NCBI GenBank assembly: GCA_947460595.1
Contig: CANHGS010000007.1
Coordinates: forward strand, 1 to 64,000
From: Bacteroidota bacterium
Lineage (GTDB): Bacteria; Bacteroidota; Bacteroidia; Chitinophagales; Chitinophagaceae
Length of the DNA stretch: 64,000 nucleotides
Reading direction: 5' to 3'
The notes beneath the pieces are model-generated. The model was not told the origin of the DNA. It did no database searches and saw only the letters and a program-made list of their open reading frames with translations. Numbering within the stretch: position 1 is the stretch's first letter; the number at the start of each line of letters is the position of its first letter. Of this stretch, positions 1-64,000 are shown piece by piece. The position numbers and the translations under genes were made by a program.

Positions 1-2
1 TG

Positions 3-476
3 GGTTGGTCTGCTTTCATAGCTGGAAAGCGGGAATCTAGAAGATTGATGGGCGATGTTGTTTTAGACGCCGAAGATTTTAAAAGTCAAAGAAAGTTTGA
101 AGATGGCGCATTTCCATGTTCTTGGGGAGTTGATTTACATACTCCTAAAAAAGAATTCCTAAAGGGATTTGAAGGGAATGAATTTATAGCCGAATTCACC
201 AGGGGTAAAGAGTATGAATATGGTAACCTGTATTGGGCTCCCTATAGAGTATTATACAGTAGGAATATCAGTAATTTATTTATGGCAGGTAGAAATATCA
301 GTGTTACCAAAACCGGTTTGGGGCCAGTAAGAGTAATGAGAACATGTGGCATGATGGGTGAAGTGGTGGGAAAAGCCGTTTCGGTTTGTATAAAAAACAA
401 TGCTACTCCAAGACAGGTATATGAGAAACACTTTGATCAGTTAAAAAAACTTTTGCAAACACCTGGTTCAAAATAG
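3..476 (+). CDS. FAD-dependent oxidoreductase, C-terminal fragment (5' end outside window)
   Basis: Frame 3 is open from the window edge (GWSAFIAGKRESRRLMGDVVLDAEDF...); the C-terminal motif NLFMAGRNISVTKTGLGPVRVMRTCGMMGEVVGKA is typical of the FAD_oxidored family. Confidence 0.75.
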   Translation, partial: GWSAFIAGKRESRRLMGDVVLDAEDFKSQRKFEDGAFPCSWGVDLHTPKKEFLKGFEGNEFIAEFTRGKEYEYGNLYWAPYRVLYSRNISNLFMAGRNISVTKTGLGPVRVMRTCGMMGEVVGKAVSVCIKNNATPRQVYEKHFDQLKKLLQTPGSK

Positions 477-571
477 CAGATATGTTTTTTAAAATATGAT
501 GTTCATCAAGTGAAAGCATAACGCATTTGATTAAAGATTCCTAAGCAAGCAAGTTTAGTCTTTAAACTTGG

Positions 572-600
572 GCACCCGTATTCTTACGGGTGCTTTTATT
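572..600 (+). terminator. Rho-independent terminator
   Basis: GCACCCGTA-ttct-TACGGGTGC perfect 9-bp stem followed by TTTTATTTT. Confidence 0.8.
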
Positions 601-1476
601 TTATGCAATGCCAAGTAACCCATTTCTGAATTTTTTAGGAGTCTTACCCGTTATTTTTAAAAAGTTTCGATGAAACAAAACCGGATTGTTAAAGCCGCAT
701 TCATAAATAATATTCTTGATGGCTAGGTTTTCATCTTGTAATAATTTACAAGCATGACCAATTCTGATTTCGGTTAAAAATTGAACAAAGGTTTTTTGTG
801 TTTTTGTTTTAAAAAATCGGCAAAAGGAGTTAGTGGTCATAGAGCAAATAGAAGCAACTTGATCAAGACTAATGGGTTGATGAAAGTTTTTTAAAAGATA
901 GTCATATACTTCCGTAAAGCGCATCATATCTGTATCAGACGGCAGTAATTGATAATTGCTACTAGCCAAAGCAGGTGTTTTATTGCATTTGATTAAATGT
1001 TCCAATAGTTGAAGTAATAAACCCAATTGTGCAAAACCGGTACTTTCTATCACTTGATGAAACAAATCAAGTGCATATTTTTTCTCAACGCCTGTGATTC
1101 TATAGCCTCGTTCATTTTTCCGAATCAACTGAACCAAACTCTTAGTCATGGAGGGGTCATCCGTGATGGATTGAATATGTTCTACTGTAAAATAGATACT
1201 ATAAGCAATAGTCTTTTTTTTGGTATTTTTCTGCTCAAAAGATTTGTCACACCTAAGAATATGCGGCAGTCCCTTTCCAAAAATAATCAAGTCGTCTTTT
1301 TCAAATCTTCCTAAATAGTCTCCTACTACCATATTCCCATGCCCTTCCTGGATCCAACATAATTCCTCTGTTTGGTGAAAATGAAAATCATGGTCAAAAA
1401 AAGGTTTGTGTACTTTTTTAACCCAAATCTGTTTTTTATCCAAGATGGGAGCGTCAACTAATAGGGATGCTTTCAT
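601..1476 (-). CDS. AraC family transcriptional regulator (cupin-like N-terminus plus HTH)
   Basis: C-terminal double HTH: ISLDQVASICSMTTNSFCRFFKTKTQKTFVQFLTEIRIGHACKLL...IIYECGFNNPVLFHRNFLKITGKTPKKFR. Confidence 0.9.
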   Translation of the reverse strand: MKASLLVDAPILDKKQIWVKKVHKPFFDHDFHFHQTEELCWIQEGHGNMVVGDYLGRFEKDDLIIFGKGLPHILRCDKSFEQKNTKKKTIAYSIYFTVEHIQSITDDPSMTKSLVQLIRKNERGYRITGVEKKYALDLFHQVIESTGFAQLGLLLQLLEHLIKCNKTPALASSNYQLLPSDTDMMRFTEVYDYLLKNFHQPISLDQVASICSMTTNSFCRFFKTKTQKTFVQFLTEIRIGHACKLLQDENLAIKNIIYECGFNNPVLFHRNFLKITGKTPKKFRNGLLGIA

Positions 1477-1632
1477 ATTCTTTACTGCATTATGAAGTTA
1501 AGTCAGGGTAAGAAAATAATTTGTACATTTTTTCAAAAAGGGTAAAATAGTTTACTTATTGACTAATTCAGATTACTGTTTCTAAAAGGACCAAGAATAC
1601 TTTAGCTTTTTAATTTAATACAATTTAATTCT

Positions 1633-3279
1633 ATGATAGAAAGCAATAACACATTCTTACAAATCCATGTGAACGATAATGTATTAGTAGCATTAACAGA
1701 TTTGACTGTTGATAAAAAAATTGATTTTCAGGGTAAGATAATAACACTAAAAGATACCATCCCTGCCAAACACAAGTTTTTCATCCATGACATGAACCAA
1801 GGCGATGAGGTATTCATGTATGGCGTAGTAGTGGGTAAATTAACAAAGACCTTGTCTGCAGGTATGTTAATGACTACCGAAAATACAGTACATGCTGCTG
1901 AACCTTATGCATATAGGGCTACTAATTATAGCTGGAAAGCACCTGATGTCTCTGCCTTTAAGGATAAAACTTTTATGGGGTATCATAGAAACGATGGTAA
2001 AGTTGGTACCGCTAATTATTGGTTATTTATTCCAACGGTTTTTTGTGAGAATAGAAATTTAGACGTAATTAAAGAAGCTTTGCATCATAGCTTAGGATAT
2101 GCGGTAACTGGAAAGTATTTGCAATTTGCCAAATTATTGGCGCAGAGTATAGAGAAACAAGAAGACATACATAATATTGATTTTCAAACTACAGACCCCA
2201 TTACAAAGCGGGTTTTCCCCAATATTGATGGGATTAAGTTTTTAAACCACCAAGGTGGTTGTGGTGGAACCAGACAGGATTCGGATTCTTTGAGCAAGTT
2301 ATTGGCTGCCTATGCAGATCATCCCAATGTTGCCGGAGTTACCTTATTGAGTTTGGGTTGTCAGCACCTGCAATTAGCGCAATTACAAAAAGATATTAAA
2401 CAAAGAAACCCCAACTTTGACAAACCCATTTTTGCTTTTGAACAACAGCAATCTAAAAGCGAAGAATCCTTAATCAGAGAAGCTATTCTACAAACTTTTG
2501 TAGGATTAATGGAAGCCAATAAAATTCAGAGAACCGCAGCACCTTTAAGTAAGTTGGTCGTAGGTGTTAAATGTGGAGGAAGTGATGGATTTAGTGGCAT
2601 TTCAGCAAACCCTGCGGTAGGTGTTGCTGCTGATTTATTGGTGGCGCTTGGTGGTACAGTTTTGTTGGCAGAGTTTCCAGAGTTATGCGGTGCTGAGCAA
2701 GATTTAATTGATAGATGTGTCTCAGCAGCCAACGCAAAAAAATTCATCCATTTAATGCAAACCTATGATGCCCAAGCACACGCAGCTGGTTCTGGGTTTC
2801 ACATGAATCCATCACCCGGTAATATTAAGGATGGGTTAATTACAGATGCCATTAAAAGTACGGGTGCTGCCAAAAAAGGGGGCAATTCTCCTGTTACAGA
2901 TGTATTGGATTATACAGAGCCTGCTACTAAACCAGGGCTCAATTTGGTTTGCACACCTGGCAATGACGTAGAAGCTACTACAGGAAAAGCAGCTGCCGGT
3001 GCTACGCTAATTTTATTTACAACTGGTTTGGGAACACCTACAGGTAATCCTGTTTGTCCAGTCATTAAAGTGGCTACCAACACCGCATTGGCTAAGCGCA
3101 TGCCTGATATCATTGATATTGATACAGGATCCATTATTCGGGGAGAAAAAACGGTATCTGAAATGGGTGCTGAAATTTTGGAATATTGTATTGATGTGGC
3201 AAGTGGTAAAACCATTCCCAAAGCAGTTCAATTGGGGCAGGATGATTTTATTCCATGGAAAAGAGGGGTTAGTCTTTGA
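1633..3279 (+). CDS. uxaA: Altronate dehydratase (UxaA family)
   Basis: SAF-like N-terminus (HVNDNVLVAL...GDEVFMYGVVVGKL) and UxaA motifs GYHRNDGKVGTANYWLFIPTVFCENRN, HQGGCGGTRQDS, GGSDGFSGISANPAVG. Confidence 0.9.
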   Translation: MIESNNTFLQIHVNDNVLVALTDLTVDKKIDFQGKIITLKDTIPAKHKFFIHDMNQGDEVFMYGVVVGKLTKTLSAGMLMTTENTVHAAEPYAYRATNYSWKAPDVSAFKDKTFMGYHRNDGKVGTANYWLFIPTVFCENRNLDVIKEALHHSLGYAVTGKYLQFAKLLAQSIEKQEDIHNIDFQTTDPITKRVFPNIDGIKFLNHQGGCGGTRQDSDSLSKLLAAYADHPNVAGVTLLSLGCQHLQLAQLQKDIKQRNPNFDKPIFAFEQQQSKSEESLIREAILQTFVGLMEANKIQRTAAPLSKLVVGVKCGGSDGFSGISANPAVGVAADLLVALGGTVLLAEFPELCGAEQDLIDRCVSAANAKKFIHLMQTYDAQAHAAGSGFHMNPSPGNIKDGLITDAIKSTGAAKKGGNSPVTDVLDYTEPATKPGLNLVCTPGNDVEATTGKAAAGATLILFTTGLGTPTGNPVCPVIKVATNTALAKRMPDIIDIDTGSIIRGEKTVSEMGAEILEYCIDVASGKTIPKAVQLGQDDFIPWKRGVSL

Positions 3280-3292
3280 TCCATTACAATTA

Positions 3293-3308
3293 TCGAAAAC
3301 GTTTTCGA
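3293..3308. promoter_or_regulatory. Putative LacI-family operator, perfect palindrome TCGAAAACGTTTTCGA
   Basis: 16-bp perfect inverted repeat between uxaA and GH29, with an AAACGTTT core like many LacI-family sites. Confidence 0.55.
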
Positions 3309-3394
3309 ATATTTTATTCCACTATGGCAAACGATTGAAATGCTCCTATTTAATTTGACTAAATTGTTAGACTAATCACCAACACTTGCGCTAT

Positions 3395-5068
3395 ATGAAA
3401 AAAGCCCTTTTATTGCTGGCATTTGCTGCCCTGCAATTTTCACTCAATGCTCAAAGCAAAACCTTGAATGACCCCAAAATGGATTGGTGGAAAGAAGCCC
3501 GTTTTGGCATGTTTATTCACTGGGGGCTATATGCGGTTCCAGCTGGAACCTATGATGGTAAACAGATTCCGGGTATTGGAGAGTGGATCATGAATAGAGG
3601 AAAGATTCCCATGTCTGTATATCAAACTTATCCTGCCAGATTTAACCCCGTAAAATTCAATGCTGATGCCTGGGTTAAATTGGCCAGTGAAGCAGGGATG
3701 AAATACTTAGTTATTACCAGCAAACACCACGATGGTTTTGCTATGTTTAAATCAAAAGACCCATTCAATATTGTAGACGCAACGCCTTTTAAAAAAGACC
3801 CCATTAAAGAATTGGCAGAAGCTTGTAAAAAATACAAGATTCGTTTTGGTTTGTATTATTCTCAGGCACAGGACTGGAATCACCCAGGTGGAGCAGCAAG
3901 TGGAGGGTATTGGGACTCAGCTCAAAATGGCAGCATGGACAAGTATATAGATGAAGTGGCTGTGCCCCAAGTAAAGGAAATCTTAGATGCCTATAATCCT
4001 GCTATTATTTGGTGGGATACCCCAACCAATATGAATCCAGAGAGAGCTACCAAATTAGCCGACCTCTTGAAGAATAGACCGGACATTATTACCAATAACA
4101 GATTGGGTGGTGGATACGAAGGTGATTTGGAAACACCGGAACAGTATATTCCTGCAACAGGTATTCCAGGTAAGAACTGGGAAAGTTGTATGACCATGAA
4201 TGATACCTGGGGTTTTAAATCTTATGACCAGAATTGGAAGAGTACCAAAGTGTTAATCAGAAACTTGATTGATATAGCGTCTAAAGGTGGAAACTATTTG
4301 TTGAATGTTGGTCCAACAGATGAAGGAATTATTCCAGAACCATCAGTTGAAAGATTAAAACAAGTAGGTGCTTGGCTCAAACCCAATGCAGAAGCCATTT
4401 ACGGGACTAAGGCTAGTCCATTTACTTATTTGCGTTGGGGTAGGGCTACTCAGAAAAACAACAAATTGTTCTTGCATGTATTTGAGTGGCCTGCAGATGG
4501 GAAATTGAAAATTCCTATGAACAATGCCATTGCTAAAGCGCAATTGTTGACAGATAAAAAAACAAAGATTGGCATTAGTAGAGATGGACTCTATGCTGTT
4601 TTACAATTACCCAAAACAGCTCCCGATACAATTGCAACAGTGATTGCTTTAGACATAAATGGTCCAGTACAATTGTCCATCACAGAACCCATTCCTTCTA
4701 CTGGAAAATCGGCCACTGCCTCTTCTCAAGAATCTGATAAATTTAGTCCAGCCAATATCTTAGATGGCGATGGTAAAACAGTTTGGAAAGCTGCAGTAGA
4801 CCAAAAAACAGCTTGGTTGCAAATTGATTTGGGTAAGACCTATAGTATTGGTGCCATGGCCGCAGCAGAAGCAGGAGGAAATATTCAACAATACAAATTG
4901 GAATACCAATCCGGTTCAGAATGGAAGACCTTGGTAGAAGGAAAGGGCTTGGGCTCATCTGCCTTTAAAACATTTGATCCAGTAAAAGCGCAGGTATTTA
5001 GACTAACAGTATTACAAGCAAAAGCAGCACCACAGATCAGGGACCTACAATTGCTTTTTGAAGAATAG
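3395..5068 (+). CDS. Alpha-L-fucosidase (GH29) with C-terminal F5/8-type carbohydrate-binding domain, secreted
   Basis: Signal peptide MKKALLLLAFAALQFSLNAQ; WWKEARFGMFIHWGLYAVPAG, SKHHDGFAMF, NYLLNVGPTDEGIIPEPSVERL; C-terminal discoidin-like ATASSQESDKFSPANILDGDGKTVWKA. Confidence 0.92.
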   Translation: MKKALLLLAFAALQFSLNAQSKTLNDPKMDWWKEARFGMFIHWGLYAVPAGTYDGKQIPGIGEWIMNRGKIPMSVYQTYPARFNPVKFNADAWVKLASEAGMKYLVITSKHHDGFAMFKSKDPFNIVDATPFKKDPIKELAEACKKYKIRFGLYYSQAQDWNHPGGAASGGYWDSAQNGSMDKYIDEVAVPQVKEILDAYNPAIIWWDTPTNMNPERATKLADLLKNRPDIITNNRLGGGYEGDLETPEQYIPATGIPGKNWESCMTMNDTWGFKSYDQNWKSTKVLIRNLIDIASKGGNYLLNVGPTDEGIIPEPSVERLKQVGAWLKPNAEAIYGTKASPFTYLRWGRATQKNNKLFLHVFEWPADGKLKIPMNNAIAKAQLLTDKKTKIGISRDGLYAVLQLPKTAPDTIATVIALDINGPVQLSITEPIPSTGKSATASSQESDKFSPANILDGDGKTVWKAAVDQKTAWLQIDLGKTYSIGAMAAAEAGGNIQQYKLEYQSGSEWKTLVEGKGLGSSAFKTFDPVKAQVFRLTVLQAKAAPQIRDLQLLFEE

Positions 5069-5100
5069 GCTTTAATTAATTAGCAACACAGTTATCTTAA

Positions 5101-6540
5101 ATGCTTGAAATAGGTTTAACCCAATTTTGTACAAGGATGAATGCCATAAAAATGAAAACGCATAAACTAAGTAATTTTCATCTGCAGGTAAAGAAATGGA
5201 TTTTTGTAATAGCTATGTGTATGCTTTTGCTACAAGGGCAATCACAACAGGCGCAAATGACCAATCAAACATTGCGCGAGCAATGGTTTCAGGATATGGG
5301 TTTTGGATTATTTATCCATTGGGGTGTAGACGTAAGTCTTGGTTCTGTAATCAGTCATTCCTTGGCTGGTGCATCTCCAGCATATGCGCAGAAATATTTT
5401 AAAGAATTACCTGCCATATTTAATCCTAAAAAATTTGAGCCGGATGAATGGGCATCCTTAGCCAAATTAGCTGGGATGAAATACATGGTCTTTACTACCA
5501 AACACCATAGCGGATTTTGCATGTGGCCCACAAAAACAACTGAGTTCAATATTGCTCAAACACCCTACGGAAAAGATATTACCAAAGCCATTGTAGACGC
5601 ATTTAGAAAACAGGGGATTGCTATTGGATTTTATTTTTCTCCAGAAGATTTTCATTATTTATACGAACAAAAAATTCCTATTGGCAGAACCCAGCATCCC
5701 ATGCATTATCCCGTCAATAACAAGGGTTTGATGGATTTAGACAAAGCCCAATTAAAAGAACTTTTGACCAATTATGGGAAGATTGATTTGTTGTTTTTAG
5801 ACGGACCAGCCGAAGGTTTAAAAGAATATGCTTGGCAATTGCAGCCAGAAATTGTGGTCACTAGGGGGCAGATGAAAACGCCAGAACAGAACCTGCCAGA
5901 CAAACCCATTCCAGGTCCTTGGGAAGCTTGTTTTACCATGGGCACAGACTGGCAATACAAACCCACAAATGATCCGCAAAAAACAGGAACAGAGATGATC
6001 AATATGCTCATTGAAACTAGAGCAAAAGGTGGCAATCTTTTGTTAAATGTTGGGCCAAAACCCAATTGAGAAATTCAAATAGAACAGGAAGCTTTATTGC
6101 GTGAATTGGCATTGTGGAATTTTGTAAATGAAGAAAGTGTTCACGCAGTAAGACCATTTGCCATTACCAAAGAAGGGCCCATTTGGTACACCCGTTCTGC
6201 CAAAGACAGTAATACGGTCTTTGCATTTGTACCAGGTGGAACCCAATGGCCTTACGGCGATAGAAAAGAGCTAGTACTCAGACAAATTAAACCAACCGCT
6301 AACACCAAAGTGTCTATACTTGGTTATGATAGTCAGTTGTTGGAATACAAAGAAGGCTTTGATGCTGGTTTGCGTTTTCAAGATACCAATGCTGGTTTTT
6401 TAATTAGTGCGGTTAACGGTCATAGATTGTATACCAATAACAAATGGCCAAATCCTGTGGTGATTAAAATGTCTGCTGTGCAATTCAAAAGCTTGTCTGA
6501 ATCCAAAATTAGCAAGTCTAAATTGGATGGGGCACAATAG
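5101..6540 (+). pseudogene. Second GH29 alpha-L-fucosidase, interrupted by in-frame TGA at 6067-6069
   Basis: ORFs 5101..6069 and 6097..6540 are in the same frame and continuous through the TGA: ...LLLNVGPKPN*EIQIEQEALLRELALWNFVNEESVHAVRP..., which matches an uninterrupted GH29 (NVGPxxNG). Likely start is ATG at 5152. Confidence 0.75.
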
Positions 6541-6578
6541 TAAGGTTGATACAATTTGATGATAAACGATTGTTTGCT

Positions 6579-8492
6579 ATGAAGAAAAAATACAGGATAC
6601 TTTACTGTTTGCTATTCCTTGCTGCAAACAGTTTTTCTCAAACCAAGCCCTATCAAATGCAGTCTCCCGATGGTAAGTTGGCAATATCTATTGCACTTAA
6701 TCAAGAGAAGGGCTTGACCTATCAGTTATCATATTTACAGCAACCCATTGTATTGGAATCTAAGTTTGGGATTAAAGTAAATGGAGATAATTGGGATCAA
6801 AACCTAGTGATTAAAACCATTACAGCAAGCTCAGTAGATACGGTTTGGCAACCCATTTATGGCGAGCGTTCAAAAGTGAAAGACCAATTTAATGAATCGG
6901 TTTTTTATTTAAACAAAACAGACAATAAGAACAAACAATTAAAAATCATTGTTAGGGTATATAATCAAGGAATGGCATTTAGGTACTTGATTCCAGAACT
7001 AGATAATGGAGGGCCGTTGATAAAGATTTCGGGTGAGTCAACAGAGTATCGTTTTCCGGAATCCACTAAAGCTTGGTTTACTCCCTTAGCCCAACAGGAA
7101 TACCAATTGATGGATATTAATAAGATGCTAAATGAATCGGAAAGACCCCTGACATTGGAATTGAGTAATGGTTTATTTGCCTGTTTGGGTGAAGCAGAAA
7201 TGGTCAATTATTCCAGAACCAAATTCAAAGCTATTGCGGATAAACCCAATACTATCACAGGTGTGCTATATGACAATGTGGAAGAGATTGCTCCCTTTGC
7301 CAGCCCATGGCGATGGATCATGGTATCAGAATCGGCTGGAGCATTGTTAGAAAACAATGACCTGATTCAAAATTTAAATCCGCCCAATCAAATTGCTAAT
7401 AGTAGTTGGATAAAGCCCGGTAAGGTGTTTAGAGAAGTGACACTATCTACAACCGGTGCTAGAACAGCCATAGATTTCGCCAGCAAACACCAATTACAGT
7501 ATATTTTATTTGATGCGGGTTGGTATGGTTATGAATACCATGATTCTTCCAATGCAAGCAGGGTTAGTGTAGACCCAAAGAGAAATCCAGTGAATGAATT
7601 GGATTTGCAAACAGTGATTGCTTATGGCAAATCAAAAGGCATTGGTGTTATTCTATATGTAAACCAACGCGCATTGGCCAAACAATTAGACAGTATTTTA
7701 CCCATCTTTCATGCATGGGGTGTGGCTGGTGTGAAATTTGGATTTGTTCACGTGGGCTCATTTAGATGGACTACTTGGATGCACGAGGCCGTGAGAAAAT
7801 GCGCTAAGTATGAATTGATGGTAGACATTCATGATGAATATCGCCCAACGGGCTTTAGTAGAACCTATCCCAATCTCATGACCCAAGAAGGGATTCTGGG
7901 TAATGAAGGTTTTCCAACTGCAACGCATAATACCATTTTGCCTTTTACGCGTTTTATTGCAGGGGCAGCCGATTATACTTTTTGTTATTATAGACAAGAT
8001 TTTAAACAAACAGGTGCTATAGAAAATGGGGTTCCTAGAAATAAGTTTATCAAAACAACAGCAGCTCATCAATTAGCACTGGCAGCTATTTTTTATAGTC
8101 CCTTGCAACATATGTACTGGTATGATAAACCCTCAGATTCAAAGGATGAACCTGAACTAGCATTCTGGGATCATATACCCACTGTCTGGGATGATAGCAA
8201 GGTACTAAAGGGAACTATTGGTGAATATATTGTCATGGCTAGAAAATCAGGCAACAAATGGTTTGTAGGCGCTATCACAAATAATGATGCTAGGAATTTA
8301 GATCTATCTCTGGACTTTTTACAAACTGGTCAAGAATATGAAGCAACCATCTATAGCGATGATGCTACCACTAGTATTCGAACCCATGTGGCCATTCAGA
8401 AAATGAAAGTAAATAGTAAATCTATCTTGCACTTCAAATTAGTAGCTTCGGGAGGGCAGGCCATTGAATTAGTGCCCATTCCAAAAAAATAA
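6579..8492 (+). CDS. Glycoside hydrolase family 97 (alpha-galactosidase/alpha-glucosidase type)
   Basis: MQSPDGKLAISIALNQEKGLTYQLSY...LVIKTIT; YILFDAGWYGYEYHD; VDIHDEYRPTGFSRTYPNLMTQEGILGNE are GH97 hallmarks. Confidence 0.9.
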   Translation: MKKKYRILYCLLFLAANSFSQTKPYQMQSPDGKLAISIALNQEKGLTYQLSYLQQPIVLESKFGIKVNGDNWDQNLVIKTITASSVDTVWQPIYGERSKVKDQFNESVFYLNKTDNKNKQLKIIVRVYNQGMAFRYLIPELDNGGPLIKISGESTEYRFPESTKAWFTPLAQQEYQLMDINKMLNESERPLTLELSNGLFACLGEAEMVNYSRTKFKAIADKPNTITGVLYDNVEEIAPFASPWRWIMVSESAGALLENNDLIQNLNPPNQIANSSWIKPGKVFREVTLSTTGARTAIDFASKHQLQYILFDAGWYGYEYHDSSNASRVSVDPKRNPVNELDLQTVIAYGKSKGIGVILYVNQRALAKQLDSILPIFHAWGVAGVKFGFVHVGSFRWTTWMHEAVRKCAKYELMVDIHDEYRPTGFSRTYPNLMTQEGILGNEGFPTATHNTILPFTRFIAGAADYTFCYYRQDFKQTGAIENGVPRNKFIKTTAAHQLALAAIFYSPLQHMYWYDKPSDSKDEPELAFWDHIPTVWDDSKVLKGTIGEYIVMARKSGNKWFVGAITNNDARNLDLSLDFLQTGQEYEATIYSDDATTSIRTHVAIQKMKVNSKSILHFKLVASGGQAIELVPIPKK

Positions 8493-8522
8493 TTTATCTC
8501 ATATAGCAACCAAATCAAACCA

Positions 8523-9311
8523 ATGAACAAGTATTTATTAGGATCCATCTTAAGTATTACAAGCCTTGTCTATTCCATTACAGGGGCTGCTCAAAAGCGG
8601 GTGGTATTGGACAATTATTACAACAATGAAACCAATGCCAAAACAGGTTTGCCCTTTCACTATCTCTGGGCTGATACAGCTATTAGTGGGTTCTCACAAT
8701 TTGGAGATCTGTTTAAAGCCAAAGGAGCCGTTCTTTCAACGCTCAGCACCAAACCGGACAAACAGTCTTTAAAAAATACCGATATTTTTATCATGGTAGA
8801 TCCAGATACCAAAGATGAATCTGCTAATCCCAAATTCATGGATGCAACTACTGCTGCCAGTATTGCTGCCTGGGTAAAACAGGGTGGAGTGTTTTTATTA
8901 ATGGCCAATAACTATAAGAATGCAGAACTGGATAGTATTGGATTACTTACAAAATATTTTGGCATGCAGTTCACACACGAGACCCTGCATCCTGAATTGT
9001 CTGAAAAGGGTAAGCCCAGAAATTTTAATAGTTGTGCTTCTATTAACTTACCCAATCATCCTTTGTTTGAAGGAGTATCAAAAGTATTCTTAAAAGAAGT
9101 AGCACCCATTATGCTAGAAGGTCCTGCCAAAGCCATTCTTACAGAAAATGGTCAGACACTTATTGCAGAAGCCAAATATGGGAAGGGTTATGTATTGGTG
9201 ATTGGTGACCCTTGGTTATACAATGAATATATTGAGCATTTTTACCTGCCTGCTGATTTTGAAAACGGTAAAGCCGCAAGAAATTTGGTGAATTTGCTAA
9301 TGAGTAAATAG
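8523..9311 (+). CDS. Secreted DUF4350 / glutamine-amidotransferase-like (ThuA-like) protein
   Basis: Signal peptide; KRVVLDNYYNNETNAKTGLPFHYLWADTAISGFSQFGDLFKAKGA...DIFIMVDPDTKDE...AWVKQGGVFLLMANN. Confidence 0.6.
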   Translation: MNKYLLGSILSITSLVYSITGAAQKRVVLDNYYNNETNAKTGLPFHYLWADTAISGFSQFGDLFKAKGAVLSTLSTKPDKQSLKNTDIFIMVDPDTKDESANPKFMDATTAASIAAWVKQGGVFLLMANNYKNAELDSIGLLTKYFGMQFTHETLHPELSEKGKPRNFNSCASINLPNHPLFEGVSKVFLKEVAPIMLEGPAKAILTENGQTLIAEAKYGKGYVLVIGDPWLYNEYIEHFYLPADFENGKAARNLVNLLMSK

Positions 9312-9373
9312 TAGTTGAAGAAAAAGTTTTAAGGCATTCATCTATCTGTTTAGAAATGGTGAATTGCTTAAAT

Positions 9374-9409
9374 AAAAAAGGCTGACTCAAATTTGAGCCA
9401 GCCTTTTTG
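9374..9409 (+). terminator. Bidirectional Rho-independent terminator between convergent genes
   Basis: AAAAAAGGCTGACTCAAATTTGAGCCAGCCTTTTT: long inverted repeat with flanking A and T tracts. Confidence 0.85.
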
Positions 9410-9425
9410 TTTGGGATATTGGATC

Positions 9426-11849
9426 TTATTTGATCCTTTTGGATTCTGATTCTAAACCGGTTTGTCTTTGTCTTGCAGCTTTTACTTGGTTGCTTCCAAA
9501 GCGATAAGTGAAATTCAATCTAAAGGTTTGGCTTTCCCAATAGCCGCCAGCATTAATATAAAGACCACCAAAATTGCTAGTAGCTTTCCAAGGACTGGTA
9601 TGGAAGATATCGGTCACGCTCAATTTTACAGTAGCTTTTTTCTGCATGAATAGTTTTTGAACACCTAGGTCAACACCACCTTGCGGCTTGGTAATCCAGG
9701 TAGCTCCCCAAACACTGGGTCCACTAAACCAGCCACTCAATTCTGCAGAATAGTCTTTGCCAAGTTTGAAACTGTTTTGCATATAAGCACCATAGGTTGG
9801 AATCTCATTATGCACTTTGCTAGCTCCAATTTCCCCATCAAATATTTGGTAGTTATAATAGATATTGGCATAACCGCTCCACCATTTGGTCAGGTTCAAA
9901 GGAGAACCTACAGTCAAACTATAGATCTGTTGTACAGCCAGATTTTTTTGTTGTACAAATGTGGCGTTACCAATGGTATCCGTGGCTTGTGTAGTAAAGT
10001 CTTTGACATAACTATAACCTAGGGTAGTAGTTATCTTAGACAAGAAAGTATGCGCCAATTCTATATTGTCTGTGTATTGTGGACGTAGAAAAGCATTTCC
10101 TTTTTCATAGGTTAACTCGTCTAACTTATTTTCAAAAGGATTCAAGTCTTGGTAAGAAGGTCTATCAATTCTTCTGCTATATGTTAGATTCAATGTATGC
10201 TTGGGATTAATAGTATAGGTAATAGCCGCACTAGGGAAGAAGTCTAGGTAATTCTTTTTGACTTCATTGTCTGCCTGCACTTGACCATCAGCCCTGGTAA
10301 GTACACCCTTGCTATTGGTTTGTTCCAAACGCAATCCACCTTGGAAACTCCATTTGGGATTGAACTGTCGTTGATAGTTTACATAAGCAGCATTCACATT
10401 CTCGTCATAACTAAAACTGTTGCTGCGCGATTGAATTTTAGTAACAGTGCCATTTACGTCTGTATAAAAATCAAAACTATTCTTGGTTTTTACCAAACTG
10501 AATTTGGCACCATAACCCAATTTGCCCTTCCATTTTGGTAATTCCACATCTACTTTAGAGGTTAGGATATCAATATCAGTTGGAGTATAGTTTCTATTGG
10601 CTATTTGGTACAATAAGTTGCCATTTTTGTCATAATAGTTATTGGGTTGGTAAGAATTGCCTCTGCCGCGAAACTGCCCGTAATCAGCGTCAAAATTGAT
10701 TTCTTTACCAGTAGTGTCTGCAAATCTATAATTGATATTTCCATTGACATTGGTTCTGTTCATGGGTACAGTATTCTTGGCTACCAGTTTTTTGATAAAC
10801 TGACCAGTAGGTTTGTAATACACATCGGTTTCTCCAGAACTGGTCCAATCTCCATCGCTGGTATTGGCAGTAACCATGACCCCAAATGTGCTTTTTGAGT
10901 TAACAAATAGGTCAGCACCAGCCTTGATATTGAAGTTTTGATTGTTGTTGACATTCACACTATGTTGGTCATAAATGGTATCTCGCTGTTCCCTGTAGAA
11001 GTCTAGTCCATTTTCATAAGCTCCCAGATTGCCGCTGATATTGCTAAAGAGATTGATTTTTTTATCACGATAGTTCAGGTTCAGACCAGCGTTCCCCTTG
11101 GGTGTAATCCCTTGTACAAAGCCTGCATTCACACTTCCATTGGTGCCATATTTTTTATTCTTCTTTAAACGGATATTGACAATGCCGGCATTTCCACTTG
11201 CGTCATATTTGGCGCTAGGATTGCTGATCATTTCAATGGCTTCAATATCTGCACTATTGATGCTTTTTAGATAAGCTGCAAGGTCTTGACCGTTCAACTG
11301 ACTCATTTTACCATCAATGTAGATTTTAACACCAGACTTGCCCTTCATCTTAATGTTCTCATTGTTATCAACCTGAACACCTGGACTTTTTTGCAATAGT
11401 TCTAGTGCATTACTTCCTGTAGCATTGATACTATTCTCAACATTGAAAATGGTTTTGTCTGCCTTAATTTCTATCATGGGTTTTTTAGAAACCACTGTTA
11501 CATCAGCCAATTTTGTAGCAGCCAGATTTAATACAATGGTTGGTAGTAGAATGTCTTTTCCATCTTCTAATTTGAAGGCATTACTAAACTTTTTTTCTGT
11601 ATTCAGTCCCTGATAAGAAAGAATGTAATTGCCTGATATGGAACTGCTTAACTCATAGCGTCCGTCATTTTCTGTAATAGCAGTCTTAACCAAACTGCTG
11701 TCTTTCTGTTTTAATAAAGCAACGGTTGCTCCGCTGAAAGCCTTGCTGCCATTGTCTTGTACGGTGCCACTGACCGTTGTCTTTGTTTGTGCAATACTGC
11801 TTGCTGTTATCATCAGTGCAGTTGCCACGCTCACAATTTCCTTAATCAT
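9426..11849 (-). CDS. TonB-dependent receptor / outer membrane beta-barrel protein with N-terminal carboxypeptidase-regulatory-like domain
   Basis: TVSGTVQDNGSKAFSGATVALLKQKDSSLVKTAITENDGRYEL; plug ATGSNALELLQKSPGVQVDNNENIKMKGKSGVKIYIDGK; barrel ends LNFTYRFG. Confidence 0.88.
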   Translation of the reverse strand: MIKEIVSVATALMITASSIAQTKTTVSGTVQDNGSKAFSGATVALLKQKDSSLVKTAITENDGRYELSSSISGNYILSYQGLNTEKKFSNAFKLEDGKDILLPTIVLNLAATKLADVTVVSKKPMIEIKADKTIFNVENSINATGSNALELLQKSPGVQVDNNENIKMKGKSGVKIYIDGKMSQLNGQDLAAYLKSINSADIEAIEMISNPSAKYDASGNAGIVNIRLKKNKKYGTNGSVNAGFVQGITPKGNAGLNLNYRDKKINLFSNISGNLGAYENGLDFYREQRDTIYDQHSVNVNNNQNFNIKAGADLFVNSKSTFGVMVTANTSDGDWTSSGETDVYYKPTGQFIKKLVAKNTVPMNRTNVNGNINYRFADTTGKEINFDADYGQFRGRGNSYQPNNYYDKNGNLLYQIANRNYTPTDIDILTSKVDVELPKWKGKLGYGAKFSLVKTKNSFDFYTDVNGTVTKIQSRSNSFSYDENVNAAYVNYQRQFNPKWSFQGGLRLEQTNSKGVLTRADGQVQADNEVKKNYLDFFPSAAITYTINPKHTLNLTYSRRIDRPSYQDLNPFENKLDELTYEKGNAFLRPQYTDNIELAHTFLSKITTTLGYSYVKDFTTQATDTIGNATFVQQKNLAVQQIYSLTVGSPLNLTKWWSGYANIYYNYQIFDGEIGASKVHNEIPTYGAYMQNSFKLGKDYSAELSGWFSGPSVWGATWITKPQGGVDLGVQKLFMQKKATVKLSVTDIFHTSPWKATSNFGGLYINAGGYWESQTFRLNFTYRFGSNQVKAARQRQTGLESESKRIK

Positions 11850-11962
11850 CTTAGTTAGTTTTGTATGGTTAGTACAAAGATGACAGCGAAAGGTTACAAA
11901 AGTTGTAAGCTTTAGTGAGGAGCAGTGAAAGCAGATGATGAGTGGAGTTAATGAAAGTTAAA

Positions 11963-12008
11963 AAAAGTCAAAAGTCAAAAGTCAAAAGTCAAAAGTCAAA
12001 AGTCAAAA
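11963..12008. repeat. Heptanucleotide tandem repeat (AAAAGTC)x6
   Basis: Six perfect consecutive AAAAGTC units at 11963-12004 plus AAAA. Confidence 0.95.
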
Positions 12009-12035
12009 AGGAAGAAAAAAATAAAAGAAAAAAAT

Positions 12036-12066
12036 AAAAAAAAACCCCGATCAAAAGATCGAGGCT
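12036..12066 (-). terminator. Rho-independent terminator of mdh
   Basis: CCTCGATC-ttt-tGATCGGGG hairpin on the minus strand followed by a long T run. Confidence 0.8.
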
Positions 12067-12087
12067 TTGAAAAAAAATATGCAACAA

Positions 12088-13017
12088 TTACAAAGTCTTC
12101 AACACTTCGTTCATGTTTCTAACAGCGTCTGCACTCTTGTTAAATGCAGCTTGCTCTTCTTCATTCAATTTGAAATCCAAGATTTTTTCCCAGCCATTTT
12201 TACCAATGACAACAGGAACACCCAAGCAAATATCGCTTTGGCCATATTCACCTTCTAGGCTTACGCAGCAAGTGAAGAGTTTTTTCTCATCACGCAAAAT
12301 ACTTTCTACTAAGGCAGCTCCGGCAGCACCTGGTGCATACCAAGCAGATGTACCAATCAATTTGGTCAATGTAGCTCCACCCACCATGGTATCTGCAACT
12401 ATTTGATCCTGTTGTTCCTTGGTCAAGAAATTGGTAACAGGAGCACTGTTCCAAGTGGCGTGACGGATCAAAGGAATCATGGTAGTATCACCGTGTCCAC
12501 CTACTACAACTGCATTCAAATCAGCTGGGCTGCAGTTCAGGTGTTGGCTCAATTGATATTTGAAACGAGCACTATCCAAAGTACCACCCATACCAATGAT
12601 GCGGTTTTTGGGAAGTCCAGTTGATTGCAATGCCAAATAAGTCATAGTATCCATTGGGTTACTAATCACAATGATGATGGCATTGGGTGAATATTTCAAA
12701 ATGTTTTCTGCTACTCCTTTTACAATACCAGCATTGGTACCAATCAAGTCTTCGCGAGTCATACCTGGCTTACGAGGAATACCTGAAGTAATTACTACCA
12801 CGTCTGAGTTAGCAGTTTTGGAATAGTCGTTGGTGCTACCACTGATCTTGGTGTCAAAACCAAGCAGGGCTGCTGTCTGCATCATGTCTTGAGCCTTGCC
12901 TTCGCTCAAGCCTTCTTTGATGTCTAAAATCACCAATTCTTGTGCCAGTGCGGCACGTGCGATGTTGTCGGCACAGGTTGCTCCTACGGCACCAGCACCT
13001 ACTACTGTAACTTTCAT
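12088..13017 (-). CDS. mdh: Malate dehydrogenase
   Basis: MKVTVVGAGAVGATCADNIARA; VVITSGIPRKPGMTREDLIGTNAGIVK; VVVGGHGDTTMIPLIRHATWNSAPV. Confidence 0.95.
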   Translation of the reverse strand: MKVTVVGAGAVGATCADNIARAALAQELVILDIKEGLSEGKAQDMMQTAALLGFDTKISGSTNDYSKTANSDVVVITSGIPRKPGMTREDLIGTNAGIVKGVAENILKYSPNAIIIVISNPMDTMTYLALQSTGLPKNRIIGMGGTLDSARFKYQLSQHLNCSPADLNAVVVGGHGDTTMIPLIRHATWNSAPVTNFLTKEQQDQIVADTMVGGATLTKLIGTSAWYAPGAAGAALVESILRDEKKLFTCCVSLEGEYGQSDICLGVPVVIGKNGWEKILDFKLNEEEQAAFNKSADAVRNMNEVLKTL

Positions 13018-13101
13018 ATGCGTTAACTATTTAAAAATGATAAATTCTACGCGTAAAGTTACTGAATAGCTTGACTACTGCCTTATATAATTGTGTTATT
13101 T

Positions 13102-13602
13102 CTATTTAAGAAGTGGCAATAATTGGGGCATTTCTGCGCCTCCGTCAAAGGCCTTGACAAACAAGCCCTTTTTATCGTAAACAGCTACAAAAGGAGTGAA
13201 CTTAACCCTATAAAATGCGGGTACCATATACTTAGGATCTCTTCCTGCATACATATTGGGGTATTTATATAATTCCAAAACATAGAAGAACTCCTTAATC
13301 AATTCCATCTCTTTATAACTAATCCAGACAAAATTTACGTTTTTCAATTTGTCTATATTCTTGACAATCTCCCTAGCCTCGTGTTTACAATGCCCACAGT
13401 CAGGACTAAAATAGATAATGACTGTGGGTACATTCTTGGGTAATTGGTCCCTGGTAAGCCAGCTTTCATCAAATTTCTGAATCCTAAACGCGGGCATATG
13501 GTTGTCCTTCTTATAAGGAGGAAGGGTATCTGTTTGAACTTGAGCTTGTAGGCTTACAAAAGCAATTACAAAGAACAAAAAAAGGGTCAGTTTCTTGATC
13601 AT
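13102..13602 (-). CDS. TlpA-like thioredoxin-domain protein, exported
   Basis: Signal peptide MIKKLTLFLFFVIAFVSLQAQ; VIIYFSPDCGHCKHEAREI (CxxC). The longer ORF start overlaps the next gene and is unlikely. Confidence 0.8.
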   Translation of the reverse strand: MIKKLTLFLFFVIAFVSLQAQVQTDTLPPYKKDNHMPAFRIQKFDESWLTRDQLPKNVPTVIIYFSPDCGHCKHEAREIVKNIDKLKNVNFVWISYKEMELIKEFFYVLELYKYPNMYAGRDPKYMVPAFYRVKFTPFVAVYDKKGLFVKAFDGGAEMPQLLPLLK

Positions 13603-13612
13603 GTTAGAAATA

Positions 13613-14398
13613 TTAAATATTGCCGTTGTTTTTGTTTGCTTCCAGCATCCGCATTTGTTTGGCGTCTTGCAAGAATTCGGAAGCAAAAATAAAGTCGTTG
13701 AGTAATTTGTCCTTGCTAAAAATGATGTCTTTATTAGAACCTTCCCATTGTTTTTGACCATTGTATAAATACACAATATGGTCTCCAATTTCCATCACAG
13801 AATTCATGTCATGGGTAATCACAATGGTGGTAATTTGAAATTCGTCTGTAATTTCTTTGATCAATTTGTCAATGACCATGGATGTTTGAGGATCCAAACC
13901 CGAATTGGGCTCATCACAGAATAAGTATTTGGGATTCAGTACAATGGCTCTAGCAATACCCACGCGTTTTTTCATACCACCACTGATTTCAGAAGGGTAG
14001 CGTTTGTGAGCATCTTTGAGATTAACCCTATCTAATACTTCATTAACGCGTTTCTTTTTTTCAGCTTGGGTCCACCTTGTAAACATGTCTAATGGGAATA
14101 ACACATTTTGTTCTACTGTCATAGAATCAAATAAGGCAGTTCCTTGAAAAAGCATACCAATTTGTTGACGCAATTGTTTGCGGGTATCATTGTCCATGGC
14201 AAACATATCGTCTCCATTGTACAAGATCTGACCTTTGTCAGGTTTAAATAAACCCACCATGCACTTGGTCAGTACTGTCTTGCCACTGCCGCTGGTGCCT
14301 ATGATGAGGTTGCACTTACCGGGCTCCATATTGGCGCTAACATCATTGAGGATGACCCTTTCACCAAATTGTTTAACTATGTTGCGGATTTCAATCAT
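13613..14398 (-). CDS. ABC transporter ATP-binding protein, MlaF-like
   Basis: Walker A GTSGSGKTVL, signature SEISGGMKKRVGIARAI, Walker B YLFCDEPNSGLDP; MlaF-type DxxGTALFDSMTVEQNV. Confidence 0.88.
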   Translation of the reverse strand: MIEIRNIVKQFGERVILNDVSANMEPGKCNLIIGTSGSGKTVLTKCMVGLFKPDKGQILYNGDDMFAMDNDTRKQLRQQIGMLFQGTALFDSMTVEQNVLFPLDMFTRWTQAEKKKRVNEVLDRVNLKDAHKRYPSEISGGMKKRVGIARAIVLNPKYLFCDEPNSGLDPQTSMVIDKLIKEITDEFQITTIVITHDMNSVMEIGDHIVYLYNGQKQWEGSNKDIIFSKDKLLNDFIFASEFLQDAKQMRMLEANKNNGNI

Positions 14399-14422
14399 CT
14401 GGGTGCAAACTACAATTTTGTT

Positions 14423-15634
14423 CTATAAGACAGGAATCTGGTTTCTTAATAAATCTGCAAATTCATCTCTTTTACGAATCAGGTGAGCTTCACCCTCAAG
14501 AACCAAAACTTCTGCAGGTTTGTACCTAGCATTATAATTGCTAGACATTTCAAATCCATAAGCACCTGCATTATAAATAGCCAATACATCGCCCTCGCGT
14601 ACTTCGTGCAATTTTCTATTGGTACCAAATGTGTCTGTTTCACAAATATTACCGGTTACTGTATAAGCGTGAAGCGCCCCATCTGGGTTGCTGATATTTT
14701 CAATGCGGTGATAGGCATCATACATCATGGGTCTTATCAGGTGATTGAGTCCCGTATCTATTCCAGCAAAAACGGTATTGCCAGATTGTTTGAGCACATT
14801 CACGGTGGATAATAGATAGCCACATTCACTCACCAAGTACTTGCCTGGTTCAAACCAACACTGGAATTTTTTACCGTATTGGGCTTCTAAATTCTTCTGA
14901 AAGCGAGCTATCTCCGCACCAAGTTCATCAATATGGGTAATATGGTCACTGTCTTTATAAGCTACTTTAAAGCCGCCGCCCATGTCTAAAAAAGCTAGTT
15001 CTGGAAAATGGGGTAGAAGGGCAGAAAACACATCGGCCACCTGCATAAACACAGCTACTTCTTTGATCTCAGAACCGGTGTGAATATGTAGACCTCGAAT
15101 GTATAAGTTGTATTTTTTTACTAGGTCTAAGATCTGATCCAATTGGTCAATTGGAATTCCAAATTTGCTATTGTCATGACCTGTAGAAATTTTCAAATTA
15201 CCACCTGCCATAATATTGGGGCGTAAACGAATGCCTACAGGATAATCATGGCCATAAGCAGCACCAAATTTTTCTAAATTAGAAAGGCTATCTATGTTCA
15301 CATTAATACCCAATGACACAGCTTCTTGGATCTCAGAAAAATGGATGCCATTACTGGTATAGAGTACGCGTTCTGGAGCCACACCCACGTGTAGGGCTAG
15401 TTTGGCCTCATTGATAGAACTACAATCAATATCGCATCCTATAGCTGCTACATGCTTGAGTACATTAATATTGGTGAGGGCTTTACATGCATAAAAGAAT
15501 CGGGTATCCGAATCCTGAAAAGCCGTTTTTAATTGCCTGAATTGTTGACTGATTTTGTCTGCGTCATAGACATAAACGGGCGTACCATGGGTATTGGCAA
15601 TGGCTGCCAATGTTTCAAAAGACAATGCTTGCAT
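14423..15634 (-). CDS. lysA: Diaminopimelate decarboxylase
   Basis: GTPVYVYDADKISQQFR; FYACKALTNINVLK; DMGGGFKVAYKD; GNICETDTFG; YGFEMSSNYNARYKPAEVLV. Confidence 0.93.
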   Translation of the reverse strand: MQALSFETLAAIANTHGTPVYVYDADKISQQFRQLKTAFQDSDTRFFYACKALTNINVLKHVAAIGCDIDCSSINEAKLALHVGVAPERVLYTSNGIHFSEIQEAVSLGINVNIDSLSNLEKFGAAYGHDYPVGIRLRPNIMAGGNLKISTGHDNSKFGIPIDQLDQILDLVKKYNLYIRGLHIHTGSEIKEVAVFMQVADVFSALLPHFPELAFLDMGGGFKVAYKDSDHITHIDELGAEIARFQKNLEAQYGKKFQCWFEPGKYLVSECGYLLSTVNVLKQSGNTVFAGIDTGLNHLIRPMMYDAYHRIENISNPDGALHAYTVTGNICETDTFGTNRKLHEVREGDVLAIYNAGAYGFEMSSNYNARYKPAEVLVLEGEAHLIRKRDEFADLLRNQIPVL

Positions 15635-15670
15635 TTGCCAAAGATAATTTAATGGAAATAAACGGAAAGA

Positions 15671-16555
15671 TTATTCAGGCTGATCCTTCTGATCTTCTTC
15701 ATCAGAAGCAGCTGATTCATCGGTTGAATCTTGCTCATCAGGCGTCTCTTCAGAATTATCCTCAGAAGTCTCTTCAGTAGCAGGTGTTTCTTCAGATTCA
15801 GTCTCAGTAGAAGTATTTGATTCAGCAATTTCTTCTGTGCTAGTTTCTTCAGGAGCCAATACCAATTCACCATCTTCATTTACTGCTACTACTTCAGAAA
15901 TATCGCCTTCTTCTCCTGGTAGGGTACCGGCCAAAGTTGCGGAGCCAATATTTTCAGCTACAGGTAAATCAGTAAAGTCTTCAGGTCTGGTTCCTTCTAC
16001 CATTTGCTCGGCCAATACCTCTCGGATTTTGGGAAGATCAGATGCAGAATTGATACCAAAATAATCCATGAAATTTTTAGAAGTGGCGTATACCAAGGGT
16101 TTGCCAGGTGCGTGTTCATTGCGCCCGCTGATCAAAATCAATTCCTTCTCTAATAATTTCTGGATGCTATAATCACTATTCACACCACGAATGGCTTCAA
16201 TTTCTCCTTTGGTAATGGGTTGTTTGTATGCAATAATGGCTAAGGTTTCCAAAGCCGCATTGGAGAGTCTTTTTAAGAACTTGTCTCCATTCAATTGGGC
16301 AATAGTCTTGTGGTAATCCTTCTTGGTGAGGAACTGCCAGCCACCGCCGCTTTCCTTTACTTCAAAGGGATAAAATTCAGAATCGTATTTTTCTTTGATG
16401 CCTTGTAATGCGCTATCTACCTGGTCAGGCATGATTCTTTCTTCAAGGAACCCAAAACTGTTGTTGATCAGTTCTACAATATCCAAAGAAGTCAGTGGTT
16501 TGTCACTGGCAAAAATCAGTACTTCAATATGCGGTATAATGGTGCTAATTTCCAA
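15671..16555 (-). CDS. scpB: Segregation and condensation protein ScpB with acidic C-terminal tail
   Basis: IEVLIFASDKPLTSLDIVELI; RLSNAALETLAIIAYKQPITKGEIEAIRGVNSDYSIQKLLEKELI; S/T/E-rich C-terminus. Confidence 0.92.
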   Translation of the reverse strand: MEISTIIPHIEVLIFASDKPLTSLDIVELINNSFGFLEERIMPDQVDSALQGIKEKYDSEFYPFEVKESGGGWQFLTKKDYHKTIAQLNGDKFLKRLSNAALETLAIIAYKQPITKGEIEAIRGVNSDYSIQKLLEKELILISGRNEHAPGKPLVYATSKNFMDYFGINSASDLPKIREVLAEQMVEGTRPEDFTDLPVAENIGSATLAGTLPGEEGDISEVVAVNEDGELVLAPEETSTEEIAESNTSTETESEETPATEETSEDNSEETPDEQDSTDESAASDEEDQKDQPE

Positions 16556-16602
16556 GGCTTGCGTTTCTGTATCGTTAGTAATGGGTTTGAAAAGATAGGA
16601 TA

Positions 16603-17484
16603 TTATCCTTGCAAAGCTGCAGCACCACTCACAATCTCTGTTAACTCAGTAGTAATAGCGGCCTGACGGGCACGGTTATAACTGATCTTCAAAGATTTGA
16701 GTAATTCATTGGCGTTTTCACTGGCTTTGTCCATGGCTGTCATACGTGCACCGTGTTCGCTGGCATTGCCATCTAATACAGCTTTGTATAATTGGGTGTT
16801 CAGGATCTTTGGCATCAGTTCTTCAATCAGGGTTTCTACCGCTGGTTCAAAGATAAAGTCTGTGTTTTTAGCTCCTGCTTTCTTGGCCACTTTTGGAATG
16901 GGTAAGAATGGTTCAGCCACATATGCCTGTGTTGCGGCATTTTTAAATTCGCTGTAGATAATTTCTATGGCGTCAAATTCCTTGTTTTCAAAAGCCTTCA
17001 TAGCAGCTTGTGCAGCAGCCTGAACGGTTTCAAATTTCAGGTTTAAGAAAATGTCTTTGTATGTTTCATTGGTTTTGTAGCCTGATTTGGTTAAAGCTTC
17101 AAATCCCTTTTTACCAATATTCCAAATGGCCACGTTTCCTTTGTTGAATTGGGTTTGGTATTTTTCAACAATAGTAGCTTTGGCCAATTTGATGATATTG
17201 GCGTTATACCCCCCGCAAAGTCCGCGGTCACTAGTAACCACAATCAATAATACTTTTTCAATGGTACGTTCTTCGGCCAATTTTAGTGTTACACCACCTT
17301 CAATGCTGCTCACAATATTGCTCAGCATATCCTGTAATTTCTGTGCGTAGGGACGCATTTGGGTAATGCTGTCCTGAGCTCTGCGCAACTTGGCGGCACT
17401 CACCATTTTCATGGCTTTGGTAATTTGCTGGGTGCTTTGAACACTCTTGATCCTACTACGTACTTCTTTTAATTGACCTGCCAT
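16603..17484 (-). CDS. atpG: F1F0 ATP synthase subunit gamma
   Basis: MAGQLKEVRSRIKSVQSTQQITKAMKMVSAAKLRRAQ; SDRGLCGGYNANI; ARQAAITTELTEIVSGAAAL. Confidence 0.96.
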   Translation of the reverse strand: MAGQLKEVRSRIKSVQSTQQITKAMKMVSAAKLRRAQDSITQMRPYAQKLQDMLSNIVSSIEGGVTLKLAEERTIEKVLLIVVTSDRGLCGGYNANIIKLAKATIVEKYQTQFNKGNVAIWNIGKKGFEALTKSGYKTNETYKDIFLNLKFETVQAAAQAAMKAFENKEFDAIEIIYSEFKNAATQAYVAEPFLPIPKVAKKAGAKNTDFIFEPAVETLIEELMPKILNTQLYKAVLDGNASEHGARMTAMDKASENANELLKSLKISYNRARQAAITTELTEIVSGAAALQG

Positions 17485-17661
17485 ATCTTAATTTTCTAAA
17501 AATTCTTGGTTTGGGAACCGGATTACGGGTCCTGTTTCGGGATGCAAAAGTAGCAGAAACGGCCTGAAATTCCATCCTTTCGGCTAAAAAACAGGGAATG
17601 TGGAAAATTTGGGCCTGTTTTGGCCCTGCCATCGCCCCTTGGGGCAAGAAATAGGCATGAT

Positions 17662-18300
17662 TTAGAGGGGGACTACCAATCCCACACCGTTTTGGGTGGT
17701 GGTTAGTTGTAAGTTACCCAAGTATTGGTTGAGCAATTTGCCATTCTGATGGTGCTGCACATACTGAATTAAATCAAATACCAGTAAAAAAGCGCCTTGT
17801 AGGATTAGACTACTGCCATAACCTTTGGCTTGATCATTGCTTTGGGAATTGCCTTTTTCTTGTAAATACATACCGGTAGTCATATAAGCCACATCTAGTC
17901 CCGTATTTAATAGGAGCAGGGAGGAGATTTTTTGCTGTGCTTTTACATTATCGGCTACTGTATAATGGATTTTTTTGGTTTGTTGTAACCTAAAAAGGCC
18001 ATAACCTGCAATGGCAAGGTTTACGGTATTGAAATAGGCATTCATTCTATGGAAATGCTGTTTAGAGCCGGTAAGATTACCCGCAGAAATACTGCCTTGA
18101 ACCATATTGGCTGCTGACCAAGCCAATAATACGGTAAGGTTGGTTTGGTTTAGTTCATTCCTTCTTTTAGCAACGGAATCCATCACGTTAAAGTTGAAAA
18201 TCGCCGGATTATTTTTGGGCAGGGTATCCAATAGTTGGTCCTGCGCTTGGCCACTGATGCCCATAAGGCAGGTGCCTATTAAGATCAATAGATATTTCAT
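17662..18300 (-). CDS. DUF6992-like exported/membrane protein of unknown function
   Basis: Signal peptide MKYLLILIGTCLMGISGQAQ; several hydrophobic segments; RRNELNQTNLTVLLAWSAANMVQGS. Confidence 0.6.
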   Translation of the reverse strand: MKYLLILIGTCLMGISGQAQDQLLDTLPKNNPAIFNFNVMDSVAKRRNELNQTNLTVLLAWSAANMVQGSISAGNLTGSKQHFHRMNAYFNTVNLAIAGYGLFRLQQTKKIHYTVADNVKAQQKISSLLLLNTGLDVAYMTTGMYLQEKGNSQSNDQAKGYGSSLILQGAFLLVFDLIQYVQHHQNGKLLNQYLGNLQLTTTQNGVGLVVPL

Positions 18301-18394
18301 TGGCCTAAAATTAGCCAATCGGCCCTGACTTTGTTAGGGAGGCCACAAATTTTACAAAACATTAGTGAAAGGGGCGGCAAGGCCTTAAAATCTT

Positions 18395-18402
18395 TACCTT
18401 TG
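18395..18402 (+). promoter_or_regulatory. Bacteroidetes -7 element (TACCTTTG) upstream of secA
   Basis: Matches TAnnTTTG in the divergent intergenic region. Confidence 0.5.
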
Positions 18403-18510
18403 TCCTCATTTTCCGAAAAACTGCTGCCATTTTGTCTAAATCTGCTGGGTAGCATCTTTTTTGACTAGGAAAAACAACCATTTAAGAACTGATTCATACA
18501 ATAGAACCAT

Positions 18511-21500
18511 ATGTTGAAATTTATATCAAAATTATTCGGTGGTAGCAAGAGCGAGAAAGATGTGCAGCAGATCTTGCCCATTGTTCAAAAAGTAAATGCT
18601 TTTTTTCAAGAATATCAATCCCTGTCTAATGATGCTTTACGCGCAAAAACACAGGAATTCAAGCAACGCATTAAAACGCACCTCACCGATATTGACTTGG
18701 TGATTGCCAATAAGCAAGCGGAAGCAGAAGCATTGCCTTTGACCGATATTCATGGAAGGGATACTATCTATCAAGAAGTTGATAAACTGCGCAAAGACCG
18801 TAACAAGAAAATTGAAGAAGCACTTGCCTTAATTCAAGCAGAAGCTTTTGCTGTTGTAAAAGAAACTGCTAGAAGGTTTAAGGAAAATACAGAGATCATT
18901 AGTTCGGCTACGGAACTGGATAGAAACCTGAGCGTGAAAAAAGACTATGTTACTATTAAAGGGGAAGAGTCTGTTTTCAAAAACACTTGGACCGCTGGTG
19001 GTGGTCAGGTTACTTGGAACATGCAGCACTATGATGTGCAGTTGATTGGTGGTAGCGTGTTGCATTCTGGTAAAATTGCGGAAATGGCAACGGGTGAGGG
19101 TAAGACCTTGGTGTCTACACTACCTGCTTATTTAAATGCATTGGCTGGTGAAGGCGTACACATAGTAACCGTGAATGATTATTTGGCCCGAAGGGATAGT
19201 GAATGGAACGGAACCATTTTTGAATGGTTGGGGATTATAGTTGATTGCATTGACAAACACGAACCCAATAGTGAAGCTAGAAGAAACGCTTACATGGCCG
19301 ATATTACCTATGGTACCAATAATGAATTTGGTTTTGACTATCTGCGTGATAATATGGTGCATACCCCAGAAGAAATGGTGCAACGCAAACACCATTATGC
19401 CATGGTGGATGAGGTGGATTCTGTGTTGATTGATGATGCTCGTACACCCTTGATTATTTCTGGTCCTATTGGTCACAATACTGGCGAACAACAATTCTTT
19501 GACTTGAAGCCAAGAATTGAAAAATTGGTTGACGCACAAAAAAGAGCCACCAATCAATTTTTGAATGAAGCCAAGAAAAAAATTACAGAAGGAAACGATG
19601 ATCCCAAAGATGGTGGACTGGCGCTATTTCGTGCCCACCGTGGTTTACCAAAGAATAATGCCTTGATCAAATTCTTGAGTGAGCCGGGTATTAGAGTAAA
19701 ATTGCAGAAAGCAGAAAACTTTTATTTAGCAGATCAAAGCCGCGAAATGCCTACGGCCGATGCGGAACTATTTTTCTATATTGATGAGAAAAATAATTCA
19801 GTTGAATTAACTGATAAAGGTATCCAACTCATTACTGGTTCTGGAGAAGATCCTACCTTCTTTATCTTACCAGATATTAGTGTTTCTCTTGCTTCAGTTG
19901 ACAAACAAGCTGAATTGAGCGATGAAGAAAAACTCCGCGCCAAAGAAGTCATTATCAATGACTATTCTGTGAAGGCCGATAGGATACATACCGTACAACA
20001 ATTGCTCAAAGCCTATACCTTATTTGATAAGGACATAGAGTATGTGGTAATGGAAGGTTCAGTAAAAATTGTAGACGAACAAACGGGTCGTATCCTGGAT
20101 GGTAGGCGCTATTCCGATGGTTTGCACCAAGCCATTGAAGCAAAAGAAAACGTGAAGATTGAAGCTGCTACACAAACCTATGCAACCGTAACCTTGCAGA
20201 ACTATTTTAGGATGTACCACAAGTTAGCGGGTATGACGGGTACTGCAGAAACAGAAGCTGCAGAGCTTTGGGATATCTATAAATTAGACGTAGTTACCGT
20301 ACCTACCAATGTAGTAGCTATTCGTAAAGATGATCAGGATTTGGTATTCAAAACCAAGCGTGAAAAATTTGGTGCGGTGATAGATGAGATTGTAAAACTA
20401 ACCGATGCGGGACGCCCAGTACTAGTAGGTACTACCTCCGTAGAAGTGAGTGAATTGCTCAGCAGAATGCTGCGTCAAAAACAAATTGCACACAATGTAT
20501 TAAACGCCAAGCAGCACGCAAGAGAAGCACAAGTAGTTGCTGAAGCAGGTTTGGCTAAAGCCGTTACCATTGCCACCAACATGGCAGGTAGGGGTACCGA
20601 TATTAAACTAGGACCAGGCGTAAAAGAAGCAGGTGGGTTAGCCATCCTGGGTACAGAGCGCCACGAATCTAGACGCGTAGACAGACAGTTGCGTGGACGT
20701 GCTGGACGTCAGGGTGATCCTGGATCTACTTTGTTCTTTGTGTCTTTGGAAGACGATTTGATGCGCATGTTTGGTAGTGAGCGAATTGCCAAAGTGATGG
20801 ACTTTGCCGGTTACAAAGAAGGTGAAGTAATTCAGCATAGCATGATTACCAAGTCTATTGAAAGGGCTCAAAAGAAAGTAGAAGAAAACAACTTTGGAAT
20901 TCGTAAGCGTTTGTTGGAATATGACGATGTGATGAACAAACAGCGTACCGTTATCTATAGCAAACGCAACCACGCATTGTTTGGAGAGCGCTTGGCACTT
21001 GACTTAGACAATGCTTTCTATACTGTTGCGGAAGGCTTGGTGAATTCTTTTAAAGAACAGAATGACCACGAAGGATTCCGCTTGGCTGTGATTGTAAACT
21101 TTGGTATTGATTCAAAAATCTCTGCCGAAGAATTATCTAAAACCAGCGAGCAGCAATTAGCGGAAAGACTCTATAACGAAGCGGTAGAAAATTACGAACG
21201 CAAGAAAGGAGACCTAGCTACACAGAGCATTCCAGTGTTTAAGAATATTCGTTTACAACAGGGTAATCATATTGAAAACGTGATTGTTCCTTTTACCGAT
21301 GGTAGAAGAATGATGAATGTGTTGGCTTCTATGGACAAGACCATCAATTCTGGTGGAATGGAATTATTGAATGCCCTGGAACGCACTATTACATTGGGCT
21401 TTATTGATGATTCTTGGAAAGAGCATTTGCGCGCCATGGATGACTTAAAGCAAAGTGTGCAAACGGCTACTTACGAACAGAAAGATCCATTGGTGATTTA

Positions 21501-21819
21501 TAAAATGGAAGCATTTGACCTGTTCAAGAAAATGGATGGGGAAGTAAACCGTGAAATTGTACAATTCCTTTGTCATTCCGCTATTCCTTTAAATGATGGG
21601 GACAATGTAAAAGAAGGCCGTGCACAAAAAACGGATTTGAGTAGAATGCGCACCCAGAAAGATGAATTGGATGCAGCGGGTCATGACAATGATTATATTG
21701 ATCCTTCTGAAACGGTGAAACAACAACCGGTGCAAGTAGGACCCAAGATTGGCCGAAATGATCCTTGCCCTTGTGGAAGTGGGAAGAAGTTTAAAGCTTG
21801 CCATGGGAGAGAAAGTTAA
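18511..21819 (+). CDS. secA: Preprotein translocase subunit SecA
   Basis: [53 protein letters not shown]-terminal zinc motif [20 protein letters not shown]. Confidence 0.98.
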
Positions 21820-21870
21820 GAGATAAGAGTGAAGAGGGGAAAGAAAGTGAAGAGTGAAGAATGAGAAGAA
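21815..21870. repeat. Degenerate GAGTGAA heptamer repeat immediately after the secA stop codon
   Basis: TTAAGAGATAAGAGTGAAGAGGGGAAAGAAAGTGAAGAGTGAAGAATGAG. Confidence 0.7.
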
Positions 21871-21880
21871 ATATTACATT

Positions 21881-21907
21881 AAAAATGCCCCAGTTTTGGG
21901 GCATTTG
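21881..21907 (+). terminator. Rho-independent terminator-like hairpin downstream of secA
   Basis: AAATGCCCCA-gtt-TTGGGGCATTT. Confidence 0.75.
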
Positions 21908-21923
21908 GCTTTGGTACTTATGT

Positions 21924-21931
21924 TATCTTTG
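21924..21931 (+). promoter_or_regulatory. Bacteroidetes -7 element (TATCTTTG) upstream of deoC
   Basis: Matches TAnnTTTG, 17 bp before the deoC ATG. Confidence 0.5.
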
Positions 21932-21948
21932 CTGCTCAAGGGTTTTCT

Positions 21949-22620
21949 ATGAAACTGAACCATTTTATTGACCATACCATTTTAAAGCCAACCACGTTGG
22001 TGGCTGATATTGATAAGCTATGCTCAGAAGCTATTGCGTATGGGTTTGCGGCGGTTTGTGTGCCGCCTAATTTTATCAAACAGGCAAAGGCACTAACAGC
22101 AGGTTCGTCTGTAAAAGTGGCTACGGTGATTGGTTTTCCTTTTGGATATAGTGCGGTAGAAGCCAAGATTGCAGAAATAGTATTGGCCATGGTAGATGGG
22201 GTAGACGAATTAGATATGGTTTGTAATATTTCTGCTATTAAGAATAAGGATTTTACTTATATAGCTAATGAAATCAATCATATCATGCCCATTATCCGAT
22301 CTAAGGGGAAGACCATTAAAGTGATTATTGAATCGGGGGTATTGACCAAAGAAGAAATGATTGCTTGCTGCGATATTTATGGAGCAGCTGGAATTGATTA
22401 TTTGAAAACATCCACAGGCTATGCAGAAAAAGGTGCATCCGTAGAAGACGTTGCGCTGTTTAGGGCCCATTTGCCAGCACAGGTTCAGATTAAAGCATCT
22501 GGGGGCATTAGGGACTATGGGTTTGCCAAGCAATTGATTGATGCTGGCGCCACTCGTTTGGGTTGCAGTGCAGGTGTAGCCATTGTTTCTGGTGCTCCTG
22601 TGCAAGATTCAGGATATTAA
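21949..22620 (+). CDS. deoC: Deoxyribose-phosphate aldolase
   Basis: IDHTILKPTT; CVPPNFIKQAK; VATVIGFPFGYS; DELDMVCNI; KTSTGYAEKGAS; IKASGGIRDYGFAKQLIDAGATRLGCSAGVAIV. Confidence 0.96.
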   Translation: MKLNHFIDHTILKPTTLVADIDKLCSEAIAYGFAAVCVPPNFIKQAKALTAGSSVKVATVIGFPFGYSAVEAKIAEIVLAMVDGVDELDMVCNISAIKNKDFTYIANEINHIMPIIRSKGKTIKVIIESGVLTKEEMIACCDIYGAAGIDYLKTSTGYAEKGASVEDVALFRAHLPAQVQIKASGGIRDYGFAKQLIDAGATRLGCSAGVAIVSGAPVQDSGY

Positions 22621-22661
22621 TTTAACTTGTAAGACTATTGCTTACTGTAGTCATTTAAAAA

Positions 22662-23105
22662 ATGAAGAACCCTAACTATATAATTTTTTTAATGATGGCC
22701 ATTTTTTATGGTTTACTAGCTATGGCCAATGATACGGTCATTGTAAAAAAAGACCCTAGAATGGATCAATTAACGGCAAAGCAAAACCAGATTAACAAAC
22801 ACGCCAGTATGCTAACCAGTTCTGGTCAGTATAAAGGCTTTAGGGTACAGGTAGTCAGTACATCTAATAGGGATATGGCGTTTAAAGTAAAGTCAGATTT
22901 ATTGACCCGTTTTCCGGATCAGAAGTCTTATACTTTGTTTCAATCGCCCAATTTCAAAGTGCGGATTGGAAATTTTTTAAAGAAAGCTGACGCAGAAAAA
23001 TTTAGAAACCTAGTAAGCAAATATTACCCTACTGGGGTTTTTATTGTAGAGGACGCTATTGATTATACGCCTACTAAGGAGGAAGAAGAAAATATGACCA
23101 ACTAA
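22662..23105 (+). CDS. SPOR domain-containing protein, exported
   Basis: Signal peptide; GFRVQVVSTSNRDMAFKVKSDLLTRFPDQKSYTLFQSPNFKVRIGNFLKKADAEKFRNLV. Confidence 0.85.
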   Translation: MKNPNYIIFLMMAIFYGLLAMANDTVIVKKDPRMDQLTAKQNQINKHASMLTSSGQYKGFRVQVVSTSNRDMAFKVKSDLLTRFPDQKSYTLFQSPNFKVRIGNFLKKADAEKFRNLVSKYYPTGVFIVEDAIDYTPTKEEEENMTN

Positions 23106-23110
23106 ATTGA

Positions 23111-24301
23111 ATGGAACTATTAACTACCATACAAGCACTTGCAAAAACTTATGCTGCTGAATTTATTGCGGTTAGAAGGCATTTGCACGCACACCCTGAA
23201 TTGAGTTATCAAGAATTTGAGACCAGTTTATTTGTACAAGAACAACTCCGTATTATGGGAATTGGTTTTGAACAAAAAGCAACCACTGGTTTGGTGGCAT
23301 TGATAGAAGGAAATGATCCATCAAGTAGGGTCATAGCACTGAGAGCAGATATGGATGCATTGCAAATTCAAGAAGAAAATCAAGTGTCCTATTGCAGTGT
23401 GAATGAGGGAAAAATGCATGCCTGTGGTCATGACGTGCATACCAGTATTCTGTTGGGGGCTGCAAAGATTTTGAATGAAACAAAGGATCAATGGTCTGGC
23501 ACAGTCAAATTATTATTCCAACCTGGAGAAGAAAAAAATCCTGGTGGAGCCAGCTTTATGATTAGAGATGGCGCTTTAGAAAACCCATCGCCCAGCGGCA
23601 TTATTGCTTTGCATGTACACCCCGGATTGCCCGTTGGTAAATTGAGTTTTAGAAAAGGTAGGGTCATGGCTAGTGCCGATGAAATCTATATTACTATTAA
23701 GGGAAAGGGTGGTCATGCTGCGGCGCCACACTTAACAGCAGATACCATTTTAATTGCCTCACAATTGATTGTGAGTTTGCAACAAATTATATCAAGAAAT
23801 AATAATCCACTTTCACCATCGGTTCTATCTATTTGTTCTATTCAAGGGGGGCATACTACTAATGTGATTCCTAGTGAAGTAAAGCTGAAAGGAACATTTA
23901 GAGCCATGGATGAAGCTTGGCGTTTTAAAGCACATGAACTCATTGCCAAGCAGGCTATTGGGCTGGTTGAATCCATGGGTGGGGAAATTGATTTGTTAAT
24001 TGATATTGGCTATCCTACGGTGGATAATGATCCGGCTTTTACAGGTGCCAATTGGCAGCTAGCAGAAACCTATATGGGAAAGGAAAATGTAGAGGAGACA
24101 GAGATGAGGATGGGTGCTGAAGATTTTGGTTATTATACACAGCAAATTCCTGGTTGCTTTTTCAGACTTGGAGTTAGAAATGAAGCAAAAGGAATAGTTC
24201 ATAATGTGCATACCCCCAAATTTGACATTGATGAAAATGCTATTGAAACTGGCATGGGAATCATGGCTTGGTTGGGTGCAAATGCAAATATTGGTCACTA
24301 A
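23111..24301 (+). CDS. M20 family amidohydrolase/peptidase
   Basis: RRHLHAHPELSYQEFET; MHACGHDVHTSILLGAAKIL; FQPGEEKNPGGASFMI; MGAEDFGYYTQQIPGCFFRLG. Confidence 0.94.
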   Translation: MELLTTIQALAKTYAAEFIAVRRHLHAHPELSYQEFETSLFVQEQLRIMGIGFEQKATTGLVALIEGNDPSSRVIALRADMDALQIQEENQVSYCSVNEGKMHACGHDVHTSILLGAAKILNETKDQWSGTVKLLFQPGEEKNPGGASFMIRDGALENPSPSGIIALHVHPGLPVGKLSFRKGRVMASADEIYITIKGKGGHAAAPHLTADTILIASQLIVSLQQIISRNNNPLSPSVLSICSIQGGHTTNVIPSEVKLKGTFRAMDEAWRFKAHELIAKQAIGLVESMGGEIDLLIDIGYPTVDNDPAFTGANWQLAETYMGKENVEETEMRMGAEDFGYYTQQIPGCFFRLGVRNEAKGIVHNVHTPKFDIDENAIETGMGIMAWLGANANIGH

Positions 24302-24310
24302 AAAAACAGT

Positions 24311-26653
24311 ATGTCTAAACACGCAGATTTAAGAAGAGAGCAAGCGCTAGAATATCATGCCAACGGCAGGCCAGGAAAGATAGAAGTGGTTCCTACCAAG
24401 GAAGCCAAGACGCAAAGAGATTTGAGTTTGGCATATAGTCCAGGAGTGGCAGAACCTTGTAAAGAAATTTTCAAAAATCCAGAAGAAGTTTATAAATATA
24501 CCGCCAAAGGTAATTTGGTGGGTGTTATTAGTAATGGTACAGCCGTATTGGGTTTGGGCGATATTGGTCCCGATGCTTCTAAGCCCGTCATGGAAGGAAA
24601 GGCCGTACTCTTCAAAATATTTGCAGACATTGATGTGTTTGATATTGAAATCAATGAGAAGGATCCAGAGAAATTTGTTCAGATTGTTAAATCATTGGAA
24701 CCCACTTTTGGGGGCATCAATTTAGAAGATATTAAAGCCCCTGAATGCTTTTATATTGAGCAACAGTTAAAGGAGCAGATGAATATTCCGGTGATGCACG
24801 ATGACCAACATGGAACTGCCATCATCAGTAGTGCGGCCATGCTCAATGCATTGGAATTGCAGAAAAAGAAAATTGAGAAAGTAAAATTTGTGATCAATGG
24901 TGCTGGTGCAGCAGCCATGGCTTGTATTCAATTGTATGTGGCGCTGGGTGCGCGATATGAAAACTTTATTGTCTTTGATAAGGATGGCGTTTTGCATGTT
25001 GGTAGAACAGACTTAGGTCCTATAAGAGAAAAATTTGCGGTTAAAAAATCAGACTGGACTTTGGAAAAAGCCATGAAGGATGCAGACGTTTTCTTGGGAC
25101 TAAGTGTGGGTAATGTGGTTAGCCAAGACATGGTTAAGTCTATGGCCAAGAACCCCATTGTTTTTGCCATGGCCAATCCTGATCCAGAAATCTCGTATCC
25201 AGATGCAGCGGCAGTAAGAAAAGATATTATCATGGCAACGGGTAGAACAGACTATCCCAACCAGGTGAACAATGTATTGGGCTTCCCTTATATTTTCCGC
25301 GGGGCTTTAGACGTGCGCGCCAAGCAAATTAATGAAGCCATGAAACTAGCTGCTGTAAGGGCTTTAGCCGATTTGGCAAAGACTGCGGTGCCCGATATTG
25401 TGAACATGGCTTATAACCAACAAAGCATGAGCTTTGGTCCCGAATACATTATTCCAAAACCATTGGATCCAAGGCTGTTGGCAGCAGTAGCACCTGCTGT
25501 GGCCAAAGCTGCCATGGAATCTGGCGTGGCTCAAAAAAGTATTCATAATTGGGAGGCATATGCTGTAGAATTGAATAAACGATTGGGTCTGGATAACCAG
25601 CTCATGCGCGTTATTGGTAACAAAGCCAGAAAAGGTCCTAAACGCTTGGTATTTGCGGAAGCCGATAACCAAAAAATTCTCAAAGCGGCAAGTATCATTT
25701 ATGACGAGGGTATTGCATATCCCATTTTATTGGGAGATCCCATTAAGATCAATCGCATAGCCGAACAGAATAATATTGATTTGACCGATTTGCCCATTAT
25801 AGATCCGCGTAGTGATGAGAGTGAAGAAAAGCGCGAATTCTATGGCAATATGTTCTTTAAAAAACGTCAACGCAAGGGGGTGAATGCTTATGAGAGCAAG
25901 AAGTTGATGAAAGACAGAAACCATTTTGGATGTATGATGGTGGAAACCGGTGACGCAGACGCTATGTTATCTGGATTAACCAAGAACTATGCAGAAGCCA
26001 TAAGACCCGCATTGCAAATTATAGGCACAGAAGATGGCGTTAAAAAAATTGCGGGTATGTATTTATTGTTGACCAAGAAAGGACCATTGTTCTTGGCAGA
26101 TACAACGGTGAATTTTAATCCTACTGCAGAAGAGCTAGCTGATATAACCATGATGGTGGCCAAGGAAGTGCGTGCCTTTAATTTGACGCCTAGAATTGCT
26201 ATGCTGAGTTATAGCAATTTTGGTAGTAGCGATTCTCCTGAAGCAAGACTTGTTGCTCAAGCAACAAAAATTTTGAAACAAAGAAATCCATCCTTGATTG
26301 TTGATGGAGAAATGCAGGGTAGTATGGCGTTTAATAAGGAAATTTTAAAAGATAATTATCCTTTTAGCGAGTTGGTAGATGAAGAAGTAAATGTGCTGAT
26401 GTTCCCCAACCTTACCTCTGGAAACGTTACCTATAACCTATTAAAAGAAGTGGGAGGTGCGGATGCCATTGGCCCCATTTTGTTAGGTCTTAAAAAGCCA
26501 GTACACGTGTTACAATTGGGTAGTAGTGTGCGGAATATTATCAATATGGCCACTGTAGCGGTAGTAGATGCCCAACTAAAGTGTAAAGGAAATATTGAAG
26601 AAGCCGTACAAACCAGTAGTTGGTGGAAGCGCTTGAAAAAAAGAAAAAAATAA
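24311..26653 (+). CDS. maeB: NADP-dependent malic enzyme fused to phosphotransacetylase-like domain
   Basis: [52 protein letters not shown]-terminal PTA-like domain. Confidence 0.95.
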
Positions 26654-26656
26654 ATC

Positions 26657-27394
26657 ATGAGTTTTTTCACCCACTTTGGAACATTTCTATTGATGCTCAA
26701 AGGCATGTTTACCAAGCCTGAAAACTGGCGCATGTACTGGAAAGAATTCATGCATCAGTGTGCGGAGATTGGCATTGGAGCCCTACCCATTGTGATAATT
26801 ATTTCTATTTTCTTAGGTGCGGTAACTACCGTGCAAACAGCATACCAATTGGTGAGCCCCTTAGTGCCATTGTCTACCATTGCGCAGATTGTTAGGGATA
26901 GTATGATTTTGGAATTATCGCCAACGGTATTGAGCATTGTATTGGCTGGAGTGGTAGGAAGCAAAATTGCAAGCGAGTTGGGTAATATGCGTATCAGTGA
27001 ACAGATTGATGCTTTAGAAATCATGGGTATCAATTCTAAGAGTTATTTAATTATGCCTAAGATCTTGGCAGCACTCTTGGTCATCCCTTGTTTGATTGTG
27101 ATATCTGCAGTTTTGGGCATCTGGGGTGGAAGAACGGCTGGTGCCATGTCTGGTATTTTGGCCAATGATATTTTTGACGCGGGTCTTAGACAAAACCTAA
27201 ACCTCTATAACATTAATTTTGCCTTATACAAGTCCTATACTTTTGCCTTTATCCTAAGTTCTGTTCCAGCCTATTATGGCTATAATGTAAAAGGCGGTTC
27301 TTTAGAAATTGGCCGTGCTAGTACATCGGCCGTGGTGGTGAGTTGCATCCTGATTTTATTGGCTGATTATGCCCTAGCTGCCATACTCTTGTAA
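26657..27394 (+). CDS. MlaE-like ABC transporter permease
   Basis: GIGALPIVIIISIFLGAVTTVQTAYQL; VLAGVVGSKIASELGNMRISEQIDALEIMGINSKSYLIMPKILA. Confidence 0.92.
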   Translation: MSFFTHFGTFLLMLKGMFTKPENWRMYWKEFMHQCAEIGIGALPIVIIISIFLGAVTTVQTAYQLVSPLVPLSTIAQIVRDSMILELSPTVLSIVLAGVVGSKIASELGNMRISEQIDALEIMGINSKSYLIMPKILAALLVIPCLIVISAVLGIWGGRTAGAMSGILANDIFDAGLRQNLNLYNINFALYKSYTFAFILSSVPAYYGYNVKGGSLEIGRASTSAVVVSCILILLADYALAAILL

Positions 27395-27469
27395 ACTATT
27401 GCCAAATAGGCTGCTAAAATTTTTTACAGCAAGGACTACTTGTTACATTTAGTGTACAAACAATTTGTT

Positions 27470-29041
27470 ATGCCCATTAGAATGGTGGATGATCCCAATG
27501 ATCAGGACAATAATGATGATGGATCCGGTGGTAGTGGTGGAAATGCTGGTGGCGGCGGAGGTGGTGGTTTATTCAATCTGCTTCCCTTTATCATTGGACT
27601 TTTATTTAGAAAGCCGGCACTCTTATTAGTACTGCTTGCTATTGGAGGCTTTGTCTTTTTAAAAAATGGTTGTAGTGGCATGAGTAGCATGCAGGATGTT
27701 GCACAGCTGGCCACAGGAGGCATCCTTGATCCAAAAGAATTTGACAAGGCCCAAGTCTATGAGGGATTGGATGAGTCCAAGAATGAATTACCAGAAGCCG
27801 TTTCTTTGTTAAAGTATGCACCCAAGCGGTTGAATCAAGGCAGTCAAGGTAGTTGTGTGGCTTGGAGTAGTGCTTATGGTGCTAGAACCATTTTACAAGC
27901 AGTAAGCACAGGAGAAGACCCCAATCAATTGGCGTTTAGTCCTTCTTTTTTATACAATCAAATTGGGCTTAGGGGTTGTCAGGGAAGTTATATTATCCGT
28001 GCCATGGAGAACATGACCCAAGTGGGTGCTGTGCCTTTTAGTGAATTTCCTTATGATGAAAATGATTGTAGCCGCCAGCCCGATGGTTCTTTAAAGCAGG
28101 CTGCCCAGCAATTTAGAATGAAGGGTTTTAATAGGCTTACCGATGGGGAAAGTACTAGGGGATTGAATTTGCATGCGATTAAAGAACACTTGGCCAAAGA
28201 TGCCCCCGTAGTGATTGGGATGATGGTAGGTGGTTCCTTTATGCAAGAAATGGCGGGCAGGGAAGTTTGGGAACCCAATAGTGATGACTATACCATGATG
28301 GGTTTTGGAGGTCATGCTATTTGTGTGATTGGTTATGACGATAGAAAAGCGGGTGGTGCATTTCAAATCATGAATTCTTGGGGATCTGATTGGGGTATCA
28401 ATGGTGTGGCTTGGGTAAAGTACAAAGATTTTAGACGATTTGTCAGGGAAGCTTATGGCCTTAATCCTATGCAAAAAACTGGCGATGCCATTGTGGATCA
28501 CTTGAGCTGCAGCATTGGTTTGGTAGACGCCAATACCAAGGCTTATTTGCCCCTTCGTTTGTCTGCAGGAAATTTTTTTGAAACCAGCAGTCCCATATCC
28601 AAGGGGACGGGCTTTAGAATTGAAGTCAAAAACAATACGGATTGTTATGTCTATGTGTTGGGTATGGAAACCGATGGTAGTAGTTATGTCTTATTTCCTT
28701 ATCCCAGTAAGGATGATCCCACTAAGACCAAGTTCTCTCCTTATTGCGGTATCACGGGTTATAGACTATTTCCCAAGGGAATGAAACTGATGGCCGATAG
28801 TATTGGGAAGAAGGATTATATGGCAGTAGTGATGAGCAAAGAACCCTTGAATGTATTTGATTTAAATAAAGCCGTGAATCAGAACCAATCTATGGGTTTT
28901 GAAGCCGCCGTAAACAAAGCCGTTAAAAGAGAAAGCATTGGAGGCATACGCTTTAACAGCGATGGTAAAACCATGTCATTTGAAACCCCTGTTGCTGATA
29001 AAAATGCGGTAGCTTGTATAATTGCATTGAGTAAGAATTGA
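27470..29041 (+). CDS. Membrane-anchored C1 (papain-like) family peptidase
   Basis: TM segment LLFRKPALLLVLLAIGGFVFL; catalytic motifs QGSQGSCVAWSSAYGA, GGHAICVIGYDD, IMNSWGSDWG. Confidence 0.85.
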   Translation: MPIRMVDDPNDQDNNDDGSGGSGGNAGGGGGGGLFNLLPFIIGLLFRKPALLLVLLAIGGFVFLKNGCSGMSSMQDVAQLATGGILDPKEFDKAQVYEGLDESKNELPEAVSLLKYAPKRLNQGSQGSCVAWSSAYGARTILQAVSTGEDPNQLAFSPSFLYNQIGLRGCQGSYIIRAMENMTQVGAVPFSEFPYDENDCSRQPDGSLKQAAQQFRMKGFNRLTDGESTRGLNLHAIKEHLAKDAPVVIGMMVGGSFMQEMAGREVWEPNSDDYTMMGFGGHAICVIGYDDRKAGGAFQIMNSWGSDWGINGVAWVKYKDFRRFVREAYGLNPMQKTGDAIVDHLSCSIGLVDANTKAYLPLRLSAGNFFETSSPISKGTGFRIEVKNNTDCYVYVLGMETDGSSYVLFPYPSKDDPTKTKFSPYCGITGYRLFPKGMKLMADSIGKKDYMAVVMSKEPLNVFDLNKAVNQNQSMGFEAAVNKAVKRESIGGIRFNSDGKTMSFETPVADKNAVACIIALSKN

Positions 29042-29058
29042 AAAGTCAAAAGTCAAAA
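29041..29058. repeat. Short AAAAGTC heptamer repeat (2.5 units) starting at the peptidase stop codon
   Basis: TGAAAAGTCAAAAGTCAAAATG. Confidence 0.8.
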
Positions 29059-29129
29059 TGTGTTGGGTATATAGCAATAGAAGGAATAAATGTTTAAAAC
29101 AATTAAGTAAAAAATAAAAATTCAAAGAG

Positions 29130-29612
29130 GTGAATCCTAAGTTTGAAAGCTTTCAAAAAATTATTCAGAACCCAATTAAGTTTAGGTTCTTCCTGCTGCA
29201 AAAACTGCCATCGGCCTTGATAGCAGGATTGAAAGTTCAAGAGATTTCTACTCTTGAAGCAGTGATTACCGTAAAGCACAAATGGCTCAACCAAAATCCC
29301 TTTAGGTCTATGTATTTTGCTGTACAATCCATGGCAGCAGAAATGAGTACGGGGCTTCTGGCATTTGGACAATTGTACCAAAGAAATCCGCCAGTGAGTA
29401 TGTTGGTGGTGGGTATGGAAGCCAAGTTTCACAAAAAAGCGGTAGGCAAAATTTCATTTTCCTGTAAAGATGGTTTGGCCATTGCAAACGCTATTGAAGC
29501 TGCTTCTCAAACCGGACTGGGACAAACCATACAATGTTATTCTATAGGTAAAAATGAAGCAGGAGAAATGGTGTCAGAATTCTGGTTTAACTGGAGTTTT
29601 AAAGCAAAATAA
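29130..29612 (+). CDS. DUF4442 / hotdog-fold thioesterase-like protein (GTG start)
   Basis: NPIKFRFFLLQKLPSALIAGLKVQEISTLEAVITVKHKWLNQNPFRSMYFAVQSMAAEMSTGLLA. Confidence 0.7.
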   Translation: MNPKFESFQKIIQNPIKFRFFLLQKLPSALIAGLKVQEISTLEAVITVKHKWLNQNPFRSMYFAVQSMAAEMSTGLLAFGQLYQRNPPVSMLVVGMEAKFHKKAVGKISFSCKDGLAIANAIEAASQTGLGQTIQCYSIGKNEAGEMVSEFWFNWSFKAK

Positions 29613-29643
29613 ATTGAATTAACCCACCTTCAAATTTTGAATC

Positions 29644-31047
29644 ATGAACATTAGTTTCCATGGCGCCGCCAGAACGGTCACAGGTTCCAAACACTTATTG
29701 GTAACCGATGAGGGAAAAAGAATTTTATTGGATTGTGGTATGTTTCAGGGCATGGGTAAGGAAACTGATTCCCTGAATAGGGACTTTGGTTTTGTTGCAT
29801 CGGAAGTAGATGTATTGGTTTTATCTCATGCACATATTGACCATTCAGGATTGATTCCCAAATTAGTGTCAGAAGGATTTAGGGGACAGATTTTTTGTAC
29901 ACCAGCTACCAAAGATCTGGCAGCTATTTTATTAGAAGACTCTGCAGAAATTCAAAGAGCCGATACCAAGTTTATCAATAAGCGAAGGGTTAAACAAGGG
30001 CTTCCCTTGTATGAACCACTCTATTCTCTAGATGATGTGGCTTTGGCCATGACCCTGTTTGAAACGGTTGAATATGGTCAATGGCATTCCATCATTGCTG
30101 GCGTTGAAATCATGTTTACAGACGCTGGTCATATTATTGGTAGTGCCGCAGTGACTTTGAAAATTGTTGAAAAGGGCAAGACTACCAGTATTTGTTTTAG
30201 TGGAGACGTTGGTCGCTATAGAGATGTAATTCTACGCTCTCCTGCCAATTTCCCCGCCGTTGATTATTTGTTGTTGGAAAGTACTTATGGCAATAAGTTG
30301 CACGATGAAGTATATAGTACACCAGATAATCTACTCAAGTGGGTGCAGCATACTTGTAGCGTTAAAAAAGGGAAACTGATTATCCCTGCTTTTTCTGTGG
30401 GAAGAACCCAAGAGATTCTCTATGACCTAAACCAACTGTCCTTAGAAAATCGCTTGCCCAAAGTACCTATTTATGTAGATAGCCCATTAAGCAGAGAAGC
30501 AACCGAAGTAATCAAAAGCTATCCCCAGTATTTTAATAAGCGCATTCAAAAAGTAATGGAAGTAGATGATGATCCTTTTGACTTTGAAGGGCTGAATTAT
30601 GTAAAAACAGTGGATGAGAGTAAGGGCCTAAATTTTCTAGAACAGCCCTGTGTCATTATCTCAGCTAGTGGCATGGCAGATGCGGGACGCGTGAAACACC
30701 ATATCATGAACAATATTGGCAAAGAAAAAAATACCATTTTAATGGTGGGTTATTGTGAGCCAAGGTCTCTTGGTGGCAGACTCATGCACGGAGACAAAGA
30801 AGTGCGCATATTTGGAGAAGAATTTGAAGTAAAAGCAGAAATTGGTTCTCTAAGAAGCATGAGTGCTCATGGAGATTATGATGACCTCTGTCAATTTATT
30901 AGTTGTCAAAATGCCGCTACGGTTAGACAGTTGTTTTTGGTGCATGGTGAATATGATGTTCAACAGGATTTTGCTAAGCGATTAGAAAGAAAAGGGTTTA
31001 AGGATGTTCAAATTCCTGACTTACATGAAACCAAGCAATTGCAATAA
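29644..31047 (+). CDS. Beta-CASP family MBL-fold RNA-processing exonuclease
   Basis: SHAHIDHSGLIPKLV; TDAGHIIGSAAVTL; FSGDVGRY; LLLESTYGNKLHD; ISASGMADAGRVKHHI; SAHGDYDDL. Confidence 0.93.
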   Translation: MNISFHGAARTVTGSKHLLVTDEGKRILLDCGMFQGMGKETDSLNRDFGFVASEVDVLVLSHAHIDHSGLIPKLVSEGFRGQIFCTPATKDLAAILLEDSAEIQRADTKFINKRRVKQGLPLYEPLYSLDDVALAMTLFETVEYGQWHSIIAGVEIMFTDAGHIIGSAAVTLKIVEKGKTTSICFSGDVGRYRDVILRSPANFPAVDYLLLESTYGNKLHDEVYSTPDNLLKWVQHTCSVKKGKLIIPAFSVGRTQEILYDLNQLSLENRLPKVPIYVDSPLSREATEVIKSYPQYFNKRIQKVMEVDDDPFDFEGLNYVKTVDESKGLNFLEQPCVIISASGMADAGRVKHHIMNNIGKEKNTILMVGYCEPRSLGGRLMHGDKEVRIFGEEFEVKAEIGSLRSMSAHGDYDDLCQFISCQNAATVRQLFLVHGEYDVQQDFAKRLERKGFKDVQIPDLHETKQLQ

Positions 31048-31141
31048 TCAAGCTGTTTAATAAGGCGGGGTTTTACAATATGGAACAGGATGGCTTTAAA
31101 AGGATTAATTCTTAAATTGATTGCCTTAAAACATTGCTTCC

Positions 31142-33610
31142 ATGTATCAAAAAACAGTTCCCGTATTGATTTCTTTGTTTGTATGTTTATCAGCATTGGC
31201 CCAGCCTCACCAGCTTTGGTACCAAGAACCTGCCAAAACCTGGACAGAAGCCCTACCTCTTGGAAATGGTAGATTAGGTGCCATGGTGTTTGGAGGCGTG
31301 AAAGAAGAATTATTACAATTAAATGAATCCACCCTTTGGTCTGGTGGTCCTGTTAAAAACAATGTGAACCCTGGTGCAAAAGACGTGCTGCCCTTGGTAC
31401 GAGCTGCATTGAATCAAGGCGATTATAAAAAAGCAGAATCCCTGACCAAGAAGATGCAGGGTGTCTATTCAGAAAGTTATATGCCCTTGGGCGATTTAAA
31501 AATCAAACAAATATTCAAGGACACCCTTGTAAGTCAATACCAACGCTCATTAGACATAGACAAAGCGCTTAGCACAACAAACTACACCGTTGATGGGGTT
31601 CAATATAAGAGAGAGCTCTTTGTTTCCGCTCCCAATCAGTTAATGGTCTTGCGCATTAGTGCTAATAAAACGGGTGCTTTGCAATTGCTTTTGCATCCAC
31701 AGTCCATTTTAGAAAATCATCCAGTAACTTATGGTGCTGCAGAAATGGGGATCAAGGGTAAGGCTCCCAGTTTGAATTTCCCCAGTTATGTACGATATAA
31801 AAATCCTTCTATTACTTATAAGGATTCATCTTCTTGCAACGGCATGCGCTTTGACTATAGAATCAAAGTGTTGAACAAAGATGGTCAAGTACAAACAGAT
31901 ACAGCAGGCATTAGGGTTTCCAATGCTACAGAAGTATTGGTACTCATTAGTGCGGCTACTAGTTTTAATGGGTTTGACAAATGCCCCGATAGTCAGGGTC
32001 TTGATGAAACAGCCATCGCCGCAGGCTGGTTGGCTAAAGCCCAAGGAAAAAGCTATGATCAATTATTACAAGCGCATTTAACGGATTATCAAAAATATTT
32101 TAATCGTGTTAGCCTTAGTTTGAATGATGGCAAGGAAACAGAGAATGCTAAAAAGCCCACCAACCAACGATTGATTGGCTATTTTAATGGGGCGGATGAT
32201 CCTGCATTAGAAAGCCTGTATTTTCACTATGGTAGGTACTTACTTATTTCAAGTTCAAGACCTGGCGGAACCGCTGCTAATTTGCAAGGCATTTGGAACA
32301 AGGAATTAAAAGCACCTTGGAGTTCCAATTATACCATCAATATTAATACGCAAATGAATTATTGGCCTGCAGAGATGACCAATCTTTCTGAAATGCACGA
32401 GCCACTTTTCAAACTCATTAAAGATATTTCTGTTACGGGTGCTAGAACGGCCAAAGAATTTTATGGCATGAGTGGTTGGGTGGCCCACCATAATAGTGAT
32501 ATCTGGGCATTGTCAAATCCGGTGGGAGACCTTGGTAGGGGAGATCCTAAATGGGCTAACTGGGCCATGGGTGCCAATTGGTTGAGCCAACATTTATGGG
32601 AGCACTATCAATTTACTTTGGATAAGAATTTCTTGGCAAAGAACTATACCATCATGAAAGGCGCCGCGCAGTTTAGCATGGATTGGATGGTCAAAGACAG
32701 TGCAGGTTTTTGGGTGACCATGCCAGCTGTTTCTCCCGAAAATCAATTTATTGATGACAAGGGAAATCCTGGTGGGGTATCTGTTGCTACTACTATGGAT
32801 ATGTCTATCATCAGAGACTTATTTGCCAATACCATTGCTGCTGCTGCCATTGTAGGGGATAAGGATGCGTCATTTGTGACTGCATTGAAAGATCGCTATG
32901 CAAAACTTTTTCCTTTGCAGATTGGAAAAAAAGGCAATCTGCAAGAATGGTTCAAGGATTGGGAAGACGTTGAGCCACACCATCGTCATGTGTCTCAGTT
33001 ATTTGCACTGCATCCTAGTAATCAGATCTCACCCATATTTACACCAGCGTTTGCCAATGCTGCCAAGAAAACATTGGAACTGCGTGGCTATGAAGGTACG
33101 GGTTGGAGTCTAGCATGGAAGATCAATTTCTGGGCGCGCTTGCTTGATGGTGATCATGCTTATTCTTTGTTGCGTAATATTCTAAGATATGTAAGTACTT
33201 CTGGCACTAATTATTCTAAAGGTGGGGGCTCTTATGCCAATTTATTTGATGCGCATCCACCATTCCAAATTGATGGAAATTTTGGAGCTACAGCTGGGAT
33301 AACAGAATTGTTGTTACAAAGTCATTTGGGGGAACTGCATTTATTACCTGCGGTTCCAAAGGTTTGGTCATCTGGAACCATCAAGGGATTAAAAGCTAGG
33401 GGTGGTTTTGAAGTAGCCATTCAATGGAAGTCCAATCAACTAAAGACAGCAAGCATTACTTCTTTGCAAGGATCTGTTTGCCGCATTCGCACCCAGGTTC
33501 CTGTTACGGTAAAGGGTGCCACTGTTCGTAAAATTTCAACTACCCAAGGATATTATTTAATTGAATTCAATACCACTAAGAACCAACGATATGAAATTGC
33601 AGCGCTATAA
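31142..33610 (+). CDS. GH95 family glycoside hydrolase (alpha-L-fucosidase/alpha-L-galactosidase)
   Basis: [108 protein letters not shown]. Confidence 0.95.
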
Positions 33611-34430
33611 ATACCTGTTGACATTTGTAAGCATCTTAACGTTTCAAAGCCATCTGATGGCACAAGACAAAGCTTCAGCTGAAACCTGGCATGGATTTAA
33701 AAAACAGTCTTTTAAAGTAGACACAACCAGCGCTTATATGGTTGTTCCAGAGAAACCTATGGCCGGAAATCCATGGCTATGGCGTACTTATTCTCCTGAG
33801 TTTCATGTAGAGATTGATAGCATTTTGGTAACCAAAGGTTTTCATATTGGGTTTATCAATATCAATAACAAAGTATTGTATGGGCAGCCAGATTTGATGA
33901 AAAGCTGGGACCAATTTTATCAGGTCTTGGTCAAAGAAAAAAAACTATCTACCAAGCCAGCACTCTCTGGTGCTGTTAGAGGTTCACTTTGTGAATTTGC
34001 TTGGGCCAAATTGTATCCAGATAGGGTATCCTGTATTTATGCTGAGAATCCCGTAGCAGATATCAAGAGTTGGCCTGGGGGGAAAATGAAAGGTGTGGGT
34101 GCTTCTCCTGATCAGTGGAAACAGTTATTGGCTGCCTATGGTTTTACGGAAGAACAAGCATTGGCCTATGGCGATAATCCAAAAGACAATTTGCAAAAAT
34201 TGGCAGAACAAAAAGTGCCTCTTTATTTTAGTTTTGGTTTAAAAGACGCCTTGACTCCTATGGAAGAAAATGCACTGGTGATTGCGGATGCCTATATCAA
34301 ATTAGGCGGTCCTGTTACTATTTATCCCATGACTAGGGGCAAGCAAGAGCAGAATGGTCATCATGTGACCATTGAACAACCTGAGGGCATTGCAGATTTT
34401 ATCATTCGTGCTTGGAAGTCTTTTCAATAA
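33591..34430 (+). CDS. Alpha/beta hydrolase, possible pseudoenzyme, exported
   Basis: Signal-like N-terminus; [11 protein letters not shown]...[30 protein letters not shown]; overlaps the GH95 stop; the nucleophile-elbow position reads GAVRG. Confidence 0.78.
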
Positions 34431-34498
34431 GCTTTTGCTTCTAAGAATTATTTCCAACCCTTACAGTAGATTCGCATATTATTAAAACAGTTATCGGA

Positions 34499-35167
34499 AT
34501 GTCTTTACCCATTAAAGCTTTTTTATTTGACCTAAACGGAACCATGATTGATGATATGCATTATCACAACAAAGCTTGGTTTCATATTTTGAACGATGAC
34601 CTGGGTGCCAATCTTAGTTGGGATCAGGTGAAAAGCCATATGTATGGCAAGAATACAGAACTATTGATCAGGGTATTTGGTCCTCATAAATTTACCCAAA
34701 CAGAAATGGATACCCTTTCAGTTGAAAAAGAGAAAAGGTATCAAGCGGAATATAGACCAATCTTACAATTGATTGATGGCTTGGATCAATTCCTAGCAAT
34801 TGCTAAGGAGCGTGGCATCAAGATGGGTATTGGCTCTGCGGCCATTCCTTTTAATATCAATTTTGTGTTGGATGGACTAAACCTAAGACATTATTTTCCT
34901 TCCATTGTAAGTGCTGATGATGTGCTCAATAGTAAACCAGATCCGGAAACCTATTTAAAAGGTGCCCAAGAATTAGGTGTATTGCCAGAGGAATGTGTTG
35001 TTTTTGAAGACGCTCCCAAGGGAGTAGAAGCTGCCAAATTAGCGGGCATGAAATGCGTGGTTATTACTACCATGCATGAAGCGGAAGAGTTTGCACAATA
35101 TGACAATATTGTCTGTTTTATCAAAGACTATCGAGAACTCAGCATTGATAGTTTGATCCATATTTGA
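34499..35167 (+). CDS. HAD-family hydrolase, beta-phosphoglucomutase-like
   Basis: AFLFDLNGTMIDDMHYHNKAW; GSAAIPFNINFVL; SKPDPETYLKGAQELGV; VFEDAPKGVEAAKLAGMKCV. Confidence 0.9.
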   Translation: MSLPIKAFLFDLNGTMIDDMHYHNKAWFHILNDDLGANLSWDQVKSHMYGKNTELLIRVFGPHKFTQTEMDTLSVEKEKRYQAEYRPILQLIDGLDQFLAIAKERGIKMGIGSAAIPFNINFVLDGLNLRHYFPSIVSADDVLNSKPDPETYLKGAQELGVLPEECVVFEDAPKGVEAAKLAGMKCVVITTMHEAEEFAQYDNIVCFIKDYRELSIDSLIHI

Positions 35168-35184
35168 AGATTCAAATCAAACAC

Positions 35185-37158
35185 ATGAAACAATTTTTTA
35201 CCACTGGGGCATTCCTGTTTTTAATGGGATTTGTAGCTATGGCCCAGACTCCCAGAAATATTGTCATCAACGCCAATAAAACCATTGCAAATATTGAGCC
35301 CACCATGTGGGGGGTGTTTTTTGAAGACATCAATTTTGGTGCAGATGGTGGTATTTATGCAGAGCTAATCAAGAACCGCTCATTTGAATTTTTCAAACCC
35401 TTGATGGGTTGGAAAATTGAACAGAAACCATTTGTAGAAGGCGCTGTTACTGTCTTGAATAGGGCAGGGGAGAACCTTCCCAATCCTAGATTTTTGCGTG
35501 TAAAATCAGGCATAGACAATCAAGCGCCCATTGCCCTAGTGAATGAAGGTTTTAGAGGCATGGGCATCAAGGAAAAAAATGGCTATGATTTTTCAGTACA
35601 AAGCAGAACTACTGCTACTGGATTAAAAATGCATATTGAACTATTAGACGCCAAAAATAACCAGATTGGTTCTACGGTTTTGGCTATTCAGCCCAGTGCA
35701 GATTTTACCAAACAGGCTATTCATCTTGTTGCTACGGCCAACGAGAAAAAGGGTCAGTGCCGTATTTGGTTAGAAGGAAAGGGTACTATTGACTTAGACA
35801 TGGTTTCCTTATTTCCAGAAGATACTTGGAAGAAAAGACCCGGTGGAATGCGCGCCGATATGATTCAATTATTGGCTGATATGAAGCCTGGTTTTATTCG
35901 TTTTCCAGGTGGATGTATTGTGGAAGGGTTTGACCTTTCACAACGCTATCAATGGAAGAAAACCATTGGTCCTATTGAAGACCGCCAACTCATTATTAAC
36001 CGTTGGAATTTTGAATTCTCCAATAGAAATGCCCCTGATTATTTTCAAACCTTTGGACTTGGCTTCTTTGAATATTTTCAATTGGCGGAAGATATTGGGG
36101 CAGCACCACTGCCTATATTGAATTGTGGTATGGCCTGCCAGTTTAACTCGGCCGAGTTTGTACAATTAGACCAATTAGATCCCTATGTACAAGATGCCCT
36201 AGACTTGATTGAATTTGCCAATGGGGCAGTCACTACTACCTGGGGCGCCAAGCGTGCTGCCATGGGGCATCCTGCGCCTTTTCATTTAAAATTTTTGGGT
36301 ATTGGAAATGAAAACTGGGGGACTCAATACATTGAACGCCTAGCCCATTTTCAAAAAGCCATCAAGGCCAAATATCCAGCAATCAATTTGGTCACCAGTT
36401 CAGGAACGGATCCTTCTGGTGCGCGCTATGAATACTTGAACAAGGAATTACGTGGCATGAATGCCGATATCATTGACGAACATTTTTATAGAAACCGTGA
36501 TTGGTTTTTACAGAATGCCAAACGCTATGATACTTTTCCAAGAACGGGTTCTAAAGTAATGGCGGGTGAATATGCTTCTCATGCAGATGGCATTTCTGGC
36601 AATAAGAAAAACAATTGGCAATCTGCTTTGAGTGAAGCCGCGTTTATGACTGGTTTGGAACGCAATGCAGACGTAGTTCACCTAGCTTCTTATGCGCCTT
36701 TGTTTGCGCATCTTGACGCCTGGCAATGGGCCCCTGATTTAATTTGGGTTGATAACCTGCAATCTTATGGTACACCAGAATACCATGTACAAAAACTTTA
36801 TTCACTGTATAAGGGCAATAAAGCCGTTGAAACAAGTTGGAACAAAGCAGTAATAGCTGGTCAGGATAGTTTGTATGCTTCTTCAGTTGTAGATACTGTT
36901 GCCAATGAGCTAATCATCAAATTGGTTAATGTTTCTTTGTCTGCGAAACAAACACAATTACAATTAGAGGGCATTAAAAAAATGATACCGCAAGCAGAAC
37001 TCATACTGTTAAACAGTCCAGAACCTACTGCTATCAATAGCATTGATCAACCCATGTTGGTTGCACCAAAATCATCCACAGTGTTGATTAAAAAGAATAA
37101 ATTGGATTATGAGATACCTGCAAACAGTTTTGTAGTGATTAAAGTAAAAATGCAATAA
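35185..37158 (+). CDS. Alpha-L-arabinofuranosidase (GH51, secreted type)
   Basis: Signal peptide MKQFFTTGAFLFLMGFVAMAQ; TMWGVFFEDINFGADGGIYAELIKNRSFEF; FIRFPGGCIVEG; FLGIGNENWG; MAGEYASHA. Confidence 0.92.
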   Translation: MKQFFTTGAFLFLMGFVAMAQTPRNIVINANKTIANIEPTMWGVFFEDINFGADGGIYAELIKNRSFEFFKPLMGWKIEQKPFVEGAVTVLNRAGENLPNPRFLRVKSGIDNQAPIALVNEGFRGMGIKEKNGYDFSVQSRTTATGLKMHIELLDAKNNQIGSTVLAIQPSADFTKQAIHLVATANEKKGQCRIWLEGKGTIDLDMVSLFPEDTWKKRPGGMRADMIQLLADMKPGFIRFPGGCIVEGFDLSQRYQWKKTIGPIEDRQLIINRWNFEFSNRNAPDYFQTFGLGFFEYFQLAEDIGAAPLPILNCGMACQFNSAEFVQLDQLDPYVQDALDLIEFANGAVTTTWGAKRAAMGHPAPFHLKFLGIGNENWGTQYIERLAHFQKAIKAKYPAINLVTSSGTDPSGARYEYLNKELRGMNADIIDEHFYRNRDWFLQNAKRYDTFPRTGSKVMAGEYASHADGISGNKKNNWQSALSEAAFMTGLERNADVVHLASYAPLFAHLDAWQWAPDLIWVDNLQSYGTPEYHVQKLYSLYKGNKAVETSWNKAVIAGQDSLYASSVVDTVANELIIKLVNVSLSAKQTQLQLEGIKKMIPQAELILLNSPEPTAINSIDQPMLVAPKSSTVLIKKNKLDYEIPANSFVVIKVKMQ

Positions 37159-37181
37159 TCTTCTAAACTAATCAGCGCATA

Positions 37182-37219
37182 AAAAATGCCCCTCAACTTT
37201 ATATCGAGGGGCATTTTTG
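37182..37219 (+). terminator. Bidirectional Rho-independent terminator
   Basis: AAAAATGCCCCTC-aactttatatc-GAGGGGCATTTTT between convergent genes. Confidence 0.88.
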
Positions 37220-37238
37220 TATTCATTCATGAATAGGT

Positions 37239-38948
37239 TTACCAGAACCTAGCATATAAAAGCGTAATGATAATTAGCGTTACCACAATCATGGCAATAT
37301 GATTGGGTGCCAATTTGAACATGGTCTTATCCAGCACAAAGGCTTTGGGATTTTCTTTTGGTCCAGTTGCAAAGCTTATGGCAATCATGGCTACCATGGT
37401 AAAGAAGAATGACCATCCCATTCCAATTAAGAAAGGAATTTCAAATCCACCTTTTCCATTAGGGAAAGCTGTATACAAAATGGTTTCATTACCCAATACT
37501 GCTGGAGCATAGTTGTTAAAGAACAAGGCCAATAAAAATCCTGTAATCAAACCTACAATGGCTGCAGAAGCAGTTGTTCGCTTCCAGAAGAAACCAAGGA
37601 TAAACATGGCAAATACACCTGGGCTAATTAAGCCAGTATATTTTTGGATAAAGGTAAATCCACCTTCTCCGCCAATACCCAATAAATCATCCCAAGTAAA
37701 GATGATGGAGAGCAACATGGCAGCAAGGATGGTCATTCTGCCAATCCAAACCATTTGCTTTTCACTAGCATCGGTCTTAATATATTTCTTATAAATGTCC
37801 AATGTGAAAATGGTAGAAATACTATTGGCTTTTCCTGCCAAGCTAGCCACAATGGCGGCAGTTAAAGCGGCAAGTGACAAACCTTTCAAACCATTGGGTA
37901 AGAAGCCCAAGATTGAAGAGTAGGCATTGTCTGTCAAGAACTTACCACCTGCATTCATCTCTTGTTGCAAAGACCCATTCTTATACAATACATAAGCCGC
38001 AATACCTGGTAACATCACAATTACTGGCATCAAGAGTTTTAAGAAGCCTGCAAATAAAATTCCTGTTCTAGCTGTTTTTAAATCAGCACCCAAAGCTCGT
38101 TGGGTTATATATTGGTTACAACCCCAATAGTTGAGGTTTACAATCCACTGACCCGCAAAATACATGGCAATACCTGGTAAGATCAAATACTTGTCTATCT
38201 CAGCTTGTGGAGTAGCGGCTGTTGGTTTGTCTAAGATCATGTGAAAGTGATCCGGAGCTTGAATCAATAATTGATTAAAACCCGCAATGGCGTCTTTGCC
38301 CAAACCAAATTTCTCACTTACAAGGGTCAAGGCAATATAAGTTGTAGCCAATCCTCCAATGATTAAAACGGCTACCTGAATAATATCGGTGTAACCAATT
38401 ACTTTCATGCCACCTAGTGTAATTACAATGGCAAATACGGCCAATAGCAACATGACTAAGTGTAGATTAGTACCACCAGTTAGGTTATTGATGGCGGTAG
38501 CACCTAAGAACATAATAGAAGTAAGGTTTACAAAAATGTAGAGGAATAACCAGAAAATAGTCATCACCAAACTCACGGACTCATTGTACCTGGTTTTCAG
38601 GAACTGTGGCATAGTGAAGATTCTATTCTTCAAGTATACCGGCATAAACCAAACAGCAATAATGATCAGTGAAATGGCAGCCAACCACTCGTAAGCAGCA
38701 ACCGCAATTCCCACAAAAAATCCATTACCACTCATGCCAATAAATTGCTCGGCAGAAATATTAGAGGCAATCAAGGAAGCACCAATGGCCCACCATGTTA
38801 GAGATCCCTCAGCCAAGAAAAAGTCCTTGGTATCCATGGAACCCTTCTTTTTGCGTTGGTAGATCCAATAACCATACCCGGCTACAATCAAGAAGTAGAT
38901 TAGAAAAATGATGTAGTCAATGTTAACTAGTTTACTGTTCATGTACAA
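37239..38948 (-). CDS. Sodium/solute symporter (SSS family), probable arabinose/galactose transporter
   Basis: Multi-TM; GASLIASNISAEQFIGMSGNGF; GGMKVIGYTDIIQV; WGCNQYITQRALGA. Confidence 0.9.
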   Translation of the reverse strand: MYMNSKLVNIDYIIFLIYFLIVAGYGYWIYQRKKKGSMDTKDFFLAEGSLTWWAIGASLIASNISAEQFIGMSGNGFFVGIAVAAYEWLAAISLIIIAVWFMPVYLKNRIFTMPQFLKTRYNESVSLVMTIFWLFLYIFVNLTSIMFLGATAINNLTGGTNLHLVMLLLAVFAIVITLGGMKVIGYTDIIQVAVLIIGGLATTYIALTLVSEKFGLGKDAIAGFNQLLIQAPDHFHMILDKPTAATPQAEIDKYLILPGIAMYFAGQWIVNLNYWGCNQYITQRALGADLKTARTGILFAGFLKLLMPVIVMLPGIAAYVLYKNGSLQQEMNAGGKFLTDNAYSSILGFLPNGLKGLSLAALTAAIVASLAGKANSISTIFTLDIYKKYIKTDASEKQMVWIGRMTILAAMLLSIIFTWDDLLGIGGEGGFTFIQKYTGLISPGVFAMFILGFFWKRTTASAAIVGLITGFLLALFFNNYAPAVLGNETILYTAFPNGKGGFEIPFLIGMGWSFFFTMVAMIAISFATGPKENPKAFVLDKTMFKLAPNHIAMIVVTLIIITLLYARFW

Positions 38949-38985
38949 TCGTTTTTTTGTATTTGTGTGTGTGGTTTATGTGCAA

Positions 38986-40476
38986 CTATTTGTAAGCAAC
39001 TTCGTTCCAACGCAATTCATTTTTGAATTGATAGAGTTGGGTGTCTTTGCCAATTAATAAGTATTCAATACCCGCCATTTCTGCAAAGTCTTCTAAATTT
39101 TCAGCCGATAAATTCTGACTATAACAAGTATGGTGCGCTCCACCAGCCAAGATCCATGCGGCACATCCGGTATGCATATTGGGATAGGGTTTCCATAAAA
39201 CGCGAGCAACCGGTAAATTGGGCAATTGATTAAAAGGCGTTACTGCCATTACTTCATTCACCAATAAACGGAATCTGTTTCCCATGTCTACAATAGATGC
39301 ATTCAAAGCTGGGCCAGGTCCTGAATTAAATACCAATCTTACCGGATCGGCTTTGCCACCAATACCAAGTGCATGAATTTCACAACTGGGTTTGGCGTCT
39401 GCAATGGATTCGCAGATCTCTAGCATATGTGAACCCAAGACCATGCGGTTGTCTGGATTAAAATGATAGGTATAGTCTTCCATAAAACTATTGCCACCTT
39501 TTAAACCGGATCCCATTACTTTCATAGCACGTACCAAGGCGGCAGTCTTCCAATCTCCTTCTCCTGCAAAACCATAGCCCTTTGTCATTAAACGTTGGGC
39601 AGCAATGCCTGGTAATTGTACCAGTCCATGTAAGTCTTCAAATGTGGTGGTGAATCCTTTGAATCCGCCGTTTTTCAAAAAGGTCTCTATGCCAATTTCA
39701 ATTCTTGCGGCTTCTCTTAAAGACTGGTGTTGCTCACCACCTTTTTGCAAGGCAGGAACTAGGGTATATTCATTTTCATAAATAGTAATCAGGTCATCAA
39801 TGGCTTCTTCTGATACAGCGTTTATTACTTTTACCAGATCGCCTACGCCATAAGTATTCACGGAATAGCCAAATGTCATTTCTGCTTCTACCTTGTCACC
39901 TTCTGTTACGGCTACGTTTCGCATATTGTCTCCAAAACGGCAAAATTTAGCACCCTGCCAGTCATTCCAACCCGCAGCAGCACGCATCCATCCATTGATT
40001 TTTTTCAATGACTCTACGTCTTGCCAATGCCCCACCACCACTTTTCTATTGATGCGCATGCGCGTCATCATAAAACCAAATTCGCGGTCTCCGTGCGCAC
40101 TTTGGTTTAAGTTCATGAAATCCATATCAATGCTTGCCCAAGGAATGTCTCGGTTAAATTGGGTATGAAAATGGAGTAGGGGTTTGCGCAGCATCTTTAG
40201 TCCGGTAATCCACATTTTTGCGGGAGAAAAAGTGTGCATCCAGGTCATTACCCCAATACAATTGGACTGATTATTTGCCGCTTGCATCACCGCATTAATT
40301 TCTTCTGCAGTTTTAACTGTGGGCTTGTAAACAATGTTTACTGGTATTTCAGGAGACTCATTCAAATAGCTTGCAATGGTCTTAGAATTTTCCGCAACCT
40401 GCAGCAAAGTACTTTCTCCATATAAGTCTTGGCTTCCTGTAATGAACCAGACTTCCAGTTTTTTCAAATCAATCAT
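38986..40476 (-). CDS. araA: L-arabinose isomerase
   Basis: [88 protein letters not shown]. Confidence 0.97.
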
Positions 40477-40505
40477 GGGTATTTTTTTAAAGGGGTTTGT
40501 AATGG

Positions 40506-41204
40506 TTATTGTCCGTAGTAAGCACCTGCTCCGTGCTTTCTTTCAAAATGTTTCTTAATCAAAGTGTCTTTTAACCTAGGTGCAGAAGGATTAATTTGTT
40601 CTGTGAACATAGCAATTCTTGCTACTTCTTCTAAGACTGCTGCATTGTACACTGCTTTTTGTGCATTCTTACCCCAGGTAAATGGAGCATGATTACCCAC
40701 CAATACCATTTCTACTTCTTGGTGATTGATTCCAAGTAATTCAAAATGGCGGATGATCTGCCAACCCGTTTCGTGTTCATAATCTCCTTCAATCATGTCA
40801 TCAGCCATAGGTGGTGCACAGGGTACATCGGTGGTTAAATGATCCGCGTGCGTAGTACCAAAAATGGGAATGGGTCTTTGTGCTTGTGCCCAGGCTGTTG
40901 CATAAGTGCTATGGGTATGTACAATGCTACCAATGGATTCCCATTGTTTGTATAAGAGTGCGTGAGTCTTGGTATCTGAAGAAGGTCTTAGACTGCCTTC
41001 CAAAATATTATTTTCAAAATCAAGTACCACCATTTTATCTACGCTAAGTTCTTCATAGGGAACCCCACTTGGCTTAATGGCAAAGACTTGTTTTTCTTGA
41101 TCAGCCACACTTACATTACCAAAAGTGAACAATACCAAACCTAGTTTGGGTAATTGCATATTGGCCTCGTAAGCAGCTTCTTTGATGTCTTGGTAATAAC
41201 TCAT
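40506..41204 (-). CDS. araD: L-ribulose-5-phosphate 4-epimerase
   Basis: [65 protein letters not shown]. Confidence 0.95.
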
Positions 41205-42874
41205 TGGTATTCGGTTTCTAGGAAAGCCCCCAATCTGTGATAGGCTTCCATTCTGGTTTGGTAATAATGAGCAGTACTTGCATCAGGATAATAAGTAGCA
41301 TCAAAACCCTGACCCATGCATTGCATGGCTTGTGCTACATTTTCAAATACTTGCGCTGCAGTTGCGGCAAACATAGCAGCACCTAATGCACAGGTTTGTT
41401 CACTTTTATGAATTCTAATGGGCATTTGCATCACGTTACTCATAACCTGCATAATATACGGAGATCTTTTGGCAACTCCGCCTAGTCCAATCAATCCTTT
41501 GATGGGTACACCTTCTAATACAAATCGGTCAACGATGGCTTTGGCTCCAAAGCAAGTGGCTTCTACAATGGCTTTGTAAACAGCAGCGGCATCTGTTGAT
41601 AGATTTAATCCACTAAATCCAGCTTTTAATAATTGATTGGCATCTGGTGTTCTTCTTCCATTTAACCAATCTATTGCCAATGGGTCATTGTCTTTCAAAG
41701 GCAACGCAGCGGCCGCGTTGGTGAGTTCTCCAATCATCTTTGAAGAAAGCTCTTCTAATAAATTTGTCTTGGTTTCGGCATCAATCAAATGGCTATTGCC
41801 AATGATTTGTTCCGTTGGTCCTAGTAAGAATTTCTTGAACCAAGCATAGCTATCGCCAAAGGCAGATTGGCCAGCTTCTAGTCCAATCATGCCAGGTAAC
41901 ACAGATCCGTCTACCTGGCCACAAATCCCTTTCACCAATATCTGTTCCATATCGGCCCTTGGGGCCACCAACATATCACAGGTAGAAGTTCCCATGACTT
42001 TACTCAAATGATAGGGTTCAATTTGGCCACCAACCGCGCCCATATGCGCATCAAATGCACCAACAGCAACAATGGTAGTGGCTGGAAGGCCTAATTTATT
42101 AGCCCACTGCGGCGATAGTGTTCCTGCAGATTGATCTGATGTGTAAGTGTCTACACCCAATGAAGCGGTATAACCATCTAGTAAAGGATCAAGACTAGTA
42201 AAGAACTCATTTGGGGGATATCCCCCAAATTCAGCAGACCACAAACCCTTGTGTCCTGCGGCACAAACCCCACGTTTCATTTGAGCAAGTTCTGTTTGGC
42301 CCGTGAGTAAGAAAGGAATCCAATCACAGTGCTCTACCCAAGAATGGCAGGCTGTTCTTACTTGTTCGTCTACATAAAGTATGTGTAAAAGTTTTGACCA
42401 GAACCATTCTGAAGAATAGATGCCACCCACAAATTGTAAATAATTGATGGGGAATTTTTTGGCGTGTTCATTAATGGCGGCTGCTTCATTCACAGAACTA
42501 TGGTCTTTCCACAAAACAAACATGGCATTTGGATTCTCTGCAAATGCGGGATGCATTGCTAGGGGAGTACCTGTTTTGTCAACTGCTACTGGCGTAGAAC
42601 CTGTGGTGTCAACGCCAATGCCACAAACGGCTGCAGCTATTGCTGGGCCACATTTTGCTACGCAGTCTTTGATAGTTGCTTCTAAACCTTCTACATAGTC
42701 TTGTGGGTGTTGTCTAAATTGATTGGCTGCTGGATTGCAATACAGTCCTGCCTTCCAGCGGGGATAATGAAATACGGAAGCAGCCATTTCTGTTCCGTTG
42801 CTGGTGTCTACAATAATAGCACGTACAGAGTCTGTTCCAAAATCAACACCTATGGCATATTTTTTCTCGGGCAT
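41201..42874 (-). CDS. araB: Ribulokinase
   Basis: YAIGVDFGTDSVRAIIVDTSNG; GIGVDTTGSTPVAVD; GLEAGQSAFGDSYAWF; GGVAKRSPYIMQVMSNVMQMPI. Confidence 0.96.
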   Translation of the reverse strand: MPEKKYAIGVDFGTDSVRAIIVDTSNGTEMAASVFHYPRWKAGLYCNPAANQFRQHPQDYVEGLEATIKDCVAKCGPAIAAAVCGIGVDTTGSTPVAVDKTGTPLAMHPAFAENPNAMFVLWKDHSSVNEAAAINEHAKKFPINYLQFVGGIYSSEWFWSKLLHILYVDEQVRTACHSWVEHCDWIPFLLTGQTELAQMKRGVCAAGHKGLWSAEFGGYPPNEFFTSLDPLLDGYTASLGVDTYTSDQSAGTLSPQWANKLGLPATTIVAVGAFDAHMGAVGGQIEPYHLSKVMGTSTCDMLVAPRADMEQILVKGICGQVDGSVLPGMIGLEAGQSAFGDSYAWFKKFLLGPTEQIIGNSHLIDAETKTNLLEELSSKMIGELTNAAAALPLKDNDPLAIDWLNGRRTPDANQLLKAGFSGLNLSTDAAAVYKAIVEATCFGAKAIVDRFVLEGVPIKGLIGLGGVAKRSPYIMQVMSNVMQMPIRIHKSEQTCALGAAMFAATAAQVFENVAQAMQCMGQGFDATYYPDASTAHYYQTRMEAYHRLGAFLETEYQ

Positions 42875-42895
42875 ACAACAATCGATTTTGTATAT

Positions 42896-42931
42896 GTGTC
42901 AAATTAACACTTATTTAGTCATCCAATCAAA
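42896..42931 (-). promoter_or_regulatory. Putative araBDA promoter with overlapping AraR-like operator
   Basis: Minus strand reads TTTG-N20-TTAATTTG (Bacteroidetes -33/-7 like); the near-palindrome GTGTTAATTTGACAC covers the -7. Confidence 0.5.
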
Positions 42932-42945
42932 TTTTATTGCTTGGC

Positions 42946-43650
42946 TTATTTGATATTATCTGGATTTGGGATAAAATTTAAAAAGGCATGAAAATTGGCG
43001 GCATACCTGCGCTTGTCTAATTTATAATAATAGGCGCCTTTCTTGCTATTCTCCTTATCCTTGTCTTTTTGCTTAATCAGGAGCTTGGTAGATTGAATTT
43101 TTCGGCTAAAATTCCGCTTATCAAATACGGTATCAAAGATTCCTTCATAGAGATTTTGTAATTGAGGGACTGTAAATTTCTCTGGCAATAATTCAAATAA
43201 GATGGGGTGAAAAGCCGCTTTATAACGCAAGCGTTTTTTAGCCATTTCTACCATTTGTTCGTGGTCAAAAATGAGTCTGGGTGCGGATTTGATGGGAAAC
43301 CACTCGGCATGGTATTCATCATTTAGCTGACGTTCATACTGGTGAATATCAATCAGTGCAAAATAGGCAACCGAGATGGTTCTTTCAATGGGGTCACGGT
43401 CTGGGTTTCCAAAAGCGTGTAATTGTTCTAAGTATACCCCTTCTAGTCCTGTCATCTGGTTTAGAATCCGGTTGGCACCTTTTTCAAAATCTTCTTCTTC
43501 TCGGATAAAACTTCCAATGAGACTCCATTTACCTTTTTCGGGTTCTAGTTCTCTTTGAACAAGGAGTAGTTTTAACTCGGTACCGTCAAAACCGAATATG
43601 ATACAGTCTACGGCAACCAGGAAACGTGTTTGTTTTTGATACTTTGGCAT
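42946..43650 (-). CDS. araR: Nudix-family transcriptional regulator, AraR/NrtR-like
   Basis: FLVAVDCIIFGFDGTELKLLLVQRELEPEKGKWSLIGSFIREEEDFEKGANRILNQMTGL, with degenerate Nudix box; C-terminal wHTH-like FTVPQLQNLYEGIFDTVFDKRNFSRKI; located next to araBDA. Confidence 0.8.
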   Translation of the reverse strand: MPKYQKQTRFLVAVDCIIFGFDGTELKLLLVQRELEPEKGKWSLIGSFIREEEDFEKGANRILNQMTGLEGVYLEQLHAFGNPDRDPIERTISVAYFALIDIHQYERQLNDEYHAEWFPIKSAPRLIFDHEQMVEMAKKRLRYKAAFHPILFELLPEKFTVPQLQNLYEGIFDTVFDKRNFSRKIQSTKLLIKQKDKDKENSKKGAYYYKLDKRRYAANFHAFLNFIPNPDNIK

Positions 43651-43723
43651 AGCAATGGAAAACAATTTAACCTCTAGAATTGAAATTTGGTGCTTTTTTA
43701 TCACGATTTTCTAAAAAAGTTAA

Positions 43724-43770
43724 AAAATAAGTGTAAAAAGTACATTTAATATCAAAATTCCCTAGATTTG
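43724..43770 (+). promoter_or_regulatory. Putative galK promoter (TAGATTTG) with upstream AraR-like site
   Basis: AAATAAGTGTAAAAAGTACA (43725-43744) resembles the araB site AAATAAGTGTTAATTTGACA; -7-like TAGATTTG at 43763-43770. Confidence 0.45.
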
Positions 43771-43823
43771 TACTGCTGTTTTACATAATATTTTGAGTGA
43801 GTAAGTAAGATTAGCAGATTCAG

Positions 43824-43858
43824 AAATTGAGCTGAGGCGTGCCTCGGCTCAATTTTTT
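43824..43858 (+). terminator. Intrinsic terminator-like hairpin in the galK 5' leader
   Basis: AAATTGAGCTGAGGC-gt-GCCTCGGCTCAATTTTTT with no + strand gene ending upstream. Confidence 0.75.
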
Positions 43859-43873
43859 AGAAGTTTACATAAA

Positions 43874-45052
43874 TTGCCTGTCATGTCTGAAAAAAACAAC
43901 TGCGCCGCTTTGGTGCAAACCCAATATACCAAAGCATTTGGTAGTCCAGAACTGATGGTCAAGTCTCCTGGAAGAATCAACTTGATTGGAGAACATACCG
44001 ATTATAATCTTGGATTTGTATTACCAGCGGCCATTGATAAAGCCATCTATATAGCCATTGGTAAAAGAACAGATCAGAACATCTGTATTCACGCTGCAGA
44101 CTTGGATCAGTCCATAGAAATGAGTCTTGAGTCCTTAGAACCATCGCCCAAGCAGTGGCCTAATTATTTGTTAGGTATTGCAGATCAATTAAAAAAAGCA
44201 GGGTATCCTATCTCTGGCTTTAATGCAGTAGTAGCGGGTGATGTGCCACTTGGCGCAGGGCTTTCTTCTTCAGCGGCAGTTGAATGTGCTACTGTTTTTG
44301 CATTGAATGAATTATTTGTTTTGGGTATGTCCAAATTAGAAATGGTTCGCATGGCGCAAAAAGCGGAAAATGAATTTGTGGGTTTACAATGTGGCATCAT
44401 GGATATGTTTGCCAGCATATTTGGTAAAGCAGATTCAGTAATTCAATTAGACTGCTGCTCACTGGATTATCATTATATGCCTTTTTACCAAAAAGGCTTT
44501 CAAATTGTTTTATTAGACACTTGTGTGAAACACTCATTGGCTTCTTCGGAATATAATACCAGAAGAGCCGAATGTGAAGCAGGTGTTGCCATCATTGCTC
44601 AACAGTACCCACAAGTGAAAAGCTTGCGTGACGCGGATTGGCGAATGGTAGAAAACTTATTGGCCGGGGGCGATGTTAAAGTGTATCAGCGTTGTAAATT
44701 TATTGTAGCGGAGATAGCTAGGTTACAAGCCGGATGCCAAGATTTGGTGGCTGGAGATATAACTGCATTTGGTTTGAAAATGTTTGAAACACATAGGGGT
44801 TTGAGTCAGGAATATGAAGTGAGTTGTAGTGAATTGGATTTTTTGGCAGATTACGCCAAGACCCAATCGGCAGTTATAGGCGCTAGAATGATGGGTGGTG
44901 GATTTGGCGGCTGCACCATTAATTTGGTCAAAGATGCTTCTGTAGATACTTTTATTGCTGGCGCGGCTGTTGCATTTAAAAATAGGTTCCAACAAGATTT
45001 GAAATCGTATATTGTAACCATTGGTGATGGCACCAGTTTAATTAACTTTTAA
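43874..45052 (+). CDS. galK: Galactokinase
   Basis: SPGRINLIGEHTDYNLGFVLPAAI; GDVPLGAGLSSSAAVE; GLQCGIMDMFAS; RMMGGGFGGCTINLV. Confidence 0.97.
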   Translation: MPVMSEKNNCAALVQTQYTKAFGSPELMVKSPGRINLIGEHTDYNLGFVLPAAIDKAIYIAIGKRTDQNICIHAADLDQSIEMSLESLEPSPKQWPNYLLGIADQLKKAGYPISGFNAVVAGDVPLGAGLSSSAAVECATVFALNELFVLGMSKLEMVRMAQKAENEFVGLQCGIMDMFASIFGKADSVIQLDCCSLDYHYMPFYQKGFQIVLLDTCVKHSLASSEYNTRRAECEAGVAIIAQQYPQVKSLRDADWRMVENLLAGGDVKVYQRCKFIVAEIARLQAGCQDLVAGDITAFGLKMFETHRGLSQEYEVSCSELDFLADYAKTQSAVIGARMMGGGFGGCTINLVKDASVDTFIAGAAVAFKNRFQQDLKSYIVTIGDGTSLINF

Positions 45053-45061
45053 ACAATACAT

Positions 45062-46216
45062 ATGAAATATTGCTTTGACGCCCTAGCCATCTTTGGCTTT
45101 GCTGGACTAGTTGGATGCGCCAATCCGGAAGCTTCCAAAACAGAAAAAACTGATAGTGCAACTGTTCCCAACAAAGGATCATACGCGCAAAAAGTAGACG
45201 AGAAGCAAGTGGAACTATATGAGCTCTCCAATAAAAATGGACTCAAAATTTCCATTACCAATTTTGGGGGCAGAATTGTCAGTTTTATTGTACCCGATAA
45301 GGCTGGAAAGCCCACGGATATTGTATTGGGCTACGATAGTTTGAATCATTTTTTACACAATAAGGAAGCCTATTTTGGCGCATTGATTGGCCGATATGGT
45401 AATAGAATTGCCAAAGGTAGTTTTCAATTAGAAGGCAAGACCTATCAATTACCCATTAACAACGCACCCAATAGTTTGCATGGTGGTCCCAAGGGCTTTC
45501 ACAACCAAGTTTGGGACGCCAAATTGATTGATGCGCAACACCTAGAATTGCAATATATGTCTAAGGATGGAGAAGAAGGATATCCTGGCAATCTAAGCGC
45601 TAAAGTGGTCTATACTTTAACGGATGAAAATGCGCTTCAAATTGATTATACCGCTACTACAGATAAAGCTACGGTAGTGAATTTAACCAACCATGCTTAT
45701 TTTAATTTGAATGGTGCTGGTGCAGCTACCATTAATGATCATTTGCTTCAAATTAACGCAGACCATTTTACCCCAGTAGATAGCACCCTGATTCCTATAG
45801 GAGTTTTGGCTGCAGTAAAAGGAACCGCTTTTGATTTTACCAAAGCCCATGCTATTGGAGATAGTCTTGGATCAAAAGACATTCAAATGATCAATGGCAA
45901 AGGCTATGACCACAATTTTGCTTTGAATAGAACAGCAGTTCCTGGTTTGCAAACCGCCGCTACTGTTTATGCACCAAGTACTGGTATACACATGGAAGTG
46001 TTGACCTTGGAGCCAGGTATCCAGTTTTATGGAGGAAATTTCTTAGATGGAACCTTGGTGGGTAAACAAGCCAAGCCTTATGCTTTTAGGTCTGCATTTT
46101 GCTTGGAAACCCAGCATTTTCCTGATGCGCCCAATCAGAAAAGCTTTGCTAGTACCATTTTGTTGCCAGGTAAAACCTATAGTACCCAAACCGTGTATAA
46201 GTTTAGCACTAAATAA
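45062..46216 (+). CDS. galM: Aldose 1-epimerase, lipoprotein
   Basis: Lipobox-like FAGLVGCANPE; ITNFGGRIVSFIVPDKAGKPTDIVLGYDSL; GRYGNRIAKGSF; NLTNHAYFNLNG; PGIQFYGGNFLDG. Confidence 0.94.
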   Translation: MKYCFDALAIFGFAGLVGCANPEASKTEKTDSATVPNKGSYAQKVDEKQVELYELSNKNGLKISITNFGGRIVSFIVPDKAGKPTDIVLGYDSLNHFLHNKEAYFGALIGRYGNRIAKGSFQLEGKTYQLPINNAPNSLHGGPKGFHNQVWDAKLIDAQHLELQYMSKDGEEGYPGNLSAKVVYTLTDENALQIDYTATTDKATVVNLTNHAYFNLNGAGAATINDHLLQINADHFTPVDSTLIPIGVLAAVKGTAFDFTKAHAIGDSLGSKDIQMINGKGYDHNFALNRTAVPGLQTAATVYAPSTGIHMEVLTLEPGIQFYGGNFLDGTLVGKQAKPYAFRSAFCLETQHFPDAPNQKSFASTILLPGKTYSTQTVYKFSTK

Positions 46217-46331
46217 GGCAGTTTACCTTGGTCTAACAGGATTGAACAGGATGCGTAGCAGCTAAGTTGGCTTTAACTTTTGCACTTTATTCGGATAGCC
46301 ATTTTTGGTAAAAAACACGATTGATTTGCTT

Positions 46332-49220
46332 ATGAAAAGTTTAGCCTGCCATCCTATTGCCCCAACTCGTTTTTGGAAATCCTTTTTGATTGTATTCATG
46401 ACCCTTGTTTTGGTAGTTCCAGCTATTGCTCAAAGCAAGTGGCCAACCATTACGCAAACCAATAAACCATGGACAAGGTGGTGGTGGTTGGGGAGTGAAG
46501 TCAATAATAAAGACTTGACTACCGTGATGCAGGACTATCAAAAAGCAGGATTGGGTGGACTAGAAATAACACCCATTTATGGCGTAACGGGAAATGATGC
46601 AAAATGGATTCCATTTTTGTCAAAACAGTGGATGGGTGTGTTTGACCACACATTGGCCGAGGGTAAAAGATTAGACCTAGGGATTGACCTAGCCAATGCT
46701 ACTGGTTGGCCATTTGGTGGTCCTTGGGTAGGAGAAGAGGATGCCAGTAAGAATATGCAATTCACGCGCTATCAGTTAAAAGCTGGTGAGCAATTGCAAG
46801 AGAAAGTGGTATTGCAACAAGAACCCTTGGTAAGAACTGAAAATTATAAACCTAGGGATCTATCAGAAATTAAACAACCACTTTCTGCCAATACCAATAT
46901 GCAGGCTTTGTCTTTAGACCAAGTGCGTTTTAAAATTTGGCTTCCCTTACAACGCTTAATGGCTTACGCCGATGGGGGTGGAAGTTTGGATCTAACATCA
47001 AAAGTAGACAAAGAAGGAAACCTAGACTGGGTGGCCCCTCCAGGTAATTGGACCCTGATTGGACTCTTTATGGGACAACACGGAAAGCAAGTGGAAAGAG
47101 CCGCACCCGGTGGTGAAGGAAATGTGATAGACCATTTTTCTAAATCAGCACTAGATCATTATCTCTCTAAGTTTGACGAAGCTTTTAAAGGTCATGCCCT
47201 AAGTAATTTGCGTGGCTTCTTTAATGATAGTTATGAAGTTGATGATGCTCGTGGCCAGTCTAATTACACACCCCATTTCTTAGAAGAATTTAAAAACAGA
47301 AGGGGCTATGATTTGGCGCAAGAACTGATAGCACTAACCAAAAAAGATAAAACAGAAAGAGACCTACGCGTACTCTGTGATTATAGAATGACCATTGATG
47401 AATTAATCTTGGAACAATTTACAGGTGAGTGGAAAAAATGGGCTGCAGGTAAAAAGAAAATTGTTAGAAACCAATCGCACGGCTCACCAGCTAATACATT
47501 GGATTTGTATGGCGTTGTGGATATTCCCGAAATTGAAGGAACAGAATTATTGCGCATTAAATTTGCGTCTTCTACTTCTCATGTAATGGGTAAGAAATTA
47601 ACATCTGCGGAAAGTGCTACCTGGTTAAATGAACATTTTGTTTCTACATTGTCTGATGTTAAAAAAGCGTTGGATACCTATTTTATTGGTGGGGTAAATC
47701 ATATTGTTTATCATGGTACTAGTTACTCACCTCCTTCCGATACATGGCCTGGATATTTGTTTTATGCTGCGGTAGAATTTACCCAAGCAAACCCTTTCTG
47801 GCAGCAGTTTCCAGCCCTGAATCATTATGTGGCAAGAACCCAGTCTTTGTTGCAAGACAGCAAGCCAGATAATGATATTCTCTTGTATTTTCCTATTTAT
47901 GATAAGTATCAATTAGCGGGTAGGGATTATCTATGGCATTTTGATGGCATGAAACCCGAGTTCAATGGAACTCCGTTTGAAATTGCCGGTACCACTATGC
48001 AAGAAAATGGCTATTCCTTTGACTATATTTCAGATAGACAAATAGCGCAATTAAAAACAGGGGGTAAAGAAATTCTTTCTGCTGGTTCAAAATACCAAAC
48101 CATTGTTTTACCAGCTACTGCCTTTATGCGATTAGAAAGTTTGAAAAAGGTTTGGGATTTAGCAGAAAATGGAGCCACCATTGTTGCCTTGAAACATTTG
48201 CCTAAAGACATTCCTGGATTGGGTGGTTATGCGGCCAACAAAGCACAGTATGATCAAATGTTGGCCAAGCTCCATTTTGAAGCAACCTCTAACCCCGATG
48301 TTAAAAAAGCGGTTCTTGGAAAAGGGGTCATTTACCTGAGTGACAATCTAATAGCTATGTTAGCATTAGCAGCTATTAGGCAAGAGCCCCTAGTGCATCA
48401 AGGATTGGAATTTATTAGAGCAAAGCGTGGATCAGGTCAATTGTATTTTATTGCTAATCGTTCTGGAAAAAATTTGGAAGGATGGTACCCTGTAAGTAGC
48501 AATTTACAAAACAGCATTTGTTTTAATCCCATGAATGATGCCCTTGGTAAAGCCAGTGTCCGCAAGTCTGCTAGTGGACACTGGGAGGTTTATCTACAAC
48601 TGGCAAAAGATGAAAGCATCTTATTGCAAACTGCCAAAGAAACAGTTACTGCAACTGCTTATCCCTATTATCAAACAGCAGGTAATCCAGTTGAGTTGAA
48701 TGGTTCTTGGACCCTGAACTTTTTAAAAGGAGGTCCAGTTCTTCCTGCACCAAAACAACTAACTACCCTGCAAGACTGGACCAGTATTGATACCAGTTAC
48801 CAATATTTTTCTGGTACGGCTTCCTATTCCACTAGTTTCAAAAAACCGGTGGGGAATGCCAACCAGTATTTGTTGTCTTTGAGTAATGTAAAAGAATCAG
48901 CCGATATTATTTTGAATGGCGTAAAACTGGCCAGTTTAATTGGACCCGTATTTCAATTGAAAATAGACGCATCAGTTTTGAAAGCTGAAAACAAATTAGA
49001 GATTCAAGTAGCCAATAGCATGGCCAATAGAATCATTGATTTGGAGAAAAGAAAGGTAGTTTGGAAAAAATTCAACAATACTAATTATCCTGCTAGACTG
49101 GCGCAAAATAGAAATGCAAATGGATTATTTGATGCAAGTAATTGGTTGCCCAAAGCTTCTGGTTTGAGTGGAACCGTTCAACTGATTCCCATTCAATCTT
49201 TGAATCCATCAAAACCCTAA
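46332..49220 (+). CDS. GH106-family glycoside hydrolase (alpha-L-rhamnosidase type)
   Basis: KPWTRWWWLGSEVNNKDLTTVMQDYQKAGLGGLEITPIYGV; LANATGWPFGGPWVGEEDASKNM; FFNDSYEVDDA; RNQSHGSPANTLDLYGVVDIPEIEG. Confidence 0.9.
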   Translation: MKSLACHPIAPTRFWKSFLIVFMTLVLVVPAIAQSKWPTITQTNKPWTRWWWLGSEVNNKDLTTVMQDYQKAGLGGLEITPIYGVTGNDAKWIPFLSKQWMGVFDHTLAEGKRLDLGIDLANATGWPFGGPWVGEEDASKNMQFTRYQLKAGEQLQEKVVLQQEPLVRTENYKPRDLSEIKQPLSANTNMQALSLDQVRFKIWLPLQRLMAYADGGGSLDLTSKVDKEGNLDWVAPPGNWTLIGLFMGQHGKQVERAAPGGEGNVIDHFSKSALDHYLSKFDEAFKGHALSNLRGFFNDSYEVDDARGQSNYTPHFLEEFKNRRGYDLAQELIALTKKDKTERDLRVLCDYRMTIDELILEQFTGEWKKWAAGKKKIVRNQSHGSPANTLDLYGVVDIPEIEGTELLRIKFASSTSHVMGKKLTSAESATWLNEHFVSTLSDVKKALDTYFIGGVNHIVYHGTSYSPPSDTWPGYLFYAAVEFTQANPFWQQFPALNHYVARTQSLLQDSKPDNDILLYFPIYDKYQLAGRDYLWHFDGMKPEFNGTPFEIAGTTMQENGYSFDYISDRQIAQLKTGGKEILSAGSKYQTIVLPATAFMRLESLKKVWDLAENGATIVALKHLPKDIPGLGGYAANKAQYDQMLAKLHFEATSNPDVKKAVLGKGVIYLSDNLIAMLALAAIRQEPLVHQGLEFIRAKRGSGQLYFIANRSGKNLEGWYPVSSNLQNSICFNPMNDALGKASVRKSASGHWEVYLQLAKDESILLQTAKETVTATAYPYYQTAGNPVELNGSWTLNFLKGGPVLPAPKQLTTLQDWTSIDTSYQYFSGTASYSTSFKKPVGNANQYLLSLSNVKESADIILNGVKLASLIGPVFQLKIDASVLKAENKLEIQVANSMANRIIDLEKRKVVWKKFNNTNYPARLAQNRNANGLFDASNWLPKASGLSGTVQLIPIQSLNPSKP

Positions 49221-49243
49221 TTGCCAATTATTTTAGATAGATC

Positions 49244-52200
49244 ATGGTAAACAAAATTATTGCATCCATTAGTTGCCTGCTTTTATTAATTAGTGGGTCT
49301 GAGTTAAAATCTCAGGAGCCCATTAAATTTTGGCATGATAAACCCAGAGACATCAGGTACCATCCAGAAGGCAATGATATTGTGATACAGAACGGGAATA
49401 AACGCTTTACCAGAGCACTCTATGGTACTAATACGGCTTTTAGGGTAGAGGCTGGTGACCTTCCAGAATTTGCCATGTATATGCCTGGTATGGGGGGTAA
49501 TTTGAAATTTGGATTGGTCTTAAACGGGAAATCTAAATGGTTAATTCAGGCTCAACATATTAAAGCCATTTACAGACCCGGATCCATGATTTATCAAATT
49601 CAGGATTCACTTTTAGGTAAGGGAAGAATGGAATTGCAAATTTGGGCCTTGGGAGAAGGAGAAGGTTTGGTGGTTCGCACCCAATTCAGTCAAGTGCCAG
49701 AAGGTCTACAACTAGTAGCTGCTTATGGCGGAGCTAATGGAAAGAAATTTAGCAGGGATGGAGAAATGAATGTGGATCCGGAATCAGGGTTTTATTTGAA
49801 CGCAGCAGCTTGTGCAGACAATCGATATCAACTCAAAGAGAATGGTTTTAATTTGGTTTATGGAACGGGTGTAGTTCTGTCAGAAGAAGAGCGATATGAA
49901 ATCAATCATTTAAACAAAGAAACACCCAAGAAAGCAGGCCCAGAACAAAACATCAATGGCTTATTTCCTGCCAATGCTTTGATTCAAATAGCAGATGCTA
50001 CACAGCAGGAAAATCCGCTTCAATTATTAGCGAGCAAGCCCAGCAGAACGCCCTTGGTGTTGGCTTCTTGGTTGGTGACATCGGCGCAAGCCAATTTGCT
50101 TTCACTCTATCAGCCCAAATCTATTTCTATATTGAATCAGCAAGCACTAGAGGAAGCAGTTACAAAAGCAGAAACAGCAAGATTAGCACTGGCTAATAGA
50201 ATCAAGGTTAAAACCCCAGATCCTTATTTGAATACACTAGGGGGCGTATTAAGTATTGCTGCCGATGCAATTTGGGAATCACCATCTTATTTACACGGCT
50301 CCATTGGTTGGCGCATGCGACTCAATGGTTGGAGAGGACCCTATGTAGGAGATGTATTGGGTTGGCACGATAGGGCTAGATTGCATTTTAGCAGTTATGC
50401 GCTTTCTCAAATGACTCAACCACTAACTGGTCCTATTGAAGCGGATACGGTTTTGCATTTGGCCAGACAAAAAGAACGTTTGGGAAATGCGGTGTTTTCC
50501 AGTGGATATATTTCTAGAAATCCAAATGGCGATTTTAAGGCACACCATTATGATATGAACCTGGTCTATATAGATGGTTTGTTAAGACATTTGCAATGGA
50601 CGGGTGATACGGCTTATGCAAGAGCATCTTGGCCACTGTTACAAAGACATTTGGATTGGGAAAAAAGAAATTTTGATATGGATGGAGATGGGCTCTATGA
50701 TTCTTATGCCGCCATTTGGGCCAGTGATGCTTTGCAATATAGTGGAGGAGGGGTTGCCCATAGTTCTGCTTATAATTATTGGGCTAATGTGATGGCTGCT
50801 AAAATTGCCAAAATCCTGAAACAGGATGGCCGTAAATATGAACAAGAATCAGCCAAGATTTTAAAAGCTATGAATGAAAAATTATGGCTTTCAAAACAAG
50901 GTTGGTATGCAGAATTCAAGGATTTATTGGGCAACCAATTATTACATGAAGCCGCAGCTTTGTGGACGGTTTATCATAGTATGGATTCTGAAGTGCCTGA
51001 TCCTTTTCAGGCTTATCAAAGTTCTAAATATATAGACAACCAAATTCCGCATATTCCAGTAAGGGCAAAGCAATTAGAAAATGGTTTGTTCACGGTGTCA
51101 ACCTCTAACTGGATGCCTTATATCTGGAGTTTGAATGTAGTTGCTATGGCAGAAGTATTGCATACTGCTTTGGCGCAATGGCAAACAGGTGAAAAGGAAA
51201 ATGCTTTTCAATTATGGAAATCGGCCCTGATAGAAAGTATGTACTTGGGTAATAGTGCGGGCAACTTGGTACAGGTTTCTTTTTATGATGCCATTAGAGG
51301 TGAAACCTATCGGGATTTTGCTGACCCAGTTGCCATGACAGCCAGGTCCTTGGTAGAAGGTTTGTATGGGATTACACCCAAAGCATTGGATCACCAATTA
51401 TTGATTAGACCAGGATTTCCCAAACAATGGGACAGGGCAAGTATTGTACTACCCGATATTGATTTTGCTTTTACTAGAAAAGGACTCACAGACCAATACC
51501 TGATTCAAAATAAGTTTGTGGCCAAGATGGATCTTTTGTTAAAACTGCCCGCAGAAGCTTCTGAAATTGTATCTGTAGTGGTAAACGGAAAACCGAGTAC
51601 TTGGACAAATGATGCAACTGCTGTTGGCAGGCCAATGATTGAAATCAAAGCTGCATACGCCAAGTCTTACAATATTGTCATTCAATGGAAAAAGCAAGCC
51701 AAATTACCGCTGATTTTAGAACAAAAAACGGCAACTGGTAATCCATGGTCTTTTACAGTATTAAACGCTACTATTAAAGCGGTAAAAGATCCACAGTCTG
51801 TCTTAGTAAATAGCAAACATGATGGAAAAAGCATTCAAGCCTCCATTGCTGCCATGCCAGGTTTGCATAGCCTGTTTTTGCAACTATCCTCTGGAAGTTT
51901 AACATGGTGGCAGCCCATTGATTTGATGGTATCAGCTCCTATAAGTATTACTGCCGTTGGTCAAGAACAAAGAAATCAAATTGCCTATCAAATCAGCAAT
52001 AATGGATTAACAGCAGTGGATGCGCAGGTTTGGGTGAATGGAAAATCTTCACCGATGCATTTGAATGCTCATGCAACTACTGAAACTAAATTGATTCCTG
52101 CAACTGAACTTGTTCCTGGATCCAATCAAATATTGGTTCAATGGAATGGTCAACAGGTTGCCCAGCAGATCTTGAATTGGAATATGGATCAGCCTTTGAA

Positions 52201-52927
52201 AGGTCGTTTGGAAACCGTGAATCTGAGTGCTTATTTTAACAACAAAGTAAATCAGATTTTCAGAACCCAATACTTAAGTCCAAGACCTAAGGTACCAACT
52301 TTACAATTACCTACCCAAGGCATTGGAGAATGGACCTATCCACTCAGAACGGCTAATATTAGTGATAGCGGATTTAGAAAAAATGTAGCAGCTACTGGTA
52401 GCATTGAATTACAACAGGGAATATATTTTAGTAGTCCCAGTGATAGTTTGAAAAACAATATTCTATTTACTTCTCAGTGGGATAATTATCCGCATAAAAA
52501 ACAAATACCATTAGAGGGTTCAGCCTCTCATGCTTATTTATTAATGGCGGGTTCTACCAATCCTATGCAATCCAGAATGGTGAATGGGGTAGTGAGAATT
52601 AAGTATACAGATGGTTCAGCAGATAGTTTGGAATTAAAAAATCCAGAGAATTGGTGGCCCATTGATCAAGACTATTTAGATGATGGATATGCGTTTCAAA
52701 CCAATGCACCTAAGCCCATTCGGATTCATTTGAAAACAGGGAAAGTAGTATCCATGTATGATGAGTCAATCAAACCATTTAATGGTAAAACCATTAGTGG
52801 CGGTGCTGCAACCGTATTGGACTTGCCTTTAAACAATCAAAAGACCTTACAGTCTATGGAATTAGAAACCATTGTCAATGATGTGGTTATTGGGTTAATG
52901 GGGCTTAGCTTGGTAAGAAGTGAATAG
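49244..52927 (+). CDS. Very large secreted DUF4450-like / six-hairpin glycosidase-like protein
   Basis: Signal-like N-terminus; HDKPRDIRYHPEGNDIVIQNGNKRFTRALYGTNTAFRVEAGDLPEFAMYMPGMGGNLKFG; (alpha/alpha) toroid-like SIGWRMRLNGWRGPYVGDVLGWHDRARLHF. Confidence 0.75.
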   Translation: MVNKIIASISCLLLLISGSELKSQEPIKFWHDKPRDIRYHPEGNDIVIQNGNKRFTRALYGTNTAFRVEAGDLPEFAMYMPGMGGNLKFGLVLNGKSKWLIQAQHIKAIYRPGSMIYQIQDSLLGKGRMELQIWALGEGEGLVVRTQFSQVPEGLQLVAAYGGANGKKFSRDGEMNVDPESGFYLNAAACADNRYQLKENGFNLVYGTGVVLSEEERYEINHLNKETPKKAGPEQNINGLFPANALIQIADATQQENPLQLLASKPSRTPLVLASWLVTSAQANLLSLYQPKSISILNQQALEEAVTKAETARLALANRIKVKTPDPYLNTLGGVLSIAADAIWESPSYLHGSIGWRMRLNGWRGPYVGDVLGWHDRARLHFSSYALSQMTQPLTGPIEADTVLHLARQKERLGNAVFSSGYISRNPNGDFKAHHYDMNLVYIDGLLRHLQWTGDTAYARASWPLLQRHLDWEKRNFDMDGDGLYDSYAAIWASDALQYSGGGVAHSSAYNYWANVMAAKIAKILKQDGRKYEQESAKILKAMNEKLWLSKQGWYAEFKDLLGNQLLHEAAALWTVYHSMDSEVPDPFQAYQSSKYIDNQIPHIPVRAKQLENGLFTVSTSNWMPYIWSLNVVAMAEVLHTALAQWQTGEKENAFQLWKSALIESMYLGNSAGNLVQVSFYDAIRGETYRDFADPVAMTARSLVEGLYGITPKALDHQLLIRPGFPKQWDRASIVLPDIDFAFTRKGLTDQYLIQNKFVAKMDLLLKLPAEASEIVSVVVNGKPSTWTNDATAVGRPMIEIKAAYAKSYNIVIQWKKQAKLPLILEQKTATGNPWSFTVLNATIKAVKDPQSVLVNSKHDGKSIQASIAAMPGLHSLFLQLSSGSLTWWQPIDLMVSAPISITAVGQEQRNQIAYQISNNGLTAVDAQVWVNGKSSPMHLNAHATTETKLIPATELVPGSNQILVQWNGQQVAQQILNWNMDQPLKGRLETVNLSAYFNNKVNQIFRTQYLSPRPKVPTLQLPTQGIGEWTYPLRTANISDSGFRKNVAATGSIELQQGIYFSSPSDSLKNNILFTSQWDNYPHKKQIPLEGSASHAYLLMAGSTNPMQSRMVNGVVRIKYTDGSADSLELKNPENWWPIDQDYLDDGYAFQTNAPKPIRIHLKTGKVVSMYDESIKPFNGKTISGGAATVLDLPLNNQKTLQSMELETIVNDVVIGLMGLSLVRSE

Positions 52928-53064
52928 TTAAGAGTGAAGAGTGAAGAGTGAAGAGTGAAGAGTGAAAAGTGAAGAGGGAAGAGTGAAGAGGGAAGAGTGA
53001 AGAGTGAAGGGGGAAGAGTGAAGGGGGAAGAGTGAAGAGTGAAGAGTGAAGAGTCAAGAGGGGA
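52927..53064. repeat. (GAGTGAA)n heptamer tandem array, 19 units
   Basis: Units at 52932-53064: mostly GAGTGAA with variants AAGTGAA, GAGGGAA, GGGGGAA, GAGTCAA, GAGGGGA. Confidence 0.95.
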
Positions 53065-53101
53065 AAAAAGAAGGTGAAATTATTAAAAAAGTAATTTAGA
53101 T

Positions 53102-53175
53102 ATTCAACATTCAACATTCAACATTCAACATTCAAAAGTCAACAATCAACTATGAGATATTATTCAACAATCAAA
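53102..53175. repeat. (ATTCAAC)n heptamer array spanning the start of the GH51 gene
   Basis: ATTCAACx4, ATTCAAA, AGTCAAC, AATCAAC (53102-53150), ATG at 53152, then ATTCAAC AATCAAA (53162-53175) before a second ATG at 53176. Confidence 0.9.
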
Positions 53176-54717
53176 ATGCTCTTGTTGGCAATGAGTTGCC
53201 AGCTGATGATCTTGAAAGGGTTTGCACAAACCAATGTAAAGTTGCAAGTAGATGGGTTTAATGCCAATACGGTGATTAGCAAACATATTTATGGCCATTT
53301 TTCGGAACACTTGGGTAGATGTATTTATGACGGGTTTTGGGTGGGTGAAAATTCTGGTATCCAAAACCAAGGAAGAATTAGATTAGATATAGTAGACGCT
53401 TTGAAGAAAATTCAAATTCCAAATCTGCGATGGCCTGGGGGCTGTTTTGCAGATGAATACCATTGGAGAGATGGCATTGGACCAAGAGCCCAAAGACCGA
53501 AAATGATTAATACCAATTGGGGCAATGTTACCGAAGACAATAGTTTTGGTACCCACGAGTTTTTAGAGCTCTGCAGCATGCTAAAGTGTGATCCTTATAT
53601 CACGGGTAATGTAGGAAGTGGTACGGTGGAAGAAATGTCTAAATGGGTGGAGTATCTGAATTTTGATGGCCTTAGTCCCATGACAGAAATTCGCAAACAA
53701 AATGGAAGAGATAAACCCTGGGGCGTAAAGTTCTGGGGTGTTGGTAATGAGAGCTGGGGCTGTGGTGGAAATATGACACCAGAACGTTATGCAGACGAAT
53801 ACAAGCGTTATGCCACTTTTGTCAAGAACTATCCTAATGCTAGGATGAATAAGATTGCTGCTGGTCCCAATGTAGCTGACTATAACTGGACGGAGACCAT
53901 GATGAAAAATGTAAACGCTGGTCAAATGTGGGGTCTTGCCTTGCACCATTATACTTTGCCAACCGGTAATTGGGGAAACAAAGGTTCTGCTACCTCTTTT
54001 GACGAGAACGAATATTTTAATACCATGAAGAATTGCTTGTACATGGAAGAATTGGTGACCAAGCATTCTACTATCATGGATAAATATGATGCTGCCAAAC
54101 GCGTAGCATTGGTAGTAGACGAATGGGGTATTTGGACCAATGTGGAACCAGGAACCAATCCTGGATTTTTGTATCAGCAAAATAGCTTGCGCGATGCCAT
54201 GGTTGCCGCTACTACTTTAAATATTTTCAATAACCATGCTGATAGAATCAGGATGGCCAACTTAGCTCAGACCATTAACGTATTGCAGGCCTTGATTTTG
54301 ACAGAAGGAAACAAAATGCTGTTAACGCCTACTTACCATGTATTTGATTTATACAAAGCACACCAGGACGCCAAATTGCTTCCAGTCAAATTCTCTAGTC
54401 CAGAATTAGTAAATGGCAGAAATAAAATACCTGCACTCAATGTCTCTGCTTCCAAAGATAGTAACCAAGTGGTGCACCTAACATTGGTTAATCTTGATCC
54501 TAAAAATGCCATGCATATTAATACTGCTATGAATGAAGTTGATTGGACCAAGGTAGAAGGACAAATTTTGACTTCTCCAAAATTAACTGACGTAAATAGT
54601 TTTACGCAGCCCAATACAGTTAAACCCGTTGTATTTAATGGTGCCAAAAAAGTTGGAAATGAATTGGTAGTAGACCTTCCAGCTCAATCCATTGTTTTGT
54701 TGACTTTGAAAAAATAA
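53152..54717 (+). CDS. Alpha-N-arabinofuranosidase (GH51, second subtype), exported
   Basis: [102 protein letters not shown]. Confidence 0.95.
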
Positions 54718-57024
54718 ATGATGCAAATAGTTTCTCGCATAGTGCTTGTTTTTACTGCTGTTTTTTGTTGGACTCATTCTTTAGTAGCCCAAAATAAAGA
54801 AGCCCCGGCTTATCTGTTTTCTTACTTTAAGGGAAATGGGGAAGACGGATTACACTTAGCTTACAGCTTAGACGGTTTGAATTGGGCAAGTCTAAAAAAA
54901 GATAGCTCCTTTTTAAAACCAACGGTAGCAAAAGACAAACTAATGAGAGACCCTTGCATCATCAGGGGTAAGGACGGTCTGTTTCATATGGTCTGGACTG
55001 TGAGTTGGAAAGACAAGGGTATTGGTTATGCCAGTTCCAAAGACCTGATTCATTGGTCAGAGCAAGTGTTTGTTCCCGTGATGGAAAAAGAATCAACAGC
55101 CAAGAATTGTTGGGCTCCTGAAATTTTTTATGACAATCAAAAGAAAGAGTACCTGATTTATTGGGCTACTACCATTCCTGGCAAATTTCCGGAAACAGAA
55201 AATATGGGGGATAATAACCACCGTATCTATTATGTGACCACTAAGGATTTTAAAACCTTTAGTGACACCAAACTCATGTATGACCAAGGTTTTAATGTAA
55301 TTGATGCTACCATTCAAAAAGTTGGTAAGCAATATATGATGATTCTCAAAGATGAAACCTTAAAACCAGTACAGAAAAACTTACGGGTAGCTTTTAGTAA
55401 CCAAGCAAGTGGTGGTTATGGAAAACCATCGGCGCCAATTACCGGAAATTATTGGGCAGAAGGCCCTTCTGCCATAAAAATAGGAAAGGAATGGATTGTC
55501 TATTTTGACAAATACAGAGATCGTAAATACGGCGCTTTAAAGTCAACCGATCTCATCAATTGGACAGATATCTCTGACAGTTTGCATATGCCAAAAGGAG
55601 TGAAACACGGAACCGTTTTAACCATTAGTCAAGCGGAATTGGAAGTTTTGAAAAAAGAAGCAGCCAAATTAGAGGCTGATCCCGAATGGGCTTCCAAGGT
55701 AGGTGCTAATCTTCCCATACTGAAGAAAAACAATTACTGGGTCAATGATTTTGGCGCCAAGGCCGATTCTAATTTTTTGTCTACAGTAGCCATTCAAAAA
55801 GCCATTGATGCCTGTGCACTAAAAGGGGGTGGAGTTGTTGCTTTTAAACCAGGCGTGTATCAAACTGGATCCATTTTTTTGAAAACAGGGGTTACACTGA
55901 ATATTGACAAAAATGTGCTGATTTTGGGAAGTACAGACTTTAAAGATTATCCTGAAATTGATACTAGGATTGCTGGTATTGAAATGAAATGGCCAGCGGC
56001 GTTAATTAATATTATTGGTCAAAAAAATGCGCAGATTACGGGTAAGGGTATTGTGAATGCAAGGGGTAAATTCTGTTGGGACAAATACTGGGCCATGCGC
56101 AAAGAGTATGAACCTAAGGGTTTGCGTTGGATAGTTGACTATGATGCCAAAAGGGTAAGAACTATCCTGGTTCAAAACGCTGAAAATATTACTGTTTCTA
56201 ATATTACTTTAAAGAATGCTGGTTTCTGGACAGTGCAATTATTGTATTCCACCAAGATTACCGTAGACGGTATTGTAGTTAAAAATAACGAAGATGGAAA
56301 AGGGCCAAGCACAGATGGTATTGACGTAGACTCTTCAACTTGGGTATTGATTCAAAACTGTGATATTGATTGTAATGACGATGACTTCTGTTTAAAATCT
56401 GGAAGGGACTGGGATGGTCTGAGGGTGAATAGGCCTACAGAATATGTGGTGATTCGTAATTGTATTGCGCGAAAGGGTGGTGGTTTATTAACCTTGGGTA
56501 GTGAAACTTCTGGTGGTATTAGACACGTGTTGGCAAAGAATCTACAAGGCTTTGGAACTGGTAATGGCTTGCATATTAAGTCTGCGGTTACTAGAGGTGG
56601 AATTGTGGAAGATATTTGGTTCAAAGACATTCAATTAGACAGTGTTGGAAATGTATTTCAGTTTAACATGAACTGGAATCCCAGTTATAGTTATTCTGCA
56701 CTACCGGCAGGATATGATTCTGCTACCATTCCTTTGCATTGGAAAACATTATTGCATAAAAATGAACCTGCTTCACTAGGTATTCCTGTGTTTAGAGACA
56801 TTCATGTGTCGGGTGTAGTGGCCAATCATTCTAGAAAATTTGTAACTGCTACCGGCCTCAAAGAATCGGCTTTAAGCGGATTCTATTTTGACAAATTACA
56901 GATCAATGTAGCTACTGCAGGTGATATCAAATTTGCTGCTAACTGGATCATGAGTAACTTAAAAATGATAGCTGGAGATAACAAACCTATTTTGGTTGAA
57001 AATGCACAAAACATGAAATTATAA
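54718..57024 (+). CDS. Two-domain enzyme: N-terminal GH43-like five-bladed propeller plus C-terminal GH28 polygalacturonase-like domain
   Basis: N: LHLAYSLDGLNWASL...MRDPCIIRGKDGLFHMVWTVSWKDKGIGYASSKDLIHWS; C: VNDFGAKADSNFLSTVAIQKAIDACALKGGGVVAFKPGVYQTGSIFLKTGVTL...STDGIDVDSSTWVLIQNCDIDCNDDDFCLKSGRD. Confidence 0.9.
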   Translation: MMQIVSRIVLVFTAVFCWTHSLVAQNKEAPAYLFSYFKGNGEDGLHLAYSLDGLNWASLKKDSSFLKPTVAKDKLMRDPCIIRGKDGLFHMVWTVSWKDKGIGYASSKDLIHWSEQVFVPVMEKESTAKNCWAPEIFYDNQKKEYLIYWATTIPGKFPETENMGDNNHRIYYVTTKDFKTFSDTKLMYDQGFNVIDATIQKVGKQYMMILKDETLKPVQKNLRVAFSNQASGGYGKPSAPITGNYWAEGPSAIKIGKEWIVYFDKYRDRKYGALKSTDLINWTDISDSLHMPKGVKHGTVLTISQAELEVLKKEAAKLEADPEWASKVGANLPILKKNNYWVNDFGAKADSNFLSTVAIQKAIDACALKGGGVVAFKPGVYQTGSIFLKTGVTLNIDKNVLILGSTDFKDYPEIDTRIAGIEMKWPAALINIIGQKNAQITGKGIVNARGKFCWDKYWAMRKEYEPKGLRWIVDYDAKRVRTILVQNAENITVSNITLKNAGFWTVQLLYSTKITVDGIVVKNNEDGKGPSTDGIDVDSSTWVLIQNCDIDCNDDDFCLKSGRDWDGLRVNRPTEYVVIRNCIARKGGGLLTLGSETSGGIRHVLAKNLQGFGTGNGLHIKSAVTRGGIVEDIWFKDIQLDSVGNVFQFNMNWNPSYSYSALPAGYDSATIPLHWKTLLHKNEPASLGIPVFRDIHVSGVVANHSRKFVTATGLKESALSGFYFDKLQINVATAGDIKFAANWIMSNLKMIAGDNKPILVENAQNMKL

Positions 57025-58946
57025 TGATTAAAAAATTTCAACCCGCCGTGAATAAAAACAGTACAGCATTACTGTTACCATTAATCTGTTTGTTAATAGT
57101 ATTGCTTCTATCTGTTCCAGAAACCATTGCGCAACGCGTCATGGAAAAACTCAATAGGGCCTTGGTTGCCGTACCAGATGTGAATGGCAAAGCTTTTTTG
57201 AGTTGGCGCTCTTTGGCTGCTGATGCAGAAAAGCTATCTTTTAATTTGTATAGACAGGAAAAGGGTGCTAAGAAAATCAAAATCAATGCATCGCCAATAA
57301 TTAGTACCACAAGCTTTCAAGACAGTGGTTTAGATTCCACCAAGGAATATGTCTATAGCATTACTATGCTTAATAATGACAAAGAGTCTGAAACAGTATC
57401 AAGCTTTGTTTTTGTAGCCAACGCTAAAAGATTCCTTTCTATTCCACTACAAACACCTGTGGGTTATAGCCCAAATGATGCATCTGTTGGTGATTTAGAT
57501 GGTGATGGTGGCTATGAAATTATCTTACACCAAACAGGCAGAGGAAGGGATAATGCTGCTGCTGGTATGACAGATGCTCCCATTTTTCAGGCCTATAAAT
57601 TAGATGGCACCTTATTATGGACTATCAACCTTGGAAAAAATATTAGAGAAGGGGCACACTATACCCAGTTCATGGTCTATGACTTAGACGGAGATGGTAT
57701 TGCTGAAGTCTGCATGAAAACAGCCGATGGTACCATTGACGGATTAGGGAAACCTATTGGAGATTCTAGCAAAGACTATCGTAATAAAGATGGAAAAATC
57801 TTAGACGGTCCAGAATTTTTTACCGTGTTTGATGGACGAACAGGAGCGGCATTAGCATCCACTCCATATTTACCTGGCCGTGGTGATATTGGTGGATGGG
57901 GAGGCCGTGGTGGTAATGGCGGAAATGATAAGTCAGGTAATAGAGTAGATCGTTTTACGGCCTGTGTGGCATATTTAGATGGTGTACTACCCTCTGTGGT
58001 CATGTGCCGTGGTTATTATGGAAGAACGGTGTTGGCTGCTTGGGATTGGAGGGGTGGAAAATTGAGTTCAAGATGGGTATTTGATTCTGAAAATGGGGCC
58101 AATCCTTTTTCAGGAATGGGCAATCATAATTTGAGCGTGGCTGATGTTGACGCAGATGGTAAGGATGAAATCATTTATGGGTCTATGTGTGTAGATGATA
58201 ATGGCAAGGGTTTGTATAGCACGGGTTTGAGACATGGAGATGCTATTCATGTGAGTGATTTAGACTTGAATAATCCAGGGCTAGAAGTCTATGGGATACA
58301 TGAAATAGAAGAAAATACCAAGGGTTCGGGTACTGCTATGTATGATGCCAAAACGGGAAAGATTCTATGGACGGGTGATATGGATAAAGACGTGGGTCGT
58401 GGTGTAGCTGCAGATATTGACCCCACCTATCCTGGTGCAGAAGCTTGGGGAGGTTCTGAGGGATTAAAATCGGCTAAAGGAGAAAGCATTGGTGCTGCAC
58501 CGCGCAGTGTGAATTTTATTATTCAATGGGACGGAGAACCGCTTTATGAATTATTAAATGGCACTAGCATTGAAAAATGGGATTATCAAAACAAGCAATT
58601 AGTAAAAATGCTAGACGCTAAAGATTATGGTTGCGTATCCAATAATGGTACCAAAGCCAATCCCGTTTTGTCTGCAGATCTACTAGGTGATTGGAGAGAA
58701 GAAGTGATTTATCGCTCTGCAGACAACAAAGAATTAAGAATCTTTTCAACCAATCTGCCCACTACGCGTAAATTCTATAGTTTGATGCAGGACCCACAAT
58801 ACAGATTAAGTGTGGCTTGGCAAAATGTGGGTTATAATCAGCCACCGCATACCGGTTTCTTTATGGGTCATGGCATGCAGCAGCCTCCTAAACCGGTTGT
58901 GGTGGAAGTCAAAAGTCAAAAGTCAAAAGTCAGAAAAACGAAGTAG
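57024..58946 (+). CDS. Rhamnogalacturonan lyase (PL11)
   Basis: MEKLNRALVAVPDVNGKAFLSWRSLAADAEKLSFNLYRQ; NDASVGDLDGDGGYEIILH; VYDLDGDGIAEVCMKTADGT; LSADLLGDWREEVIYRSADNKELRIFSTNLPT. Confidence 0.95.
   Translation: MIKKFQPAVNKNSTALLLPLICLLIVLLLSVPETIAQRVMEKLNRALVAVPDVNGKAFLSWRSLAADAEKLSFNLYRQEKGAKKIKINASPIISTTSFQDSGLDSTKEYVYSITMLNNDKESETVSSFVFVANAKRFLSIPLQTPVGYSPNDASVGDLDGDGGYEIILHQTGRGRDNAAAGMTDAPIFQAYKLDGTLLWTINLGKNIREGAHYTQFMVYDLDGDGIAEVCMKTADGTIDGLGKPIGDSSKDYRNKDGKILDGPEFFTVFDGRTGAALASTPYLPGRGDIGGWGGRGGNGGNDKSGNRVDRFTACVAYLDGVLPSVVMCRGYYGRTVLAAWDWRGGKLSSRWVFDSENGANPFSGMGNHNLSVADVDADGKDEIIYGSMCVDDNGKGLYSTGLRHGDAIHVSDLDLNNPGLEVYGIHEIEENTKGSGTAMYDAKTGKILWTGDMDKDVGRGVAADIDPTYPGAEAWGGSEGLKSAKGESIGAAPRSVNFIIQWDGEPLYELLNGTSIEKWDYQNKQLVKMLDAKDYGCVSNNGTKANPVLSADLLGDWREEVIYRSADNKELRIFSTNLPTTRKFYSLMQDPQYRLSVAWQNVGYNQPPHTGFFMGHGMQQPPKPVVVEVKSQKSKVRKTK
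58905..58931. repeat. AAAAGTC heptamer repeat inside the 3' end of the PL11 CDS
   Basis: GAAGTC-AAAAGTC-AAAAGTC-AAAAGTC encodes ...EVKSQKSKVRKTK*. Confidence 0.9.
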
Positions 58947-58979
58947 GAGGGTTTGAAAAATAAAATAAATAAAACAAAA

Positions 58980-59777
58980 ATGAAGCGTAATATATTTTCT
59001 AAGTATTGCTTGTTTGCCGTTTTTTCTTTAATGGCATTTAGTACTGTGCAAGAAGACAAAAGACCCCGTTGTATTTTAATTGGAGACAGCACTGTGAAAA
59101 ATGGCAAGGGTAAGGGAGATGGTAACCTTTGGGGTTGGGGTAGTTTTTTTGGGGAGCTATTTGATAGTAATCAAATTGTGGTTGAGAATCATGCACTAGG
59201 TGGCACTAGTAGCCGTACTTTTCAAACCAATGGTCTTTGGGAAAAAGCATTGGCTCGTGTAAGAAAAGGAGACTATGTGCTCATGCAATTTGGTCATAAT
59301 GACAGCAGTCCATTAGACGATACAGCAAGGGCAAGGGGTACCATTAAAGGCATTGGACCTGAAACAAAAGACATTTATAATCCCATTAAGAAAATCCCAG
59401 AAACGGTTCATAGCTATGGTTGGTATCTCAACAAATTTGTATCAGATATTCAGCAAAAAGGAGCTACTCCCATTATCTGTTCACCTATACCTAGAAATGA
59501 CTGGAAAGAAGGAAAAGTAAACAGGGCCAATACCGGTTATGGTCTTTGGGCCAAACAAGTGGCCGAACAAGCTAAGATTCCTTTTATTGAGCTCAATGGG
59601 TTGATTGCGGATAGTTATGACGCGGCACAACAAGAAGCCGTGAAACAATATTTTACTGAAAAAGATCATACCCATACCAATGAAGCGGGTGCTAAATTGA
59701 ATGCTGGTATTGTTGCCTCAGCGGTAAAAGATTTAAAAGATACGGATCTGAAAAAATACTTATTGAAATCAAAATAA
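58980..59777 (+). CDS. Rhamnogalacturonan acetylesterase-like SGNH hydrolase (CE12 type)
   Basis: RCILIGDSTVKNGKGKGDGNLWGWGSFF; NHALGGTSSRTF; YVLMQFGHNDSSP; KDHTHTNEAGAKLNA. Confidence 0.92.
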   Translation: MKRNIFSKYCLFAVFSLMAFSTVQEDKRPRCILIGDSTVKNGKGKGDGNLWGWGSFFGELFDSNQIVVENHALGGTSSRTFQTNGLWEKALARVRKGDYVLMQFGHNDSSPLDDTARARGTIKGIGPETKDIYNPIKKIPETVHSYGWYLNKFVSDIQQKGATPIICSPIPRNDWKEGKVNRANTGYGLWAKQVAEQAKIPFIELNGLIADSYDAAQQEAVKQYFTEKDHTHTNEAGAKLNAGIVASAVKDLKDTDLKKYLLKSK

Positions 59778-59805
59778 GATTCCAATATTTTTTATTGAAA
59801 TCAAT

Positions 59806-61935
59806 ATGGCCATGAAGTTCTACCTACTGCTGTTAAGTTATTTATTTTTGCAAATTGTTCAATCACAAGAAAAGATTGATAGAAGCGCATTGGCTAAAAG
59901 AAATAATGTTCATGTTCATCAATTTGATTCTTTGTCATCGCTTTCAGTAGGGAATGGTTCATTTGCTTTTACAGTGGATGCCACTGGATTACAAAGTTTT
60001 CCAAAACATTACCAGTCTGGTATTCCTTTGGGTACCCAATCTGTTTGGGGATGGCATTCTTTTAAGGACAGTGTTGGTTATCAATTTGAAGAATCTTTGA
60101 GAGACTATCTATTTGATGGTAGAATGGTATCATATGGCGTACAAATCAAAGACCCCAAAAGAAGTTTGGAAGCGGGAAATTGGTTTAGACAAAATCCGCA
60201 TCGATTACAGTTAGGAAATCTAGGATTTGAGCTCATCAAAAAAGACGGAAGCATTGCTCAAATGGAAGACCTAAAAGACTTGCACCAAGAACTTGATTTG
60301 TGGACGGGTGTCATTAAAAGTTCTTTTACACTAGAAAAGGAATTAGTAGCTGTGCAAACACTAGTGCATCCCAGCCAAGACCTAATTGCTGTAAAAGTCA
60401 AATCAACTTTATTGCAAGAAAAAAGGATTCGTATAAAATTGGTTTTCCCATTTCCAACAAACGCTTTTGCAGATATGGGTGTTAATTACAATCAATCAAA
60501 AAAACACCTATCAACCGCATCGGATTTTCAAAAAGGAATTTTGTTTCAACACCAATTAGACAGTAACCGCTATTTTGTTAGCCTTCAATCTAGTGCATCA
60601 CTGCAATTCAAGGAAAGAAAAGCACATGAATTTTTGATGGTAGGGGAACCATCCAACGAACTCAGTTTTACTTGTCAGTTTCAGCAAAAAGCAAGTGTAT
60701 CAGCAGCCCCAGATTTTGCAACTGTCTCAATTGCCAGTCAAACCGCTTGGCAGAACTTCTGGACAAAGGGCGCAGCCGTAGATTTTTCTCATTGCAAAGA
60801 TCCAAGGGCCAAAGAGATTGAACGCAGAATGATGTTATCGCTCTATTTAACTAGGATTCAGTGCGCCAATAGTCAGCCACCACAAGAAACTGGCCTCACT
60901 TATAATAGTTGGTTTGGTAAACCCCATTTAGAAATGCATTGGTGGCATGGAGTTCATTTTCCTTTGTGGAATAGGGCGGAGCTCTTAGAGAAATCCATGG
61001 GCTGGTACCATGATGTAGCTCCTATGGCATTTGCTATAGCCAAGCGGCAAGGATATCAAGGACTCAGGTGGCAGAAAATGACAGATCCTCAAGGGGCAGA
61101 AGCTCCCTCGTCTGTAGGCGCTTTTTTAATTTGGCAACAACCGCATTATATCAGCTTTGCCGAATTATTATATAGGAAAAATCCCAGTGCCGCTACTTTG
61201 AAAAAATATCGGGACCTAGTTTTTGCTACTGCCGATTTTATGGCTGATTATACTTCTTGGAATCCAATAACCAAAAAATACCAATTGGGCAAGGGCTTGA
61301 TACCTGCTCAAGAAAGATTCAAACCCGAAGAAACATTTAATCCCAGTTATGAATTGGCTTATTGGGATTGGGCTTTAAAAACGGCTCAGGATTGGCGTGT
61401 TCGCTCTGGCATGAAACGCAATGCTACATGGGATTCTGTGATTCAGTACTTGTCTCCTTTGCCCGTTCAAGATCAAGTTTATTTGTCTACAGAGTCGGCA
61501 AAAGATTCCTATACCAATCCTGTTTTTCTAACAGACCATCCCTCTGTATTAGGCACATTTGGCATGCTCCCCAACAAGGGTATGTTAGATACCGCTATCA
61601 TGCGCAATACCTTTAACTTAGTTTGGGATAAATGGGATTGGAAAGATACCTGGGGATGGGATTTTCCCATGACGGCTATGAGTGCTACTCGTTTGGGGAT
61701 GCCTGAAAAAGCTGTAGCAGCGTTACTGATGCCCATTAAAACCAATACCTATTTGATCAATGGGCATAATTACCAAGACGAGCGGCTTAGGCTTTACTTG
61801 CCGGGGAATGGGGGCATATTAACCGCCATTGCTATCATGTGTGCTGGTTATGATGGAAATAAGATCAAGAATCCTGGTTTCCCCAAAGATGGTCTTTGGG
61901 ATGTTCGGTGGGAAGGTTTGCAACCCTTCTTTTAG
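59806..61935 (+). CDS. Secreted six-hairpin glycosidase-like protein of unassigned family
   Basis: N-terminal beta-sandwich region (SLSVGNGSFAFTVDATGLQSFPKHYQSGIPLGTQSVWGWHSF) and toroid region (FGKPHLEMHWWHGVHFPLWNRAELLEKSMGWYHDV). Confidence 0.7.
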   Translation: MAMKFYLLLLSYLFLQIVQSQEKIDRSALAKRNNVHVHQFDSLSSLSVGNGSFAFTVDATGLQSFPKHYQSGIPLGTQSVWGWHSFKDSVGYQFEESLRDYLFDGRMVSYGVQIKDPKRSLEAGNWFRQNPHRLQLGNLGFELIKKDGSIAQMEDLKDLHQELDLWTGVIKSSFTLEKELVAVQTLVHPSQDLIAVKVKSTLLQEKRIRIKLVFPFPTNAFADMGVNYNQSKKHLSTASDFQKGILFQHQLDSNRYFVSLQSSASLQFKERKAHEFLMVGEPSNELSFTCQFQQKASVSAAPDFATVSIASQTAWQNFWTKGAAVDFSHCKDPRAKEIERRMMLSLYLTRIQCANSQPPQETGLTYNSWFGKPHLEMHWWHGVHFPLWNRAELLEKSMGWYHDVAPMAFAIAKRQGYQGLRWQKMTDPQGAEAPSSVGAFLIWQQPHYISFAELLYRKNPSAATLKKYRDLVFATADFMADYTSWNPITKKYQLGKGLIPAQERFKPEETFNPSYELAYWDWALKTAQDWRVRSGMKRNATWDSVIQYLSPLPVQDQVYLSTESAKDSYTNPVFLTDHPSVLGTFGMLPNKGMLDTAIMRNTFNLVWDKWDWKDTWGWDFPMTAMSATRLGMPEKAVAALLMPIKTNTYLINGHNYQDERLRLYLPGNGGILTAIAIMCAGYDGNKIKNPGFPKDGLWDVRWEGLQPFF

Positions 61936-62014
61936 CAACTTTTTAGACTCAGGATACTACAGGATAAGACTTTCTGTATTTTTTTGTAACATGCAATTTC
62001 AAATGCTGTCTTAT

Positions 62015-63148
62015 ATGAATGCAAGAACTTTATTTTTGCCCATCGCCCTTGTGGCCTTCACTTTTTCACTGAATCTTTCCGCTCAAAAAATACCTGCCAA
62101 AAAACAAGTATTGGCTTCTATGAACTTGGCCAACCAATATTTTATGGACAAGTGGCCCGATGTACTTAAACCCATTGTGACCAATAGAGAAAGACCTAGT
62201 AATATTTGGACCAGGGCTGTCTATTATGAAGGTTTAATGGCTATGAATGCGGTGAATCCACAACCAGCCTATTTAGATTATGCCATTCGTTGGGGACAAG
62301 CGCATAAATGGGGTTTGCGTAATGGCATCAAAACTAGAAATGGAGATGACCAAGCCTGTGGTCAAACTTATATTGATTTGTATTTGATAGATAGGCAGCC
62401 AGAGCGCATTCAACAAATCAAAGCCAGTATTGATAGCATGAAACAGTCTTCCAAAATTGATGATTGGACTTGGGTTGATGCCATTCAAATGTCCATGCCC
62501 GTTTTTGCAAGATTGGGAGTGATTTATCAGGATACCAGTTATTTTAATCGCATGTACCAGATGTATGCGCACACCAAGTACAAACAGGGTGGTGGTTTAT
62601 TTGATGCTGCTGCTGGTTTGTGGTTTAGAGACAAAGATTTTGTTCCTCCATACAAAGAACCCAATGGTGGCAATTGTTATTGGAGCAGGGGTAATGGTTG
62701 GGTTGTTGCCGCACTAGTTAGGGTCTTGTCTATTCTGCCTAAATCGGATCCGCATTATCAGGAATATTTAAGCGATTATAAAGCAATGGTTCAAGCATTG
62801 ATTCCCTTGCAGCGAGAAGACGGATTTTGGAACGTGAGTTTGAAGGATCCCAGCAATTTTGGAGGTAAGGAATTAACGGGCTCTGCCCTTTTTGTCTATG
62901 GCATGGCCTGGGGGATTAATCAAGGCATTTTGAATAAAAAGCAATATTTACCCATCATTATCAAATCTTGGAATGCTTTTGAAAAGGATTGTTTGCACCC
63001 CAATGGCTTTTTGGGTTGGGTACAAGGCACTGGAAAAGAACCCAAAGAAGCACAACCGCTTAGTTTTACCAAACAGCCTGATTTTGAAGATTTTGGCCTA
63101 GGCTGCTATCTATTAGCGGGTTCTGAAATAGTTAAATTAAAGAAATAA
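62015..63148 (+). CDS. Unsaturated rhamnogalacturonyl hydrolase (GH105)
   Basis: Signal peptide MNARTLFLPIALVAFTFSLNLSAQ; WTRAVYYEGLMAMN; DDQACGQTYIDLYLID; GNCYWSRGNGWVVAALVRVL; GSALFVYGMAWGIN. Confidence 0.95.
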   Translation: MNARTLFLPIALVAFTFSLNLSAQKIPAKKQVLASMNLANQYFMDKWPDVLKPIVTNRERPSNIWTRAVYYEGLMAMNAVNPQPAYLDYAIRWGQAHKWGLRNGIKTRNGDDQACGQTYIDLYLIDRQPERIQQIKASIDSMKQSSKIDDWTWVDAIQMSMPVFARLGVIYQDTSYFNRMYQMYAHTKYKQGGGLFDAAAGLWFRDKDFVPPYKEPNGGNCYWSRGNGWVVAALVRVLSILPKSDPHYQEYLSDYKAMVQALIPLQREDGFWNVSLKDPSNFGGKELTGSALFVYGMAWGINQGILNKKQYLPIIIKSWNAFEKDCLHPNGFLGWVQGTGKEPKEAQPLSFTKQPDFEDFGLGCYLLAGSEIVKLKK

Positions 63149-63244
63149 GTACATTTTTAGGGGCTTCTTGACAATTGGGGAAAGCCATTTTAAATAGTCT
63201 ACCAACTAGATAGGAATATTTTTTAGACAAGAGACTTGTTGTTG

Positions 63245-63252
63245 TATATTTG
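63245..63252 (+). promoter_or_regulatory. Bacteroidetes -7 element (TATATTTG) upstream of the serine acetyltransferase
   Basis: Matches TAnnTTTG about 200 bp upstream of the acetyltransferase ATG. Confidence 0.45.
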
Positions 63253-63453
63253 TGCACTGTTTGAGTAGACTAATGCAACTATGAAACGCATTTAAAGTTT
63301 GATTGCCAGGTTCCAAATAGGCCTCAAACTGGAGCTTTTGCGCCTCAAATTGCAATCATACACTTAACAGATGATGTGGATCTAAGTAGTGGAGGCCTAA
63401 TTGAGCTTTACAATAAGGCAACTCAGGTACTTGCATGATTCAAAAATTCCCCT

Positions 63454-64000
63454 ATGACTCAAGCAGCGTTTATTTCAAAATTATTTCAGCATAACAGCAA
63501 ACAGTTTTCTTTTTTTCCAAACAAAGAGTCTGCAGAAGATTTTATTGATACATTATTTGAATTTCTCTTTCTTCCCATAACAGTCAAACACAAGAAGGTA
63601 CTGGATCTTGAAAAAGAATTTCAACAATTAAAAGACCATTTTAGTGTCTTGGTGTTTGATGTGCTACCTGAATCTGGAAAAGTAGAACTTGTTACAGCGG
63701 AATTCTTTGCATCAATCCCCGAATTGCATGAGCAACTCATTAAAGACGCAAATGCTATTTTACAATTTGATCCAGCGGCGGTATCGGTAGAAGAAGTATT
63801 GGTGGCCTATCCAGGATTTTTTGCTACTGCTATTTATCGTATTTCCAATCTACTTTGGAAATTGGGAGTGAATATATTGCCAAGGATTTTTACAGAATAT
63901 GCCCATGGAAAAACGGGGATTGATATTCATCCAGGAGCAAGTATTGGTAGTTCTTTTTTTATAGATCATGGAACTGGAATAGTCATTGGAGAAACTACTA
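63454..64000 (+). CDS. cysE: Serine O-acetyltransferase, partial (3' end outside window)
   Basis: Open frame from ATG 63454: MTQAAFISKLFQHNSKQFSFF...VSVEEVLVAYPGFFATAIYRISNLLWKLGVNILPRIFTEYAHGKTGIDIHPGASIGSSFFIDHGTGIVIGETT. Absent from the ORF track because it has no stop in the window. Confidence 0.92.
   Translation, partial: MTQAAFISKLFQHNSKQFSFFPNKESAEDFIDTLFEFLFLPITVKHKKVLDLEKEFQQLKDHFSVLVFDVLPESGKVELVTAEFFASIPELHEQLIKDANAILQFDPAAVSVEEVLVAYPGFFATAIYRISNLLWKLGVNILPRIFTEYAHGKTGIDIHPGASIGSSFFIDHGTGIVIGETT

Follow-up and report, generated by a model that had tools for sequence, protein, structure and literature searches.

Attenuators that work through an intrinsic terminator, whether of the trp type, in riboswitches or in protein-responsive leaders, combine a promoter, a structured leader, a terminator-like hairpin and a coding region, and their structures show compensatory changes. 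The leader that precedes galK in the stretch of DNA analysed here (64,000 nucleotides from a Chitinophagaceae bacterium, hereafter the window) resembles them in all these respects. Unlike them, it has no leader peptide, no convincing antiterminator and no known aptamer, and it was found in one genus only. The regulatory setting is closest to the Bacteroides AraR regulon (BT0354; PMC4666351), with which the locus shares a homologous regulator, similar operators (before ara genes and in araR-galK) and araB and araM-like neighbours. In contrast to that regulon, galK here heads a divergent operon and a structured leader follows the operator; galK is unmentioned in the text of the Bacteroides paper. 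Intergenic sRNAs of Bacteroides with a transcription start site and an intrinsic terminator, such as GibS and BTnc231, have the same terminator-bounded architecture, whereas the galK leader is always fused to the 5' UTR of galK. Rfam gave no match in the window at gathering score, the best sub-threshold one being BTnc231 (21.1 against 80.4 bits), and literature searches for leaders of galK, for attenuators of sugar genes in Bacteroides and for riboswitches that respond to galactose yielded nothing directly relevant. The arrangement of AraR and leader at galK is undescribed, but not unprecedented.

The araR-galK locus

Three genes define the locus:

43883..45052, + strand: galK, the galactokinase gene, which opens the operon; Pfam matches to GHMP kinase and the galactokinase signature, ATG conserved in relatives
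45062..46216, + strand: galM, an araM-like aldose 1-epimerase with a lipoprotein-like N-terminus; Pfam Aldose_epim, E 1e-90
42946..43650, - strand: araR, homologue of the Nudix/NrtR-family arabinose repressor; NrtR_WHD, NUDIX and AraR_C above curated cut-offs

The divergent neighbour of galK that an earlier note on this DNA had reported is araR, beyond which araB is located. The same note placed the end of the nearest upstream + strand gene at 37158, followed by a terminator of its own, and this holds as well: a hairpin lies at 37182-37218. It is a perfect inverted repeat of 13 bp (AAAAATGCCCCTC/GAGGGGCATTTTT), lies between two converging genes, which end at 37158 (+) and 37239 (-), and is probably a shared two-way terminator. 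Elsewhere in the window a terminator-like palindrome, AAAAAGGCTGACTCAAATTTGAGCCAGCCTTTTT, is found at 9375-9408 between two genes that converge on it, with ends at 9311 (+) and 9426 (-), and a perfect 22-bp palindrome, ATTTGGGGGATATCCCCCAAAT, lies at 42209-42230 within the araB coding region.

Two hairpins in the galK leader

Between the predicted promoter and galK the RNA would form two hairpins:

43773-43784/43805-43817, + strand: P1 hairpin, CTGCTGTTTTAC/GTAAGATTAGCAG, with conserved TTTGAGTGAG in the loop; 95.8% of alignment cells paired
43822..43858, + strand: P2 terminator-like hairpin with T-tract; 97.2% of cells paired

P2 is the hairpin of 14-15 bp that had been noticed earlier, when P1 and the AraR operator described below were overlooked. 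The inverted repeat AAATTGAGCTGAGGC-gt-GCCTCGGCTCAATTT was found again at 43824-43838/43841-43855, with arms of 15 bp that are 93% complementary. The six T's said to follow it are present, but three of them pair with AAA of the stem. The distance of 16 bp from the hairpin to the galK ATG has to be corrected: from the last T to the conserved ATG (43883) there are 24 nt, and at 43874, closer to the hairpin, stands a TTG in frame with it. The loop of this hairpin, at 2 nt, was too short for a generic terminator scan that required loops of 3-8 nt, which is why the scan did not list it.

The RNA from 43771 to 43885 folds at -33.8 kcal/mol, compared with -21.8 +/- 2.8 kcal/mol for 200 dinucleotide shuffles, none of which was as low (z = -4.35). 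P1 starts 3 nt past the -7 element and hence lies where the RNA is predicted to begin.

Distribution among relatives

The same leader is present upstream of galK in the related genomes G035 and G027, and the first covariance model was built from these two leaders and that of the window. By covariance model the leader was found in 13 of 147 genomes of the same genus (E < 1e-4). In all 13 loci it lies between divergent araR and galK, and wherever the fetched sequence reaches, araB is found beyond araR and an araM-like galM after galK. Outside the genus, the matches of the order-wide search of 399 genomes (G215, G350 and G374; E 0.0006-0.002) were rejected as unrelated hairpins without the conserved motifs. 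The 13-sequence model found none outside the genus at E <= 0.001 in family- and class-wide samples, in searches whose stricter filters can lose weak matches. An exact-pattern scan with TGAGTRAGYRNGTRAGATTRGC over 264 Gb of GTDB r220 returned 9 contigs, all of them already among those found.

The sequence is single-copy in its own genome, where the 13-sequence model recovered no second locus apart from the leader's own hairpin on the opposite strand. This single copy speaks against a dispersed repeat or mobile palindrome; within the window, zero chance matches to the 22-base core pattern are expected.

In six sister lineages (G064, G071, G073, G079, G105, G117) araR is divergent from araM with no galK alongside, and the operator AATAAGTGTTTTT... 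is kept. Here the leader is absent throughout, so that a comparative contrast emerges between the 13 araR-galK pairs found, all of which have it, and these six araR-araM pairs. In a tree of 21 AraR sequences, which covered 11 of the 13 genomes with the leader (all but G114 and G138, whose sequences were incomplete), the leader-bearing sequences fell into two groups and the leaderless set was nearer to one of them. This pattern fits loss of the leader together with galK as well as a separate gain.

This distribution bears on the idea, raised in the earlier note, of an independent sRNA. The leader could be an sRNA gene using the same promoter as galK, whose terminated RNA of about 80-85 nt would act in trans and might use the conserved P1 loop UUUGAGUGAG as its seed. 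Together with the promoter and the terminator, this loop would indeed make a complete sRNA-like unit, and a short terminated leader RNA is to be expected. However, the genomes searched yielded no copy at any place other than galK, all 13 copies stand directly before galK, and none is found in the sister lineages where araM lacks galK in front. Moreover, the hairpin leaves only 24 nt for a promoter of galK's own. We therefore regard an sRNA gene as distinctly improbable.

Promoter and AraR-type operator

Two candidate AraR sites flank araR:

43726..43748: candidate AraR-type operator, AATAAGTGTAAAAAGTACATTTA, just upstream of the galK promoter
42892..42912, - strand: second candidate AraR-type site, AAGTGTTAATTTGACACATAT, directly upstream of araB

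The -7 element proposed in the earlier note stands: TAGATTTG at 43763-43770 (+) fits the Bacteroidetes -7 promoter consensus TAnnTTTG (PMC7366714). TAnnTTT[GA] is found at the equivalent position in most of the 13 loci, with TACTTTCG in G106. In the operator, the AATAAGTGT half-site and the TACAWTTA half-site are invariant in 13 of 13 araR-galK intergenic regions, and the operator is more conserved than any transcribed part of the leader. AAGTGTTAATTTGACACGAAT or close variants precede araB in the relatives examined. Published BtAraR sites include AAAGTGTAAAAAAGACACTTAT, shown by EMSA, and AAAAGTGTTACTTTTACACCCA (PMC4666351); in a comparison by eye both AATAAGTGTAAAAAGTACATTTA and AAGTGTTAATTTGACACATAT resemble the published sites. 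In G135 (L079) the divergent neighbour of the araR orthologue looks SusC-like, and two AATAAGTGTTTTATTTACAATTA-like operator sites lie between the two genes.

By its nearby araR orthologue and the conserved AraR-type operator, the galK promoter can be assigned as a predicted member of the AraR regulon. That the hairpin is embedded in an AraR-type operator/promoter region is consistent with a link to arabinose.

Conservation of the leader structure

A covariance search of the leader in relatives, which the earlier note had proposed as a check, bore out the structure: it is conserved with compensatory changes in the 13 genomes. The 13-sequence alignment has 25 pairs in two helices, with 96.6% of cells paired, and RNAalifold recovered the same 25 pairs. 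When the partner was slid by one column, pairing fell to 52-54%. Two-sided compensatory changes occurred at 6 pairs (two in P1, four in P2) and in 8 cells, compared with 2.2 pairs and 2.4 cells in shuffles; the sequences had been aligned by fitting them to the structure of the model, and the shuffle controls leave the relatedness among the 13 sequences in place. The duplex energy of P1 was better than that of 300 out of 300 column shuffles. The most conserved transcribed parts are the P1 loop TTTGAG, the P1 3' strand GTAAGATTAGC and the lower stem of P2. The case for conservation at the RNA level with compensatory change thus appears good, albeit not conclusive.

The spacing of the conserved P2 arms ranges from 8 to 14 nt among the relatives, a variation that a hairpin tolerates. 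As a 15-bp near-perfect inverted repeat within a regulatory region, the palindrome might also be a DNA site, either an operator bound by a regulator in dimeric form or a palindrome that is mobile or arose by chance. But the variable arm spacing and the compensatory changes in the stem argue against this, and a better candidate for the AraR operator lies upstream. We consider such a DNA site very unlikely.

P1 is disrupted in G140, which keeps P2, and in G114. In the latter (L084/L104) araR appears frameshifted near residue 41-57, and in the leader P1 is damaged and a proper T-tract is missing, which may reflect joint decay or an error in the MAG. These losses of P1 or the T-tract in some genomes indicate that the constraint acts in most, not all, lineages.

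Termination and a possible switch

In the window the P2 stem has an energy of -22.6 kcal/mol and a T-score of 4.32, which makes it a putative intrinsic terminator by stem and U-tract. The predicted order of -7 element (43763-43770), P2 (43822-43858) and ATG (43883) puts this terminator-like hairpin between the promoter and the first codon. In 10 of the 13 loci the T-tract score is 4.3-5.0, directly after stems of -18 to -23 kcal/mol; in G106, G129 and G114 the T-tract is weak, being interrupted or short, and P2 is still kept.

Alternatively, P1 and P2 could act within the 5' UTR of the complete galK mRNA without terminating transcription, protecting the 5' end from decay or serving as a site for an RNA-binding protein or an sRNA; the U-run would then mostly serve to pair with AAA of the 5' arm. 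This would fit the position of P1, which begins at or within a few nucleotides of the predicted 5' end, the retention of the lower P2 stem in G129 and G114 despite the interrupted T-tract, and the conservation of the stem sequence beyond the needs of pairing. Yet a good T-tract directly follows a strong stem in those 10 loci, and similar-looking hairpins occur at other gene ends in the window. A structure without termination thus seems rather unlikely, and early termination at P2 is the reading that we prefer.

If P2 terminates transcription, the question arises whether P1 controls it. Alternative pairings were suspected because the P1 5' strand is similar to the P2 3' arm, as is the P1 3' strand to the P2 5' arm. 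A search for an antiterminator, also among the checks suggested in the earlier note, gave no convincing one: the cross-pairings of the P1 5' strand with the P2 5' arm and of the P1 3' strand with the P2 3' arm were no better than column shuffles, and the third, between the P1 loop and the P2 3' arm, was marginal (7 of 300 shuffles, before correction for multiple tests). A switch between P1 and P2 is possible but unsupported by these comparisons. Nor is any reading frame for a leader peptide conserved across the 13 leaders. The earlier proposal of a candidate attenuator thus gains support in part, from a conserved structure always before galK in 13 genomes; neither a convincing antiterminator nor a leader peptide was found.

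Proposed mechanism

Directly supported are the elements, their order, their RNA-level conservation with compensatory changes and their restriction to galK. From these we infer the transcription start, the termination and any regulation. Our favored interpretation, to which we assign a probability of roughly 0.55, is that AraR represses the galK-araM promoter and that the leader behind this promoter causes premature termination. The repressed promoter (operator 43726-43748, -7 element 43763-43770) would start an RNA near 43775, and the nascent RNA would fold immediately into P1 and then into P2. P2 would act as an intrinsic terminator with an end near 43858; some polymerases would stop there and release an RNA of about 80-85 nt, and the remaining ones would read through into galK and araM. 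Hence the leader would set, and perhaps condition, galK expression below the AraR switch, and galK is probably under dual control by an arabinose-responsive repressor and early termination.

A more far-reaching proposal is that the P1 domain, whose UUUGAGURAG loop is conserved, acts as a sensor and thereby switches termination at P2, its signal being a sugar or sugar phosphate from galactose/arabinose metabolism or else a dedicated RNA-binding protein. This would make it an undescribed class of Chitinophagaceae leader acting below AraR, but we regard it as speculative and improbable.

Few cases in which a leader RNA controls sugar genes are known to have been worked out in Bacteroidota. If termination at P2 holds true, galK-araM would be controlled both at initiation, by AraR in response to arabinose, and after initiation, by the leader, and the locus would be a compact, testable example of such control in this phylum.
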